Shown here: piece after piece, positions 1 through 64,000 of the stretch | How the letters are laid out: each line of letters begins with the position of its first letter | Numbering within the stretch: the first letter of the stretch is position 1 | Assembly: GCA_023228285.1 (NCBI GenBank) | Contig: JALOBM010000004.1 | Span: forward strand, 1 to 64,000 | Origin: Candidatus Cloacimonadota bacterium | GTDB taxonomy: Bacteria; Cloacimonadota; Cloacimonadia; Cloacimonadales; Cloacimonadaceae | Direction of reading: 5' to 3' | DNA: 64,000 nt | Program-made: the position numbers and the translations under genes | Notes under the pieces: generated by a model | Databases searched by the model: none | Seen by the model: only the letters and a program-made list of their open reading frames with translations | What the model was told of the DNA's origin: nothing

Positions 1-262
1 CCATATCTGCTCTAAAAGGGTATCGCAAAGCTGGATAATGACATACGAACTATTTCTCGCTAGCGACACTCCATTTTCCAAGCACTTAGGTGTAGGAAAG
101 ATTAGTCAGTTAGTATATCTCTGCTCAATGGCTTTGGATAGTGTATCGGCACAGCTTCTATGGATCCGTATAGTTATTGTACACCAAAACCCATATCCCA
201 ATCTGCGAGAGGATAGTAAACGACAGAATTAGTCTAATGCACGAAATTGAGGCAGAATCCTC
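1..262. other. Intergenic start of window, no supported gene
   Basis: Only a 64-codon frame (38-232) is open here, with no SD and no recognisable protein character. I see no RNA gene or strong repeat. The region ends at the promoter of the first operon. Confidence 0.5.
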
Positions 263-290
263 TTGACAAATCTTCGGTAATGGATATAGT
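263..290 (+). promoter_or_regulatory. Sigma70-type promoter of the first operon
   Basis: A perfect -35 TTGACA (263-268) is followed after 16 bases by TATAGT (285-290). Transcription would start near 297, about 30 bases before the ATG at 327, giving a very short leader without a well-spaced SD. It would drive the seven co-directional genes up to 6759. Confidence 0.65.
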
Positions 291-326
291 CGATAGCGTC
301 AGGTGAGATACGCATATTTTTACGCT

Positions 327-1235
327 ATGACAAGGGAGAAGACTTTGCTATTACAGAAGTATTTTGAGACGCGCATGCAGATGATCGACGAGGGAATTCA
401 AACAGCTCTGACTTTCGACAAACGCTACGCGGGGCAATTGAAGGAAGCGATGGTGAAGGCCGTAGTACCAGGCGGAAAGAGATGGCGCCCTCTGTTGATG
501 ATCGCAATCTACGAGATGCTAACTGGGCTCAAAAAGAACAACAAACAGTTGCCCGATGTAGTGAAAGCAGCTTGCGCTGTGGAGTTGATCCATAATGCTG
601 CCTTGGTACATGATGATCTTCCCAGTGTGATGAACAAGAAAGAGCGTCGTGGCTTACCTGCTATTCATCAGGAGTATGGGAATGCTGTGGCGATCCTGGT
701 AGCAGACGCCTTATATACTTTGGCGTTTGAATTGATGGGTGAGATCAAGGATGCCAAAAAGGCCAATCTGGCAATCAGAAATCTGGCCATCAACACCAAA
801 AGTTATGGCCTCATCGGAGGTCAGGCGATCGATCTTGCCAGCAAGCGCAAGGTGATGAAAATCAATACATTGCGTTACATCGATATGAAGAAGGTGGGAT
901 CTCTCTTACAAGCTGGAGCGGAGATTGCCTGCATCTTGGCAGGAAGCGATGAGAACACCAAGAATATCATGAGCGGGTATGCCATCAATCTGGGCATTGC
1001 TTATCAGATGATTGATGACATCGAAAAAGACTATGCCCGTGGCAGTGATGGATTAGACTTTAACGATGATTTTGTGCCGGTATCAAAAGCCAGTTATACC
1101 GGATTATTAGGCTTTGACAAAGCTCGCAAGCAAGTAGAAAACTTGCTGGAAGATTGTTCCCGCAGCATTAAACCCTTGCCAAATAATGCCGTGCTGATGG
1201 AATTTATCCAGATGATCAGTGAGAAACTGCCCTGA
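327..1235 (+). CDS. Polyprenyl synthetase family protein with degenerate aspartate-rich motifs
   Basis: Homologue of farnesyl/geranylgeranyl diphosphate synthases, all-alpha enzymes that extend isoprenoid diphosphates. Counting from the ATG at 327 (302 aa), the GGKRWRP substrate motif is at about residues 49-55, the first aspartate region at 96-104 and GGQAIDL near 164. The first motif reads DDLPSVMNK where the family has DDLPxMDDD, so the distal aspartates are replaced by M-N-K. The second reads DDIEKD (230-235) instead of DDxxD. Lysine and SYxxLLG further on are retained. A GTG at 303 could extend the protein by 8 residues, but homology begins at MTREK. First gene of a tight operon; 7 bases separate it from the next. 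It may be a non-catalytic or altered-specificity subunit. The family is certain, the activity is not. Confidence 0.85.
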   Translation: MTREKTLLLQKYFETRMQMIDEGIQTALTFDKRYAGQLKEAMVKAVVPGGKRWRPLLMIAIYEMLTGLKKNNKQLPDVVKAACAVELIHNAALVHDDLPSVMNKKERRGLPAIHQEYGNAVAILVADALYTLAFELMGEIKDAKKANLAIRNLAINTKSYGLIGGQAIDLASKRKVMKINTLRYIDMKKVGSLLQAGAEIACILAGSDENTKNIMSGYAINLGIAYQMIDDIEKDYARGSDGLDFNDDFVPVSKASYTGLLGFDKARKQVENLLEDCSRSIKPLPNNAVLMEFIQMISEKLP

Positions 1236-1242
1236 TACGGCC

Positions 1243-2025
1243 ATGATTGATATTCATAGCCATATATTACCGAATATCGATGACGGCTCCAATGATCCAA
1301 TCAGAAGTCTGGAGCATCTGAAAGGAATGGAAGAGGGCGGCATAACGAGGGTTTACCTTACTTCTCATTACTTTCGGGGTCATTATCAATACGAACGGGA
1401 TGAATATGATGCAAAGCTGAACGCTTTGCGGGATTCTGCCCGCGAAGATGGATTAAGTCTGGATTTACAGAGCGGTTTTGAGGTGTTTATCCAACCGGGA
1501 ATAGTACAGGACATCCAGAACAAATGTCTGTGCCTGGGGGAGAGTAGCTTTGTTCTCATCGAAAGTGAACTCAATGGGCTCCCAAGCGATTTTTACAGTA
1601 ATGTGTATCCCCTGCTGAGAGCAGGGTACAAACCCATATTGGCCCATGCCGAGCGTTACGTAAGCATCATGAAGAAACCTACCAAAGCGCAGGATCTGAT
1701 CGATAGAAATATCTACATCCAAACCAATGCCGGCTCCATATTGGGGCATTATGGGGAGAAGGTGAGGCAGACTGCATGGGTTCTGCTGGAAAATGGCTGG
1801 AGCCACTTTCTGGCATCAGACGACCATGTGAAAGGGGATTATGGCACGCTGATGGAAGCCTATCAAATGGTAGCCAGCCGCATCGACGAACACACGGCAG
1901 ATCTGCTCTGCAAGGAATTCCCAGCCGCTATTGCGAATGGCGACAAGATACCCTACTCCTATGTTTATGTACAACGGCCAAAGGTCAAACGTCACAGGAG
2001 TTTAATGGAGAGGATGTTTGGCTAA
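1243..2025 (+). CDS. PHP-domain protein, CpsB/YwqE-type tyrosine phosphatase family
   Basis: 260 aa. The N-terminus MIDIHSHILPNIDDG is the metal-binding HxH signature of the PHP superfamily as seen in CpsB/Wzb-like manganese-dependent protein-tyrosine phosphatases, which control polysaccharide export kinases. Later metal ligands are visible in the HAERY and ASDDH segments. The ATG at 1243 is chosen because the catalytic strand begins immediately there; the longer frame from 1219 only adds residues overlapping the upstream gene. It overlaps the next gene by 8 bases. No tyrosine kinase partner lies in the window, so the substrate is unknown; a polysaccharide or glycolipid export context is inferred from the neighbouring epimerase and flippase-like genes. 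Confidence 0.8.
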   Translation: MIDIHSHILPNIDDGSNDPIRSLEHLKGMEEGGITRVYLTSHYFRGHYQYERDEYDAKLNALRDSAREDGLSLDLQSGFEVFIQPGIVQDIQNKCLCLGESSFVLIESELNGLPSDFYSNVYPLLRAGYKPILAHAERYVSIMKKPTKAQDLIDRNIYIQTNAGSILGHYGEKVRQTAWVLLENGWSHFLASDDHVKGDYGTLMEAYQMVASRIDEHTADLLCKEFPAAIANGDKIPYSYVYVQRPKVKRHRSLMERMFG

Positions 2026-2995
2026 AGTACTCATCACAGGAACTACAGGCTTCATCGGGAAAGCGGTGCTGGCGGGTATCTTACCGCTGGAGCACGAGAT
2101 TACCGCTATAGTAAGGCCAAATACACAGGCAAGGCGCTTACAAGGGATTCGGGATAAAGTAAGCGTGAAAGAGCTGGATTTGGCGAATACGGCGGCTTTG
2201 CGAGACTACCTGGCGGAATCAGATTTTGAGACCATCATCCATATCGGAGCCCTCAGAGGAGGACGTAAGGCCAGTAAAGACGAATACTATCGCAGCAACG
2301 TAAGCAGCACAGAACAGATGGCGGACTATTGCCTGAAACACAATGCCAAACTGATCTTTTGCAGTTCTGTAGGTGTGTTTGGCGCCATTCCCAATGAATT
2401 GCCCGCAAACGCTCAGACCTCCCGCAATCCGGACAACTATTATCATTATACCAAGATTGAGGCGGAAAAGATCATCGGGAGAGATGTCCTTCACGGTCTT
2501 CATGCTGCCATAATACGCCCCAGTATCACTTATGGCAGCGGGGATCATGGCTTTCCCTATCAACTGGTGAAGATGGTGGATAAATACTATTTCCCACTCA
2601 TAAACAAACGCATCTGGTTGCATCTGTGCCATATCGATGCCCTGGTGGAAGCCTTCAAATGGTGTCTGCAAAACGACTTCAAATCCGGTTTGGCATGGAA
2701 TGTGGCTGATCGCGACCCCGTGCAGTTGCATGCTCTGGTGAATTTTATTTCCAGGCAGTTGCACGGTAAAAACTATCCCGGTATCCTTTGTGTAGACCGC
2801 TTTTTCTTTGCTTTGGGAGAGAAAGTATCCCGCAGTCTAAAGAATGAGCTCTTTATTAGCCGCTTCGAGTTAATCTCCAAAAGCTGGTTCTACGACGTTC
2901 AAGAATACTACAACGCGATGGAGGCGATGGGGATCAAACCTCATTATAGTATTCCTGATATTCAGATCACCATCGACGACTACCGGAGACACTAA
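2018..2995 (+). CDS. NAD-dependent epimerase/dehydratase (extended SDR)
   Basis: 325 aa. The Rossmann signature GTTGFIG sits at residues 7-13 and the catalytic YxxxK is in YHYTKIEAEK, preceded by a serine-rich strand (FCSSVG). These are hallmarks of extended short-chain dehydrogenases acting on nucleotide sugars or on sterol/hopanoid-type substrates. It starts at a TTG (2018) with a good SD, GGAGAGGA, just upstream, inside the end of the preceding gene. Its stop overlaps the next ATG (TAATG), implying translational coupling. The exact substrate cannot be read from sequence. Confidence 0.85.
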   Translation: MAKVLITGTTGFIGKAVLAGILPLEHEITAIVRPNTQARRLQGIRDKVSVKELDLANTAALRDYLAESDFETIIHIGALRGGRKASKDEYYRSNVSSTEQMADYCLKHNAKLIFCSSVGVFGAIPNELPANAQTSRNPDNYYHYTKIEAEKIIGRDVLHGLHAAIIRPSITYGSGDHGFPYQLVKMVDKYYFPLINKRIWLHLCHIDALVEAFKWCLQNDFKSGLAWNVADRDPVQLHALVNFISRQLHGKNYPGILCVDRFFFALGEKVSRSLKNELFISRFELISKSWFYDVQEYYNAMEAMGIKPHYSIPDIQITIDDYRRH

Positions 2996-3834
2996 TGGCA
3001 ATTCCCATTATCAATGGCTGGAGAAGCTACTATCCGGTTGCCAACGAAGGGCTTGGATCATCTTATGAGAGAATGGTTCTGAATAAACTGCTCCTAGAGC
3101 TATATAAAACAAATAAATATCATAATGCACTGGAGAGTCCCTGCTTCGGATTCACCGGAATCAGCGGAATCAATCTGGTAGCTCTGGCGCAGGCTGGTTG
3201 CACAGTATATCTGGAGGATCACGAACCCGAGAGGATAGAATTGATCAAAGCAAGCTGGCAAAAGCTCAATTTGGAGCTTCAGATCAGATGCAATCCGGGT
3301 TATCGCAAGTTGGACTATCCGGATCAAGCGCTGGATTTTGCGTTCAATTTTTCCGCGATGTGGTTTGTGGAAGATCTGGCAGACTTCATCAGTGAGCTGT
3401 GCCGCGTGGTGCGGGAGCATATCCTGATCTGTGTGCCCAATCGCAGCGGATTAGGCTACAAAGGGCAATTGAAGGGCTATAGTGCAAGCAAGTACCCTCA
3501 GCTAAGACTCGCTCACATCGATCCCCAAAGTATCATCTGGTATATGCAGAAGTATGGCTGGCGCTTACTGAAACAAGATTACATCGATTGCCCGCCCTGG
3601 CCGGATATCGGCATGCCAAAAGAAGAATACCTGCGCTCGTTTTGTGGCAAAAAGGTTCTGGTTGAGTCAAAGCCGATAGATCCGGATAAAGCACTATCGA
3701 TCATGCCATATTATCTGGGACAGGATCCGTATTTTGCTACACGGATGATGCGGTTTCACACTTTTGAACAGTTTGCCCCAAACTGTTTTAAGCATTTTTG
3801 GGCGCATCACCGTTATATGTTGTTTGCAAAGTGA
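2995..3834 (+). CDS. Class I SAM-dependent methyltransferase-like protein
   Basis: 279 aa. An FGFTGISGINLVALA stretch in the position of the glycine-rich SAM loop, an acidic residue ending the next strand (VYLEDHEPERIEL) and an aromatic-rich ALDFAFNFSAMWFVED segment resemble Rossmann methyltransferases. The glycine loop is looser than the usual GxGxG, so cofactor binding is inferred. It is co-translated with its neighbours (TAATG with the upstream gene, GTGA with the downstream gene). The target is unknown, probably a lipid or sugar intermediate of the same pathway. Confidence 0.6.
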   Translation: MAIPIINGWRSYYPVANEGLGSSYERMVLNKLLLELYKTNKYHNALESPCFGFTGISGINLVALAQAGCTVYLEDHEPERIELIKASWQKLNLELQIRCNPGYRKLDYPDQALDFAFNFSAMWFVEDLADFISELCRVVREHILICVPNRSGLGYKGQLKGYSASKYPQLRLAHIDPQSIIWYMQKYGWRLLKQDYIDCPPWPDIGMPKEEYLRSFCGKKVLVESKPIDPDKALSIMPYYLGQDPYFATRMMRFHTFEQFAPNCFKHFWAHHRYMLFAK

Positions 3835-4928
3835 ACTTACGCAACAAAGTCTTTCTGATGATAGGCTCTATTGTAGGGCTGGGATTGATAATCCTGTGGT
3901 TCAGCTATATTCCTATTGGAGAATTGGGAGGCTATTTCAGCCGCATCCGTCCTTCCTATGTGATCTTGGCATCAATATGCTATTTGGGGGCATATTTTGT
4001 GCGTTCCTATCGTTGGAATATCATTCTACGGCACAGCAAACGAATTCCGGTTAGAGACACCTGGCTGTATGCAATGGGCGGGAATCTGATAAATTACATT
4101 ATCCCCATCCGGGCAGGGGAGTTGGTCAAGACCTGGTTCATCAAGAAAAACCACAATCTGGGGATGGCACAGAGCCTGCCCTCGGTATTTATCGACAAGA
4201 CCTTCGATACTCTTGCCATTTTTAGCGTGATCTTGCTGATTCCCTTTTTAACCATAGAGTTAAATCCCGCACTAAACATACTGCTTGCACTGTTGTTTTT
4301 GGTTTTCATTGTCTCCGTTGGACTGCTTTTGCTGGCAGCATGGCGCAAGGACTTGGTGTTGAAAGTATTGGGAATCTTTGTGAAGTTAAGTCCACGCAGG
4401 TTGAAGGTGCGAGTGGAGTCGTTGTTGCGTCAGTTTGTGGATGGGCTTAATCTCTTTGAGCAAGCTCCGGTGAAGCTGGTTTGGGCGGTGATACTCACCG
4501 GGATTGGGATCTTTTTGGATGGATTGTATTTCTATCTGATCTTTGCCGCTTTTAGCATTGATTTCAGCTTCTTGACAGTGCTTTTCGGATATACCCTGAT
4601 TAATATGAGTTACGCTTTACCCCAACCTCCAGCGCAATTGGGCAGCAATGAATGGATGATGATCATCATCTTTAGTTTGGGATTTAATTTGACAAAGTCC
4701 AGTGCTTCGGCAATCATGGCATTTGCACACATACTTACGGCACTAATAATGGGCATAATTGGTGGAATTGCCATTGCGTATTCGGGTTTTGATGTGCTAA
4801 GAATGATCTTCAAAGGAGAGAAAATAGATGGAAAACAGTATTCAGCGGATACAGGAATTGAGCCTTGCGGTGAAGGCCTTGAAAAGCGAAATCGGCAAGG
4901 TGATAGTAGGCCAGGAACAGGTGATTGA
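3831..4928 (+). CDS. Flippase-like integral membrane protein (YbhN/LPG-synthase TM family)
   Basis: 365 aa from the GTG at 3831, which overlaps the previous stop as GTGA. It has about eight hydrophobic segments, with the family-typical NYIIPIRAGELVK near residue 90 and a late ALPQPPAQLGSNEW motif. This architecture is shared by UPF0104/YbhN proteins and the membrane half of lysylphosphatidylglycerol synthase; several relatives move or modify glycolipids. The frame continues through the start of the moxR-like gene, giving a 101-base out-of-frame overlap in which the tail becomes polar (GEKIDGKQYSADTG onward). A longer start at 3798 is possible but lies inside the previous gene. Confidence 0.8.
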   Translation: MNLRNKVFLMIGSIVGLGLIILWFSYIPIGELGGYFSRIRPSYVILASICYLGAYFVRSYRWNIILRHSKRIPVRDTWLYAMGGNLINYIIPIRAGELVKTWFIKKNHNLGMAQSLPSVFIDKTFDTLAIFSVILLIPFLTIELNPALNILLALLFLVFIVSVGLLLLAAWRKDLVLKVLGIFVKLSPRRLKVRVESLLRQFVDGLNLFEQAPVKLVWAVILTGIGIFLDGLYFYLIFAAFSIDFSFLTVLFGYTLINMSYALPQPPAQLGSNEWMMIIIFSLGFNLTKSSASAIMAFAHILTALIMGIIGGIAIAYSGFDVLRMIFKGEKIDGKQYSADTGIEPCGEGLEKRNRQGDSRPGTGD

Positions 4929-5817
4929 CAATGTGCTTACAGCACTATTTGCCAATGGACACGTTCTCATCGAAGGTGTACCGGGCTTGGCCAAGACTCT
5001 GATGATCTCTTCTTTGGCGCAGAGCCTTGCGCTCAGCTTTTCCCGTATACAATTTACCCCGGATCTTATGCCTTCGGACATCACCGGGTCGGACATCCTG
5101 GTTTCAGATTCAGAAACCGGCAAGAGGGGCTTTGAATACTTGAAAGGGCCGGTATTTGCAAACATCATTTTGGCAGACGAAATAAACCGCACTCCTCCTA
5201 AAACCCAATCTGCATTGTTACAAGCCATGCAGGAAAACACTATCACCAGTGGTAATAAGACATGGAGCCTGGAAAGACCGTTTATCGTAATGGCTACCCA
5301 AAATCCAATTGAACAGGAAGGTACTTATCCTCTTCCAGAAGCTCAATTGGACCGTTTTATGTTCTATATAAACATCGATTATCCCTCGTATGAGGAGGAA
5401 TGTAAGATAGTGGAAAATACAACCGGCGGAGCAATTCCGCAGATCAAGGCACATTTGGATGCTGGCAGGATCATCGCCTTGCAAGAGGCCATCCGTCAGC
5501 TTCCGGTGAGTGAACATGTGTTAAAATATGCCGTCGATCTCACCCGGCGCACTCGCCCCAACAGTCCCGATGCAGATCCCGAGATAAAGCGCTGGGTAAG
5601 TTGGGGAGCTGGGCCTCGTGCTTCGCAATACTTGATTCTGGGGGCGAAAGCCGTTGCAGCTCTGAACGGGAGATTGAGTCCATCTGAAGAGGATGTGCGG
5701 CAAGTGGCGCCGATTGTATTGAAACACAGAATTCTGGTATCCTTTGCAGCAGAAGCAGAGGGGATCAATTCCTCCGAGATCGTCTCTCGCCTGATCAGGG
5801 GGAGAGGTACAGCCTAA
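4828..5817 (+). CDS. MoxR-family AAA+ ATPase
   Basis: 329 aa. Walker A is EGVPGLAKT, Walker B is IILADEINR, and an arginine-finger/sensor region follows (ATQNPIEQEGTYPLPEAQLDRF, a family hallmark). MoxR ATPases are chaperone-like proteins that usually act with von Willebrand factor A proteins; no such partner follows here, which is unusual. The start at 4828 is supported by an AAAGGAGAGAA SD. It is the sixth gene of the operon and 9 bases before the next. Confidence 0.9.
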   Translation: MENSIQRIQELSLAVKALKSEIGKVIVGQEQVIDNVLTALFANGHVLIEGVPGLAKTLMISSLAQSLALSFSRIQFTPDLMPSDITGSDILVSDSETGKRGFEYLKGPVFANIILADEINRTPPKTQSALLQAMQENTITSGNKTWSLERPFIVMATQNPIEQEGTYPLPEAQLDRFMFYINIDYPSYEEECKIVENTTGGAIPQIKAHLDAGRIIALQEAIRQLPVSEHVLKYAVDLTRRTRPNSPDADPEIKRWVSWGAGPRASQYLILGAKAVAALNGRLSPSEEDVRQVAPIVLKHRILVSFAAEAEGINSSEIVSRLIRGRGTA

Positions 5818-5826
5818 GGAGGCTAA

Positions 5827-6759
5827 ATGAAACGCTCGATCTCACTATTACTACTGATATTTATCAGCATTAGTTGCTTTTCAGTCGACAACCGCTTTCT
5901 CTATCCTTTGGGAATAGTGAAGGATTCTGAAGCTTTCAATATAGATGTATCCGAAAGTCAGGTGCTTACGCGTAATCAAAGGCAACTGTGGATATACAGC
6001 AGCTTCAATGCCTGGCAACCGCGCCTGGAAACTTCATACAGCTCGTTGTTTCGCATAGAAGACGTGAACTTCCAAAATGGGAACTACATCTATGTATCCA
6101 GTCGTGAACCTACCAATATGCTGAGCGTGATAGACTCATTGAATCAATTTGGTAAGATATACTTTGTGAATACATTGATCGGAGATAAGATTACCAGGGA
6201 GGGTGCAACACTATATGTGGCAGATCGTTATAGAGGAATAGATATCATAAATGTCGGTAGCGGGGGTGGTAACGACCTACTGGCGAACTTTGCTGAAAAG
6301 TGGGGTGTGAGAGACTTTATAGCGGAGTATCCCTATATCTATGCTTTAAATGATTTCGGCTTGGTTACAGTGGATATCAGGGACCTCAAGTTCCCGTTGA
6401 GTATTGCTACAAATTACCAAATCCCGGATGCACGTTATATAGCAAAGAATGGAGAATACCTTTTTGTGGCCTCCGGGAAGGACCTGTTGGTACTCTCTAT
6501 CAGAGATATAGCCAAACCGATCCAAATAGGGCAGATAGGCTTGTTCAACGATATTCAGTCTCTGGCCATCAAGGATAACCGGCTCTTTGTGGCATTAGGG
6601 CAGGGCGGAGTGAAGATCCTGGATATCTCGGTACCAAATCGCATCAAGGATTTGAACACCTTCTATCCACCGTTTCCTGTGTATGATATCGCACTGGAGA
6701 ACGACTACATCTATATTGCGATGGGGAAAGAAGGCTGGATGGTGTATGAATATCGCTGA
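5827..6759 (+). CDS. Secreted LVIVD-repeat beta-propeller protein
   Basis: 310 aa with an N-terminal signal peptide (Lys-Arg followed by a hydrophobic run ending near residue 20). The rest consists of about 40-residue beta-rich repeats of the LVIVD type, each ending in strands such as LVTVDIRDL, LLVLSIRDIAKP and VKILDISVPNR. These are thought to form extracytoplasmic propellers with structural or binding roles. The SD AAGGAGG is perfectly placed. Last gene of the operon; no obvious terminator follows. A lipoprotein cysteine near position 18 exists but the lipobox is poor. Confidence 0.8.
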   Translation: MKRSISLLLLIFISISCFSVDNRFLYPLGIVKDSEAFNIDVSESQVLTRNQRQLWIYSSFNAWQPRLETSYSSLFRIEDVNFQNGNYIYVSSREPTNMLSVIDSLNQFGKIYFVNTLIGDKITREGATLYVADRYRGIDIINVGSGGGNDLLANFAEKWGVRDFIAEYPYIYALNDFGLVTVDIRDLKFPLSIATNYQIPDARYIAKNGEYLFVASGKDLLVLSIRDIAKPIQIGQIGLFNDIQSLAIKDNRLFVALGQGGVKILDISVPNRIKDLNTFYPPFPVYDIALENDYIYIAMGKEGWMVYEYR

Positions 6760-6849
6760 TAACTACTCCAAATAACTCCATTTATCCTTTGTAGATATAA
6801 ACTGATACCCAAAGCTGCAAGTTGTGACACAAGGGGAAAGTGGGAATAA

Positions 6850-7092
6850 GACTTTGATTTACTCACAAAGGATCACTCCGTATATATTGAATACCAGACA
6901 CCTAACCTCAAGCACTACAACGATTTTGTTCGAGATAAGTGGGCTAATGCCTCCTTCCCCAGACATCTGTATAAAAAAGAGGCGGAGATAGTAGAAAACA
7001 GGTTAAAAAAAGAAGATAAACACGCCATTGATAGCAGCACTCATTTCGATGATGGCCAAAACTGGTTATTGACAGAATATTCCTGCTCTTAA
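6850..7092 (+). pseudogene. Possible remnant of a gene, start-less open frame
   Basis: 80 codons are open between a TAA at 6847 and a TAA at 7090, without any ATG/GTG/TTG at the left end. The translation is protein-like, rich in charged and aromatic residues (for example SVYIEYQTPNLKHYND and KKEAEIVENRLKKED). I do not recognise a family. It could be the 3' end of a gene deleted when the island formed. Confidence 0.35.
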
Positions 7093-7096
7093 TACT
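7069..7096 (+). promoter_or_regulatory. Possible promoter of the HTH/helicase/methyltransferase operon
   Basis: TTGACA (7069-7074), 16 bases, then AATACT (7091-7096). A second -10-like TATACT lies further down (7124-7129) without a good -35. Placement upstream of the co-directional defence genes supports it; the -10 is weak. Confidence 0.3.
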
Positions 7097-7177
7097 GGTT
7101 TTATCCTAATATTATCCCATTTTATACTGATTCTAATGGGGTCTTCAGATGTGATTGCATCTGGAAAGGAGCTTGTT

Positions 7178-7360
7178 ATGGAAGACCGGTGGTTGTCAGT
7201 CGAGGAGATTAGTGTCTATCTTGGTGTTACCAAAGATACGGTCTATAAATGGCTTAGCGAGAAGAATCTCCCTGCTCATAAAGTGGGCAGGCTTTGGAAG
7301 TTCAAGAAAGAGGACGTTGATGTGTGGGTTAAAAACCAAGCAAATTCGCAAACAAGATGA
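7178..7360 (+). CDS. Excisionase-family (HTH_17, MerR-like) DNA-binding protein
   Basis: 60 aa. WLSVEEISVYLGVTKDTVYKW followed by LPAHKVGRLWKFKKEDVDVWV is the winged-helix layout of excisionase-type DNA-binding domains. The ATG at 7178 is preferred over 7136 because AAGGAG lies 7 bases upstream of it. It stands 31 bases before the helicase gene, so it is probably the regulator of this restriction-type operon rather than a true phage excisionase; there is no integrase nearby. Confidence 0.8.
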   Translation: MEDRWLSVEEISVYLGVTKDTVYKWLSEKNLPAHKVGRLWKFKKEDVDVWVKNQANSQTR

Positions 7361-7391
7361 TGGTAGCATTCTAAAAAAGGATAAGTAGCTT

Positions 7392-10300
7392 ATGAGCAAT
7401 TTCATCACCAATAAAGGCAGTGCCCAGCTGAAGACCAGACTTGTAACTCTAATCAAGGAAAGCCAGGAGTTGAAGTTTCTGGTAGGTTTCTTCTACTTCT
7501 CCGGGATCAGTGAACTGATTGAGAGCATGAAATCTAATCCTGAACTCACACTCAAGATTCTGGTTGGTCTGAATGTGGATGCGCAAAACTATGGTTTGGT
7601 CGAATATGCTGAAAAAGCTGGCAAGAAGAGGGTAGAACGCATTGAAGACTACCATGAATCTGTTCTCAAAGCCCTCAATAACGATTTATTCGACAACGAG
7701 ATATTTTACGAGCAAGCTGGTTACATATTGGATCAAATCATTGATGGCAGAATTATTATTCGCAAGACATCCAGACCCAACCATGCCAAGCTGTACCTAT
7801 TCAATCTCAAAGAACATCAGGTAGTTCGCACCAACCTCTTCATCACTGGCAGCAGCAATCTCAGCAAAGCAGGCCTAACCGACCGGGAAGAATTCAACGT
7901 TGAGATATCTGATTATGGCTTTGAAGAGGCAGAGAAATACTTTGATGAGCTTTGGAGTTCTGCCATCCCGATTACTGAGACTGAAATAGAGAAAACCAGG
8001 CTGATCGACAACATTCGGGAGAAGACACTACTGAAATCCATCCATCCCTTCGATGCGTATATGTTCGTAGTAAAAACATGGCTCGATAGTTTCTATAAAC
8101 AAGAATCCGGGCGCTATATCTCAATCCTGCTTGAGAAGAAGGGCTATAAGCCGTTCAAATACCAGATCGATGCCGTTACACAAGCGCTTTCCATCATCGA
8201 AGATAATGGTGGAGTCATACTGGCAGACGTGGTGGGTTTGGGTAAGTCCATCATCGCTTCGTTGATTGCTCGTAAGCTGGAAAAACGGGGAATTGTAATC
8301 TGCCCTCCCGGATTGATTGGTGACGATAGTGCTAATTCCGGATGGAAAAAATATAAAGAAGACTTTGAGCTGTATGATTGGGAGGTCCGCTCCGGGGGCG
8401 ATCTGGATGGGATAATTGAGTTTATTGGCAATACCGATGGGATCGAAGTGATCATTGTGGACGAGGCACATCGTTACCGCAATAGCGGCACTGAGACCTA
8501 CGAAAAACTAAAGACCATCTGCCGTGGCAGGAGTGTGATTCTGCTCACGGCAACGCCATTTAACAATTCTCCTGCAGATATCCTCTCAATGCTCAGCCTG
8601 TTTATTGTTCCAAAGAAATCCAACATTACGCTTAGCAACAACCTGGTTGATCTCTTCAGATTCTATAACTCTTTGTTTAAGGACCTCGCCTATATTCGCA
8701 AGAACTGGCAGTCCAAAGACCCGACCAAAAAAGAGGAAGCCAGAAAGAAGTACCAAGCCCTGTTTGGAGAAAAAGAGATCAATATCACCAAGGTAATCGA
8801 AAGGGCTGCCATGCTCTCCAAGCAGATTAGAGAAGTGATCGAACCAGTCACGATCAGAAGAAACAGGCTTGATCTGATCAATGACCCCGATTACCGGGAC
8901 GAGGTTAAGAAGCTCTCCAAGATCGATAATCCCCAGGAGTGGTATTATCGGCTTACTCCTGAGCAATCAGATTTTTATGACCATGTGATTGATCAATATT
9001 TTACCGATAATCCAGAAAGCACCGATCGGTTCAAGGGCCCCATTTACAAGCCTTATCGCTATGAAGGCTATGATACCAGTGAGGATAAACTCAGCCGGCA
9101 AGAACAGATCGACCGTTTGAACCAGGATAACTTGTATGATATCCTGCGCAGGCAGATGGTCAAACGCTTTGAGAGCTCATTTGGAGCTTTCCGGCAGAGC
9201 ATTGTCAATATTCGGGATTCTTATGAAAAAATTAAAGAGTTCATCAAGAACTCAAACGGCAGATATGTGCTGAATCGCAAGCTGATCAATAAAGTGGATA
9301 GTGATGATCCCGACCAAATCGATGAGTTGCTGCGCCAGTTCGCGGAGGAAAATAAAGACAAGGACAGCAAGAAAAACCGGATTTACGAGGTGAACAAGTT
9401 TGCCTTCAGAGAGCAGTTCTATGCCGATATTGAATCCGACATCTGTCTCTTTAACAAGATGATTGCCGAGATCGACGCCCTGGCTCTGGTGGAGAATGAT
9501 CCCAAACGGTATGCCCTGCTGCAGAATGTGGAGACAGCCCTGCAAAACACACCCAACAAGGGCGAACCTGCCCCAAAACTCGTGATCTTCTCGGAGTATG
9601 CCGATACGGTCAAATACCTTGAGCCTGCCTTGAAAGAGCATTTCCCAGATCGGGTTCTGGTTATCACCGGAAGCATTGGCAAACAGCACCTGGAGGAGAT
9701 CAATACTAATTTCGATGCAGCCTATCCCAAGGCCAAACAGAGGGATAGCTACGATGTGCTGTTAGCTACCGACAAGCTTTCTGAAGGCTTCAACCTCAAC
9801 CGGGCTGCTATGGTTATCAATTATGACATCCCCTGGAATCCGGTGCGGGTGATCCAAAGGGTTGGGCGTATCAACCGTATCAGCAAAAAGGTCTTTAGTA
9901 CCCTTCATATCACCAACTTCTTCCCCACTGAGCAAGGTGCAGATATTGTGAAAAGCCGGGAGATCGCCTCTCACAAGATGTTTATGATCCACCAAACCTT
10001 GGGTGAAGATGCTCGTATCTTCGATGCGGAAGAAGAGCCAAGCCCTGCCAAGCTCTTTGCCAAAGTGCAGACCAATCCCTATGATCTTCAGCAGGAAAGC
10101 CTCTACACCAGACTTAAGAAATTGATGCGGCAATGGGAGGAAAATTATCCTGAAAGAGTTGAAGCATTGGACGAGATGCCGATCCGCATTAAAACTGCCA
10201 AAGCTTACAGCTCTGACTCACTGGTGATGTTCATCCGCAAGGGTAAACTCTTTAGTGTAAGCCAGGATTTTACGGATGAAAACAAGCAACTCATACCCCT

Positions 10301-10748
10301 ACCCATCGAGGAAGCACTACTTAGGATAGAATGCAGTCCGGATACTCAGCAATTGCCTCTCAGTAAGAGTTTTTGGGAGGATTATGCCATGCTCAAAGAC
10401 GAAGCGGAAAAGTTCAGTTTTAAACAATCACAGCAGAGTAACTCGGTGAAGGCTTTCAACTTCCTGTCCTACCTTCTTGAGCAGGATGCAAATGAACTTG
10501 TGCCCTGGCGCGGCTTTCTGATCATGCTGAGAGATGATATCGAAAACTATGGTACTCTACCGGAATATACCCTGAAGAGCATTTGTGATTGGGAGAATGG
10601 CGGTAAACCGGATTATCACCTTATTGCCGCAGAATTGGAGAAATTAAGCAATACCCTTGGTAAGAACTACCTGAAAAAGGTAAAAGACAGCCTCAAAGCC
10701 TACGAACAGCAGGTGATCGTGGCAATAGAGAATCGGATATGGAACTAA
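7392..10748 (+). CDS. PLD-nuclease/SNF2-type helicase of a restriction-like system
   Basis: 1118 aa. Residues about 1-200 form a phospholipase-D-like nuclease domain with HAKLYLF (His131, Lys133) and GSSNLS (153-158). A superfamily-2 helicase follows: motif I GLGKS (Lys285), motif II DEAH (357-360), motif III TATPF, and C-terminal motifs ending in IQRVGRINR. Such proteins couple DNA translocation to cleavage and occur beside Eco57I-type methyltransferases. The SD AAGGAT lies upstream. It overlaps the methyltransferase gene by 10 bases, so the two are co-translated. The aspartate of the HxKxxxxD motif is not evident, as in many PLDc_2 helicases. Likely the restriction/translocation subunit. 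Confidence 0.88.
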   Translation: MSNFITNKGSAQLKTRLVTLIKESQELKFLVGFFYFSGISELIESMKSNPELTLKILVGLNVDAQNYGLVEYAEKAGKKRVERIEDYHESVLKALNNDLFDNEIFYEQAGYILDQIIDGRIIIRKTSRPNHAKLYLFNLKEHQVVRTNLFITGSSNLSKAGLTDREEFNVEISDYGFEEAEKYFDELWSSAIPITETEIEKTRLIDNIREKTLLKSIHPFDAYMFVVKTWLDSFYKQESGRYISILLEKKGYKPFKYQIDAVTQALSIIEDNGGVILADVVGLGKSIIASLIARKLEKRGIVICPPGLIGDDSANSGWKKYKEDFELYDWEVRSGGDLDGIIEFIGNTDGIEVIIVDEAHRYRNSGTETYEKLKTICRGRSVILLTATPFNNSPADILSMLSLFIVPKKSNITLSNNLVDLFRFYNSLFKDLAYIRKNWQSKDPTKKEEARKKYQALFGEKEINITKVIERAAMLSKQIREVIEPVTIRRNRLDLINDPDYRDEVKKLSKIDNPQEWYYRLTPEQSDFYDHVIDQYFTDNPESTDRFKGPIYKPYRYEGYDTSEDKLSRQEQIDRLNQDNLYDILRRQMVKRFESSFGAFRQSIVNIRDSYEKIKEFIKNSNGRYVLNRKLINKVDSDDPDQIDELLRQFAEENKDKDSKKNRIYEVNKFAFREQFYADIESDICLFNKMIAEIDALALVENDPKRYALLQNVETALQNTPNKGEPAPKLVIFSEYADTVKYLEPALKEHFPDRVLVITGSIGKQHLEEINTNFDAAYPKAKQRDSYDVLLATDKLSEGFNLNRAAMVINYDIPWNPVRVIQRVGRINRISKKVFSTLHITNFFPTEQGADIVKSREIASHKMFMIHQTLGEDARIFDAEEEPSPAKLFAKVQTNPYDLQQESLYTRLKKLMRQWEENYPERVEALDEMPIRIKTAKAYSSDSLVMFIRKGKLFSVSQDFTDENKQLIPLPIEEALLRIECSPDTQQLPLSKSFWEDYAMLKDEAEKFSFKQSQQSNSVKAFNFLSYLLEQDANELVPWRGFLIMLRDDIENYGTLPEYTLKSICDWENGGKPDYHLIAAELEKLSNTLGKNYLKKVKDSLKAYEQQVIVAIENRIWN

Positions 10749-13700
10749 ATGCTAATATCGTAACCCCAGCCAATTTCTCCGCTGAAAAGTGGATTTCATA
10801 CTTCGACACCTTTTCCGATGTGTTCATTGAGAAGCATGCCAAGGCATCAAAGTACATTAATGACGATTTCCCAGCAGTTTCCACGCTTGGTGAACTAGAG
10901 TTTGATGATGGCACAGTCTGCGATATCTTTATGCTCCAAGTTAAGCGCTCACTAACCGAGCGTGCTTCCAGAAGAAGGCAATTCGACAAAGCAACAGATA
11001 TCATCAAACAGGAAAACGCTCAGGCTGGCCTCTTTATATTTTACGATGAGGCCCACTGCTTCCGCTTAAGCTTGGTTTATCCGGTCTATAAAGGCACCAA
11101 ACGAGCCTTTAGCAATTATCGAAGGCATTCATTCTATGTCAGTGGGGATTTGCCAAACAAGACCTACATACTGCAGTTAAACAAGCATAAACTGAACAGC
11201 ATGGGCGACCTGAAGGATGTCTTTTCTGTGGATAAGGTGTCGGCTCTGTTCTATGAAGAGTTTGAAAAGGAGTACGCCCAACTTCAGACTGGTATCAAAC
11301 ACCAGTTTGATAAGGATGTAAGTGATGATCTGAAAGGCAATTTTGCCTTACTCTTCGTGATCAGAATCATCTTTTTAGGCTTTGTCCAAAAGAAGGGCTG
11401 GCTGGGTGAAAATGCGAATTTTATCCGGGATTATCTTGGCACTTACAACCCCTCGATACATCAACAAGGCATCTATCAGGATCTGCTATGTCCGCTCTTT
11501 TTTACTGCCCTAAACTCAGCCCCTTCCAGTAAGAACAAATACGGCTTTCCCTATATTCCGGAGCCGTTCAAAACTCATCTTGTCACAGCCCCATACCTCA
11601 ATGGGGGGCTTTTTCGCCCTCATGAGGATTACGATACAGAAGCTCTTTTCATCACTAACGAAGCTATAATTAACTTTGTAAGCTTCCTGTTTAGCTTCAA
11701 TTTCACCCTGGAAGAAAACACTCTTTATGATGAGGAATTGGAGCTCAATCCAGAATTTCTGGGCATTATCTTCGAAAAGCTGATCAATAAAGCGCATGGC
11801 GCGATCTATACACCTCGGCTTGAAGTGGACTTCATGTGCCGCCTCTCTCTGGTCAAATACCTACAGCAAAACTGCCTGGCTTCCATCAGCCTGGAAAATC
11901 TGTATAAGCTATTCTTCCCCGAATATGGGGCTGAAAACGAACAAACAGCCGGTGACTTTACAGAGGAAGAGGCTCATGACTTGCTGGAGAAGCTGGAAAC
12001 GGTAACGGTTTGCGATCCTGCCATTGGTTCCGGGGCCTTTGCCGTAGGAATGCTAAATGTGATTGATGAGATCGAGTGTTCTATCTATAAGCACTTCTTG
12101 CCGGATAAGCCCGTCAGCAGCCCCTATGAGCGCAAGAAACGCATTATCTTTCAATCCCTCTATGGTGTAGAAGTCAAGCAATGGGCGGTTTGGATCACCC
12201 AACTAAGGTTATGGATCACCCTGCTCATTGAAGCTGATGATAGTTTCAAACACAGTGAAGAGCCCCTATTGCCCTCCTTTGATTTCAAGATCAGGCAAGG
12301 CGATTCATTGATCCAAATGCTGGGCAGCAGTCTCTTCCCAGTATCCGGAGAAGGTATTATAGCGGCAGATATCAAACGCAAGATAAGCGATCTTGTGAAA
12401 CTCAAAACTGAGTACTTCTATAACAAATGTCCCCAGCAATTGCATGAGATCGAACTGAAACACAAAGCCCTTTACACAAGTATCCTGGATAAGAGAAAGA
12501 AGGATATGATTCAGAAACTATCCAAGATGCGTGAGATGACAGAACCTGAAGTGCAAGATAGTATTTTTGAAACAAACATACAAACTGAGATTGATTTTGC
12601 TTCCAAGCAGCAGAAACGCCAGATCGCAGAGTTGGAGTTTCAGATTAATAAAGTTGATCATGAAATCAGCCAGATCAGCAACAAAAATCTGCCCTTCATT
12701 TGGAGGATTGACTTCCCGGAGATATTCATCGAAAAGGGCGGGTTTGACATTGTTATAGGTAATCCACCCTATGTGGCTCAAGAAGAGATAGAAGACCCAC
12801 TCGGAAACATCAAAGACAATAAGAAATACAAAGAATTGCTAAGGCAGATGGCAAATCAAGACTTTCCCCAAGACATCCCAGAGAGTGTCATAAATGGCAA
12901 AAGTGATCTTTATACCTTCTTCTATATCAGGGGATTGCGGTTGCTGAATGATAATGGCATCCTGACCTTCATCTGCTCCAACTCTTGGCTGGATGTGGAA
13001 TTTGGTGCCTGGCTGCAAAAGTACCTGCTGGAGAAATGTCAAATCCATTTCATCATCGATAACCTTGCTAAGCGGGTGTTCAAAGAAGCCGGGATCAATA
13101 CCATAATTTCTCTAATAGGAGCCAGACAGAAAATGGTACGGGCAGATGACCTGATCCGCTTTGCTGCCTTCAAGCTGCCTTTTGAAAACTCTCTCTATAC
13201 CGAGAACTTCCTGATGATCGAGGATGCAAAAAACAGAATAGAGATTGATGACCTTAGGATTAACCCGGTTACCAGAGAGCAGTTATCCCAGGAAGGATGG
13301 GAAAACAGCAAGGAGAATAAGTATCAAGGTTCCAAATGGGGTGGGATTTACATCAAGGCTCCTAATATCTATTTCACTATCATGGAGAAAGCTAAGGATA
13401 AAATCATAAAGCTCGGTGATATAGCCGATGTCAAATTTGGCATAAAAACAGGAGCAGATGAGTTCTTTTATATCCCCAAGTCCAATCCTTTCAACATAGA
13501 GAAGGAGTTTCTGAAACCGGTAATCAAGAGTCCAAGGGAATGCAAATCCATCCTGATCAATCCTGATGAATTGGGGCTTTGGCTCTTTGTCTGTCCTTAT
13601 GAAAAACACGAGATCAAAGGAACAAATGCTTTAAAATACATCGAAATGGGCGAATCTGCCAAGAAGTACATCAAACAGGGGAAAGACCAAGGCAAGTACA

Positions 13701-14275
13701 TTATCGGTATTCAGAACGTTTCATCGGTTCAAGGACGAAAGCATTGGTATGATCTTGGGATTAGAGAACTTCCAGGCTTGATTACCCCATCCAGTTTCGG
13801 GGATAACTTTAAGGTGTATCTCAATAATGGTGTACTCGCCAATAAAAGACTGTATGAGATTCATTACAAGTATGATTTGAGCAGATTGGCTCTCATCTTA
13901 AATTCAAGTCTGTTCTTCTTCTTCATGGAACTTTACTCAAGCACATGTCTGGGGGAAGGTCTCCTGGACAAGACGGTGTTCGAAGTTGAATCCACATACA
14001 TCATTGATCCGAAGTATTTAGCTCAATGTACCGATCTCGAATCTCGCATTGATACCATAAAACATAGGGAAATCCGTAGTATTTTTCATGAGTTGCAGGT
14101 TGATCCTGAGTCCGGTTCTTTTATGAATGCCAATCCCCTACCCGATAGAAAAGCCTTAGACGAAGTAGTTTTTCGAGCTCTTGGATTGACTGACCAAGAG
14201 ATTAAAGCTCTTTATGCAGGATTGTTGGAACTAACGGCTAATAGGCTAAGAAAAGCGAAAACGTTCGCAAATTAG
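10739..14275 (+). CDS. Eco57I-type N6-adenine DNA methyltransferase with specificity region
   Basis: 1178 aa. The SAM-binding motif I reads DPAIGSGAF (from residue 426) and the catalytic motif IV reads NPPY (675-678), with the classical methyltransferase order. The C-terminal third (about 880-1178) resembles TaqI/Eco57I-like target-recognition domains. The N-terminal 350 residues are typical for the large one-piece methylases that pair with helicases, and include a conserved FYDEAHCFRLSLVYP stretch; I do not see a convincing PD-(D/E)xK nuclease there. A coiled-coil-like insertion lies between motifs I and IV (about 560-650). It protects host DNA while the helicase/PLD partner restricts; the target site cannot be predicted. 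Confidence 0.9.
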   Translation: MELNANIVTPANFSAEKWISYFDTFSDVFIEKHAKASKYINDDFPAVSTLGELEFDDGTVCDIFMLQVKRSLTERASRRRQFDKATDIIKQENAQAGLFIFYDEAHCFRLSLVYPVYKGTKRAFSNYRRHSFYVSGDLPNKTYILQLNKHKLNSMGDLKDVFSVDKVSALFYEEFEKEYAQLQTGIKHQFDKDVSDDLKGNFALLFVIRIIFLGFVQKKGWLGENANFIRDYLGTYNPSIHQQGIYQDLLCPLFFTALNSAPSSKNKYGFPYIPEPFKTHLVTAPYLNGGLFRPHEDYDTEALFITNEAIINFVSFLFSFNFTLEENTLYDEELELNPEFLGIIFEKLINKAHGAIYTPRLEVDFMCRLSLVKYLQQNCLASISLENLYKLFFPEYGAENEQTAGDFTEEEAHDLLEKLETVTVCDPAIGSGAFAVGMLNVIDEIECSIYKHFLPDKPVSSPYERKKRIIFQSLYGVEVKQWAVWITQLRLWITLLIEADDSFKHSEEPLLPSFDFKIRQGDSLIQMLGSSLFPVSGEGIIAADIKRKISDLVKLKTEYFYNKCPQQLHEIELKHKALYTSILDKRKKDMIQKLSKMREMTEPEVQDSIFETNIQTEIDFASKQQKRQIAELEFQINKVDHEISQISNKNLPFIWRIDFPEIFIEKGGFDIVIGNPPYVAQEEIEDPLGNIKDNKKYKELLRQMANQDFPQDIPESVINGKSDLYTFFYIRGLRLLNDNGILTFICSNSWLDVEFGAWLQKYLLEKCQIHFIIDNLAKRVFKEAGINTIISLIGARQKMVRADDLIRFAAFKLPFENSLYTENFLMIEDAKNRIEIDDLRINPVTREQLSQEGWENSKENKYQGSKWGGIYIKAPNIYFTIMEKAKDKIIKLGDIADVKFGIKTGADEFFYIPKSNPFNIEKEFLKPVIKSPRECKSILINPDELGLWLFVCPYEKHEIKGTNALKYIEMGESAKKYIKQGKDQGKYIIGIQNVSSVQGRKHWYDLGIRELPGLITPSSFGDNFKVYLNNGVLANKRLYEIHYKYDLSRLALILNSSLFFFFMELYSSTCLGEGLLDKTVFEVESTYIIDPKYLAQCTDLESRIDTIKHREIRSIFHELQVDPESGSFMNANPLPDRKALDEVVFRALGLTDQEIKALYAGLLELTANRLRKAKTFAN

Positions 14276-14582
14276 GAGATACAAGAAGATTGTGGCGACT
14301 CACAAAGTGAATCATGCCCCGGTAGCCATTATTCATTTAGGGGAACTCACACATTCAATAAACGAATTATTTTTTTCATCACAAGGGACTTAACTAGTAG
14401 AATCCAACAATGGATACCTTATGATACATCAACCGATTACTGGCGAAATGGGAGTATTGTCTAATGACTTTGTGTTGCACCTAATGCTGTTTCGTGCAAC
14501 ACAATCTGATTAATGAGTATTACACGCAACACAACCTATGCATCTTCATGATAGGCAGAATGTTAACAATACGGAGGAATCT
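14276..14582. other. Intergenic region with inverted and direct repeats
   Basis: 307 bases with no gene. The notable content is the perfect 11-base inverted repeat at 14470-14504 and a further half-site at 14526-14534, described separately. Confidence 0.6.
14470..14534 (+). promoter_or_regulatory. Operator-like inverted repeat plus third half-site
   Basis: TTGTGTTGCAC (14470-14480) and GTGCAACACAA (14494-14504) are perfect reverse complements around a 13-base spacer. The half-site GCAACACAA recurs at 14526-14534, 30 bases (about three helix turns) from its counterpart. The arrangement suits binding of a dimeric regulator ahead of the Hsp70 fragment; the two-arm structure could also form an RNA hairpin. 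Confidence 0.5.
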
Positions 14583-14729
14583 ATGAGTAACGGCTTACTA
14601 CCAGTCAAATGCGGCAAACCGCTCAGAGTACTTGGCATTGATCTTGGAACCACAAACTCAGCGATGACCGAGATCAAGTGGCAACCTGGATCACCTCCGG
14701 AAACCAAGGTAGTCCAAATCGAGCACTAA
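14583..14729 (+). pseudogene. Truncated Hsp70/DnaK-family N-terminal stub
   Basis: 48 codons starting at an ATG with a strong SD (CGGAGGAAT). It encodes LGIDLGTTNSAM, the phosphate-1 loop of the Hsp70/actin ATPase fold, and then stops at TAA about 30 residues later. A functional Hsp70 is over 500 residues, so this is a remnant. Intact regulatory sequence in front of it suggests recent loss. Defence-associated Hsp70 homologues are known next to restriction-type genes, which fits the neighbours. Confidence 0.75.
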
Positions 14730-14849
14730 TTGCAGATTTCGTTGTTAAGTTGCAGTAGAAGCTCATATTTATGGGTGGGCTTACGCTTCGCCATTTTCAT
14801 TTGACAAAGAATGGCTTTGATATTCTTTGCATTTTCAGAGGTATGAAAA

Positions 14850-17753
14850 TTGATCAAGAAAATCGTAATTAAAGGTGCCAGTGAGCACAATCTGAAAAAT
14901 ATAGATTTGGAGATACCGCGGGATAAATTGGTGGTATTTACTGGGGTATCCGGAAGCGGAAAAAGCTCCCTGGCTTTTGATACTCTCTATGCCGAAGGCC
15001 AGCGGCGTTACGTGGAATCACTCTCTGCTTATGCCCGGCAATTCTTGGGGCAGATGGATAAACCCAAAGTAGATTATATCGAAGGGCTGTCTCCAGCAAT
15101 CTCAATCGAACAAAAAGCCAGCAGCAAGAATCCCCGTTCCACAGTGGGAACTGTAACGGAGATATATGACTATCTGCGTGTGCTGTTTGCCCGTATCGGA
15201 GTACAACACTGTTATCAATGCGGTGCAGTAGTGGGATCGCAGACAGTGGATCAGATGGTGGATCACCTCATGCAAAACCCTCCCGGCAGCAAGTTACAAA
15301 TTTTGGCACCGGTAGTTCAGAACCGCAAAGGAGAGCACAAAGAAGAGCTGGATCAACTTCGTTCCGAGGGCTTTGTTCGCGTGATGATCAATAATGTGCT
15401 GCACAATCTGGATGAAGAGATTGTTTTAGACAAAAAGAGTAAACACAGCATCGATGTGGTTGTAGACCGCTTGGTGATTAAAGATGGTGTTCAGGGCCGG
15501 ATGGCGGATTCTTTGGAACTGGCATTGAAGCTGACAGATGCTGTGGTAAAGATAGACTATCCGGATCAGAAACAAGTGGAGTTGCTCTCAGCTCAAAATG
15601 CATGTGCAGAGTGTAATATCGGTTATGATGAACTGAGTCCGCAGAGCTTCTCTTTCAACAGTCCCATCGGAGCCTGTCAGGCTTGTAACGGTTTGGGCTA
15701 TCGGCTGGAGTTCGATCCTGAACTGGTGGTACCAGATCCTGAACGTAGTATCATGGATGGTGCTGTGGTTCCTTGGGGGAGATTGGAGGCAAAAAAGGAT
15801 AGCTGGACTCTCAATATGGCGAAAAACCTTGCCGGAGCCTATAAATTTGATCTTGATGTACCGTGGAAGGACATCCCGGAGATAGTTCAGCAACTGATTC
15901 TCTATGGCTCTGGAAACAAGAGGTTCAAAGTGGCATGGCAAAACGAGAGGGGAAAAGGGGAATTCATGATGCGTTATGAAGGGGTGATGAACCAGTTGAA
16001 ACGCAGATTTCATGAAACCACATCTGAGGATATGCGTCGTTATTATATGCAATTCATCAGCGATAAAGCATGTCCGGATTGCAACGGTTATAAATTGAAA
16101 CCAGCTTCCCTGGCCGTGAAAGTACAGGGGAAATCCATTGCTGAGATCACTGCTATGAGTGTGAGCCAGACATACGATTTCTTCAATAAACTGGAACTTA
16201 GCGGAAACAACAGGATTATCGCTGAAGAGGTATTGAAAGAGATCAAATCCCGCTTGGGCTTCCTGATGGCTGTGGGGCTGCATTATCTCTGCCTGGACCG
16301 GCGTTCCCCCACTTTGTCCGGGGGAGAGTCTCAGCGCATCAGATTGGCCAGCCAAATCGGATCTCAACTGGTGGGAGTGATGTATATTCTGGACGAACCC
16401 TCCATTGGCCTACATCAGCGCGATAATGCGAAATTGGTATCTATGCTCTTGCAACTGCGAGACTTGGGAAATTCGGTGATAGTGGTGGAACACGATGAAG
16501 ATACTATGCGCAGTGCGGATATGATCGTGGATTTTGGCCCCCGTGCGGGTGTTTATGGCGGGCAGATCATAGCCCGCGGCAAACTGGATGATATCAAGAA
16601 CAATCCGGAATCGCTTACAGGTGCGTATCTATCTGGAAGGATGAGCATTCCCATACCCCAAAAACGGCTGAAACCGGATGATCAGAAACTAAGTATCCTA
16701 GGGGCTCAACACAATAACCTCAAAGCGATAGACGCGCATATTCCCTTGGGAATGTTTGTATGTATCACTGGAGTGTCCGGTAGCGGCAAGAGTTCTCTGA
16801 TCAATCAAACTCTTTCACCTTATCTGAACAACCACTTCTTTCGCTCCAATCATAAAGTCGGCAAGTTCAAAGAGATCAAGGGATTGGAACTAATAGACAA
16901 GGTTATCAATATCGATCAACAGCCCATTGGCCGCACACCAAGAAGCAATCCTTGCACCTATATCAAGTTGTTTGATCCTATCCGCAATCTCTTTGCGGAG
17001 CTGCCTGCTTCCAAGATGCGGGGATATAAATCGGGACGTTTTTCCTTCAATGTGAAGGGTGGTCGCTGTGAAGCCTGTGAAGGAGCCGGAGTACGCCAAA
17101 TAGAAATGCATTTCATGGCCGATATTTATGTAACATGTGAGGTTTGTAAGGGTAAAAGATATAATAACGAGACTTTAAATGTACGCTACAAAGGGAAAAA
17201 CATAGCTGAAGTCCTAGATATGGATGTTCAGGAAGCAGTGGAGTTCTTTGATTCCATACCTTCAATCAGTAAAAAACTGAAGACATTGCATGAAGTTGGC
17301 CTGGACTACATCAAACTGGGGCAACCTTCCACTACCCTTTCTGGGGGAGAAGCCCAACGCATCAAGCTATCCAAAGAGCTTAGCCGTCCCTCTACAGGGA
17401 AGACTATGTATCTTCTGGATGAGCCCACTACCGGACTACACTTCGACGATATCAACAAACTGCTGAAAGTGCTGAAGAAGCTGGTTGCGATGGGGAATAC
17501 TGTGGTAGTGATCGAACATAATCTGGATGTGATAAAATCTGCCGATTGGATCATCGACCTGGGTCCTGAAGGCGGGGAGGATGGAGGCAGGATACTGGCA
17601 GAAGGAAGTCCGGAAGATATCATGCAGATTAAGGACAGCGCCACAGGGCAATTTCTGAAGGTTCATTATGAGCGTGAAATGGCTGCCTTGGGCGAGCCGA
17701 TAGCTGCAGAGGAAAAACCTCCGAAAAAGAAGAGTGCAATAAAGAAGGTCTAA
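14850..17753 (+). CDS. uvrA: Excinuclease ABC subunit A
   Basis: 967 aa DNA-damage-recognition ATPase of nucleotide excision repair. It has two ABC modules: the first Walker A is [12 protein letters not shown] near residue 31, the second [12 protein letters not shown] near 640, each with an LSGGE signature. Zinc-binding cysteines are visible in [10 protein letters not shown]...CQACNGLG and in [10 protein letters not shown]...[10 protein letters not shown]. Family length is normal. The TTG start is preceded by AGAGG. Only 3 bases separate it from the amylase gene, so the two probably share a transcript. Confidence 0.97.
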
Positions 17754-17756
17754 GCG

Positions 17757-19925
17757 ATGCACGTGAGATTCAGCTATCAGGCATTGACCGCGGGCAGATA
17801 CGAAGTCGGCATTGCAGGAGACTTCACTCACTGGAAAATACTATCTCTGCAAGACTTTGGCGGACTGTACCTGATTGATTTTGACCTGAAACCAGGGCGC
17901 TATCGCTATAAATACATCATAGACGGGGTCTGGAAGACGGATCCTGCGAACAAGCTGCTGGAAGCAGATCCTTTCGGTGGTTTCAATTCTATCGTTGTGG
18001 TGGAAGAGGAAAAATCAGCACAAAACTGGGAAGAGGCTTTGGAAGCGGCTTCCGGGCAGGATGCTCGTTCGTTTATCAATTGTTATCGTCCGGCTCCGGA
18101 TGCATTGGAACTGCGTTTCAGTTGGTATGCTGGCCTGGCAGATGAGATTTCGCTGATATTTTCGGATCAGGAACTGAACTTGTATCCACTTGGCCGAAGC
18201 AGCGGTTTGATGATCTGGCACCGGCAGATTCCAATTGAGCGCCCACGACGTTTCCATGTCCACATCAAGCATGGGAAGAATGCTGTCTATTTAGGTTTGG
18301 AAGGCTTTGTTCAACACAAAGAAGAGGTGTCTCCGCTAATGGTGGATCCCTCATCCTGGCCTGTGTTCGAAATCCCGGAGTGGCTGAAATCTTCCATCGC
18401 TTATCAGATCTTTCCGGATCGCTTTTGCAACGGTGATCCAAAGAATGATCCGGACTTCAGCGAGAGCTATTATCAGAGTAACAAGATCAAACCCAAAGCG
18501 GGGGAGTTGCTTGGTCCCCATTGTGAATATTTTCATCTGGTGAAAGACTGGCGGGATATCAGCGGGTTGAAACAAAGCCCCTGGCAGGAAGAAGGTATTC
18601 CGGATTGGCATTCATTCTATGGCGGAGACATTGCAGGAGTAATCCAACATCTTGATTATCTGGAAGATACCGGTATAAACCTAATCTACTTTAATCCTTT
18701 ATGGGAGGCAAAGTCCAATCATAAATATGATGCAGCCCATTTTAAGAAGCTGGATCCACATTTTGGAAGCGTATCGGAACTTCAGAAGTTGGTGGTACTT
18801 GCGCATGATAAAGGTATCAGAATCATTCTGGATGTAGCATTCAATCATAGCGGTGAAGCTTTCTGGGCGTTCAGAGATACGGTTGAAAAGGGTCCGGATT
18901 CCCCCTATTGGCATTGGTACGATTGGTACAAGTGGCCTTTACCGGAGCCATTGCCCCCGGATTTTAAACCACGGGATTACTATCAATGCTGGTGGGGTAT
19001 CAAGGATATGCCGGATCTGAACTATGACTTCTTGCGGCAACATCCCTTTGAAAACTACATCCGTGATATCAATAATGCAGAGGTCAATTGGGATCTGGTG
19101 AATCACATCCTGGATGCAGCATCGTGGTGGATATCCGAGATTGGGATGGATGGCTTTCGATTGGATGTACCGGATGAGGTACCCTGGTGGTTTTGGCAAC
19201 TGTTTCGGGAGCGCATGAAAGCTTTGAAACCTGATGCCTGGCTGGTAGGTGAGATATGGAGCAATGCCCAGGCCTGGATTAGCGAAAAGTACTTTGATTC
19301 CGTGATGAATTATGCCTATTTTAAGAATCCGGTTTTGGAATTCTTTGTGCAAAAGCTGTGTAGCGCCAAGGAGTTTAAACTAAAGATAGAAGAGGGATTG
19401 GCGGCTTATCCGGCACATGCAAACCGTGTGATGATGAACCTGGTGGGCTCGCATGACACGCTGCGCATACGGCGTTTGGCTGAAGATGACATCCACAGAA
19501 TCAAACAAGCGATATTCTTTCAGATGACCTTTGTGGGCATTCCTCACATCTATTACGGTGATGAAATCTATATGGATGGAGGCAAGGATCCAGACAATCG
19601 CCGTCCCTTTAACTGGGACTGGGAAGCCGATCCCAAGGCGGTGGAACTACGTAGTTTTTATCAGGAAATGATCCGCTTCAGAAGAGCACACAGATTGCTG
19701 TATGAGGGTGAATTCGAGTTTATAAGAAGCTGTCCTAGCATGATATCATATCGTCGCTATAATGCGAGGGAATGCCTGTATTGTGCCATCAATCTGGCAA
19801 ATCAGGATAAAATGATGCCTGGAACGGGAGAGATATTGTTCGGTACCAATGCTCCGCGTAGATCTGCAGAAGGGATCATCTTGCCTCCGGGAGCTATGTG
19901 TATTCTAGGGTCATTTCAAGCATGA
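17757..19925 (+). CDS. Glycoside hydrolase family 13 (alpha-amylase/neopullulanase-like)
   Basis: 722 aa. Residues 1-85 form an AMPK/CBM48-like starch-binding domain (YKYIIDGVWKTDP), followed by a second E-set domain (about 100-195) and the GH13 barrel. Conserved regions: DVAFNH (region I), DGFRLD with nucleophile Asp470, GEIW with acid/base Glu499, and SHDT with Asp567. No signal peptide is present, so it should act on cytoplasmic glycogen or imported maltodextrins. The domain order matches neopullulanase/cyclomaltodextrinase enzymes; strict specificity is undetermined. Confidence 0.92.
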   Translation: MHVRFSYQALTAGRYEVGIAGDFTHWKILSLQDFGGLYLIDFDLKPGRYRYKYIIDGVWKTDPANKLLEADPFGGFNSIVVVEEEKSAQNWEEALEAASGQDARSFINCYRPAPDALELRFSWYAGLADEISLIFSDQELNLYPLGRSSGLMIWHRQIPIERPRRFHVHIKHGKNAVYLGLEGFVQHKEEVSPLMVDPSSWPVFEIPEWLKSSIAYQIFPDRFCNGDPKNDPDFSESYYQSNKIKPKAGELLGPHCEYFHLVKDWRDISGLKQSPWQEEGIPDWHSFYGGDIAGVIQHLDYLEDTGINLIYFNPLWEAKSNHKYDAAHFKKLDPHFGSVSELQKLVVLAHDKGIRIILDVAFNHSGEAFWAFRDTVEKGPDSPYWHWYDWYKWPLPEPLPPDFKPRDYYQCWWGIKDMPDLNYDFLRQHPFENYIRDINNAEVNWDLVNHILDAASWWISEIGMDGFRLDVPDEVPWWFWQLFRERMKALKPDAWLVGEIWSNAQAWISEKYFDSVMNYAYFKNPVLEFFVQKLCSAKEFKLKIEEGLAAYPAHANRVMMNLVGSHDTLRIRRLAEDDIHRIKQAIFFQMTFVGIPHIYYGDEIYMDGGKDPDNRRPFNWDWEADPKAVELRSFYQEMIRFRRAHRLLYEGEFEFIRSCPSMISYRRYNARECLYCAINLANQDKMMPGTGEILFGTNAPRRSAEGIILPPGAMCILGSFQA

Positions 19926-20005
19926 AGTGGCAATCTCTGTATTCCCACAGCAACCGGAGGGAGCTTTTTAAACCATTCTCCTCTTCCCCTTTGTTCGATC
20001 CAGTG

Positions 20006-20073
20006 TTGAAGCTGATATCAAGGTGTTATCATCCTGTGCTCACTCGATGATAACCCGATAATATCAGGTTCAA
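20006..20073. repeat. Palindromic intergenic repeat, copy A
   Basis: The core 20014-20065 (52 bases, GATATC...ATATC) is an imperfect palindrome: GATAT, GTTATCA and GTG arms mirrored by CAC, TGATAAC and ATATC, with the mismatches placed symmetrically. In this copy the pairing extends outward with TTGAA...TTCAA to 68 bases. It is homologous to the copies at 35142 and 61044. Confidence 0.85.
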
Positions 20074-20125
20074 GTATCGATAATCCAGAGGAGGAATAAA
20101 GATTTTGAACCGTTTGGTAGATTAT

Positions 20126-20147
20126 CTGCAAAACTGGAGTTTTGCAG
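20126..20147. repeat. Perfect 9-bp hairpin
   Basis: CTGCAAAAC, four bases TGGA, then GTTTTGCAG. It lies within a 23-codon frame preceded by AGGAGG (20105-20176). No T-run follows, so it is not a classic terminator; it could be a translational attenuator or a processing site. Confidence 0.5.
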
Positions 20148-20224
20148 CCCAGTTGCTAAACGACATTCGTATCTAGACGAGTCACGAGCTGAAATCCTAC
20201 CACAGGAGAAGTCTTTGCACAGAT

Positions 20225-20249
20225 AAGCCGGCTCTTTCAAAAACGGCTT
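20225..20249. terminator. Weak bidirectional terminator-like stem
   Basis: AAGCCG (20225-20230) pairs with CGGCTT (20244-20249) between two converging genes. The A-run in the loop and lack of a long T-tail make it a weak candidate. Confidence 0.3.
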
Positions 20250-20267
20250 TATGCTAACATGCAGTGA

Positions 20268-21491
20268 TCAGGAATCAGTGTGGAGCACCTTGCTCACTCT
20301 GGGAGCACGGAGTCTGTGGCTGACGGGATAACCGGATCCTAAAAGCGGGCGCAGATAATAGCGGAAGTCGTCGGTAACATTGTTGCCCTCTGTATTAATA
20401 AAGTTATCCGGCATGTGGCGTGTCTTTCTAGCTACATCAGAGAGTTTTTCCAATTGATAGTTCACTGAATAGTAACCGGTTCGCTGGATTGATATGGAGC
20501 CATCCAGATTGTACCATAGAGCGTAGTGTGCAGCTCTTTCGCCTACCTCGCGGGCCTCGCGTTGATCCACATCCGAGACACAACCCAAAAACGAGCGTTG
20601 CAGATAGCCGAATGTATCGCTGCGAACGCGTTTGATCTTCAAGTTATCTCGTACAAGATCACAGAGCAGATCGCCCAACATTCCCGTTCCGGAAAGCTGT
20701 ACATTACCATGAGCGTCGTGCTCCACATTCTTTGTAAGCTTTGCGATCATGGGGTTGCTGTCTGCATCGACAATACCCTCTGATACCGCTACTATACAAC
20801 GGCCATTTTTCTCGTAAGCATCTTTCACGTCCTTCAGGAATTTCTCTTTACTGAAGGGGCGTTCCGGCACGTAGATCAGATGCGGACCGTCATCTGGATA
20901 CTTTTGCCCCAAAGCAGAAGCAGCCGTTAGGAAGCCTGCATGCCGTCCCATCACTACTCCGATATACACACCGGGTAAGGCACGATTGTCCAGATTCACT
21001 CCGGAGAAAGCTGAGGCGACAAATCTGGCGGCAGAGCCATATCCAGGAGTGTGATCACTGAGGACAAGGTCGTTATCGATGGTTTTGGGAATGTGAATAG
21101 CCCGGAATTCATATTCGGCAAGCTGTGCCTGCTCATTCACGATGCGCACTGTATCAGAAGAGTCATTTCCGCCGATATAGAAGAAATATCGGACGTCGTG
21201 TGCTTTGAGTACCTTAAAAATCTCTTTGCAATAAGCTTCGTCCGGTTTATCGCGCGTGGAAAGCAACGCGCTGGAAGGAGTGTTTGCCACCTGTTCCAGA
21301 TTGTGAGTAGTCTCCTGAGTAAGATCTATAAACTCTTCGTTAACAATGCCATGCACCCCATATAAAGCGCCATATACTCTGGTGACCTGGGGAAACTTGC
21401 GGGATTCCAAGGCTGCTCCCACCATGGATTGATTGATCACCGCAGTGGGACCACCTCCCTGGGCTATGACCACTTTTCCTTCGAGCTTCAT
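20268..21491 (-). CDS. pfp: Pyrophosphate-dependent 6-phosphofructokinase
   Basis: 407 aa. The nucleotide/PPi loop QGGGPTAVIN is at 11-20, GGNDS at 107-111 and PKTIDND at 135-141. An Asp after GGN and a Lys in PKTIDND, in place of the Gly and Gly of ATP enzymes, mark PPi-type phosphofructokinase. It interconverts fructose-6-phosphate and fructose-1,6-bisphosphate reversibly, saving ATP in anaerobic glycolysis. SD AAAGGAGG precedes the ATG. It is transcribed divergently from dnaX and convergently to the amylase gene. Confidence 0.92.
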   Translation of the reverse strand: MKLEGKVVIAQGGGPTAVINQSMVGAALESRKFPQVTRVYGALYGVHGIVNEEFIDLTQETTHNLEQVANTPSSALLSTRDKPDEAYCKEIFKVLKAHDVRYFFYIGGNDSSDTVRIVNEQAQLAEYEFRAIHIPKTIDNDLVLSDHTPGYGSAARFVASAFSGVNLDNRALPGVYIGVVMGRHAGFLTAASALGQKYPDDGPHLIYVPERPFSKEKFLKDVKDAYEKNGRCIVAVSEGIVDADSNPMIAKLTKNVEHDAHGNVQLSGTGMLGDLLCDLVRDNLKIKRVRSDTFGYLQRSFLGCVSDVDQREAREVGERAAHYALWYNLDGSISIQRTGYYSVNYQLEKLSDVARKTRHMPDNFINTEGNNVTDDFRYYLRPLLGSGYPVSHRLRAPRVSKVLHTDS

Positions 21492-21618
21492 CGATATCCT
21501 CCTTTGGGAATCTGCAACTTATTTCGATAATTCAAGCTTTAGAGACCCTCAGTATTTTGTCCAGCAGAAAATGCTTGCCTAAATCCGCTGTGATAAAAGA
21601 ATGGAACGTGGAGGTAGT

Positions 21619-23244
21619 ATGAGCTACATTGTACTTGCGCGCAAATACCGCCCGCAAAGCTTCTCTGAAGTATATGCACAGGATCATGTTACCAAGATCC
21701 TACAAAGCGCAATAGCGTCCGGACGTATTGCCCACGCTTATCTGTTTACTGGTCCACGCGGTGTGGGGAAGACCTCCCTGGCACGAATAATGGCCAAAAG
21801 TCTGAATTGCACTGAAGGCCCCACCACTCAACCCTGCAATATATGTACAAATTGCACAGAGATCACTGCTGGAGTGTCTCCGGATGTAATAGAGATAGAT
21901 GGTGCCAGCAATACCGGTGTGGACGACATCCGGGAGCTGCAAAAAGAGCTGCTGTATGCTGCCAGCGGTTCGAAGTACAAGATCTACATCATCGATGAAG
22001 TACACATGCTCTCCAAAAACGCTTTCAATGCCCTGCTCAAGACTCTGGAAGAACCTCCGGAAAACGTTATCTTTATCTTTGCCACTACCGAACCACATAA
22101 GGTGTTGCCTACTATTATCTCTCGCTGCCAGCGCTACGATTTTAAGCGTATTCCCATCGAAGCCATTGTTGCTCGCTTGAAAGAACTGGCTGAAAAGGAA
22201 GAGATTAAAGTAGATGAAGAATCCCTATACCTAATAGCCCGTAAAGCAGACGGTGGGATGCGGGATGCTCTTTCTCTGATGGATCAGACCATTAGCTACT
22301 GTGCCAGCGACATTCAGATTGCTCAAGTGCGGCAGATCTTCGGTATCATCCCAAATCAACTCTACTACGATTTTATGTGCCGCATCAAAGAGCACGACGC
22401 CCAAAAACTGATCGTAAGCCTTCACCAGATATTTGAAGAAGGTACAGACTTGCAGGAGTTCATCGCCAATATGATGGAATTCCTGCGCCTGGTTCTCTTA
22501 TGCAAGTTAGGTATCCGGATTAACGACGTTAGCGCCGAAGAATTACCTCTATTTACAGAGGTCGCAAATATGTTCAGTCAAAACGACCTGATGTACATCA
22601 TGAGTCAATTGGTGCAGACCCGTAACGATATCCGGCAAAGCAACAATCCCTATCTCCTGATCGAAGCCACTATGATCAAGCTTTCTCGGTTGGATGAGAT
22701 TGATGATATCAGCAGCCTGATCAACTACCTCAGACAGAGTGGCCCAGATTCCCACACCATTACTGCTCCTGCAGAGTTATATCCGACCAGGGAACAACCG
22801 GCCAGAAAGGAGATACCGGCGAAACAGTCTGCTGAAAGCACTGAACCAAGAGAACGCGTGGAGCAGAGCAAGGAGTTACCACGTCCCGAAGCCTCTATCG
22901 AAGGGCTAAAGGCAAATTGGACAGATTTGACTTCGAGGATTCGTAAAAGCAGCCAGTTGGCAGGCTTGGCCTTCAAGTCTTCTGAAATACTCAACATGAC
23001 CGATACTGTGATTACACTGAAATTGGATACTGCTACCAATTTCAACGCGCTCAAAGCTCATCTGGAAAGGATAGAGAATATCATCAGCGATGTATTTGGT
23101 AAAGCCCTGAGAGTAAATCTGAAGCTGGAAGAAAAAGACTCCCCGAGCAAAGTGGAGATCAAGCGGAAAAGCATTGAAGATATCGCAGCTGAGAATCCAG
23201 AACTGAAGAGCTTTATTGAACAAACAGAAGCGAGGTTGGTCTGA
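21619..23244 (+). CDS. dnaX: DNA polymerase III subunits gamma/tau
   Basis: 541 aa clamp-loader ATPase. It begins with the canonical SYIVLARKYRPQSF; the ATG at 21619 has GGAGG upstream, so the longer frame at 21601 is rejected. Walker A is GPRGVGKTS, the zinc module has CNICTNC, Walker B is IIDEVHML and the SRC motif is ISRCQRYDF. The C-terminal region after about residue 360 is a Pro/Glu-rich linker plus a tau-like domain. I saw no A AAA AAG-type slippery site, so a separate gamma product is not predicted. Confidence 0.96.
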   Translation: MSYIVLARKYRPQSFSEVYAQDHVTKILQSAIASGRIAHAYLFTGPRGVGKTSLARIMAKSLNCTEGPTTQPCNICTNCTEITAGVSPDVIEIDGASNTGVDDIRELQKELLYAASGSKYKIYIIDEVHMLSKNAFNALLKTLEEPPENVIFIFATTEPHKVLPTIISRCQRYDFKRIPIEAIVARLKELAEKEEIKVDEESLYLIARKADGGMRDALSLMDQTISYCASDIQIAQVRQIFGIIPNQLYYDFMCRIKEHDAQKLIVSLHQIFEEGTDLQEFIANMMEFLRLVLLCKLGIRINDVSAEELPLFTEVANMFSQNDLMYIMSQLVQTRNDIRQSNNPYLLIEATMIKLSRLDEIDDISSLINYLRQSGPDSHTITAPAELYPTREQPARKEIPAKQSAESTEPRERVEQSKELPRPEASIEGLKANWTDLTSRIRKSSQLAGLAFKSSEILNMTDTVITLKLDTATNFNALKAHLERIENIISDVFGKALRVNLKLEEKDSPSKVEIKRKSIEDIAAENPELKSFIEQTEARLV

Positions 23245-23267
23245 TCTTTACTATTTTATTTGCCATT

Positions 23268-24344
23268 GTGAGCGTTGTTTATCTGACAGTATTGCTGAGG
23301 GTACTACGCTCAATGAGGCGCAGTTTACCACCTAAAGCAGCATTGAATCATGCACCTGAACCTATCAGTGTGGTTATCGCAGCCAAGAATGAGGCACAGT
23401 ATCTGCCCCGCTTATTGACATCTCTGGCACAGCTGTTACCCATTGATGCACCTTATGAGATCATCATCGTAAACGACCATTCCACAGATGACAGTATGGA
23501 TATTTTAAAAAACTGGGATGGGCAGTTTAATATTCGGGTTCGGGACTATACAGAAGACACCGATGGGATAATCGGCAAGAAAGCTGCTCTGCAAATAGGA
23601 ATCGACACTGCAAAATACGATATTCTGGCTTTCACAGACGCAGATTGCATCCTGCCCGAAACCTGGTTACAAGAGATCTCCCGACAGATGAGCCCGCAAA
23701 CAGATTACATATTGGGATACAGCACCATTATTCCTGAAGTGGGAGAGAGCAATCTGAGCCTGGTCAATTTTGAACGCAGTATATACTATATTTTGGCAGG
23801 TGCGGGGATATATGAACGAAAACCTATCACAGCCATGGCCTGTAATCAAGTATATCGAAAAACTCTGTTTCATAAAGCTGGAGGATTCAATGGAATCGGC
23901 CACCTTATGAGTGGTGACGATGACCTGCTCTTGATGAAGATGATGCCTTATGTACGAGAAGCATACTACAATCCTTCCCCAGCCATGCAGGTTGTGAGCG
24001 TGGAAGGTAAGAGCATCACCAAACTACACAACAAGAATATCCGCCGGGCTTCAAAGTTTCGCTACCATCCCAGATACTTGAAGCGCTTATCCGCTTTTAT
24101 GTTTTGCTATTTTATTCTGTTTTACGCTGCTATCATTATGCTTGTTATTGGCAGAGGGAACCTCGCTCTTCTAGGGATTGTAGCCTTGAAATCAATTGTG
24201 GAACTGTGCATATCACAAAGCCATCTTGTTTTGGTTCGTAAAACCCATCTGGGGATACTCTATTTCACGCAAATCTTTGTATTTCCTCTGCAGTTTATCT
24301 ATTATGGCATTCGCGGTAGCATAGGCAGTTATAAATGGAAGTAG
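23268..24344 (+). CDS. Family 2 glycosyltransferase, membrane-associated
   Basis: 358 aa. The GT-A fold begins with ISVVIAAKNEAQYLPRLL, the metal-binding DAD is in AFTDADCILP, and a GDDDLLLMKM motif follows. Two or three C-terminal hydrophobic helices anchor it in the membrane. The annotated GTG start is uncertain: in-frame hydrophobic codons continue upstream to 23241 (CTG, ATC or ATT only), which would complete a first transmembrane helix, so a rare non-AUG start is possible. It almost abuts dnaX. The donor and acceptor are unknown. Confidence 0.85.
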   Translation: MSVVYLTVLLRVLRSMRRSLPPKAALNHAPEPISVVIAAKNEAQYLPRLLTSLAQLLPIDAPYEIIIVNDHSTDDSMDILKNWDGQFNIRVRDYTEDTDGIIGKKAALQIGIDTAKYDILAFTDADCILPETWLQEISRQMSPQTDYILGYSTIIPEVGESNLSLVNFERSIYYILAGAGIYERKPITAMACNQVYRKTLFHKAGGFNGIGHLMSGDDDLLLMKMMPYVREAYYNPSPAMQVVSVEGKSITKLHNKNIRRASKFRYHPRYLKRLSAFMFCYFILFYAAIIMLVIGRGNLALLGIVALKSIVELCISQSHLVLVRKTHLGILYFTQIFVFPLQFIYYGIRGSIGSYKWK

Positions 24345-24476
24345 TATAACTAAATGGGAGCCTGATCGATAGTGTATCATGAATGAGCCATCTTCATTAA
24401 TGACCGATTTGATGAGCTCTATTACCAGGTTCTGAGATTCACAAGAAAGCATTTGAACTTTAATCGTTGATTTTCA

Positions 24477-24506
24477 TTGACAAAAGCTCCATATCAGTTT
24501 TATGTG
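24477..24506 (+). promoter_or_regulatory. Possible panDC promoter
   Basis: TTGACA (24477-24482), 18 bases, then TATGTG (24501-24506), about 30 bases ahead of the panD start. The -35 is perfect and the -10 moderate. Confidence 0.4.
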
Positions 24507-24535
24507 ATAATAAAGACCAAATAATGGAGTCCAAA

Positions 24536-24892
24536 ATGCTAAGGCAGATACTACTATCAAAGCTTCACCGGGCTACGGTGAAAGAGTGTGATATAAACTA
24601 CAATGGCAGCATAAAAATCGACGAAGAGCTGCTTGAAGCCAGTGGTATGCACGAGTATGAACGTGTAGAAGTGTTCAATATAACCAATGGTAACCGTTTC
24701 AGCACCTACATCATCAAAGGTGAAAGAGGAAGTGGGATGATCGGTATCAACGGCGCTGCAGCACGTCTGGCTCAAGTAGGTGACAGGATAATCGTGATTA
24801 ATTACGGGATATTGAATGATGCTGAATTGCTGTCTCACAAACCGCGTATCCTGATCCTGAACGAGAACAACAAAGTAGACTCTATTATCTAG
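24536..24892 (+). CDS. panD: Aspartate 1-decarboxylase
   Basis: 118 aa pyruvoyl enzyme that makes beta-alanine for pantothenate. The self-cleavage site Gly-Ser is in YNGSI, and MLRQILLSKLHRATV is the family N-terminus. The start at 24536 is chosen over an upstream in-frame start because homology begins there and GGAG lies 6 bases before it. It is 2 bases from panC, which uses its product. panB is not in the window. Confidence 0.96.
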   Translation: MLRQILLSKLHRATVKECDINYNGSIKIDEELLEASGMHEYERVEVFNITNGNRFSTYIIKGERGSGMIGINGAAARLAQVGDRIIVINYGILNDAELLSHKPRILILNENNKVDSII

Positions 24893-24894
24893 CC

Positions 24895-25725
24895 ATGCAA
24901 TTAATTACTTCTCTTGCTCTGATGTCGGCCCTTCGGCATGCACCAGAAGCACGAGTGGGCTTCGTACCCACTATGGGCTACCTTCATGAAGGTCATCTGA
25001 GCTTGGTGGACGCATCCATCCAGAACTGCGATATCACAATCGTTTCTATCTTTGTGAATCCCACCCAATTTGGCCCCAATGAAGACCTGGCCAGTTATCC
25101 CCGGGATATTGACCGGGATCTGGCACTATTGAAGCAACATGGTGTGGATTACGTGTTTCTGCCTGATGCTGAAATGATGTATCCTCAGCCTTACCACACC
25201 TGGGTGGAAGTCAGTGAGCTGTCGGGCATCCTGTGTGGGGCAAGCCGTCCCGGTCATTTCCGAGGAGTATGCACTATTGTGCTGAAGCTGGTGAATCTGG
25301 TCAAACCGCATTATATGTATATGGGGGAGAAGGATTTTCAACAGCTTACCATCCTAAACGTGATGCTAAAAGACCTGAATATGAACACGTGTATCGTGGG
25401 TTGTCCCATAGTGCGAGAAGCTGATGGCTTGGCAAAAAGCAGCCGTAATGTGTACCTTAGCAATGATGAACGCCAAATCGCATTATGTCTGTCCCAGGCT
25501 TTACTGAAATCAAAGAGCGCTGCTGTTGCTGGTTGCCGAAAAGCCTCAGAACTCATCGATATTGCTAGGGCAGATATCGTAGCGGCAGGCGCGAAAGTTG
25601 ACTATGTGGAGATTGTCCATGCAGGAGATCTGAGTAAAGTGGACATCATCGATGAATACAGTCGCATGCTGATCGCTGCCTATGTGGGGAAAACACGGCT
25701 TATCGACAATATGATGTTGCTCTGA
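24895..25725 (+). CDS. panC: Pantothenate synthetase
   Basis: 276 aa. It joins pantoate and beta-alanine using ATP. The nucleotidylyltransferase signature PTMGYLHEGHLSL (HxGH) is near residue 25, and GEKDFQQL and a KSSRNVYL-like loop are present. Length is normal. It forms an operon with panD. Confidence 0.97.
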   Translation: MQLITSLALMSALRHAPEARVGFVPTMGYLHEGHLSLVDASIQNCDITIVSIFVNPTQFGPNEDLASYPRDIDRDLALLKQHGVDYVFLPDAEMMYPQPYHTWVEVSELSGILCGASRPGHFRGVCTIVLKLVNLVKPHYMYMGEKDFQQLTILNVMLKDLNMNTCIVGCPIVREADGLAKSSRNVYLSNDERQIALCLSQALLKSKSAAVAGCRKASELIDIARADIVAAGAKVDYVEIVHAGDLSKVDIIDEYSRMLIAAYVGKTRLIDNMMLL

Positions 25726-25853
25726 GTCTTGTTTATTCAGTGTCCGGTTTCATTATCTTCCATCAATATATACCATACTAACGAAAGCTTGACAGATCAA
25801 GGCCATGCAAAAAACTGGCATTTCATATATAAATAAGTAAACTATAGTCAATT

Positions 25854-25940
25854 GCGAAAGTGGCGGAATTGGCAGACGCGCTGGACTTAGGATCCAGTAG
25901 GTTCACTCCTGTAGGGGTTCGAGTCCCCTCTTTCGCACCA
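25854..25940 (+). tRNA. tRNA-Leu (anticodon UAG)
   Basis: 87 bases including an encoded CCA. The acceptor stem GCGAAAG pairs with CTTTCGC, and the anticodon stem CTGGA/TCCAG encloses loop CTTAGGA with anticodon TAG. It has the long variable arm typical of leucine tRNAs (GTAGGTTCACTCCTGTA) and a T-arm GGGG TTCGAGT CCCC. It lies 30 bases upstream of the trigger factor gene on the same strand. Confidence 0.97.
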
Positions 25941-25969
25941 TTAGCTGGAATTTATCTAAGGAGAATATA

Positions 25970-27286
25970 GTGCAGGTAGAATTTAATGTCATCAATGCGG
26001 TAAGTAAAGAGATCAACATCACAATCCCGGCCGACGACGCCACCAAAGCTTGGGAAAAGTACCTTCGCAAGGCAGCCAACCAGGTGGATGTACCTGGCTT
26101 TAGGAAGGGTAAGGCTCCTCTTACTCTGATCGAAAGAACTCATGGTACTCTATTGAAGGATCACTTCTTGAAAGATAGCGTGAACGACTACTTTGAAGTA
26201 GCCGCTAAAGAACATGATATCGATTATCTACTGTTTCCGGACGTGAAAGATGTACAATGGGATAAGGGCTGCGATATGCAGATCAAGATAGAAATCGAGC
26301 ATGAACCAACCCTCGAATTCAAACAGTTGGACAACCTTGATGTACCCTACAATCCCATCACGCTGGACAGTGAAGTAGATAAATACTTGGAAGAATTGAA
26401 ACAAAACAACGGAACTGTAGTAGATGCAGATGAAGCCATCGAAAATGATCATGTAAATGTAGAGCTCAGCTTCAGTCTGGAAGGCTCTGAACTTACCAGA
26501 AATGCGTCCTTCTTTGCCGGAGAGTACCCCGAACACAGAGCTCTGCCGGAATTGATCGGTAAAAAGATTGGGGACAGCTTTGAAAAAGAACTCAGCGGCA
26601 TGGATATCAAGCTGGTATCTCGGGACAGTTCTTTAAATCTGCCCAACGCAAGTAATTACACCGTGAAGATCATGATCAACTCCATCGAAAGGATGCAGTA
26701 TCCGGAGCTCAACGACGACTTTGCCAAAGACATGGAATTTGACGATATGGCAGCTATGCGCGCTAAAATATCCGAAGATATGAGATTGGCAAACGAGCAT
26801 AAAAACATCGATGTGGCAAACTACGCCATTGTAAATAAACTCTATGTGGACAACAACTTTGAGCTTCCGGTTAAAACCATTGGTTATTTGGCTCAGCAAG
26901 AAGCCCAGCGTAATCCAAACAAGCAGTATCATCAGTTTCTGGAATATCAATACAGGATGCAGATCTCTCAAGAGATGGTGACTATGTACATCCTGAACCA
27001 GCTACGCAAGCAGATGGAAATTGAGATTAGCGACGAGATGTTCGACGAATATGTGAAGCATGAAGCGATTCTTGCGGATAACACCGTGGAAGCATACAAA
27101 GAAAAGCACAAAGACGAGATTTCCGGTGATGAATACCGTAATGGCGTGAAGAACTTCTATATCCTGCGTAAGTTGGCTGAAACTGCCCATTTCTTCATTC
27201 CTGAGCCTGAACAGATACCGGAAGAAATCACAGAAGCCGAAGCTGTCGCCGTTGATAGTGACAATGCCGAAGCTAAAACGGAGTAA
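25970..27286 (+). CDS. tig: Trigger factor
   Basis: 438 aa ribosome-associated chaperone. The N-terminal ribosome-binding signature reads [15 protein letters not shown] (family GFRxGKxP). The middle FKBP-like domain is degenerate in catalytic residues and the C-terminal arms are helical. The GTG start has AAGGAG in front. It begins the tig-clpP-clpX operon, a common arrangement. Confidence 0.95.
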
Positions 27287-27288
27287 AA

Positions 27289-27879
27289 ATGAACTATATC
27301 CCAATGGTGATCGAACAAGTAGGCCGCGGAGAACGCGCTTATGACATCTACAGCCGGCTGCTAAAAGACCGAATCGTGTTTGTGGGCGGTGGTATAGATG
27401 ATACAATGGCAAATACGGTCGTAGCGCAATTACTGCATCTGGAAGGCGAGGATGCGTCCAAGGACATCTATATGTACATCAACAGTCCCGGTGGCAGCAT
27501 CAGTAGCGGATTGGCAATCTATGATACCATGCAATACATTAAGCCTGCTGTTTCCACTATCTGCATCGGCATGGCTGCTTCTATGGCAGCGGTATTGTTG
27601 GCAGCGGGAGCAAAAGGTAAACGTACGGCTTTGCCCAATAGCCGGATTATGATTCATCAACCTTGGGGCGGAACTCAGGGAAGAGCAGCAGATATCGAGA
27701 TTCAAGCGAAGGAAATCCTATACCTGCGTGGTAGAATGAATGAGATACTGCACAATCATACAGGCAAATCCATCGATCAGATTGCCATGGATACTGATCG
27801 GGACTATTTCCTGAGCGCAACTGAAGCCATGGAATACGGTCTCATCGACGAGATTCTGGTACGCAGAGACGAAAAATAG
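27289..27879 (+). CDS. clpP: ATP-dependent Clp protease proteolytic subunit
   Basis: 196 aa serine protease. Catalytic Ser98 is in GMAASMA, His123 in MIHQPWGG, and the Asp is near residue 172 in MDTDRDYF. It forms a tetradecameric barrel loaded by ClpX, encoded next door. Two bases separate it from tig. Confidence 0.97.
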
Positions 27880-27889
27880 GAGAAATAGT

Positions 27890-29134
27890 TTGGACAAGAA
27901 TAAAAACTTGAGCTGTTCCTTTTGCGGGCGCAGTGAAGATGATGTGAAAAACCTTATTCGTGGCATTGCCGGTAATATCTGCGATGAATGCATCGAGATG
28001 TGCCATACCATCGTAAATGCCAATACTCAGGATAAGGAAATGGAAGACTTCCAAATGCCGTTACCCAGCCAGATTAAAGGCTATCTGGATCAATACGTGA
28101 TCGGCCAGGATAACGCCAAAGAAATCATCGCCGTAGCGGTCTATAATCACTACAAGCGAATTTTCCGCCAGACCGATAAGGATGAGATCGAATTGGAGAA
28201 GAGCAATATCCTCATGATCGGTCCCACCGGCAGCGGAAAGACACTCATCGCTCAGACGCTTGCCCGCTTTTTGAAGGTTCCTTTTGCCATTAGCGACGCA
28301 ACCACTCTTACTGAAGCTGGATATGTGGGTGAAGACGTGGAGAACATATTGGTGCGCTTGCTGCAAAATGCAGATTATGACGTTGAACGTGCCGAAAGAG
28401 GTATCGTTTACATTGATGAGATCGACAAAATCTCCCGTAAAAGCGAGACTCCGTCGATTACCAGAGATGTATCCGGTGAAGGCGTACAACAAGCGCTTTT
28501 GAAGATTCTGGAAGGTACCAAGGTGAATGTACCGCCCAAAGGCGGACGTAAACACCCGCAACAGGAATTTATCGAGATCGATACTAAAAACATCCTTTTC
28601 ATTGCTGGTGGTGCTTTCTTCGGCTTGGAAAAGATCATCAAAGAACGTACTGATAAAAAAGCTATCGGCTTCGATGTGGACTTGGGTATCAAGCAGGATG
28701 AGACAAACATCTTTGACCTCACAGGTCCTCAGGATCTGCTTCGTTATGGGCTTATCCCGGAGCTTATCGGGCGCATGCCGGTGATCTGCACTCTACATGA
28801 ACTTAGTGAAGAGGCTCTGATTGATATCCTCACCGAGCCCAAAAATGCCATCTGCAAGCAATATGTAAAGCTGTTTGAGATGGATGGGGTGCAATTGGGA
28901 TTTGATACCGAAGCCCTGAAAGAAATCGCTCGCATTGCGTTATCCCAAAAAACCGGAGCCAGAGGACTGCGCTCAATCATGGAACGCTTTATGCTGAGAA
29001 TTATGTACAGCATCCCGGATCGTGCCGATATCCAGACCTGCCGCATCACTAAAGAAGTTGTATTGGATAAAGGCGATCCAGTATACACCTTTATAAAACC
29101 GGTTCGCTCCAAAACAAAGGCGGTAGCCGAATAA
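27890..29134 (+). CDS. clpX: ATP-dependent Clp protease ATPase subunit
   Basis: 414 aa AAA+ unfoldase. The zinc-binding N-domain is [10 protein letters not shown]...CDECI, Walker A is GPTGSGKT, Walker B is VYIDEIDKI, and the pore/IGF-type region is intact. It starts at TTG with AGGAG upstream. It delivers substrates to ClpP. Confidence 0.97.
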
Positions 29135-29146
29135 GAGTAGCGTGAG

Positions 29147-29293
29147 ATGCAGAGAGTCTCCAGAATAATTGTGGCGCTGATGATGCTAGTCATTAGCGCC
29201 TGTTTACATGAACCAGAATTGGAGATACAAAAACAGCGACATATTCTTTATAACTGCCCAACATATAATTCTGGATCAGTCCAAAGCTTATAG
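29147..29293 (+). pseudogene. Lipoprotein signal-peptide stub
   Basis: 48 codons. It starts with MQRVSRI, a hydrophobic core, then LVISAC, a lipobox with Cys19, followed by 29 polar residues and TAG. It looks like the front of a lipoprotein gene cut short; a very small lipoprotein is the alternative. It starts 12 bases after clpX. Confidence 0.4.
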
Positions 29294-29523
29294 TTTTCTC
29301 GGCCAAACCAGCTGATGTCGTAGCTCCTCAGTCTTCAAATCCAGAACTGGAACGGGTATCGTCTACCACCAGCATCCAAAGCTTACTTGAATTGTTGAAA
29401 TATCTCCACTTGTCTCAATTACATTTCTTCTGTTATTGATTAATCTTCTTGACATCAAAAGCGGGAGTATGAGTTATTCTACTTTACAGAATAAGGTTCG
29501 TACCTATGAACTGGGAGGTTCAC

Positions 29524-30099
29524 ATGAGAAAGTATCACAGAATTATATGTTACTTTGTAGTGATTCTATGTTGCTTTCTTGGTCCTCAGACTGGCCTGGC
29601 ACGAGCGAATGTTGCTAGAGGAAAGCAGTAGTCACTTACTATCATAGATTTTATCAGCAAGGAAGTTAAAGGCATGAATGCGGATGGGATTGGTGATAAA
29701 ATGGAGCAAATCTTTAGCTCCGGGCTTTACTCTGATGAGCGCAACTCCGGTTATTGTACACTTTCTGCCAATCGCGGGCTGGAAATGGATCTACCTTCAG
29801 CTCACTACCAATATAAGCTTAGAAAGATAAGAGTATATTACGAGAAGAGCCATCCCAAAATGAGCCTGAGTGCGGAATTGAGGATTCAATACAGTTCAGG
29901 ATCCACATACAATCTACCGCTGAAGATACAATGCCCCGTTACCGGTATCGCAGATTTCTTCCCCGGTTATAATGACAAGGAGTTCTCAGCTTCGGGATAT
30001 TATTTTGAGCTAAAACCAAAGCAGTCATTGGGCTTGTTCAATTTTGGAGCAAAGGACTATCTTTGCCTGCAGCAGGTTGAACTATTTTGGGAGAATTAA
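29524..30099 (+). pseudogene. Secreted protein gene interrupted by one in-frame TAG
   Basis: An ATG at 29524, preceded by GGGAGG at ideal spacing, opens a clear signal peptide (Arg-Lys, then a hydrophobic stretch ending LARA near residue 29). Codon 36 (29629-29631) is TAG. The same frame then continues without stops to 30099 and encodes a beta-rich mature domain of about 155 residues (for example KLRKIRVYYEKSHPK and YYFELKPKQSLGLF). The downstream part could be started at ATG 29674 but would then lack a signal. I do not recognise the domain. A recent nonsense mutation, amber readthrough or a sequence error are all possible. Confidence 0.65.
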
Positions 30100-30236
30100 G
30101 CTTCCAGCATGTAGCAACTGCTCTGAGATCAGTTTACTAAATAGCTCATCAAATCTTGCAAGGAATTTGCTGGACATAAGCTGCACTACCCAAAAAATGA
30201 CTCATAGAACTAAGAATACTGAATATGGAGTTTATG

Positions 30237-31463
30237 ATGAAGCAAGAGATTGTGATCCCACGTAGAGAGAAGCTATTGGATTCGCTGAAGGAGTTTGATT
30301 CCGTAATCCTCTTTGCCGAGCGTGAAGCAAAACTGGAGAAGTATAAACAAGATAACAATTTCCTTTACCTTACCGGACTTGAAATCCCCAATGCCATCTA
30401 TTTTGGGCTGAAGACAGGAAATGGCAACAGGGAATGTCTTTTTATCCAACGCAACGATCCCGATCGCATTGTCTGGGAAGGTAAAAAGATGGAGAAAGAT
30501 GAAGCTGCGGAGATTAGTGGCATCCGGAATGTAATGTATTTAGACGAGTTTGAGTGTTTTTTGTCGGATTATTGTCCGGTTATCTATCGCATCTATTCGA
30601 ACATTGGCCAGCAAGTGCTAAATGCTCCTCTTTCTTATGCAATGTTCCGTCTGCAACCGGTTCGGGAACGTTATCCCCAGATCGCCATTCAGTGCATCAC
30701 GGAAGTCATGATGCCGCTGCGCAAAGTTAAAAGTGATTGGGAGGTAGTGCAGCTCCAACGGGCTATAGACATTACCGGCAAAGGTATTATAGACATCCTG
30801 GAGTCCGCTCAGGCCGGTATGATGGAGTATGAACTTGAAGCAATTCTGTTTTACCGTATTCAACGCAGCGGCTTGAAAAGCTGGGGATTTGCTCCTATTA
30901 TCGCGTCGGGAATAAATGCCACCACCTTGCATTACGAAAAGAATGAATGTCAGATAGGTCCCAATGATCTGGTCTTGATGGATGTAGGCGCTTCATACAT
31001 GAACTATTCGGCAGATATCAGTCGTACATTTCCCATTAGCGGAACATTCACCGAACGCCAGAAACAAGTTTACAGCGCTGTCTTACGCGTGCAAAAGGAA
31101 ATCATCATGATGATTGCCCCAGGGGTGAAGCTCAGTAATTTGCAGATGAAGACCCGCGATTTGATTGCCCATGAACTGATTGAGCTTGGCCTCATCGAAG
31201 AAGCCAAAGATGTTACAAAGTATTATATGCACGGCGTAAGTCACTTCCTGGGTATGGATACTCACGATGTCGGTGGCAGAGAGGCAGTTTTAGAGCCAGG
31301 CAATGTGATTACTGTAGAACCGGGAATATACATACCGGAAGAAGTTATCGGGGTACGTATTGAAGACGATGTGCTGGTTACTCAGGCAGGCTATTGTGTA
31401 CTTAGCCAAAATATCCCCAAGGAGATCGATGAACTGGAAGAGATCATGAAGGCCAAACAATGA
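30237..31463 (+). CDS. pepP: Xaa-Pro aminopeptidase (M24B family)
   Basis: 408 aa metallopeptidase removing N-terminal residues that precede proline. Metal ligands are visible in order: [18 protein letters not shown] (two Asp), [12 protein letters not shown] (His), TVEPGIYI (Glu) and [10 protein letters not shown] (Glu). The N-terminal AMP_N domain covers about 1-170. The start is taken at 30237 because GGAG lies 6 bases upstream; ATGs at 30225 and 30234 are alternatives. Its stop overlaps the start of coaD (ATGA). Confidence 0.9.
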
Positions 31464-31933
31464 AGGCGATTTATCCCGGGACTTTTGATCCCATTACTTT
31501 GGGTCATCTGAACATATTGGAAAAGGCTTCCCGTATGTTCGACGAAGTTATTCTAGCTGTTGCGGACTACACTGCCAAGCAGAATTACTTTAGTCTGGAA
31601 GAGCGTGTGGAGCTTTGTACACAATCCAGCGCGCATCTTTCGAACGTAAAGGTACTCAATTTCTCTGGATTGGTTGTGGATTTTACGCATTCACAGAATA
31701 GTAGAATAATGATCCGAGGTCTTCGTGCCGTTTCAGACTTTGAATATGAGCTTTCGCTGGCCCTTACGAACACGAAGTTGAAACCGGAGATTGAGACCAT
31801 CTTCCTGGTACCAAGCTTACGATACATGTATCTTTCATCTTCCATGATCCGTCAATTGGCAGAATTGGGTGCTGATCTTCATGACTTCGTGCCCCCAGCT
31901 GTGAATCTGGCACTAAAATCCAAATTTAACTAG
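31460..31933 (+). CDS. coaD: Phosphopantetheine adenylyltransferase
   Basis: 157 aa, the penultimate step of coenzyme A synthesis. It has YPGTFDPITLGHLNI (TxGH nucleotidyl-transferase motif), RGLRAVSDFEYE and the terminal YLSSSMIRQ. Length is typical. It is translationally coupled to the peptidase gene and 11 bases before dnaB. Confidence 0.97.
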   Translation: MKAIYPGTFDPITLGHLNILEKASRMFDEVILAVADYTAKQNYFSLEERVELCTQSSAHLSNVKVLNFSGLVVDFTHSQNSRIMIRGLRAVSDFEYELSLALTNTKLKPEIETIFLVPSLRYMYLSSSMIRQLAELGADLHDFVPPAVNLALKSKFN

Positions 31934-31944
31934 AGGCATAGTGT

Positions 31945-33318
31945 ATGGCGAAAAGAAAGGACAACAGCGAACCAAGCAGCATTTCCGAGCGTAAGCTCCC
32001 TTCAGACATCAATGCCGAAGCCGCAGTGTTATCTGCCATGGTGATAGATGCTGATGTAGTTAGCAAAGGCATCGAGAAACTGCAGGAGGGATTCTTTGCC
32101 AGAACTGCACACAAGCTGATCTTCAGAACCATCTGTGAGCTTTTCAACGATGGCATCGAAGTGGACGTGCTTACACTAATCAACAGGTTGGAGCGAAACA
32201 ATCATCTGGAGAAGATTGGCGGTATCCCATATATAAATGAGATTGCAGACATTGTAGTCTCCAGTGCGAACTTCGAGTATCACCTGAACATTGTAACCGA
32301 ACAAGCCCTATTGAGACACCTTATCGTGGCATGCAATGGCATCATTGAATCTTGCTATAGCTCTGTTTCCCCTGTAAAAACAATAGTTGATGAAGCTGAG
32401 CAAGCTATCTTTTCCATTGCAGAATTGCCCCATCATCAAGGCTTTATAAAGATCGACCAAATCTCAAATGAAGTCCTGCACAATATCGACCAGATTGCTT
32501 CCACCAAATCCCCGGTTACCGGTATCGGAAGCGGTTTTGGGGATCTGGACCGGCTTACCGGAGGTTTCCGTCCCGGACAGTTCATTATCATCGCTGCCCG
32601 ACCCGCTATGGGGAAGACTTCTCTGGCTTTGAACATAGCTTCGCATGCAGCAGTAAACCTGAAAAAGAAAGTAGCGATTTTTACCATGGAAATGGCTGCG
32701 GATGAAGTAATTATGAGGATGTTCTCATCTGCCTCCGAGGTCAATATGGATAGCATGCTCAAGGGCTACGGGATGAACGAAGAGAAATTGACCCGAATCA
32801 TGCAGGCGGCGGAAGTACTGGGCACAAAACATATTTACATTGATGAATCAGGAACCAATACTCCGCTGGATATCCGAGCCAAGACCCGACGTCTTGCCGC
32901 AGAAGTGGGAGGTTTGGACCTGATAGTGATCGACTATTTGCAACTGATGGGGCTAACCAAAGACAGGGATAACCGTCAACAGGAGATTTCCGAGATATCT
33001 CGCGCAATGAAGGTACTGGCCAAAGACATGAAGATCCCCGTGATTGCTCTGTCGCAATTGAACCGAATGCTGGAAAACCGCGAAGACAAGCGTCCCCGGC
33101 TGGCGGACTTAAGAGAATCTGGAGCTATAGAGCAAGATGCCGACTTGGTGATGTTTATCTATCGCGATGAATACTACTACCCAGAGAAGACGGAAAAGCC
33201 CGGTATTGCGGAGATCATCATTGGCAAAAACCGTCATGGCTCTACCGGCTCTACTGATCTGGGTTTTGATAAGGAATATACCCTGTTCAGATCTTTGGAT
33301 CTGAGCGAAGACCGCTGA
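31945..33318 (+). CDS. dnaB: Replicative DNA helicase
   Basis: 457 aa hexameric helicase. The N-terminal DnaB domain begins with LPSDINAEAAVLSAM, a linker follows, and the RecA-like domain has Walker A ARPAMGKTSLAL and Walker B LIVIDYLQLM. The DLRESGAIEQDAD motif is present. No intein. One base separates it from the mlaE gene. Confidence 0.97.
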   Translation: MAKRKDNSEPSSISERKLPSDINAEAAVLSAMVIDADVVSKGIEKLQEGFFARTAHKLIFRTICELFNDGIEVDVLTLINRLERNNHLEKIGGIPYINEIADIVVSSANFEYHLNIVTEQALLRHLIVACNGIIESCYSSVSPVKTIVDEAEQAIFSIAELPHHQGFIKIDQISNEVLHNIDQIASTKSPVTGIGSGFGDLDRLTGGFRPGQFIIIAARPAMGKTSLALNIASHAAVNLKKKVAIFTMEMAADEVIMRMFSSASEVNMDSMLKGYGMNEEKLTRIMQAAEVLGTKHIYIDESGTNTPLDIRAKTRRLAAEVGGLDLIVIDYLQLMGLTKDRDNRQQEISEISRAMKVLAKDMKIPVIALSQLNRMLENREDKRPRLADLRESGAIEQDADLVMFIYRDEYYYPEKTEKPGIAEIIIGKNRHGSTGSTDLGFDKEYTLFRSLDLSEDR

Positions 33319-33319
33319 T

Positions 33320-34069
33320 ATGTGGGCAGATCTGTTTGCAGGGATTGGTGAGTATAGCATCTTCATTGGTCGCAGTCTGCGCGGATTAAAGGCTTTACCT
33401 AGGCGTCGCCTGGAATTCCTGATCCAGTTCAAGCGGATTGGTTACGATTCATTGTTTCTGATAATGCTTACTGCCGCTTTCACCGGTTTGGTTACTGCTC
33501 TGCAGGCAGTATATCAATCCAAAGGTTATATCCCCCTGAATCTGTTAAGTGTACTGATCGGAAAATCGACCATGGTAGAGCTTGCACCAGTGCTCACAGC
33601 TCTGGTTCTTACCGGCAAGATCGGTGCGGCTATGGCAGCGGAGATCGGCTCCATGAAGGTTAGTGAACAGATCGATGCTCTGCACAGCATGAATGTAAAT
33701 CCACACGAGTTCTTGTATATGCCACGTATTCTTGCTGGAGTGGTGACTTTTCCCTTGATCACCATATTTGCCAATGCCATCAGCATCCTCTGTGCCTGGT
33801 ACTTTTCTTTTCTCAGATATGGTCTTCATTATCATACGTTTTTTACTGGAATGAGAGCTTACTTCGAGCCCTTTGATCTATGGAGCGGCTTGTTGAAATC
33901 CATCGTATTCGGTTTCATCATCACTTCTTTGGCTTGTTTCTTTGGCGATCGTAGTTATGGAGGCGCTGAGGGTGTAGGTAGATCCACCACGCAGACAGTT
34001 GTTTACAGCTCTGTAGCGATCCTTATTATGGACTTTATTGTAGCATGGATTCTATTCGGATCGATGTAG
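33320..34069 (+). CDS. mlaE: MlaE-family ABC transporter permease
   Basis: 249 aa with five or six hydrophobic segments and the diagnostic EIGSMKVSEQIDALHSMNVNP segment of MlaE/YrbE permeases, which move phospholipids between the two membranes of diderms. The ATPase and MCE partners are not in the window, so they must be elsewhere. It overlaps the next gene by 25 bases. Confidence 0.92.
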   Translation: MWADLFAGIGEYSIFIGRSLRGLKALPRRRLEFLIQFKRIGYDSLFLIMLTAAFTGLVTALQAVYQSKGYIPLNLLSVLIGKSTMVELAPVLTALVLTGKIGAAMAAEIGSMKVSEQIDALHSMNVNPHEFLYMPRILAGVVTFPLITIFANAISILCAWYFSFLRYGLHYHTFFTGMRAYFEPFDLWSGLLKSIVFGFIITSLACFFGDRSYGGAEGVGRSTTQTVVYSSVAILIMDFIVAWILFGSM

Positions 34070-35103
34070 GTACCTTTATTCTGGCATTGTTGCTGCTTTT
34101 CCAATTTGCTTGTACGAAGGAAGAGCCCCAAGCATCCGCAGATAGTAAATCTGCGCAGTCTGGTCTCCTCAGGCTGGCTGTTACCAAAGAGTTTCGCAGT
34201 TCCGGGCTGGAAGCTACAATTATCCCCGAATTTGAGAAAGAACTCAAATGCAAGGTAGAGCTAAGACTCTACGAAAATCATGCATCGCTTGCTCAGGGTT
34301 TTATTGACGCCGCAGACAGTCTGGACGTGGTTCTGGGTATTCCTTCGGCATTCTCTGCATTTCTGGATCCGGAAGTACATTTTAGCCCCTATTTACCCAA
34401 AGCAGTGGACGAGATGAACCGGGATTGCGTGGAGGATCAAGATTATCGCCTTATTCCCTACGGCTTTTCTTACCTGGGTTTGCTCTACAATAGTGAGTTG
34501 CTTGCAGAAGCGCCAAAATCCTTCGGTGAGTTGCAGGACGATAAATACCTGAATCAGATGGCTATGGTAGATCCCTCTCACAGCGGTCCGGGCAGGGCTA
34601 TGCTGCACTGGTGTATGGCTCTTTTCGGTAAAGAAGGTTATCCTCAGATGCTGCGGGCATTACGCAAGAATGTATTTCGCAATTATTCCAGTCAGGCAGA
34701 AGCGTTGGCTGCCGTCAATAGCGGCGAATGTACCATGATGCCCGGATTGATCACTTTGGCAGCCAGGCAGAATGAGCAAATGCAAGAAACCAGCAAATTG
34801 GATTTTAAAGTCTTTAGTGAGGGAAGCTATTTGTACTCGGAGTGTATCGCAATCTTGCAAGAATCCCAAAATCCAGCCTTAGCAGGTGCTTTTGTGGATT
34901 TTATCCTCAGAGAATCTGCTCAGAAGATGATTGTGTATAAACTGGGGCTTTTCCCTGCAAATCGGAAAACACTGCTCCCCACGGCTTTTAGTCGTGTGCC
35001 GCTCTCACCCTGGCTGGTAAATTCCAGCTTGACCAATGTTCAGATCGCAGAACACACGGAAGAATGGCTGGATGACTGGGCGTTGATTTTCGGCGGTTAC
35101 TAG
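34045..35103 (+). CDS. ABC substrate-binding lipoprotein, thiamine-binding-like
   Basis: 352 aa. The signal peptide ends in LFQFAC with Cys23, a lipobox. The rest matches periplasmic binding proteins of the ThiB/iron type: VTKEFRSSGLEATIIPEFEK near the start, a PYGFSYLGLLYN hinge and a DPSHSGPGRAML ligand-loop. No permease or ATPase follows, and the upstream mlaE gene is from another transporter class, so it is an orphan binding protein. The ligand is uncertain; thiamine is the best guess. Confidence 0.75.
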   Translation: MDSIRIDVGTFILALLLLFQFACTKEEPQASADSKSAQSGLLRLAVTKEFRSSGLEATIIPEFEKELKCKVELRLYENHASLAQGFIDAADSLDVVLGIPSAFSAFLDPEVHFSPYLPKAVDEMNRDCVEDQDYRLIPYGFSYLGLLYNSELLAEAPKSFGELQDDKYLNQMAMVDPSHSGPGRAMLHWCMALFGKEGYPQMLRALRKNVFRNYSSQAEALAAVNSGECTMMPGLITLAARQNEQMQETSKLDFKVFSEGSYLYSECIAILQESQNPALAGAFVDFILRESAQKMIVYKLGLFPANRKTLLPTAFSRVPLSPWLVNSSLTNVQIAEHTEEWLDDWALIFGGY

Positions 35104-35134
35104 CCCTGTTGTCCCCCTGTTGTTCAACGTACCA

Positions 35135-35201
35135 TGAAGCAGATATCATCCCGTTATCAAGCAGTGTTCACTCGATCATGACAGCTTTATATCAGATTCA
35201 G
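35135..35201. repeat. Palindromic intergenic repeat, copy B
   Basis: Core 35142-35193 (52 bases) with GATATC, GTTATCA, AGTG and CACT arms, ending TATATC. The flank GAAGCAGATATC is shared with copy C. The central arm order AGCAGTG...CACTCGA is as in copy A and the reverse of copy C. The right TGATAAC arm is decayed here to TCATGAC. Confidence 0.85.
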
Positions 35202-35227
35202 CACCGGATAATGTATAGGGAGGGAGT

Positions 35228-35347
35228 ATGGGGCGACAGAGTGGTAAAAGTAGTTCAAACCAGGTTTACATCATCGGTTCTGGCAAAGACCTTGACGGAT
35301 TTTCAGCAGATGAAAAGCCTTGCTGGAAAGAAGGAGTAATCTTATGA
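35228..35347 (+). CDS. Possible small protein upstream of hutI
   Basis: A 39-codon frame with an SD GGGAGGGAG directly in front of its ATG and a stop that overlaps the hutI start as ATGA, the pattern of translational coupling. The product is polar (for example GKSSSNQVYIIGSGKDLDG) with one Cys and no recognised domain. It may be a real small protein, a leader peptide or chance. Confidence 0.4.
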   Translation: MGRQSGKSSSNQVYIIGSGKDLDGFSADEKPCWKEGVIL

Positions 35348-36612
35348 AAGTAGATACCATAATAATAAATGCCGGGCAAATAGCTACCATGCAAAGCGCT
35401 CACAAGGGCAAATATGGCGCAGAGATGAATGATGCCGGAATCCTGAAAAACGCAGGTATCGCAATCCACGACGGAGTGATCGTCGAGATTGGTTCCAGCG
35501 CTGAAATAGAAGCTAAATACAACTGGGATGAGGCAATAGACGCCAAGGGTTGCTTCATTAGCCCCGGTTTTGTGGATAGTCATAGCCACCCAGTGTTCGT
35601 ACACACTCGAGAAGATGAATTTGCTATGCGTCTTGCTGGAAAAAGCTACGTGGAAATAGCCTTGGCCGGAGGTGGGATTCGCAGCAGTATAGCTTCGGTA
35701 AGAGCAGCATCGGTTGATGAATTGGTGGAGCTTTCCTTACCTCGAATTAAACGTATGATTGAACTGGGTACTACGACCCTGGAGGCCAAGAGCGGTTATG
35801 GGCTGGATACCGAGAGCGAACTGAAACAATTGGAAGCGATCAAGCGTTTGAACGAGACTCTTCCCATCGATATTGTTGCGACCTTTATGGGTGCTCATGA
35901 GTATCCGGCGGAATACAAGAACGATCATGAAACCTACCTAAGGTTACTCACCGACGAGATGATCCCTGCGGTTGCAGAACAGGGAATTGCGGAGTTTTGC
36001 GATATCTTCACCGAGGCACACGTCTATAGCATCGATGAATCCCGGAGAGTAATGAGCAAAGCCAAGGCTGCTGGCATGAAATTAAAAATGCATGCGGATG
36101 AGATCGAGGCCATTGGCGGTGCAGAGCTTGCAGCGGAAATGGGCTGTATCTCCGCAGATCATCTGGGGGCTTGTTCGGATATTGGGATCAAGCTGATGAA
36201 GGAAGCCGGTGTAGTACCGGTGCTTTTACCAGCGACTCTGTTTTCGCTGAGATCAAAGACTTACGCCCGTGCCCGTGATATGATCAATAGTGGTCTACCC
36301 GTAGCTATCGCAACGGATTACAATCCGGGAAGCTGCAATTGTGATAGTATGGCTCTTACCATGAGCCTGGCATCGCTACAGATGGGAATGAGCCCCACTG
36401 AGTCCATGTGTGCGGCTACAATCAATGCCGCTTGTGCTTTGGACAGACAGGGCAGTATTGGCTCTTTGGAAGCGGGAAAACTTGCGGACATCATCATGTG
36501 GGATATTCCCGGACTGAACTTCATTCCTTACCATCTGGGCTCTTCTCACATCCTCAGAGTATTGAAAAGGGGAAAAACAGTTTTTAGCACGCAGAGATAT
36601 GGCACTAAATAG
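35344..36612 (+). CDS. hutI: Imidazolonepropionase
   Basis: 422 aa amidohydrolase of histidine degradation. Metal ligands: VDSHSHPVF (HxH), GAHEYPAEY, MHADEI and DYNPGS. The start at 35344 has AAGGAG upstream; a longer start at 35320 is not needed. Other hut genes are absent from the window, but the enzyme implies use of histidine as an amino-acid substrate. It overlaps the pseudokinase gene by 14 bases. Confidence 0.95.
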   Translation: MKVDTIIINAGQIATMQSAHKGKYGAEMNDAGILKNAGIAIHDGVIVEIGSSAEIEAKYNWDEAIDAKGCFISPGFVDSHSHPVFVHTREDEFAMRLAGKSYVEIALAGGGIRSSIASVRAASVDELVELSLPRIKRMIELGTTTLEAKSGYGLDTESELKQLEAIKRLNETLPIDIVATFMGAHEYPAEYKNDHETYLRLLTDEMIPAVAEQGIAEFCDIFTEAHVYSIDESRRVMSKAKAAGMKLKMHADEIEAIGGAELAAEMGCISADHLGACSDIGIKLMKEAGVVPVLLPATLFSLRSKTYARARDMINSGLPVAIATDYNPGSCNCDSMALTMSLASLQMGMSPTESMCAATINAACALDRQGSIGSLEAGKLADIIMWDIPGLNFIPYHLGSSHILRVLKRGKTVFSTQRYGTK

Positions 36613-38998
36613 TTACAACATTTCGGACACACTGCATCACTCCAGACGCTTTCTGCTATATAAAGCAAGCAGAATCAGCGATGGCAAACAGGTATTGATA
36701 AAAACTCAAGATCCTGCTCAGATTACCGATAGAAACCTTGCGGAAAGCCTGAAATCAGAAGCAACACAAGCACTGAACCTGGAGCATCCAAACATCCGTA
36801 GAACTATCGGATGCTTCGAAGAAGGGCTGGGAGTTTATCTCGTTGCCGAGTTTGCAGAGGGTAAGGCTCTGGGTGAAATCCTGTCAAACAGACAACCGGA
36901 AGTAAGCGAAGTTCTTGCCTGGGCAAAAGGTATTTTAGCTGCTTTGATATATGCGGAAGAGCGGGGATTGGTACACGAAAACCTGAATCCATACAATATT
37001 GTGATAGATTCATCCGGTAATCCAAAGCTGATCGGGTTCGGTAAGAATCGACCGGCATGGAAGCACTCGGAGGGTAATTTCAAGTATCCTCTGCCGATCC
37101 TTTATGTAGCTCCGGAGATCTTTAATACTACCCGGTCTCATAGCAATTCTGATCTCTATTCCTGGGCAGTGATTGTGTATCAGGCAATGTGCGGACAACT
37201 GCCCTGGAAACTGGATAGTTTTAGCTCGCCCGAAGAACAAAAGCATCAAAGCTTCAGCAGGGCAATACAGTTGCCGGGAATGGGGAGGATGCCGGATTGG
37301 CTGTATGGCATTCTATTGAGTTGCCTAAAGCTGGATCCCTATGAACGCACAGAGAATCCCAAAGCTTTGCTTGAGTTGTTGCAAAATGAAATGCCGGATT
37401 ATGATTGGGCATTTCCAGAAACGTCAGGCGAGACTCAAGATGAAGCTCCAGAAGATCAAAGCACGGCTGCAGAGAATACCACCATCGAGCATCCAGCGGA
37501 AGATGATTCCCCTGATGAACCCGAAATAGAAATTATACAGATATCTCCCTTTATCGCACCTGAACCTGATGGCACCCTGATCTCACAAATATTGGCCAAA
37601 GCTGAAGCTGAGATGAATGTATCTCCAAATCCCGGGGAAGAGCTTATCCCTGAAGCGGTTGTAGTATCTCCCCTCCGTCCCCCGGAACCAGATCCGGCCT
37701 TGATAGCTGCCATCCTTGCTAAAACAGAACTGATACCGCCTGTCCCAGAAATTTTAGAAGATCAAATCGAAGAACAACCGTTACAACCCTCTCTGGAGCC
37801 AAGTGAAGAAGAAAAGCCCATATTTGAGGCTCTAAAAGAATCTCTGGATGCACCGGCAGAAAGCATGCCTGCACCGAATCATATCCTTGATGAGCAGAGC
37901 TTTGGGGATGAGACAGCAGTAGAGAACATCGAAATAGAAAACATCGCACCGGAGATGGTTGTTTCAGAACCACTGCTTCCCAAGGAGCAGGACCATCTGA
38001 GTTCTGTGAAACCAGAACCCGAAGTGGTTCCCAAACAGGATGATGTACCTTCTGTCCAGAATAAGCACACAGTAAAGTATGAACCTATCGAGATTCAGGA
38101 AGAAGAGCATCTTGACATCGGTTCTATGAAGAAAACCTTTCGGATATTGATGATTATGAGCCTCTTGATTGGTTTGTATGTTCTGGTGCAATATGTTCTC
38201 TTGAGGGAAAGACCCAGTTTTATAAGCCCGGAACCGGATATTGAGATAGAAGAAATTTTGAAGCAAGAGTTAGCAGAAAATCATCCAATCGAGATGCTGC
38301 TTGTCCCTGCTGACACATTGATCATGGGGAGTATCGGCCCTGATGCCGAAGCAGACGAATTTCCTCTGCTTACAGTTCCGCTGAAGTCATTTATGATCAG
38401 TGCTACTGAGATCTCTCAGAAGCAGTGGAAAATGGTGTTCGAAAACAACCCTTCGCTGTTTAAGGGCGATGATCTGCCGGTGGAGAATGTGTCTTTCTAC
38501 GATGCTATTGAGTTCTGTAATGCCAAGAGCCTGAAGGATGGGCTATCTCCGGCTTATGACTACCTGGGAGCTGAAATTGTCTGCGATTTTGAAGCAAACG
38601 GATATCGCTTGCCCACAGAAGCGGAATGGGAGTTTGCCGCAAAGGGGGGAGACGGTATGGACTTCTCGCTGTACAGCGGCTCAAACATTGCTCCGGAAGT
38701 GGCATGGTATGCTCAAAATTCTGGGGCTGAAAGCCATAAGGTGGGCTCAAAAAAAGCTAATGCACTGGGTTTATACGACATGAGCGGCAATGTCTTTGAA
38801 TGGGTCTGGAACTGGTATGCACCTTATAGCCATAGGATATCAAATCATTATCTAGGCCCTGAGACTGGAACGGACAAAGTAATCCGGGGAGGCTCATGGT
38901 ATCATAACGATACTCTATTACGTAATACTGCCAGGCTATACGCAAAGCCCTTTTCCAAGACATCCTATATTGGTTTTAGAGTGGTTCGCAGCAAGTAA
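36599..38998 (+). CDS. Membrane pseudokinase fused to a formylglycine-generating-enzyme-type domain
   Basis: 799 aa. Residues 10-265 form a serine/threonine kinase fold: VAIK-type Lys35, APE at 171-173 and a DxWxxG-type SDLYSWA. The catalytic HRD reads HEN (126-128) and the DFG reads GFG (146-148), while the glycine-rich loop is lost, so phosphotransfer is very unlikely. A Glu/Pro-rich linker (270-508) contains two copies of an SPFIAPEPDGTLISQILAK-like segment. One transmembrane helix lies at about 514-535. The C-terminus (560-799) is an FGE-sulfatase/SUMF1-type domain (LPTEAEWEFAAKGG, MSGNVFEWVW, RGGSWYHNDT, GFRVVRS), predicted outside the cytoplasm. It resembles a signalling receptor with a sensor outside and a scaffold inside. 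It is co-transcribed with hutI by overlap. Confidence 0.88.
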   Translation: MALNSYNISDTLHHSRRFLLYKASRISDGKQVLIKTQDPAQITDRNLAESLKSEATQALNLEHPNIRRTIGCFEEGLGVYLVAEFAEGKALGEILSNRQPEVSEVLAWAKGILAALIYAEERGLVHENLNPYNIVIDSSGNPKLIGFGKNRPAWKHSEGNFKYPLPILYVAPEIFNTTRSHSNSDLYSWAVIVYQAMCGQLPWKLDSFSSPEEQKHQSFSRAIQLPGMGRMPDWLYGILLSCLKLDPYERTENPKALLELLQNEMPDYDWAFPETSGETQDEAPEDQSTAAENTTIEHPAEDDSPDEPEIEIIQISPFIAPEPDGTLISQILAKAEAEMNVSPNPGEELIPEAVVVSPLRPPEPDPALIAAILAKTELIPPVPEILEDQIEEQPLQPSLEPSEEEKPIFEALKESLDAPAESMPAPNHILDEQSFGDETAVENIEIENIAPEMVVSEPLLPKEQDHLSSVKPEPEVVPKQDDVPSVQNKHTVKYEPIEIQEEEHLDIGSMKKTFRILMIMSLLIGLYVLVQYVLLRERPSFISPEPDIEIEEILKQELAENHPIEMLLVPADTLIMGSIGPDAEADEFPLLTVPLKSFMISATEISQKQWKMVFENNPSLFKGDDLPVENVSFYDAIEFCNAKSLKDGLSPAYDYLGAEIVCDFEANGYRLPTEAEWEFAAKGGDGMDFSLYSGSNIAPEVAWYAQNSGAESHKVGSKKANALGLYDMSGNVFEWVWNWYAPYSHRISNHYLGPETGTDKVIRGGSWYHNDTLLRNTARLYAKPFSKTSYIGFRVVRSK

Positions 38999-39026
38999 GG
39001 TTCAAGTGGATAAAACTCTCACAATA

Positions 39027-39062
39027 AAAGGATCTCCGGCAGGGGGTTACCGAAGATCCTTT
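39027..39062. terminator. Bidirectional terminator between converging genes
   Basis: AAAGGATCT (39027-39035) pairs with AGATCCTTT (39054-39062), with a further CGG/CCG inside, between the 3' ends of the pseudokinase gene and ftsZ. A short T-run follows in the - strand direction. Confidence 0.7.
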
Positions 39063-39120
39063 GGTTTTGGATTCGCAGTACAACTCTTGGGGGGAGAGTT
39101 GTTCCTGCAGAGATTAGGAA

Positions 39121-40311
39121 CTAATCCAGAGCTTTTAAAAAGCTGGGAACATCTGTGCGCAGAGCTTTAATCCTATTTGTATCGTTAGCTCCGGCAGAAA
39201 CGCTCTTTTCTTCCTCAGTATTCTTGTTTATTCCCAGAGTTCTGAAGATGTCTTTTACATCGTCTTCAATGGAAGTAGCCGATATGTCTGGTTTCATATT
39301 TTCAACTTTAGGACTTTCAAAACTAGGAAAATCTACTACTTTACCGCTCAAATTCTCCTTCTCAAGTCCAGTAGCAATAATGGTTACGGAGATCTTGCCA
39401 GTCATATTGGGATCCAAAATTGCGCCCATAATGATGTTAGCGCCTTTTCCGGTTTCATTTACAATCACATTGGATACATCGGCAAATTCGTTCATCAAGA
39501 TGTCCTCTCCGCAAGTGATGTTCAAAAGCAGGGATTGGCATCCAGAAAGGCTTACATCCGAAAGCAGCGGGTTGCTGATGGCAAGGCGTGCGGCATTGAT
39601 GGCACGGTTCTCACCTTCGGCTAATCCTGTCCCCATCAAAGCATAACCCATATTCTGCATCACAGCTTTCACGTCTGCAAAATCCACATTGATGAAACCA
39701 GTGATGGTGATGATGTCGCTAACCGCTTTGGCAGCTTCGTAGAGCACATTATCGGCATTATTGAAAGCGGTCTTAAGCGTGGCATTGCCATATATCTCAC
39801 ACAGTTTATCATTTGGTATCACGATCAGGGTATCCACATATTCACTAAGGTGACGAATGCCATGATCTGCGTTTTCCTCGCGCTTTTTCCCTTCAAAGGG
39901 GAAAGGAGTGGTTACTATTCCAAGAGTTAGAATGCCCATTTCACGGGCGATCTTGGCGATAACTGGAGTAGCTCCGGTACCAGTACCTCCGCCCATTCCA
40001 GCGGCCAGGAAGATCATATCTGCGCCATCAAGGTTGGATTTAATGTCGTCCTTGGATTCTTCGGCACTACGCGAGCCTACTTCAGGGTTGGCCCCGGTTC
40101 CCAAGCCACGGGTGAGCTTCTTTCCCAGTTGCAGTTTCATCTTGGCTTTGCTTTTGGATAGATCATCGATGTCAGTATTTGCGGCAATAAATTCCACACC
40201 GCCCAGCTCGTTTTCGATCATGGCATTTATGGCGTTTCCGCCTGCTCCGCCAACTCCTATAATCTTGATGTTGGTTCCTACTTGTGCCGGTCTTTCGTCA
40301 AATTCAATCAT
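39121..40311 (-). CDS. ftsZ: Cell division protein, tubulin-like GTPase
   Basis: 396 aa. The tubulin signature GGGTGTG is in MGGGTGTGATPV, and IIGVGGAGGNA is the N-terminal phosphate loop. The C-terminal peptide VPSFLKALD is the FtsA/ZipA-binding tail. It polymerises into the Z-ring. Last gene of the dcw cluster, 9 bases after ftsA. Confidence 0.97.
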   Translation of the reverse strand: MIEFDERPAQVGTNIKIIGVGGAGGNAINAMIENELGGVEFIAANTDIDDLSKSKAKMKLQLGKKLTRGLGTGANPEVGSRSAEESKDDIKSNLDGADMIFLAAGMGGGTGTGATPVIAKIAREMGILTLGIVTTPFPFEGKKREENADHGIRHLSEYVDTLIVIPNDKLCEIYGNATLKTAFNNADNVLYEAAKAVSDIITITGFINVDFADVKAVMQNMGYALMGTGLAEGENRAINAARLAISNPLLSDVSLSGCQSLLLNITCGEDILMNEFADVSNVIVNETGKGANIIMGAILDPNMTGKISVTIIATGLEKENLSGKVVDFPSFESPKVENMKPDISATSIEDDVKDIFRTLGINKNTEEEKSVSAGANDTNRIKALRTDVPSFLKALD

Positions 40312-40320
40312 TGGTTCCCC

Positions 40321-41592
40321 CTAGCTGAAGTCTTTAAATATTTTTTTAATTGTATCTACAAATTTGCTGTTACCCAGGTTTCCGAGATTAAAACTGCGGG
40401 CCTGAGGTTCATGTTCAAACTCAGATGCGAAATAGAGTATGCCTACTGCTGTGGCAAAGCCGGGATCATCCAGTCTTGAGGTCATACCTTCCAGGCGGGA
40501 CAAATCCGGTTTTGCGATCTTTACCTGCAGGTTGAAAGCGTTGTTTATCGCTTTATCGATGCCCTGTAGATTGGCGCTACCACCGGATAATATTACTCCG
40601 GCAGTCACCAATTCTGGTGTATAATAGTCTTTACTGCGATTGTAACACAAAGCTAGGATCTCCTCTACTCTGTGCTGGATAACATGGCTTACGAGGTATT
40701 GTGGCCTTCTAGTTCCGGCTCTACCGCTTATGCCTTCCACGTCAATCTCCAGAGATTGGTCAATTTCACTGGCGATCGCGTTACCAAATTGGGTTTTGAT
40801 ATATTCAGCACTTGCAATAGTGGTTTTAAGCCCGATGGCCAGATCTTCGGTGATGGATGCACCAGCCATGGGAATCACGATTACTTTTTCCAAGGCTCCA
40901 CGATTGTAGATCGATATATCGCAAGTGCCTCCGCCTATATCCATCAGAATAGCACCCAACCGGCGTTCATCCTCCGATAAAACACTGTTACTCAAGGCGA
41001 CATGGCTGAGCACATAATTATCCGGATCCATCTCGTAACCGGCGAGTTCGATGCATTTACTGAGGTTTCGCATTGGAGTAAGTTCGGAGAGTATCGTAAG
41101 CACCTTTGCAGTTAGATGAAATCCGCTCATGTTTACGGGATTGCGTATATCGTCCTGAGAATCTATGATGTAATCATGCGGGATGCCATGCAGGATCTTG
41201 TGACGTTCAAATCCCTTCTGGATTTTTACACTGTTCTTGGCGTCATCAATCACTTGTTCCACATGCTCCAGACTGATCTCTCCCGGTTCATTTGGGGTAT
41301 CCGAAGGGATCGAGATTCTGCCGTCTCCCAACTGAGTGCGGATATGGTCTCCGGTAATGTTTGCATATATGTTTATCGCGTCGGTATCTGCGGCTTTTTC
41401 GGCTTCTTCAATACATTTGGCGATCTGGTCGGAAAGGGCCTGTATATCTTTTACAATGCCCCGCTGGATGCCAGCAGAAGGACACTGCCCTATTCCCAAA
41501 ACCTCCAAACGATTGTTGGCAAGTGTCTTGGCGATGATCGTTCTCACCATAGTGGAACCGATATCCAAGGCGGTAATAATGGTATGCTTCAT
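40321..41592 (-). CDS. ftsA: Cell division protein, actin-like ATPase
   Basis: 423 aa. TALDIGSTMVRTI is the phosphate-1 motif and MDIGGGTCDISIY the phosphate-2 motif of the actin fold. The C-terminal amphipathic helix KFVDTIKKIFKDF tethers FtsZ to the membrane. It overlaps ftsQ by 4 bases (ATGA). Confidence 0.96.
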   Translation of the reverse strand: MKHTIITALDIGSTMVRTIIAKTLANNRLEVLGIGQCPSAGIQRGIVKDIQALSDQIAKCIEEAEKAADTDAINIYANITGDHIRTQLGDGRISIPSDTPNEPGEISLEHVEQVIDDAKNSVKIQKGFERHKILHGIPHDYIIDSQDDIRNPVNMSGFHLTAKVLTILSELTPMRNLSKCIELAGYEMDPDNYVLSHVALSNSVLSEDERRLGAILMDIGGGTCDISIYNRGALEKVIVIPMAGASITEDLAIGLKTTIASAEYIKTQFGNAIASEIDQSLEIDVEGISGRAGTRRPQYLVSHVIQHRVEEILALCYNRSKDYYTPELVTAGVILSGGSANLQGIDKAINNAFNLQVKIAKPDLSRLEGMTSRLDDPGFATAVGILYFASEFEHEPQARSFNLGNLGNSKFVDTIKKIFKDFS

Positions 41593-42344
41593 TTGTCTCC
41601 TGCCTTTACAACTACTTGGTTGTCATAACGGAGGTCCACTACACTGCGGCGGGAAATATTGCCGTTGTCCTGTACGAACTGGTAGCGCCTCAGCTGGTCT
41701 GAAAAGTCTGTTTCCCCCGGAATGATGCGGGTGCCGTAGCGGGCGTCGATGATGTTTATGGTATTATCTATCATATAGTATTCGGAAATAATAGGGAGGT
41801 AATCCGGAGCCTGTTGCATTATCATAAGATGGGTCTTCAGTATCCTGTTCAAATCTGGCTTTGCCAGCTTTACTCCAGCCTTCAGCTGATTGTCTGTGTA
41901 GTATGAACTATATATTGGGATATCTTCTTGGTACACTTTACCATAACGCTCCAGCACAATGGCTTCTGTGTCGATTGGATAGAGGTCACCTTCAAAGCTT
42001 TTTACATATAGTATACCTTTGCGTTCGTTGATTTGGATCTCGATGGTGCTCAGTAAATGGCGCTTAACTTTTAAGCTCTTGATGCGGGAGATTTTACCGA
42101 GCTTGTTTTTGATCTCTTTCTTAGGTACCCTGAAGAGATTCATACCCACATAAGACTCACATTGCGATATGATCAAGGAATCCGGGACTGCGGTATTACC
42201 TTCCACAATAATCTGATCTACTTCAAAAAAGGGCAGATGGCGCAGGGCATACCAACAGCCGTAGCCCACAGCCATAACTGCAAGCATACATAGGCTAAAA
42301 TATAGGTAATACCTGCTGTTTCCTCTGCGCTTTCTTTCTTTCAT
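41589..42344 (-). CDS. ftsQ: Cell division protein FtsQ/DivIB
   Basis: 251 aa bitopic protein: a short basic N-terminus, one transmembrane helix at about 12-32, then a POTRA domain (FEVDQIIVEGNTAVPDSLI) and a beta domain. It joins FtsL and the transpeptidase in the divisome. An AAGG site precedes the ATG. It is separated from murC by 87 bases containing an AT-rich stem. Confidence 0.9.
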   Translation of the reverse strand: MKERKRRGNSRYYLYFSLCMLAVMAVGYGCWYALRHLPFFEVDQIIVEGNTAVPDSLIISQCESYVGMNLFRVPKKEIKNKLGKISRIKSLKVKRHLLSTIEIQINERKGILYVKSFEGDLYPIDTEAIVLERYGKVYQEDIPIYSSYYTDNQLKAGVKLAKPDLNRILKTHLMIMQQAPDYLPIISEYYMIDNTINIIDARYGTRIIPGETDFSDQLRRYQFVQDNGNISRRSVVDLRYDNQVVVKAGDK

Positions 42345-42399
42345 CTAGATACCTTATTGTTATTTAATGTAGTTAGAGTTTTACTATAGATTTGTTCAG

Positions 42400-42433
42400 A
42401 AAAAGTAAAAAGCTCATAACTTACTACTTTTTT
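42400..42433 (-). terminator. Possible attenuator stem between murC and ftsQ
   Basis: AAAAAGTA pairs with TACTTTTT in the only sizeable gap (87 bases) inside the dcw cluster. On the - strand a T-rich segment follows. It is AT-rich and therefore weak; it may partly separate the mur genes from ftsQAZ. Confidence 0.3.
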
Positions 42434-43826
42434 AGTCCTTACTGTTTGTGTCAACTATTTTCTTAAGTTTGTTGAGGATTTCTTCACCGTATTGCCAGAT
42501 GTTGCCTGCCCCGATGGTGATCAAGATGTCATCCTGCTTCAATAATGCTATGGTTTCATCCACTATCTTGTCATTATCTTCGATAGTGTGTACCTGATGA
42601 TGACCGCTTTGAATGGCAACATCAGCGATGAGTTTGGAACTGATTCCAGGGATGGGCAATTCTCGGGCTGGATAAATCGGAGCAAGGATCAGACAGTCAC
42701 AACTGAAGAATGCTTTGCCAAATTTCTCATAGAGATCACGGGTGCGAGAGAAAAGATGGGGTTGAAACAAGGCGACAATGCGACGGTCAACGCTATCTTT
42801 AAAACCTTCTAAGGTCGCCATAATCTCGGTGGGATGGTGAGCGTAATCATCATAAACGGTTATGCCCTGGGCTTCTCCTTTCAGTTCAAAACGACGGTAA
42901 ACTCCATTGAAAGCAGCCATACCTTCCTGGATGCTATGAAAGGGCAGATCCAGTTCCAAACCTATGGAGGCAGCAAGTAGGGAGTTTTGGATGTTGTGCT
43001 TTCCGGAAACATTCATGGAGATACGCCCAAGCTTGTAACCCTTGTAAGAGAGATCATAGCTTGCCTGAAAGTCTTTCATTACAATGTTTAAAGCCTGCAC
43101 ATCTGCTTGTCGGGAAAGTCCGTAGGTTACGATCTTTTTGTTTATCTCCGGGAGAATGGATTGCACTCCGGGATCGTCCAGACAAGCGATCACGCTACCA
43201 AAGAATGGTACTTTATTCGCATATTCTATGAAAGCTCCCTTGATGTCGTCCAGATTGCGGTAGCAATCCAAATGATCTTCATCTACGTTTGTAATGCCAG
43301 CGATACAAGGAGAGAGCGAGAGAAAGCTGTGATCGTATTCATCGGCTTCCACCACAATGTACTTTCCAGAGCCCATTACGTTGTTCGAACCGAAGTTCTT
43401 TACTTTGCCGCCTACGATGATGGTGGGATTCAATCCTGCAGCTTCCAGCACCAATCCTGCCATGGAAGTGGTAGTGGTCTTGCCATGTGTACCGGATACA
43501 CCGATTGAGAAGCTCATGCGGGTGATCTCAGCCAGCATTTCTGCCCTGCGAATAACCGGTATCTTCATTGCTTTGGCTGCTACAATCTCCGGATTGTCAT
43601 CTTTTACCGCAGAGGATTTTACTACCACGTCGGCGTTCTCAATTATTGTAGGGTCGTGACCCTCAGTTACTTGGATGCCAAGGTCTTCCAAGTGACGCGT
43701 GAGTTCGGTCATCTTCATGTCGGAGCCGCTAATCTCGAGTCCCTGGTTGAAGAGGAATTCTGCGATACCGCTCATACCGATGCCGCCAATTCCGATGAAG
43801 TGTATCTTTTTGGTTCTGCCAAGCAT
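42432..43826 (-). CDS. murC: UDP-N-acetylmuramate-L-alanine ligase
   Basis: 464 aa Mur ligase. The N-terminal Rossmann motif is IHFIGIGGIGMSG, the ATP loop GVSGTHGKTTT, and central EADEYDHSFL and DDYAHHPTEI are present. It adds the first amino acid of the peptidoglycan stem. 9 bases lie between it and murG. Confidence 0.97.
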   Translation of the reverse strand: MLGRTKKIHFIGIGGIGMSGIAEFLFNQGLEISGSDMKMTELTRHLEDLGIQVTEGHDPTIIENADVVVKSSAVKDDNPEIVAAKAMKIPVIRRAEMLAEITRMSFSIGVSGTHGKTTTTSMAGLVLEAAGLNPTIIVGGKVKNFGSNNVMGSGKYIVVEADEYDHSFLSLSPCIAGITNVDEDHLDCYRNLDDIKGAFIEYANKVPFFGSVIACLDDPGVQSILPEINKKIVTYGLSRQADVQALNIVMKDFQASYDLSYKGYKLGRISMNVSGKHNIQNSLLAASIGLELDLPFHSIQEGMAAFNGVYRRFELKGEAQGITVYDDYAHHPTEIMATLEGFKDSVDRRIVALFQPHLFSRTRDLYEKFGKAFFSCDCLILAPIYPARELPIPGISSKLIADVAIQSGHHQVHTIEDNDKIVDETIALLKQDDILITIGAGNIWQYGEEILNKLKKIVDTNSKD

Positions 43827-43835
43827 AACTTCTCC

Positions 43836-44888
43836 TTAGTAAAAGCTTAGAATATCCGTTACTATCTGCTCAGTTGCCGTGTTTGCAGGCAACGCAAGCA
43901 GAGCCTTACGAAGTTTATCCGGTTCAACTTTTTTTATAGTTGCCAAGAGGTTCTGTGGGTTCAGTTCACTCTGTACCAATAGTTCCGCCACTCCCTTGTT
44001 CTTTTGTGCCAGTGCGTTGTAATACTGATGGTTTTCCGCTGCGGTGGGTAGAGGTATCAGAATCGCAGGCAACGCCGCTGCTTCCAATTCGGCGATGGTC
44101 ATGGCTCCAGCACGAGTTATTGCAAGATTCACCTTCTTCATCATATTACTCAGTTCACTGTTAAAATCAAAGATATACAAACCTTCTTTGCCATTATGCT
44201 GTTTATAGAATTGCTTGTAGGTCAGGCTTCCAGTTTGCCAGAGGATCTGCCATCCACTACTTAGCAATTCACCTACGACACTGGACACTACGCTGTTAAT
44301 TGCCAGTGAGCCTTGTGAACCTCCAGAAATCAATATTGTGGGTCGATCATCTTTCAAACCAAGAGTAGTCAAACTGAATCCGGTATCCCGCACGGACTCC
44401 AGGATGGGTATGCCAAAGTTCTTAAGCTTTGCTTTTGGAAGGTAAGGACGGCTCTGTTCAAACGATATATAGGTGCGGTGAAGGTATCTGGACAAATACC
44501 TGGTGGTGAGTCCAGGATAGGAATTGCTTTCGTGAAGAAAACAGGGCACTTTATGGCTAATGGCGGCAATAGCTACTGGTCCGGATACAAATCCTCCGGT
44601 TGTGATGACGCCGTCTATGTGTTCATCCTTCAGAATTCTGCGGGATTTCAATATGCTTCCTGCCAGATAATAGGGAAAGAGTAGATTGTCTGGATTCAGA
44701 CTGCGGTACAGCTTTTGCACTTTGATAGGGAAGAAAGAAAGACTATGCTTCTGTGCCAGGCGCTCTTCCATACTGGAAGCATTGCCGATAAAGATGCATT
44801 CGTGACCCCGGGACTTCAATTCTCTTGCCAGGGCTATTGCAGGCACAATGTGCCCACCGGTTCCACCAGCACCGAAAGCAAATCTCAC
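43836..44888 (-). CDS. murG: UDP-GlcNAc:lipid I N-acetylglucosaminyltransferase
   Basis: 350 aa GT28 transferase making lipid II at the cytoplasmic membrane. GAGGTGGHIVPA is the N-terminal G-loop, ISGGSQG is the second, and the donor-binding TRAGAMTIAELEAAALPAILIPLP segment is intact. It overlaps ftsW by 4 bases. Confidence 0.96.
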   Translation of the reverse strand: MRFAFGAGGTGGHIVPAIALARELKSRGHECIFIGNASSMEERLAQKHSLSFFPIKVQKLYRSLNPDNLLFPYYLAGSILKSRRILKDEHIDGVITTGGFVSGPVAIAAISHKVPCFLHESNSYPGLTTRYLSRYLHRTYISFEQSRPYLPKAKLKNFGIPILESVRDTGFSLTTLGLKDDRPTILISGGSQGSLAINSVVSSVVGELLSSGWQILWQTGSLTYKQFYKQHNGKEGLYIFDFNSELSNMMKKVNLAITRAGAMTIAELEAAALPAILIPLPTAAENHQYYNALAQKNKGVAELLVQSELNPQNLLATIKKVEPDKLRKALLALPANTATEQIVTDILSFY

Positions 44889-46027
44889 AAAGTCCTCCTT
44901 TGCGCACTGATATTCAGGATTACCCCTACAGCTATACTGTCCATCAGTAGAGCGCTACCGCCATAGCTGATGAAGGGAAGTGTGTTCCCCGTGGGCGGAA
45001 GAATGCTCATAGCCACGCCTGTATTAACCAACACATTACAATATATGTTCATTGCCATACCGGCAGCGAGGAATTTTAGATAGTTGCTATCCTGTTTCTC
45101 AGCCATTATCAGACTGGCAAAAAAGAGTGTGGTGTGCAGGAGAAATACGATCATAGCACCAAGGTATCCGGTCTCTTCGCCGATGATGGTAAACACATAG
45201 TCTGTACGTGCTTCCGGTAGATAATAATGTTTAGCACGTCCACGGGCAAGACCGGTACCCAGAAAACCACCACTGGTGAGAGCGGTAAGGCTCTCCCGTA
45301 CCTGATAATCCGCACTATCGGAATCGGAGAGATCTCGCTCTGGAAAGAATAGACTGTACTTTTTATAAGTTCTCATTCTCTGCATACGGAAACTATCGCC
45401 TTGGGTGATAATCAGTAGTCCTGATACAAGACCCAGCCCCAGGATGACCAGTAGGATGCGTTTGCGGATGCCTGCATAGAAAAGCATTCCTATCAATGCC
45501 ATTCCACCGATAATGATAGCTGAAAGATGCTTTTCTATCAATATAAGGATGAAGACTATAGCGGTCAACAAGGTTAATTCCGGGAAATTGCACGGAAAGT
45601 GTAGGATACTTTTGGTATCTCTCAGTAGTTGTTGCTTTTTGTCCAGAACATTGGCATAGAAGAAAACCAGAGCAATGCGGGCGAAGAATGAGGGTTGAAA
45701 ACTGAACAGACCGAAGTTGATCTGGCGCGTTGCCCCCTTGATGGTCGAGCCTTTTACAAGCACCCATACCAGCATTACTATGGCCAAATACACCAACCAG
45801 GTATTAGTGAAACGCAGTTTGGGCAGATCAATGAAATAGAGAATGAAGATGGCAACTGTAGCAGATATGCCAATAAAGATAAGATGACGATAGAAATATG
45901 CCATCGAGCTTTGTACGGATGTGATGTCCACCATCACGATCAAGCCCACCAGGCACAAAGCCAGATAGCATAGAAATATAGTGCGGTCGAAACCGACGAT
46001 GTAGGTACTAAGCCTGTTCCTTTTCAC
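44885..46027 (-). CDS. ftsW: FtsW/RodA-type lipid II polymerase
   Basis: 380 aa with about ten transmembrane helices (SEDS family). It has the extracellular-loop region and the late LPFISYGGSALL motif. Position between murD and murG identifies it as FtsW rather than RodA. It polymerises septal glycan with the neighbouring transpeptidase. It overlaps murD by 20 bases. Confidence 0.94.
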   Translation of the reverse strand: MKRNRLSTYIVGFDRTIFLCYLALCLVGLIVMVDITSVQSSMAYFYRHLIFIGISATVAIFILYFIDLPKLRFTNTWLVYLAIVMLVWVLVKGSTIKGATRQINFGLFSFQPSFFARIALVFFYANVLDKKQQLLRDTKSILHFPCNFPELTLLTAIVFILILIEKHLSAIIIGGMALIGMLFYAGIRKRILLVILGLGLVSGLLIITQGDSFRMQRMRTYKKYSLFFPERDLSDSDSADYQVRESLTALTSGGFLGTGLARGRAKHYYLPEARTDYVFTIIGEETGYLGAMIVFLLHTTLFFASLIMAEKQDSNYLKFLAAGMAMNIYCNVLVNTGVAMSILPPTGNTLPFISYGGSALLMDSIAVGVILNISAQRRTL

Positions 46028-47354
46028 GTTTCAGTTTCCTTACGATTTCCTTGAATGTATCGCCCCGTTGTTCAAAGTTCTTGAACTTATCATAGCTGGC
46101 ACATGCAGGACTAAGCACGATATTCTCCCCAATTGTGGCCTCTTCGAAAGCCATGTGGATGCAGTCTTCGAAATCGTCAACCAAGACCATGGGTACTTTC
46201 CCCAGCCATGCTTGCTGCATTTTATAACGCGATTCTCCGGTTATATACGCTCTGATGACATGCTCCTGAAGGTTCTGTGTAATCTGAGCGTAGTCCTCTC
46301 CTTTATCCGAGCCACCTAATATTATGCGGATTGGACGATCGAAGGATTCCAAAGCACAGCGAACGGAATCAGTGTTTGTGGCCTTGGAATCGTTGTAGAA
46401 ATTTACTCCGTTTACACTCTCTACATACTCCAGACGATGTGGTAAAGCCTGGAAAGACTTCATGTTCTGCATCACGGAGGGGATATCCATTTCCAGTGCC
46501 TGAGCGCAAAGCAGTGCTGCCATTGCATTCAGATGATTGTGAGGACCCTTTATAGGAAGTTCGAATATGGACATCTGGTATTCTCCTAAATGGATGAACT
46601 TGCCGTCTAGATGTGCGGGAGCGTTCTTTGCCTCTTTACTAAAGTATAATTTCCAAGCTTTTAGATTGTCTGACCGGCGCACAATTTCTTCGGAATCAAG
46701 GTACAGCACAGCGAAATCCTGTGCCGTCTGATAGCGGAAGATACGCATTTTACTGTTACAATAATCACCAAAGCTTTTGTATCTGTTTAAATGATCTGGA
46801 CTGAGATTCAAGAGGACTGCCACATGTGGAGCAAAACTGGTGATGAGATCTAGCTGAAAGCTGCTGATTTCCAGCACTATGTACTCAATTCCGGGTTTAT
46901 GAATGGGGAAGGAGCAAAAAGCATCTCCGATGTTACCAGCCAGGATGCACTTCCTTCCTGAATTCTTGAGGACATGATAGATCAGTGAAGCGGTAGTGCT
47001 TTTCCCGTTCGATCCGGTTACTGCTATCACCTGGCTATCTGGGGCTTTTATCTGCCAGCCGAACTCGATCTCAGAGATCAGCTTGATTCCCTTTTGTCTG
47101 CCTTTTCTAATAATAGGTGCATTCAGGGGGATACCCGGGCTCACAATCCATGTATCAAGTTCCAGAAGTCTGTCGCTATGCCCGCCAAATTCGCATTCGA
47201 AATCCCGGGTTAATGCTTCAGAGGATTCGATCTTTTCTGCAGGTAAGAGTTCACTCAAGAAGGCTTTTCCGCCCAAATCCTTGATCTTGTATGCGGCTGC
47301 TATGCCACTGCGTGCCAAACCCAATATGCCATACTTCACTGAGGTGTTAAACAT
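46008..47354 (-). CDS. murD: UDP-MurNAc-L-Ala:D-glutamate ligase
   Basis: 448 aa. The N-terminal domain has YGILGLARSGIAAA, the ATP loop VTGSNGKSTT, and NFYNDSKATNTDS is the conserved catalytic segment. It adds D-Glu to the stem. 10 bases after mraY. Confidence 0.96.
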   Translation of the reverse strand: MFNTSVKYGILGLARSGIAAAYKIKDLGGKAFLSELLPAEKIESSEALTRDFECEFGGHSDRLLELDTWIVSPGIPLNAPIIRKGRQKGIKLISEIEFGWQIKAPDSQVIAVTGSNGKSTTASLIYHVLKNSGRKCILAGNIGDAFCSFPIHKPGIEYIVLEISSFQLDLITSFAPHVAVLLNLSPDHLNRYKSFGDYCNSKMRIFRYQTAQDFAVLYLDSEEIVRRSDNLKAWKLYFSKEAKNAPAHLDGKFIHLGEYQMSIFELPIKGPHNHLNAMAALLCAQALEMDIPSVMQNMKSFQALPHRLEYVESVNGVNFYNDSKATNTDSVRCALESFDRPIRIILGGSDKGEDYAQITQNLQEHVIRAYITGESRYKMQQAWLGKVPMVLVDDFEDCIHMAFEEATIGENIVLSPACASYDKFKNFEQRGDTFKEIVRKLKREKEQA

Positions 47355-47364
47355 TAGTAGTCCT

Positions 47365-48468
47365 TTATCGAAGTTTAATAGTGCTCAAACCAATGGCGAC
47401 CAGCAGGATTGCCACAATGTAGAAACGGATCACAATCTTGGTCTCGTGGATGCCCTTCAATTCGTAGTGATGATGAATGGGCGCGCACAAGAATAATCTG
47501 CGCCCTGCACCATACTTTCTTTTAGTATATTTGAACCAGTATCTTTGAAAGATCACGCTGAAAGTCTCCACAACGAATATAAAGCCGATGATGACCAGGA
47601 AAATCTGCTCTTTCAATAGAACGGATATCACAGCCAAAATGCCACCCAAAGCCAGTGATCCGGTATCACCCATAAACACTTGTGCGGGATAGCTATTGTA
47701 CCACAGAAAACCGATCAGTGCTCCCATCATGCCGGATATGAAAACCGTGAGTTCACCGGCATTATAGATGTACTCCAGATTCAGATAGTCTGCTGTGATG
47801 AAGTTGCCTTTCAGATAGCTCATGATACCCAGTCCCAAGGCAGATAAAGCCAAGGTTCCGGCAGCCAAACCGTCCAGACCATCGGTGAGATTAACCGCGT
47901 TTGAACTACCTGTGATCATGAACACCACGAAAGGAATAAAGAGCCAGCCCAGAGGCAGGATCAGGTTCTTAAAGAAGGGTATCTGCAAGTTTGTGATCTG
48001 ATCTGCCGGAGATGAACTGTAGTATATGGCCAAGGTGAGGATGAGAGCTATGGATATTTGCCCCCAGAGCTTATACTTTGGGATCAGGCCTTTCTTTGCT
48101 TTTACAAAGTTCTTCAGGTAATCATCCAAAAATCCCAGAACACCAAGCCATACGGTACTCAGATACATCATCAGGATGGCGGAGTTGGTCAGGATGTTCC
48201 AAAACAGGGAAGCCACCAACATTGCTACCAAGATGATTAAACCTCCCATCGTAGGTGTTCCTGCTTTTATCCTGTGCTTCTCAGGCATATCTTCATCGAT
48301 GCTTTCTACTGCTGATTTCCTTTTTAGCATCCGTATGAAAGGCGGACCAAAGAGTAAGGTGCAGACTAGCGCTGTAATAAAGGCACCGATGGAGCGAAAG
48401 GTTACATAACGAAACACGTTGAAAATGATCGAGTAATCGGCTAAAGGGTATAGAAGGTGATACAACAT
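47365..48468 (-). CDS. mraY: Phospho-MurNAc-pentapeptide transferase
   Basis: 367 aa with ten transmembrane helices. It forms lipid I from undecaprenyl phosphate. Signatures: GTPTMGGLIIL, DDYLKN, NLTDGLDGLAAG and the late CAPIHHHYELKG. Its start shares one base with the end of murEF. Confidence 0.97.
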   Translation of the reverse strand: MLYHLLYPLADYSIIFNVFRYVTFRSIGAFITALVCTLLFGPPFIRMLKRKSAVESIDEDMPEKHRIKAGTPTMGGLIILVAMLVASLFWNILTNSAILMMYLSTVWLGVLGFLDDYLKNFVKAKKGLIPKYKLWGQISIALILTLAIYYSSSPADQITNLQIPFFKNLILPLGWLFIPFVVFMITGSSNAVNLTDGLDGLAAGTLALSALGLGIMSYLKGNFITADYLNLEYIYNAGELTVFISGMMGALIGFLWYNSYPAQVFMGDTGSLALGGILAVISVLLKEQIFLVIIGFIFVVETFSVIFQRYWFKYTKRKYGAGRRLFLCAPIHHHYELKGIHETKIVIRFYIVAILLVAIGLSTIKLR

Positions 48469-51266
48469 CAGGCTTCTCCTCTCAGGCGCGGCAGTATTCT
48501 CTCCAGGTGAATACCGTGGGATGCTTTCACCAGGATAACAGCATTTTTGGGGAAGAGAGGTAAAGCTGCCATCAACTCTTCAGTGCTGTTGAAGTGCTTG
48601 GAACTGTCATTCTGAAAATAGCGGGAATAATCTCCCACGCTATAGACATCTTGCTCGTCGCTATCGGCGATGATTGCCCCAATCATGCGGTGATACATCT
48701 CTGCGCTGGCGCCCAATTCCAGCATATCTCCCAAGATCGCGAAGTGAGGCATTTCGGGATGAAGATCGTGCCAAAACTCCAGTGCAGACCGCATCGATAC
48801 CGGATTTGCATTGTAGCAATCCACTATTAGAAATCCTTCGTGGAGCTTTTCGATTTGCATTCTCATATCCAGCTTGATCTCTTTTAGTATCGCTTGCTGT
48901 ATCTCTTGATTGTCATATTCCAGAGATTGTGCCAAGGCTATGGCAAAAGCTGAATTTATCACATAGTATGGAGCCTTGTAGGGAATTATCCATTTGTCGT
49001 TATTAAGTCTAAAGCGCATACCTTGTTGGTGTCCATGCACATCGCTGATGGCATAATCTGCATCTGGAGAATAACCTACCGAGATTCCATCATTTTTATA
49101 TGGAGCAAAGCGTTCGTCATCGGCGGGGTAAAGGCGCAAGTTTAGAGCCCGGTGGAAGAGAACGCATTTCTCTTTGAAGACCCCGTTTTCATCGCCAAAA
49201 TACTCCAGGTGAGAGGGCCCGATATTCAGGATAATGCCTGCATCCGGCATTATTGTATCCGCCAATTGAGCGATTTCTCCAAAGTGATTGGTGCCGATCT
49301 CAAAGACTCCATAATGATGATCGGGCTCCACCCGCAGGATAGTCTTACAAAGCCCAATCAGGTTGTTTTCATTTCTGGCAGTCTTCAAAACCTTCTTACG
49401 CGATGCCAGGATCTGGGATATCAGTTCTTTGGTTCCGGTCTTGCCTGTCGATCCCGTGAGTGCTATTTTAAAAAGATCAAACATTTGCAGATACTTGCGC
49501 AGGATCTCTGCCATCACGTTCCCGGGATTATCGCACCTGATATAATGCTCTTCATATATAGTATCAATGCTACCCACTGCCATGTTGTCAGGATCCGCCA
49601 ATACATTGTCCACAAAGCGGTTGCCATCGAAGCTGTCTCCCTTGATGGCGAAAAAGACACTGCCTGGCTTGATGGAGCGACTATCGGTAGATACATAACG
49701 ATAGTACTGAGCTTTTGTATATCCGGTTTCCTGAGGAGTATCACCCAGCAAGAGCTTTATCAAAAGCGGATCCAGGGGAAGGATCAATTCATCCTCTTCC
49801 TTGTATAATGGGATGTTCTCCAATGCAGATTGTGCTACCAGGTGATCATCAAAATCATAACGGATTCCTTCAATTTCCTGATAGGTCTCATGCCCCTTTC
49901 CGCAGATAAGAACGATGTCTCCGGGAACAGCAAGCCTGACTGCCGCTGCAATGGCAATTCTTCGATCCCGGATTATCCACCATGGCAATGCCCAATCACT
50001 GTTTAATACAATGTCGCGGATAATGGCATCGGGGTTTTCTGTGCGGGGATTGTCATCACACACTATCACGGTATCGCTGTAGCTTAGTGCCGCTTTTAAC
50101 ATCAGGGGCCGCTTACCCTTATCGCGGTCTCCGCCTGCTCCAAACACTGTGATGATCCGTCCATGCGGCATCTTCTCAATGCTTTTTAGCACATTATTGA
50201 TGGCATCCGGACTGTGCGCGTAGTCTATAAACACCCCAATCCCATGTTGATTGGGTACAGATTCTATCCTACCCCTTACTGGTTTGAGTGCCACACATAA
50301 TTCTGGTAATTCATCCAGTTCGATACCGGATGCTAATAACGCCGCACAAGCCAGGGACAGGTTATCTACGTTAAATTCGCCCACCAGGGGACTGGTAATC
50401 CGGCAAGAACTTCCAGACTTCAAAATCAAGGAGAAAAGCGAGCCCTCCAAGGCTATACTCACATCCGTAATATTGATATCTGCTTCACTATGCCTGCCCA
50501 CACTGAGACAGTTGCCTTCGGCTTCTTTTACACGATCCAGGATCATTTGGCCATAAGGATCGTCCTGATTGATAATGCTCCAGGCAGAGTTCTTCGCTGC
50601 TCGTTCGAAAAGCATATACTTAGCTTCAAAATAGTCGTCCATGTCTCTATGGAAATCCAGATGATCACGGCTGAGATTTGTGAACAGGCAATACCGAAAT
50701 GCCACACCATATACTCTATCCAATGCCAATGCATGTGAAGAAACCTCCATTACTACATGACTGATCCCATTGTCCAGCATTTGCTTGAAGATTTCGTTTA
50801 GTTGCAGGATATCTGGTGTGGTATGTTTGGTGGGAAAATCCTGATTCAGTATCTTGTACCCCAAAGTGCCTATCCATGCGGCTTTGATACCTTTCTGCAA
50901 CAGCATCTGATACATCATTAATGATGTTGTAGTCTTCCCATTGGTTCCTGTAACTCCAAAGATACTCATCTTTGCTGAAGGGTCTCCAAAGTACAGTTTG
51001 GCGTACAATGCGGTAGCTTTGCGGCTGTCGCTTACCACGATCTGAGCTGCCTCGGTCTGTCCGATGCAGAATGCCGCTCCATTTTGCCTTGCTGTGGAGA
51101 TGAAGTCATGACCATCGAAATTCGCGCCTTTTATGGCTATAAAGCAATCTCCCGCTTGCAAATCTCTATTGTCGGTCACCGGTCTGGGCAAGTTTCCATT
51201 CCCTCTGATATCGCTCTTGATCAGGATCGAATGTGATCTGTAAAGCTTCAGTAACTGGTCTATCAT
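48468..51266 (-). CDS. murEF: MurE-MurF fusion (two Mur ligases in one protein)
   Basis: 932 aa. Residues 1 to about 485 are MurE, with GVTGTNGKTTTS and the CDDNPRTENPD motif of the DNPR type selecting meso-diaminopimelate. Residues about 495-932 are MurF, with ALTGSTGKTGTKE and ARNENNLIGL, which adds D-Ala-D-Ala. Both halves keep their ATP loops, so both steps should be active. The ATG at 51266 is chosen: GGAGG lies 7 bases upstream and it overlaps the previous stop as ATGA; the longer frame to 51287 is rejected. The fusion would couple consecutive steps and joins genes that are normally adjacent. Confidence 0.95.
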   Translation of the reverse strand: MIDQLLKLYRSHSILIKSDIRGNGNLPRPVTDNRDLQAGDCFIAIKGANFDGHDFISTARQNGAAFCIGQTEAAQIVVSDSRKATALYAKLYFGDPSAKMSIFGVTGTNGKTTTSLMMYQMLLQKGIKAAWIGTLGYKILNQDFPTKHTTPDILQLNEIFKQMLDNGISHVVMEVSSHALALDRVYGVAFRYCLFTNLSRDHLDFHRDMDDYFEAKYMLFERAAKNSAWSIINQDDPYGQMILDRVKEAEGNCLSVGRHSEADINITDVSIALEGSLFSLILKSGSSCRITSPLVGEFNVDNLSLACAALLASGIELDELPELCVALKPVRGRIESVPNQHGIGVFIDYAHSPDAINNVLKSIEKMPHGRIITVFGAGGDRDKGKRPLMLKAALSYSDTVIVCDDNPRTENPDAIIRDIVLNSDWALPWWIIRDRRIAIAAAVRLAVPGDIVLICGKGHETYQEIEGIRYDFDDHLVAQSALENIPLYKEEDELILPLDPLLIKLLLGDTPQETGYTKAQYYRYVSTDSRSIKPGSVFFAIKGDSFDGNRFVDNVLADPDNMAVGSIDTIYEEHYIRCDNPGNVMAEILRKYLQMFDLFKIALTGSTGKTGTKELISQILASRKKVLKTARNENNLIGLCKTILRVEPDHHYGVFEIGTNHFGEIAQLADTIMPDAGIILNIGPSHLEYFGDENGVFKEKCVLFHRALNLRLYPADDERFAPYKNDGISVGYSPDADYAISDVHGHQQGMRFRLNNDKWIIPYKAPYYVINSAFAIALAQSLEYDNQEIQQAILKEIKLDMRMQIEKLHEGFLIVDCYNANPVSMRSALEFWHDLHPEMPHFAILGDMLELGASAEMYHRMIGAIIADSDEQDVYSVGDYSRYFQNDSSKHFNSTEELMAALPLFPKNAVILVKASHGIHLERILPRLRGEA

Positions 51267-53452
51267 ATTGAAGCCTCCAGAGTACAAACACCGGAACCGG
51301 TGATGCGGGAGCCAGGCAGCAAGGACTGTTTGCGTACCACTCCGGAGCCGATAATCTTTACCGGAACTCCCTGATCGGAAGCAGTTTTCACAGCCTTGCG
51401 CAAGGTCATACCCACCAAGTTTGGCATAATGGTCGCGGCCAGGCTTTCTTCTCCACGTTTATCCTTGCTTTTACCAAGTTTCAAAGTTATGGGATGGTTC
51501 TTGTCCACAGATATTCCAGCCTTGGGGAATTGATCGATCACAACTGATGCACTGTCCGGTCCCTCAATTTTGTATAGGAAACCAAAGCGGTTCAAGCTCC
51601 ACTCTGCATCCTGAATGCTCATATTGATCAAATCTGGCATCTTCAACGAAGTCTGTAGCAACCGTTCATTATAAGGCAGTATCTGGCAATCGGGCATAAA
51701 CAACACATTCTCTACTATCTTCTTGAACGAGGGAGCGGCACTCATGGAACCAAAGCGATAATAATGTGAAGGCTCATCGTAAAATACTACTACTACCATC
51801 TGAGGATCTTCCATTGGAAACATCCCGGCAAAGACAGCGTTGTATTTGCCACCGGAGTAGCCTCTAGTACCTTCCACATTCTTTTCCGCGGTACCAGTCT
51901 TGCCGCCCACACTGATGTAATCCATTTTGATGTGGGTTGCCGTACCGTCATCCACTACGTCCTGAATATAGGAAAGCATGGTATCGCAAGCAGCTTTAGA
52001 AGATACCTGCCGCAGTACCGATGGCTCGAAAGAATCGATTATTTCGCCATTGTCGTCACGAAAACTATCGACTATCATCGGTTTCATCATCTTCCCGCCG
52101 TTTGCAATTGCGCTGTAAGCAGCGGCAAGCTGAATGGCCGTAACAGAGATCGCCTGTCCAAAAGCTAGCGAATGAAGAGAGTACCCATCCCAATTTTCCA
52201 GCTTTGCAAAGATACCGCTGGATTCACCAAACAGATTTAAAGCGCTTCTCTGGCCAAAGCCCATGGAGATGTACTCCTCGTACAAACGGGTCTTGCCCGT
52301 GCGTTCAGCAAGCTTTGCCACACCCACATTACTGGATTTGGAGATGATTTCACGGGGAGTAAGGGCACCATAATTATGTGTATCGGTGATTACACGTCTT
52401 CCCACCTGGTAGCGGCCACACTCAATTCTCTCGTTTGGCTTCACCAATTTGTACTCCAATGCGGGCAACATACTGATGGGTTTTAGAGTGCTTCCCGGTT
52501 CAAACATGAAGCTGGCGGGGATGTTGGATTTTGCTCTCACCATATTTGGATCATCGCTTTTATCTTGGTTCGAGACTCCTGCCAAAGCAAGTACTCTGCC
52601 GGTTTTCGGGTCCATCACCACTGCACCACCATGAGCGGCGCCATACTTTTCTACGCCTTCATAAAGTACGTTTTCCACTATCTCTTGGATGTTTGTATCT
52701 ATAGTAAGGTAAAGGTTATTTCCGTTTCTTGGTTTCTTCTCATGCAGATCAGGGTAAGGTACGCGATTACCGTTTGCATCCAGAACTATCTCGCGCCATC
52801 CGTATTCTCCGGAGAGCACTTTGTCGTATGTAGCTTCGATGCCACATATACCGGAAAGCTTGTACAAGGACTTGCTATCGGTCATGGGATCATAACCGTT
52901 TGAGGCTTCATTAACGGCTCCCATCAGCCTGGCAGCCAAAGATCCCTTGGAATAGATTCTGCGCATGGAGGCAAAATTATGGATCAATCCTGGTAATTTC
53001 TGTTCCTTAAAGCCCTGGATCAGTTGATCCAATTCGGCTTCACTGATGCGATTACTTATCTGAATTGACGAATTTTTACTACCCAGATTCAGCCGCTTCA
53101 GAACTGTATCTTTACTGATGTTGCTATTATCGCCGATTACAGTGGCAATCATCTGAAAAGCCTCTTTCTGGCTGATTTCCTTCCGCTTCGCCCATGTGTT
53201 TACAGCAGCGCGATCGATGTCCAACTGGTAATAGCTCACACTGGAGACCAGCAAATTGCCTTTTGCATCGTATATTCCGCCTCTTCGGGGGATGAGGATT
53301 TCTTTGCGGGGTGTATAACGGACGCGTCTGAGGTGAGCAAAATTGAAGGGATCCATAATCTGGATACCAAAGAGGTATACGCTCCATAACAGAGCGGCAG
53401 CACCAAAGAGAACAATCAACAAGTAAAAGCGAGAGCGCATGGCATCAATCAA
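51263..53452 (-). CDS. ftsI: Penicillin-binding protein transpeptidase with PASTA domains (FtsI/PBP2-type)
   Basis: 729 aa. One N-terminal transmembrane helix is at about 8-30, followed by a dimerisation domain and the transpeptidase with SxxK at Ser321-Lys324, SSN at 373-375 and KTG at 518-520. Two PASTA domains lie at about 595-725, resembling the Spo0VD/PBP2x type. It crosslinks septal peptidoglycan. It starts at TTG 53452, overlapping ftsL by 8 bases; ATG 53440 is an alternative. Confidence 0.94.
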   Translation of the reverse strand: MIDAMRSRFYLLIVLFGAAALLWSVYLFGIQIMDPFNFAHLRRVRYTPRKEILIPRRGGIYDAKGNLLVSSVSYYQLDIDRAAVNTWAKRKEISQKEAFQMIATVIGDNSNISKDTVLKRLNLGSKNSSIQISNRISEAELDQLIQGFKEQKLPGLIHNFASMRRIYSKGSLAARLMGAVNEASNGYDPMTDSKSLYKLSGICGIEATYDKVLSGEYGWREIVLDANGNRVPYPDLHEKKPRNGNNLYLTIDTNIQEIVENVLYEGVEKYGAAHGGAVVMDPKTGRVLALAGVSNQDKSDDPNMVRAKSNIPASFMFEPGSTLKPISMLPALEYKLVKPNERIECGRYQVGRRVITDTHNYGALTPREIISKSSNVGVAKLAERTGKTRLYEEYISMGFGQRSALNLFGESSGIFAKLENWDGYSLHSLAFGQAISVTAIQLAAAYSAIANGGKMMKPMIVDSFRDDNGEIIDSFEPSVLRQVSSKAACDTMLSYIQDVVDDGTATHIKMDYISVGGKTGTAEKNVEGTRGYSGGKYNAVFAGMFPMEDPQMVVVVFYDEPSHYYRFGSMSAAPSFKKIVENVLFMPDCQILPYNERLLQTSLKMPDLINMSIQDAEWSLNRFGFLYKIEGPDSASVVIDQFPKAGISVDKNHPITLKLGKSKDKRGEESLAATIMPNLVGMTLRKAVKTASDQGVPVKIIGSGVVRKQSLLPGSRITGSGVCTLEASI

Positions 53453-53801
53453 GCATGATGGTTACGTTCTTTGCTTCCGCTCTGGTGGCGATAAGATCGA
53501 TAATGCAATAAGAGTCCGCTTCCTGGCTGGGAGAGGGCTCGTGTACATAGATGATGCTGCCCTGCTCATTATCGGGAATGAACTGGCTCATCTCCACCCT
53601 TACCAGAGAAGCGATGTGACGTCCGCTGCGTAGATCATCATGTTCCACCAAAAGTTCGGTATTAATGTTCTTCTCCGCGTTGAAAGTCTTTTCCACGTTC
53701 GATAAACGACGCGTGTAGCTTACAATTTTGTTGTTGTTGAAAAAACTAAAAAATCCGCATATGACTACAAGGATAATCAGAACGATTATTTTTCCTCTCA
53801 T
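53445..53801 (-). CDS. ftsL: FtsL-like divisome protein
   Basis: 118 aa: a short basic N-terminus, a transmembrane helix at about 4-20, and an extracytoplasmic region that starts as a coiled coil (RRLSNVEKTFNAEKNINTELLVEHDDL). FtsL is recognised mainly by size, topology and position between rsmH and ftsI; the sequence is weakly conserved. The start at 53801 overlaps the rsmH stop (ATGA); 53813 is an alternative. Confidence 0.75.
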   Translation of the reverse strand: MRGKIIVLIILVVICGFFSFFNNNKIVSYTRRLSNVEKTFNAEKNINTELLVEHDDLRSGRHIASLVRVEMSQFIPDNEQGSIIYVHEPSPSQEADSYCIIDLIATRAEAKNVTIMLD

Positions 53802-54733
53802 TTTTTCCCCCATTTCTTTTCTGCCGCTCTCAGCTTAGCACTGCGCGAGCGGACATTTGATGCTATTTCTTCGGGACCGGCTGTTATCGGTCTCCTGGTA
53901 AGTATCTTTAGTTTGCTATAGTGGGAACATACACAGTTGATGATGGCCGGAGGGCAGATGCAATCTTGCTCCGCAAGTTTGAACGTGTTTTTTACAATGC
54001 GGTCTTCAAGAGAGTGGTAACTCATCACCACAATCCTTCCTCCGGGATTCAGCAGATTGACGGCATCATCCAAGGCACCGGACAAAGCGTTCAATTCATC
54101 GTTTACGCAGATTCTTAAAGCTTGGAAGATTCTGACCTTCGTTTTCAAAGATTCTTTGCTGCCTGAACCTACAACAGTCTCGATGATCCCCGCCAACTCT
54201 GTAGTGGTATTGATCCTGCGTTCAGCTCTGTAGCGTTCGATAGCCCTACCGATTCTGCCAGCAGATTGCTCTTCACCGTATTCTTTGAAGATTCTTTTCA
54301 GCTCTTCATAGCTGTATTCATTCACAATCTGCTGTGCGCTCAGTTCTGCTTCGCGATCCATACGCATATCCAGTTCTGCTTCCCGGTCAAAACTAAAACC
54401 ACGCTTAGTCTCGTTCAATTGGTGCGAGCTTACACCCAGATCAAAGAGTATGCCATCTATCCCCTTTACCTTATTATATGCTAGTTGAGTGCGCAAATCC
54501 CGGAAATTCGCTTTTATAAGAACCGGAGAATAACCTTGCAAACGCTTCGTGGCAGCATTTATCGCTTCTTCATCCTGATCAAAACCATATAACCGGATAC
54601 CGGACTCTCTTTGATACATGGCCAGTGCATGTCCACCACCGCCTAAAGTGGCATCCACATAGATCTTGCCCTTCTGAAGATTTAGATAATCCATACAGGA
54701 TTGCAGCATTACCGGTTCATGGTAACTGCTCAC
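53798..54733 (-). CDS. rsmH: 16S rRNA (cytosine(1402)-N4)-methyltransferase
   Basis: 311 aa. The SAM loop is DATLGGGGHA near residue 30, FDLGVSSHQLN follows, and the ending VMSYHSLEDRIVKN then TRRPITAGPEEIASNVRSRSA is diagnostic. It modifies the ribosomal P site. It overlaps mraZ by 4 bases. Confidence 0.97.
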   Translation of the reverse strand: MSSYHEPVMLQSCMDYLNLQKGKIYVDATLGGGGHALAMYQRESGIRLYGFDQDEEAINAATKRLQGYSPVLIKANFRDLRTQLAYNKVKGIDGILFDLGVSSHQLNETKRGFSFDREAELDMRMDREAELSAQQIVNEYSYEELKRIFKEYGEEQSAGRIGRAIERYRAERRINTTTELAGIIETVVGSGSKESLKTKVRIFQALRICVNDELNALSGALDDAVNLLNPGGRIVVMSYHSLEDRIVKNTFKLAEQDCICPPAIINCVCSHYSKLKILTRRPITAGPEEIASNVRSRSAKLRAAEKKWGKK

Positions 54734-55170
54734 AGTTGGTAGTCCTCACTGGTGAAAGTATCGCGATGAGCTTTCAGCTTGCTCTGCCGAACCTTGGCGT
54801 AGATTTCAGGATTCCACAAGGAAATATAATGCCCCTCGCCTTTGATGATCACGCTGTCTTCGATCCCTACTTCATTCAAAAGCAATTCGTGAATCCTCAC
54901 TCTACCGGGTCCTTCCAGTTCTTGTTCCATCATCGCAAAATCGATCAGTTGAGTACGCAGTCTTTTTGCTCTTTCGTCACCTTCTTTCAGGCGTTCCAAA
55001 GTGCTTTTCCAGCTATCGAGAGGGTAGATGGCGATGGTGTTTGAAGGCCCCATGGTAACCACAACCGAGCGCATGGCTGTTTCTGCGAATTTCTTCTTGA
55101 AACTGGCCGGAATAATCACGCGCTGCTTGTGTACTGAGTTTTCGAAGATACCTAAAAATTCACCGGACAT
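54730..55170 (-). CDS. mraZ: Transcriptional regulator MraZ
   Basis: 146 aa with two tandem SpoVT/AbrB-like halves (GEFLGIFENSVHKQRVIIPASF and GRVRIHELLLNEVGIEDSVIIKG). MraZ forms rings and represses its own dcw operon by binding short direct repeats at its promoter. Three such repeats are found just upstream (55276-55301). Confidence 0.95.
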   Translation of the reverse strand: MSGEFLGIFENSVHKQRVIIPASFKKKFAETAMRSVVVTMGPSNTIAIYPLDSWKSTLERLKEGDERAKRLRTQLIDFAMMEQELEGPGRVRIHELLLNEVGIEDSVIIKGEGHYISLWNPEIYAKVRQSKLKAHRDTFTSEDYQL

Positions 55171-55275
55171 GGTCTTTCCTTTTTCTGCTGTTTGAACCTA
55201 ATCTGAGTTGCGCTTGCGTTTTCTTAGTATCAGCGCTTCCTATTTTGAGACTTTTTGAATTTATCTGAGATATTA

Positions 55276-55301
55276 TGACATCCTGTGACACCTATATGAC
55301 A
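55276..55301 (-). promoter_or_regulatory. Putative MraZ operator: three TGTCA direct repeats
   Basis: On the - strand, TGTCA boxes (TGACA on +) begin at 55276, 55286 and 55297, one helical turn apart, each preceded by AGG or GGT-like bases. They overlap the -10 of the mraZ promoter. MraZ is known to bind period-10 direct repeats, so autorepression is likely. Confidence 0.6.
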
Positions 55302-55319
55302 TCCTACTTTTCTTGTCAA
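55291..55319 (-). promoter_or_regulatory. dcw operon promoter (mraZ)
   Basis: On the - strand a perfect -35 TTGACA (55319-55314) is followed after 17 bases by TATAGG (55296-55291), upstream of mraZ. It is embedded in the repeats at 55276-55301 and contains the stop codon of the Cro-like gene. Confidence 0.65.
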
Positions 55320-55702
55320 GATTTAATTATCTTTTTTCTCATATTTCTATGGGATATGTACTTAACTATTATGAATAGCAGTGGATTAGATAAGCGATAT
55401 TGTGCTTCTGAGAGATGGGAAATTGTCAGATAACAGGGTAAAATCCGGCTTGTTTGTTCAAAAGGAAAAATCAGACTATGTAAGGGGTAGCCATAGCGTC
55501 GGTATTGCGTGGCCAGGTATGCCGCGATCTTTTTGCGCATATCTCTGGCAGCTCTCCGCTCAGCGTATATTTCGCGAATGTAATATGCGCTGACTCCCAT
55601 CGCTTTTGCCAGATCCATGGGGGTCTGATCAATATCTATCAGAGCCTTGCGGATCTGTTTGCCTGTCGGCCTCGGGTCTTGAGTATCCTTTTTCCTTGAC
55701 AT
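55316..55702 (-). CDS. Cro/CI-type small HTH regulator with a repeat-encoded tail
   Basis: 128 aa. Residues about 15-65 form a helix-turn-helix (LIDIDQTPMDLAKAMGVSAY followed by YIREIYAERRAARDMRKKIA) typical of small phage-type regulators opposite S24 repressors. Residues about 74-106 are encoded by the 97-base direct repeat, and the last 22 residues by the mraZ promoter region, so the native protein was probably about 75 residues and has been extended by read-in. SD GGAG precedes the ATG. It is transcribed toward mraZ. Confidence 0.7.
   Translation of the reverse strand: MSRKKDTQDPRPTGKQIRKALIDIDQTPMDLAKAMGVSAYYIREIYAERRAARDMRKKIAAYLATQYRRYGYPLHSLIFPFEQTSRILPCYLTISHLSEAQYRLSNPLLFIIVKYISHRNMRKKIIKS
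55385..55481. repeat. 97-bp direct repeat, left copy
   Basis: Identical, base for base, to 56993-57089 in the same orientation. It sits just outside the mraZ promoter and inside the 3' part of the small HTH gene. Candidate attachment site or duplication boundary. Confidence 0.95.
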
Positions 55703-55743
55703 CTGAACTCCATTACATTATCTTGTTTGCATATGTGGACAAG

Positions 55744-55793
55744 ATAACGCATGAGCGTATCCTGTCAGGCAGAATATAACGCTTTAGCGTTAT
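55744..55793. promoter_or_regulatory. Two repressor operators between the divergent genes
   Basis: ATAACGC-TTTA-GCGTTAT (55776-55793) is a perfect 7-base inverted repeat, and ATAACGC-ATGA-GCGTATC (55744-55761) is a near copy. Their centres are 32 bases apart, three helix turns. They lie between the starts of the S24 repressor and the small HTH gene, as in lambda-type switches. Confidence 0.75.
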
Positions 55794-55805
55794 GAAGGAT
55801 GATTG

Positions 55806-56459
55806 ATGGATTATAAGATGCTGCTAAATGAGCTGTTAAGCTCACTCAAACTTAGCAAAAAAAAGTTTGCCGAGCAGCTCGGATTGTCTCAGGGGAACGT
55901 GTCCGATTGGTTTAATCGGCCAGGATACCGCCCATCAATCGACGCCTTAAAACGAATAAGCGAAATCTACAATGTTAATCTCAACTGGCTCATCACCGGC
56001 AAGGGTGACATGTTTAATAGTACGCACGCGCGCGAGAATCCCCCTGGAGCCGGAGTCCTCACCATCCCGGTATATGCAGATATCGCAGCCGGCATTGGCA
56101 TTGAAGCTGAAGACCTCGAACCCACCGAATCCATTTCTATCCCCAGCGAAGCGATCACTAACATCCCAGGCCCCTTTTACTGCTTTCGCGTTAATGGGGT
56201 GTCAATGGAACCAGAGCTGCATACCGGAGATTATGCCATCATATCCGGCTGGCAGTTTGATGTGGATTACAATGGATACTTTTGCGCCTTCCGTTCAGTT
56301 GATGGTCTATTGATCAAACGTCTGGTCTATGATCACCGGTGCAAACGCTGTCTGCTTGTACCGGTCAACCCCACCCACCCAATCATTGAATACGATGAGC
56401 ACAGCCCCGACATTAAGATAATCGGACGCCTGGTCGCTGTGCTTCGCAAATACATATAG
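55806..56459 (+). CDS. S24/LexA-type phage repressor
   Basis: 217 aa. An N-terminal helix-turn-helix (LKLSKKKFAEQLGLSQGNVS, residues about 14-33) precedes a C-terminal S24 peptidase with catalytic Ser133 (GVSMEPELHTGD) and Lys171 (LLIKRLVY). An Ala-Gly pair at 95-96 is a plausible self-cleavage site. Such repressors autocleave on RecA activation and release phage genes. The ATG at 55806 has AAGGATG upstream. It probably binds the operators at 55744-55793. Confidence 0.88.
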   Translation: MDYKMLLNELLSSLKLSKKKFAEQLGLSQGNVSDWFNRPGYRPSIDALKRISEIYNVNLNWLITGKGDMFNSTHARENPPGAGVLTIPVYADIAAGIGIEAEDLEPTESISIPSEAITNIPGPFYCFRVNGVSMEPELHTGDYAIISGWQFDVDYNGYFCAFRSVDGLLIKRLVYDHRCKRCLLVPVNPTHPIIEYDEHSPDIKIIGRLVAVLRKYI

Positions 56460-56470
56460 CGAGGTTTATA

Positions 56471-56737
56471 GTGGAAGAAGTCATTCAAATAGTGTCAGTC
56501 ATTGTCGTAATTGTCGTTGTACTTGTCTATAGTCACAAGGAGAATCTCAAAAAGGATAAGGCGGTCACGATAACTTGTCCACGTTGTGGATACTCAGGAA
56601 CAAAGAACACTTATGCCGGTGCTGCCAGCAATGTTATAGGCTGTGTGTTGCTTTTGTTATTCTTGATCCCTGGCATATTCTACTATGCTATACTCGGTGG
56701 CAAGATAGTGTGCCCTCGGTGCAGAAACACGTTTTAA
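56471..56737 (+). CDS. Small membrane protein with split zinc ribbon
   Basis: 88 aa, GTG start with an upstream GAGG. There is one hydrophobic helix at about 6-20, then CPRCGYSGTKN, a second hydrophobic helix (VIGCVLLLLFLIPGIFYYAI) and CPRC near the end. The two CxxC pairs could form one zinc site across a membrane hairpin. It is 11 bases after the repressor, probably co-transcribed. Function unknown; possibly a lysogeny-expressed cargo protein. Confidence 0.65.
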   Translation: MEEVIQIVSVIVVIVVVLVYSHKENLKKDKAVTITCPRCGYSGTKNTYAGAASNVIGCVLLLLFLIPGIFYYAILGGKIVCPRCRNTF

Positions 56738-56992
56738 CTGGCATGGGGTATATCTTACCCATGTTTTGCCAAACTTTTGGCAAATCCCATTGATTATCAG
56801 TTTTTGCCAAATTGTTGTCACTCACCTCACCGCTATGTTTTTGCCAAATTGTTGTCACTCAACCTCCATTTCCCCCGTTTTTTGCCAAACTTCCTGTCAC
56901 CCCTGGTTTCAGTGGTATTCCCCTTTATTATAGCACCTTTGCACCACTTTTAACACTAATATATCTCTTGCCAAACTCCCTGTCACCCCATA
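56738..56992. other. Intergenic iteron-containing region of the insert
   Basis: Between the zinc-ribbon gene and the right repeat no gene is visible. The region is occupied by repeated TTGCCAAA/TGTCAC motifs, listed separately. Confidence 0.6.
56765..56986. repeat. Iteron-like array of TTGCCAAA...TGTCAC motifs
   Basis: TTTGCCAAA-CT-TTTGGCAAA is a palindrome at 56765-56784. Four direct motifs follow: TTGCCAAA at 56804, 56841, 56882 and 56968, each followed 12-13 bases from its start by TGTCAC. Starts are about 37-41 bases apart, with the last at twice that spacing. Such arrays can be replication iterons or cooperative regulator sites. Confidence 0.75.
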
Positions 56993-57089
56993 ATTAGATA
57001 AGCGATATTGTGCTTCTGAGAGATGGGAAATTGTCAGATAACAGGGTAAAATCCGGCTTGTTTGTTCAAAAGGAAAAATCAGACTATGT
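56993..57089. repeat. 97-bp direct repeat, right copy
   Basis: Perfect copy of 55385-55481. It marks the right boundary of the insert. Confidence 0.95.
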
Positions 57090-57443
57090 GCAATATGAGC
57101 ATAATAATGAGAGCCATTTACCAAAGAGAGCGGGTTAGCCTATAGGGAGTACATGTTTGAATGAGAGCTTTTATTACAACAGAGACTGAGTAATGTGGCA
57201 GCATCTGCTGAAAACAAAACAAGACAAGCAATCCTGAGACTGCCTGTCCTGTTTACTAAATTGAGGTTTATCTTACTAGGGAATAGAGATCAGTTTCTGC
57301 TTCTGGTGTTGCTTTCATAGTTTTTCTACTCGTCCTCTCCAGGATTCATCTCTACATAGAGAATCACTGCATTTCACGCAATAGCTATGTTGATAGTTGG
57401 CGTAATAGCCTTTGGAAAGCTGCTTATCAAGCTTATGGGAGGA
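57090..57443. other. Intergenic region, nothing recognised
   Basis: 354 bases between the right repeat and the 3' end of the TonB-receptor gene. I see no open frame, RNA gene or strong inverted repeat. Confidence 0.5.
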
Positions 57444-59300
57444 TTATCTCAGTATGTATTTAAGCCGCAGACTAAAGTCTCTTCCCGGTGCTGGAAAGCC
57501 ATATTCGGTTTGGTAGTTCTCATCGAGGATGTTTTGTAGGGCAAATTGTATCTCAAAGTTACGCCATTTCTTTTGGATACCGATCTCATGAGCAAAATAC
57601 GCCGGCAGCGAATGAAATTGTTCTATACTGTCCTGAGAATCCCGCTTACTGCGATATTCGGAGTTGCAGTGCAGTACAAAATCCCAGGGAAGCTGAATCC
57701 TATTGAGCAGCTCCATACTATGAGGAGCGCTGTCGCTAAGCTTGTAATCCCCCCGGTTTTGTAAAAGGGAATACTGCAATGTAGCATCCCAAATCTCAGC
57801 AATATTGCAGTTTAAAGAGATTTCTCCGCCATAACTTTGGTGCTTATAAATGTTCTCATAACGATTGTTGGTTCTATCGATCAGATTGCGCACATCGTTG
57901 AAATAAACACTTGTATCCAGCATGACCCTTGAGCCCAGATTGCGTTTGTGACTCAGTTCTACTTTTCTGGCTGAAGATGCTTTCAGATCTGGATTTCCGT
58001 TTTCTGCAGAAAACAACTGGCGCATCGTGGGTATGGAGCTGTTTATCCCCAGTGAAAGCATAGTGCTTACGTTGTCTTGATGATTCCAGATGATGGCAGC
58101 CGAAGGTTCCGGATGAAACCTGACCTGTTCAGATTTACTATGTCCAAAGAAAGCGATGCCCAGGCTGAGAGTGTAGCTAAGCGCAGCGTTGATGTCCGCT
58201 TCATACTGGGAGAATACACTGCCCACCAGCGCATGATTGTGTGTCCACTCGCGATAGTTGTTGTCATCTTTTCGCTTTACCTTTCGGTACTCCATCCTGC
58301 TACCGGTATTCCATACTCCCCTGGCTCTATGTTCATACACAGGGGCAAGACCGATATTGAAGGATTCCATACGTGAGGACAATTCAGGAATTTGATGGCT
58401 AGCGTCTCGAAAACGTTCGAAAGTATCACCCGCAGCGTCGAAATATACTTGCCCGCGTACGTTGCTGCTTAGCGAGCTAAAGAAATCCATGCCCAAGCTT
58501 GCATTTGCCCTGTACCAATCCTTGTAAGTGCCATAATCCCAAATATATATGGATGAAGGGATCTCTTTATATGGTATAGTAGTATAACCCAGGTTTACAC
58601 TCATTTCATGCAGATCATTCACCAGCCAATCGCCGGTTGCATCCATTTGCCAACTGCTTTGATAGTTATGATCCCTTAGCTTTCCATTCTCAAACACTGT
58701 GGGCTCAAAATCTTCGGATAGCGGATAAGGCCTGCGTTCATCCCGCATGATGCTGAACTTGTAGCGAAAATCTCCCAATCTCTGAGCTGAAGATATCCTC
58801 TGGGAGTTCACCAAATTGCGGGATAGTTTGCTTTCCAGAGCAAGGCGATAGGCGTCTTTGCTGCTGATCAGATTCACCACTCCACCCATGGTCGATGTGC
58901 CATACATGGCGCTGGCAGGTCCTTTTACAATGCGGATCTCGGCAATATCGTCGATCAGGATTTTTGAGAGGTCCACATTGCCGAAATATCCGCTATTCAG
59001 AGGTCTGCCATCGATCATTATCAAGTTCTCGTTCTTACGAAAGCCGCGTATCTTCAGATTACTCTCATCACGGGAACCGTAACTGATATTGAGACCTGGA
59101 CTTAGCTTGATGGCTTCGGAGATGCTGTCGCTGTTTTTCGGCTTTTGGATACTGCTAATGGATCCGATGCTGGCTTGAGGTCCCTCGGCAATTACCCTAA
59201 CCGGATGCAAATGATACTGCTTCAGCGAATCGGATTCGCTTCTAACAGAAAAGATCAGCATGGGAAATAGACCCATGCTGATCAGGATTATTCTCTTCAA
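57444..59300 (-). CDS. TonB-dependent outer membrane receptor
   Basis: 618 aa. A signal peptide (1-20) precedes the plug domain (about 45-150: SISEAIKLSPGLNISYGSRD, LKIRGFRKNENLIMIDGRPL, IRIVKGPASAMYGTSTMGGVVNLI), a 22-stranded barrel and a C-terminal aromatic strand (DFSLRLKYILR). It imports a ligand such as a metal complex or cofactor using TonB energy. It is in an operon behind a lipoprotein (ATGA overlap) whose leader is highly structured, so the ligand may be sensed by RNA. The ligand is unknown. Confidence 0.92.
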   Translation of the reverse strand: MKRIILISMGLFPMLIFSVRSESDSLKQYHLHPVRVIAEGPQASIGSISSIQKPKNSDSISEAIKLSPGLNISYGSRDESNLKIRGFRKNENLIMIDGRPLNSGYFGNVDLSKILIDDIAEIRIVKGPASAMYGTSTMGGVVNLISSKDAYRLALESKLSRNLVNSQRISSAQRLGDFRYKFSIMRDERRPYPLSEDFEPTVFENGKLRDHNYQSSWQMDATGDWLVNDLHEMSVNLGYTTIPYKEIPSSIYIWDYGTYKDWYRANASLGMDFFSSLSSNVRGQVYFDAAGDTFERFRDASHQIPELSSRMESFNIGLAPVYEHRARGVWNTGSRMEYRKVKRKDDNNYREWTHNHALVGSVFSQYEADINAALSYTLSLGIAFFGHSKSEQVRFHPEPSAAIIWNHQDNVSTMLSLGINSSIPTMRQLFSAENGNPDLKASSARKVELSHKRNLGSRVMLDTSVYFNDVRNLIDRTNNRYENIYKHQSYGGEISLNCNIAEIWDATLQYSLLQNRGDYKLSDSAPHSMELLNRIQLPWDFVLHCNSEYRSKRDSQDSIEQFHSLPAYFAHEIGIQKKWRNFEIQFALQNILDENYQTEYGFPAPGRDFSLRLKYILR

Positions 59301-60112
59301 TCTTCTCCCAGTTCCACTACTTGTCCAGTAAAACCGTCATATTGAGCGGGGAAGGTAAAGCTGATATCAGCTTTATCATTGTCGGCATTCATGTACAAAG
59401 GAATATCTGTCCCAAAATCCATATCAACCTTGATTCGGTCGATATACTTGAATTTCTTCATATTGTTCGGCAATTCTTCAAAAGATGGGAAAGTAGTCCT
59501 TTCACTTTGTAACAGATAGTATCCGTCAGCTATCTGTTCGGGAGTGTAGTCTTTACTATAACCATCTGAAGCCATCAGAGAGATGGTAGTGTATCCGCTG
59601 TGATCGCTTAGCAGGTCGCTTAGTTTAATTGCCTCTTCATCCACTCCATCATAGTTTGTGACAGTGTAAACGGGCAATTTCCCAAGCTCTTTATAATGGG
59701 AATTTCCCAAGCTGTCTACCACTACGATGCGACGATACAGGCGAATTGTGGTGGCATTCTTCACTTCGAAAGCTCCGGGTGTGGTGTCATCAAAGAACAT
59801 GGTTCTCAATTGGTTTGAAGGCACCATGAACCCGGTCTTGAAGACTGACCAGTCCAAGTCATATCCCGCTGTCTCTTCACGGTCTCTGGGGCTGAAACCG
59901 TCCGAGGCAACGATTTCATAATTGTAGAGATCTCTAAAGTCTGTGGGATCTTCTTCTGTAGGATCTGTGATTTCTTGCACCTGGGCAGTATCGATGAATT
60001 GATCAAGAAGATAGCCCAAAATCTCAGCATCGGTGCCGTTGTCTTTCTCGCTGCAAGCGCTGATGCTCAGCAGGAGAGCGATGGCAAACAGTACAAATAA
60101 GTACTTTTTCAA
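59297..60112 (-). CDS. Surface lipoprotein paired with the TonB receptor
   Basis: 271 aa from a TTG at 60112 that has GGAGG 8 bases upstream; an ATG at 60127 or a longer start at 60214 lies inside the structured leader. The signal peptide KKYLFVLFAIALLLSISAC ends in a lipobox, then a beta-rich domain with an acidic early segment (ITDPTEEDPTDFRDL) follows. No known family is recognised. By operon position it may capture the same ligand as the receptor. Confidence 0.7.
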   Translation of the reverse strand: MKKYLFVLFAIALLLSISACSEKDNGTDAEILGYLLDQFIDTAQVQEITDPTEEDPTDFRDLYNYEIVASDGFSPRDREETAGYDLDWSVFKTGFMVPSNQLRTMFFDDTTPGAFEVKNATTIRLYRRIVVVDSLGNSHYKELGKLPVYTVTNYDGVDEEAIKLSDLLSDHSGYTTISLMASDGYSKDYTPEQIADGYYLLQSERTTFPSFEELPNNMKKFKYIDRIKVDMDFGTDIPLYMNADNDKADISFTFPAQYDGFTGQVVELGED

Positions 60113-60250
60113 GGTAGTAACCTCCATATTTTTATTGGAGGCGGACGGATAGATACCGTCAGCCTTTCCAGTGGGAGGCATGGCCGTTTCCCGCCATACC
60201 CTATCGGTATTCATGCTTGCCGTAAACAGGTTTAGCCATGAATACTCGGC
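60113..60250 (-). promoter_or_regulatory. Structured 5' leader, riboswitch candidate
   Basis: Four stems lie in a row on the - strand: GTATTCATG/CATGAATAC (60207-60215 and 60237-60245, 21-base loop), GGTATGGC/GCCATGCC (60193-60200 and 60177-60184), GACGG/CCGTC (60144-60148 and 60156-60160), and CCTCCA/TGGAGG (60136-60141 and 60121-60126). The last pairs with the lipoprotein's SD GGAGG and would block translation. A GCCTCCC...CTGGAAAGG stretch faintly recalls the molybdenum-cofactor RNA from memory, but I cannot assign a class. Confidence 0.6.
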
Positions 60251-60314
60251 TTGAGTGCAAAACTGTTATGGTTTTAAAAGATGTCAAGAACAGAAGTTGC
60301 TGCGTTGTGTTCTT

Positions 60315-60405
60315 CGTACCTCTAGTGCGTTTTGAAAGCGGAAAATCGGAATTCGTACCGTAGCATTCCGATGCTAAGCCTTGTACCTCGTGCCTCTGGT
60401 GCGTT
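60315..60405. repeat. Direct repeats flanking an inverted repeat
   Basis: CGTACCTCTAGTGCGTT (60315-60331) and CGTGCCTCTGGTGCGTT (60389-60405) match at 15 of 17 bases. Between them ATCGGAAT (60345-60352) is the reverse complement of ATTCCGAT (60365-60372). Confidence 0.5.
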
Positions 60406-60762
60406 CCCGTTATTGCACCTCTCCTGATGTATCAATGTGCTGATATCAAATGTTACCCCTCACGAAGGCACGTAACATCAAATTGGACGGGACAGAGCCC
60501 CTTTGTATGCTCAAGCAGGTCAATTTCTCAAATGCACCTCAAGAACAACCTGAACACTACCCAAGCCCCGCTCAGGATGTCTTTGGGATACTCTTTGATT
60601 GCATAGTCCGGGTTAGTTATCAGAAACACTGCGAGATAAGTCGTGCAACTCCGTTTCTCTCAGATAGAGCATTGGAACTCAACCAGCTTGATATACTCTG
60701 CTTTTAAGACTAATTCTACAACTGACTTCCTCAATCGCGAAATTGTTTTGATCGATCACAAA

Positions 60763-60820
60763 ATTTCAAAGAGCCGCATAGCATGAGGTCGGTTCAAAGA
60801 CAGTTAGGCCTCTTTGAAAT
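60763..60820. repeat. 11-bp perfect inverted repeat
   Basis: ATTTCAAAGAG (60763-60773) and CTCTTTGAAAT (60810-60820) with a 36-base loop. No T-tail; function unknown. Confidence 0.5.
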
Positions 60821-61038
60821 CCATGCATACCTGATGTTGTCGCCCATGAAGGGCTCCATGCGTATTATTGCGCATTTATCGAGGGGCTCCGCTTCGCTTC
60901 GCACACTCGCTATGATCAGTTTCGCTCTCCGGGCTTTACCGGTAATCCTCCCAACATAAAAATCTGCGTGATTCCGCTCGATCAGCGTTATCAGTGTGCT
61001 ATTCATGCTATTCATCCTCTTTGCCTGTAGCAGTGCCG

Positions 61039-61100
61039 AAGCAGATATCATCGGGTTATCATCGAGTGAGCACTGCTTGATAACAGCATTATATCTACAT
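61039..61100. repeat. Palindromic intergenic repeat, copy C (inverted)
   Basis: Core 61044-61095 (52 bases). GATAT, GTTATCA and AGTG arms mirror CACT, TGATAAC and ATATC. Its centre reads TCGAGTGAGCACTGCT, the reverse complement of the centre of copy B apart from one base, so this copy is in the opposite orientation. Confidence 0.85.
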
Positions 61101-61217
61101 CACCACAGCCTAAAGTAGAGGGTTCGTTCAACTGGAAGAGATATTGGAGAATTGTAATGGGATAAAGAGTCCAAGTCCCTCACCAATATACTGAACGTGT
61201 GCCAGTGATAGTAAACT

Positions 61218-62492
61218 TCAATCCAAATAGTAGATAGCTTTGATGGGATCGATGCGAGAGGCTTTGATGGCGGGAAACAAACCTGAGATAAAGCCGATCA
61301 ACAGGGAAAAGAAAAGTCCGAGCAGTACTCCTGACAAGGGCAGATAGAGAGGGAAATGTAATACTTTTCCGATGCCTGAGACTAGAGCCCAAGCGATCAA
61401 TATCCCCGTGATAGCACCGAGTAAAGCCAATACGATAGCTTCGAAGATAAAATAGAAGAAGATATCATGTTCGGTGGCACCGATGCTTTTGCGGATGCCG
61501 ATCTCGGTCATACGTTCCTGGATTGAGATCAGCAGAGTGGAAAACAGTCCGATTCCACCTACGATCAATGAGATTGAGGCAATCGCAGATAGGGTGATGT
61601 TCCATTTCTTCATCTGATTATCGATCTCGGAAGAAATGTTCAACATCATCGCCCCGATATCCATGAAAGTAAAATTGGGATACATATTGTGGCGGGAAAG
61701 TAGAATCTGACGAGCTTTGGCCTTCATGGTCTCGAATGATTTGGCATTGTGGGCCTGAAGGTAGATTACGTGAACCTGTTTTCCGGTTGTAAACCGGTAA
61801 CTACCATATTTCAAGGGTACATAAACTGCCTGCAACTCACGATCCCGTTCCCAGGTATTAAAATTCATGCCACCGCTACTGTTCAGCTTGTCCGAGCCCA
61901 AAACTCCAATCACCCGGTATCGATGATCGCCGATAACCAGTTGTTCTCCCAAGGCATTGGAATCTGGAAAGTATTTTTCTGCGTATTTATATCCTAAAAT
62001 CGCAACTGGAAGTCCTTCTTCAGCTTCGATCGGGCTAAACATCCGTCCGTGGTCAAGGTTGTAGTTTTTGTTTGTAAAAAAGTAGTTTTCCGTAGCTTTC
62101 ACGGTTACATAATTGTCTTCATTACCAATGCGTTGCAGGCTGCTGGATTCCACCATGCCGTAGATGCCTTTGTAATCCAGTTCATTTTTCAGGGCGAAAT
62201 AATCGTCAAGATCAACCGGATTGACCAATTGTACCGCCCGCCGCTTTGTTTCTACGGCAGAACGTTGATTGGTGTGCCCAAGGCTGGCTCCGGCAGGGGC
62301 GATGATCACGGAGAAATTCCAGCCCATTCCTTCCATGTTTTTGTTGATCAGATCTTTTAGCGCATATACGCTGGAAAACATTGTAACCACCGCTATCACA
62401 CCGATCACAATGCCGATTGTGGTAAGGAAGCTGCGCATCTTGTGCGAAGCGATGCTTACAAGTGCGCTGCGGATTCCATCACCAATGTGCAT
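61218..62492 (-). CDS. MacB/FtsX-type ABC transporter permease
   Basis: 424 aa. A first transmembrane helix at about 18-42 is followed by a large periplasmic MacB core domain (about 45-275) and three C-terminal helices with the family motif RMTEIGIRKSIGATEHDI. Such permeases move lipoproteins, peptides or drugs using a separate ATPase, which is not in the window. It is 5 bases after the end of topA, so probably co-transcribed with it, an unusual pairing. Confidence 0.9.
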   Translation of the reverse strand: MHIGDGIRSALVSIASHKMRSFLTTIGIVIGVIAVVTMFSSVYALKDLINKNMEGMGWNFSVIIAPAGASLGHTNQRSAVETKRRAVQLVNPVDLDDYFALKNELDYKGIYGMVESSSLQRIGNEDNYVTVKATENYFFTNKNYNLDHGRMFSPIEAEEGLPVAILGYKYAEKYFPDSNALGEQLVIGDHRYRVIGVLGSDKLNSSGGMNFNTWERDRELQAVYVPLKYGSYRFTTGKQVHVIYLQAHNAKSFETMKAKARQILLSRHNMYPNFTFMDIGAMMLNISSEIDNQMKKWNITLSAIASISLIVGGIGLFSTLLISIQERMTEIGIRKSIGATEHDIFFYFIFEAIVLALLGAITGILIAWALVSGIGKVLHFPLYLPLSGVLLGLFFSLLIGFISGLFPAIKASRIDPIKAIYYLD

Positions 62493-62497
62493 ATAGC

Positions 62498-64000
62498 TTA
62501 ATCCAGGATGTGTTTACATTTTGGGCATTGCAGATAGTGCCCCTTGTCTTTGCTGTACTTTTCCGATAAATAATGGTTTCCGCAATTGGGACAGCTTTGA
62601 GCCACCGGTTTATCGTTTGAAATCCACTTACAATCGGGATAGCGGGAGCAGGCATAAAAGGGGCTGCCTTTTTTGCTGCGACGTGCTACCACTTCGCCTT
62701 TCTGGCAATCCGGGCATACGATACCAAGGGTTTTGGGACGTGAATATTTACACTTGGGATATGTGCTACAAGCAATGAAAGCGCCGAATTTTCCGGTTCG
62801 CTCCACCAATGGATTACCGCATTCCGGACATTTCTCATCCAAAGTGGGGGGTACCAGTATCTTGATCTTGCCGTCGGCATCCCTGGTGAAGCTTTTACTG
62901 TTCTTGCACTTGGGATATTGGTCACAGGAGAGAAATTCACCACTGCGCGAGCGTTTGATTACCATCTTGCCTACCTTGCAGACATCACAGATGATACCAG
63001 TCTCCTGGATCATTGCTTGCTTTTCTTTCTTCACATCCACTTTGGCAATGAGGGATTGCATATCCTGATAGTACTTCTTTACTAGGTCATGCCATACCAC
63101 TTTGCCGTATTCCACTTCATCCAGCTTGTCTTCCATGTCAGCAGTGAACTTCACATTGAACAGACTGTCGAACTTGTCGGTAAGAAAACTATTTACGTCT
63201 TTGCCCAGAGGAGTGGGGACAAATGCCTTTTTCTCCATGTTCACATACTTGCGGTTGCGGATGGTGCTGATAATGCTGGCGTAGGTGGAAGGCCTGCCAA
63301 TTCCTTTGGCTTCCAGTTCCTTGATGAGCGAAGCTTCCGTATAGCGCGAAGGTGGACTGGTATAGTGCTGAGATCTACGTAATGCACTGTGTTCCAGAGA
63401 GTCATTCTTGCTATAATCTTTACTGATTTTTTCTCCCAAAGGGATGTTCACATGGGAATAACATTTTAAAAAGCCTTCTTCGCTGATATGGTTTCCAGTA
63501 GCGCCAAAGCTTGCTTCGCCGATGCTGATCACAGCGGTGGTCGCCAAGACTTTGGCACTCTTCATTTGAGTAGCAATAAAGCGTTGCCAGATGAGTGTAT
63601 AAAGCTTTAGCTGATCCTTGTTGAGATGTGCCTGCAAGCTCTCTGGAGTCTTGAAGGGGTCTGTGGGGCGGATGGCTTCATGAGCATCCTGAGCGCCTTG
63701 CTTGCTTTTGTACACCCTGGTTCCAGTATGTAGCAGGTCATCCCCAAAACGCTGAGAGATAAGCTCTTTGCACGCTGCAATCGCTTCATCGGAGATGCGA
63801 GTGCTGTCGGTACGCATGTATGTGATTAAACCGCTGCTGTCACCACCCAAATCAATCCCTTCATATAGTTCCTGGGCAATGCTCATCGTTCTCTGAGCCT
63901 GAAATGCGAGTATCTTGGATGCTTCCTGTTGCAATGTGCTGGTAATAAAAGGAGGCGGAGGCTCTACGCTGCGGGTTTTGCGGGTGATGGATTCCAGCAC
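62498..64000 (-). CDS. topA: DNA topoisomerase I, C-terminal part (truncated by window edge)
   Basis: 500 residues are visible; the Toprim N-terminus lies beyond base 64000. The catalytic tyrosine is in ITYMRTDSTRIS. Four C-terminal zinc-ribbon repeats follow (CDVCKVGKMVIKRS, CPECGNPLVERTG, CPDCQKGEVVARRS, CPNCGNHYLSEKY, each with a later Cys pair; the last is degenerate). It relaxes negative supercoils. Confidence 0.96.
   Translation of the reverse strand: MLESITRKTRSVEPPPPFITSTLQQEASKILAFQAQRTMSIAQELYEGIDLGGDSSGLITYMRTDSTRISDEAIAACKELISQRFGDDLLHTGTRVYKSKQGAQDAHEAIRPTDPFKTPESLQAHLNKDQLKLYTLIWQRFIATQMKSAKVLATTAVISIGEASFGATGNHISEEGFLKCYSHVNIPLGEKISKDYSKNDSLEHSALRRSQHYTSPPSRYTEASLIKELEAKGIGRPSTYASIISTIRNRKYVNMEKKAFVPTPLGKDVNSFLTDKFDSLFNVKFTADMEDKLDEVEYGKVVWHDLVKKYYQDMQSLIAKVDVKKEKQAMIQETGIICDVCKVGKMVIKRSRSGEFLSCDQYPKCKNSKSFTRDADGKIKILVPPTLDEKCPECGNPLVERTGKFGAFIACSTYPKCKYSRPKTLGIVCPDCQKGEVVARRSKKGSPFYACSRYPDCKWISNDKPVAQSCPNCGNHYLSEKYSKDKGHYLQCPKCKHILD

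Follow-up and report, generated by a model that had tools for sequence, protein, structure and literature searches.

The closest described system is the left end of the transposable phage Mu (AF083977), in which attL is followed by the repressor gene c, ner, A and B in that order, and whose insertions carry a 5-bp duplication of the target. For its repair, infecting Mu depends on PriA-DnaT and RecABC. Junctions were rearranged in 5 of the 15 Mu insertions whose sequence was determined in an E. coli priA mutant, from which one-ended Mu insertions are reported too (PMC3325207). The locus described here lies within a stretch of 64,000 nucleotides (positions 1 to 64,000 of contig JALOBM010000004.1, assembly GCA_023228285.1) from a Candidatus Cloacimonadota bacterium, referred to as the window. 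The repressor gene toward the terminus and the divergent ner gene inward are shared with the Mu left end. The locus differs from Mu in that everything after ner is missing, the repressor is of the S24 type, a membrane gene stands between repressor and terminus, and 97 bp are duplicated instead of 5 bp. Judged from its sequence, the element is very likely a left-end remnant of a Mu-type transposable phage and not a complete member. That it is a one-ended, internally truncated Mu-type phage insertion which arose by failed and mis-repaired transposition is, taken as a whole statement, the explanation favoured here with moderate confidence.

Two identical copies of a 97-nt sequence were found at 55385-55481 and 56993-57089, 1,608 bp apart from start to start, exactly where a previous sequence-only reading had placed them. 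In a 24-mer scan of the 64-kb window this pair was the sole exact direct repeat of at least 30 bp, which excludes a chance origin. In G001, the nearest genome compared, the 97-mer is present twice in total, arranged as in the window, and the whole 2.5-kb region is also found there. Ungapped comparison of the two over 50236-61000 revealed 10 substitutions in 10,765 bp (99.9% identity), one of them within the element; the comparison loses register from 61007, probably owing to an indel, and that part was left uncounted. To judge from these differences, G001 is a strain distinct from the source of the window, so two strains carry the structure. A one-off assembly duplication of the second repeat, against which the earlier reading had cautioned, is therefore unlikely. 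RecA-type recombination between the repeats could delete the element.

Three main ORFs lie between the repeats; the remaining ones are short overlapping frames, and profile searches covered the three main ORFs. As had been claimed earlier, none of the three gave a match above cut-off to an integrase or a transposase (Pfam, PHROG), nor to Rep, and a DDE transposase bearing Mu-transpos_C is lacking among them. The ner/Cro-like gene (55482..55702, minus strand; phrog_1468, 7e-9) has an intact HTH region and is cut after about 73 codons. Its product is 62% identical over 74 aa to the ner product (85 aa) of a related phage module in G007, a genome of another genus. This homology ends near codon 73 of 85, and the left edge of the element, 55482, lies inside ner; the left boundary is therefore a break and not an end of the element. 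The truncated open frame continues through the host repeat, which supplies part of its tail, to 55316 and comprises 128 aa in all. In the switch region (55741..55793) a consensus scan, which listed 11 promoter-like sites in the region against 4.7 expected, gave a ner promoter-like site (minus strand, 55768-55741, CTGACA-16-TATCTT, 9/12 consensus match), and an operator-like palindrome is located at 55776-55793.

The repressor gene (55806..56459, plus strand) has an intact reading frame of 217 aa with matches to Peptidase_S24 (1.6e-16) and HTH_3. Related proteins numbered 114 at E<=1e-20, its own included; P0004 among them is 89% identical. When 32 repressors were aligned (those of the window, G007 and G031, and 29 picked from the 114 listed), I93-A94-A95-G96, S133 and K171 were invariant in all 32. 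With its HTH and S24 domains, A-G site and Ser/Lys dyad, the protein shares the sequence features of the autocleaving S24 (LexA/CI-like) repressors. A95-G96 is the putative autocleavage site, with Ser133 and Lys171 as the putative dyad; these are roles which we presume from those of LexA and CI. The next gene (56471..56737, plus strand) encodes a small membrane protein of 88 aa that contains two CPxC pairs as well as two hydrophobic stretches and occupies an accessory slot between the repressor and the phage end. Two homologues of it were found (95% and 66% identity); by tblastn it has no counterpart in G007, the membrane gene of which is unrelated. An array of TTGCCAA-type sites (56766..56992) follows, and 6 of the 25 TTGCCAA/TTGGCAA sequences of the window fall within the 255 bp of 56738-56992. 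The S24 repressor, its Cro-like partner, the membrane gene and the array agree with the sequence-only reading, every Pfam zinc-ribbon match of the 88-aa protein being below cut-off.

Relatives were sought among 49 genomes of the family and, in wider searches, among 124 genomes of the phylum. G007 contains a homologous module with a repressor about 55% identical and the same array motif, and this module ends in ...TTGCCAAACTACTTGTCACCCCATA followed by CTTTAGTTATG. At a second place in G007 the identical TTGCCAAACTACTTGTCACCCCATA terminus occurs, followed by TAAAGGTATCT. The termini adjoin CTTTA at one place and TAAAG at the other, which are reverse complements; such a 5-bp match at a fixed boundary would arise by chance at 1 in 1,024. 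From the sequence of these ends, the two pentamers are read as a 5-bp target duplication, as made by Mu-type transposition, and the second place is presumably the other end of the same phage, given the identical terminus and the 5-bp match. The two ends sit on separate contigs. Inside the second terminus are two ORFs without PHROG match and outside it host-like genes (by eye); the ORFs beyond the ner gene of G007 also had no PHROG match. A search for the empty site of this phage gave relatives that match the attR side, none of which joins the attL side. No overlap was found among contigs C439, C43 and C4, so the transposase on C43 is at most a candidate part of that phage.

The terminus defined in G007 falls at 56992 in the window, where the phage left terminus (56968..56992, plus strand) reads outward TTGCCAAACTCCCTGTCACCCCATA-3', the same as at the two G007 places. 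The right 97-bp copy (56993..57089) stands directly against it. The left copy is preceded by GG, as against the TA of the phage before the right copy. With the right copy beginning right at the terminus and GG, not TA, ahead of the left one, both copies are read as host DNA and the element proper as 55482-56992; in the earlier reading the repeats had been its own bounds. The structure is thus mraZ side, 97 bp, ner to attL, the same 97 bp, TonB side. While the G007 relative has the same terminus at its two presumed ends, next to a 5-bp target duplication as in Mu-type phages, the window element has one terminus and a 97-bp duplication, and lacks the two termini with 5-bp duplication that mark the Mu type.

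The positions of the end sites were compared by counting inward from the terminus. Forward TTGGCAA was found at 19, 105, 146, 183 and 221 in the window, at 19, 106 and 147 at attL of G007, and at 19, 40 and 142 at attR of G007. The three outer sites of the window match those at attL in position, the first two sites at attR are 21 bp apart, and reverse-orientation sites also occur. The array, earlier called iteron-like, is better taken as putative transposase-binding sites of the phage left end, the same motif clustering at both ends in G007. When Mu end sites were scored on AF083977 with a consensus, the R1-R2 spacing was 22 bp, compared to 21 bp at the G007 right end, and left-end sites fell at 6 and 151, a spacing unlike that in the window. 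Confidence in the whole statement is lowered by this Mu left-end spacing, which is not reproduced, and by the G007 right-end ORFs without family match. The genomes of Mu and the D3112 group begin with TG; the terminus in the window reads ...CCCCATA. The phage ends at 56990-56992, L035, L046 and L047, as placed by the 5-bp duplication, appear to finish in ATA-3' and not in CA-3' as in Mu and D3112-like phages.

A search with the terminus pattern (up to 2 mismatches) matched 4 of the 49 family genomes, and the reversed control none. Of these, G033 was dropped (2 mismatches, coding-like by eye), and the second match in G001 is an inner array site. In G027 a one-mismatch terminus ending in ...CACCCCATA stands behind an exported-protein gene, with 3 array motifs. 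Six of the 124 phylum genomes matched; two of these, G076 and G099, were set aside for having 2 mismatches and lacking TTGCCAA within their last 300 bp. A one-mismatch terminus ending in ...CACCCCATA is also present in G110, which belongs to another order of the same class. It lies there where a repressor-like gene (phrog_8, 2e-12) has its 3' end, and was kept as a possible phage end, though its terminal site stands alone without an array. The pattern had 0 matches in viral contigs. Of the proteins compared with these contigs, the window repressor matched 1 locus, the G007 ner product 1 and the G007 repressor 11, all of them partial matches of 27-46% identity. A contig search of genomes gave two distant relatives.

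Homologues of Ner were found in 3 of the 124 phylum genomes (G001, G007 and G024). In G024 the repressor and divergent ner are followed, about 1 kb after ner, by a Mu-transpos_C transposase (837 aa, 2.7e-17) and then by an AAA/TniB-like ATPase, the adjoining ATPase having been profile-tested in G024 only. Repressor and ner-like PHROG matches precede a Mu-transpos_C transposase in G011 and on contig C48 of G043 as well. The order repressor, ner, transposase in these three genomes is that of Mu AF083977; the window element comprises terminus, membrane gene, repressor and ner only. Mu-transpos_C was detected in 27 of the 49 family genomes, with 0 matches in G001 (96% complete). No complete prophage of exactly the window type was found. 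In 15 further loci no other left end with a long flank duplication was seen, a weak test in that most of them hold at most one phage end; the repeats there occurred only at 7-77 bp spacing (tandem or CRISPR-like), apart from two short ones, of 37 bp at a distance of 5,656 in L111 and of 36 bp at 1,256 in L129. Among 60 of 85 E. coli records listed, with the best place per record considered, no natural solo Mu left end was present; MFDpir (1-640) and two DH5alpha records (1-70), being laboratory strains, were not counted as natural. No title or abstract opening among the literature matches listed mentioned a natural genome with a solo Mu-type left end flanked by a long target duplication.

The element is inserted between the dcw genes and a TonB-dependent receptor gene, its right neighbour. 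On the left are mraZ (54730..55170, minus strand; PF02381, 1.6e-12), the first of the dcw genes, then rsmH, an ORF without Pfam match and a PASTA-type penicillin-binding protein gene. The left 97-bp copy (55385..55481) is contiguous with the mraZ upstream region and 100% identical to the right copy; the 5 bp with which it begins, ATTAG, are the presumed target site. The distance from this copy to the mraZ -35, earlier given as 66 bases, is 65 bases to a TTGACA (minus strand, 55319-55314), and the consensus scan lists no promoter there. On comparing the mraZ-side interval in relatives, as the sequence-only reading had proposed, mraZ aligned without an adjoining insert in 11 of 11 other genomes of the genus, G037, G040 and G045 having merely 366-384 bp upstream of mraZ before the contig end. 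In G039 and G044 the receptor gene is on the same contig, with 263 and 521 bp between the aligned ends; in the stretch examined of the other 9 no receptor match was found. The 97-mer aligned weakly, contiguous with mraZ, in G040 (21.4, against a maximum of 17.4 in 50 shuffles) and marginally in G043 (19.0, against a shuffle maximum of 17.9). Ten relatives were tested, and in the remaining 8 it scored no better than shuffles. The view of an inserted, phage-derived and degraded element at the promoter side of mraZ, without a recombinase of its own, is borne out.

The sequence of events that could have led to this structure is as follows. A transposase would have attached the phage's left end to the chromosome at ATTAG, the target lying between mraZ and the receptor gene, and target-primed synthesis would have proceeded about 1.5 kb into the phage before collapsing. 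The free end would then have been repaired onto the uninterrupted sister chromosome with re-entry 97 bp behind the joining point, by which 97 bp of host DNA would be duplicated and the remainder of the phage lost. For this mis-repaired intermediate as the particular route to the 97-bp duplication we see about an even chance. The mechanism is deduced from a single structure, shared by two strains of the same lineage. With no transposase and one end, the remnant cannot transpose alone. One-ended transposition shares with the element one true end and one variable internal end. Its products carry a normal short target duplication, in contrast to the 97 bp found here. The mis-repaired Mu insertions of the E. 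coli priA mutant came from laboratory infection of a repair mutant (PMC3325207), whereas the case in the window is common to two natural strains.

The same phage could have left this remnant by a different last step. If the 97 bp were host DNA carried to the left of the genome in a Mu-type virion, the left end of such a virion, broken off with its 97-bp flank, attL, the repressor and part of ner, could have circularised or recombined and entered via homology of the flank, which gives exactly the structure observed. At their left end Mu virions contain between 50 and 150 bp of host DNA (PMC5977238), 100 bp on average (PMC7350765), and 97 bp falls within that range; D3112-group phages have mostly 31-36 bp (PMC5977238), and one length is weak evidence. 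Homology-facilitated illegitimate recombination, with one homologous and one illegitimate junction, would fit such an entry, but is described in PMC3240628 for competent bacteria and E. coli conjugation and not for phage ends. This origin calls for ner to be broken, for a joining step and for an exchange inside a 97-bp stretch, and is considered unlikely. Illegitimate recombination independent of transposition, in which a complete prophage later lost most of its DNA by unequal exchange between ner and an empty-site chromosome 97 bp behind, would yield the same junctions from the same phage, and Mu-transpos_C is present in the family (27/49 genomes). It requires both an occupied and an empty homologue and an unlinked break, and a prophage beside mraZ was seen in 0 of 11 relatives; we regard it as quite unlikely.

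Perfect flanking repeats around a phage-like switch are what a satellite or integrative element with 97-bp attachment sites would show, and the sequence-only reading had proposed a minimal satellite-like element delimited by these repeats. The homologous G007 module bears instead a transposon-type terminus and a 5-bp duplication, no integrase match was obtained in the three main ORFs, the left boundary cuts ner, and the 97-mer occurs just twice in G001. Such an element is extremely improbable on this evidence and was rejected; one repeat adjoins a transposon-type terminus and the other a broken gene. An iteron plasmid was likewise rejected, with no Rep match in the three main ORFs and with the array present at the G007 phage ends too. 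As 97 nt is a plausible assembler word length and a bias shared by the assemblers of both strains is possible, the second repeat could be an assembly artefact. Against this, the repeat is carried by two assemblies set apart by 10 substitutions over 10.8 kb, of which one is in the element, and its edge coincides with the phage terminus; an artefact is very improbable.

The mis-repaired insertion, like any other origin, is compatible with a later role of the remnant, which may make an active immunity repressor to judge from its coding sequence. It might have been kept because the repressor blocks related phages, or because a solo left end confers cis target immunity on the dcw region. The repressor frame is intact, the autocleavage site and Ser/Lys residues are invariant in 32/32, its relatives number 114 at E<=1e-20 (itself counted), and cis-immunity outside Mu ends is strongest around 5 kb in vivo (PMC7350765). 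However, the identical repeats suggest a young insertion, and Mu cis immunity acts via MuA bound at the ends (PMC7350765), while no Mu-transpos_C gene was found in G001. Such domestication is doubtful. The ner promoter-like site is directed toward mraZ and the dcw genes, and the consensus scan gave no minus-strand terminator-like site between it and mraZ. The sole strain difference within the element is in the -35 of this site, CTGACA in the window versus TTGACA in G001. The stranded switch could, in principle, act as a damage-responsive control of cell division: RecA-triggered self-cleavage of the S24 repressor would free the ner promoter, and transcription would then proceed leftward across what is left of ner and the adjoining 97-bp copy to reach mraZ/dcw. 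From the sequence we judge this improbable.

If the proposed origin is true, the locus would preserve in a natural genome the trace of a failed Mu-type insertion such as is reported from a repair-deficient laboratory strain, and would provide a signature for counting such events in genomes, namely one true terminus with a long host duplication and not 5 bp. It would also mean that a lysis-lysogeny switch has been placed upstream of an essential division operon, and that ends of Mu-type phages in Cloacimonadota are described.

Several further features were observed at these loci. Upstream of mraZ, three near-direct repeats, GACATCCTGT, GACACCTATAT and GACATCCTAC, start at 55277, 55287 and 55298 (55277-55308); similar ones occur in G039, G044 and G040, and they are possibly the MraZ-binding boxes of this phylum. 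In G024 the left end of the Mu-type prophage (L111:1763-2310) lies about 1 kb from a CRISPR-like array. The slot 3' of the repressor is occupied by differing small membrane or exported proteins, with a hydrophobic segment in the first 28 residues, in 8 of 11 loci (56471-56737 in the window; L035:1519-1893; L080:944-1495; L047:45-548; L111:3088-3543; L114:14406-15128; L113:12631-13242; L093:330-1370), G037, G003 and G011 being the exceptions and G038 and G110, with no gene in the slot, being left out. The slot may serve for lysogenic conversion or exclusion. In L080 the slot protein is followed by tail-like genes, hence the slot is not at the terminus there. In G038 a related S24 repressor (L116:12682-13347, 37% identity) stands alone among host-like genes. 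It follows a long inverted repeat containing ATTTTATTGATCCAG and has no ner-like neighbour among the listed ORFs. The repressor of G031 (L080:279-929) has an HTH half close to that of the window (76.6% DNA identity over 256 bp) and a divergent S24 half, which from the sequences is domain-level mosaicism of the repressors.
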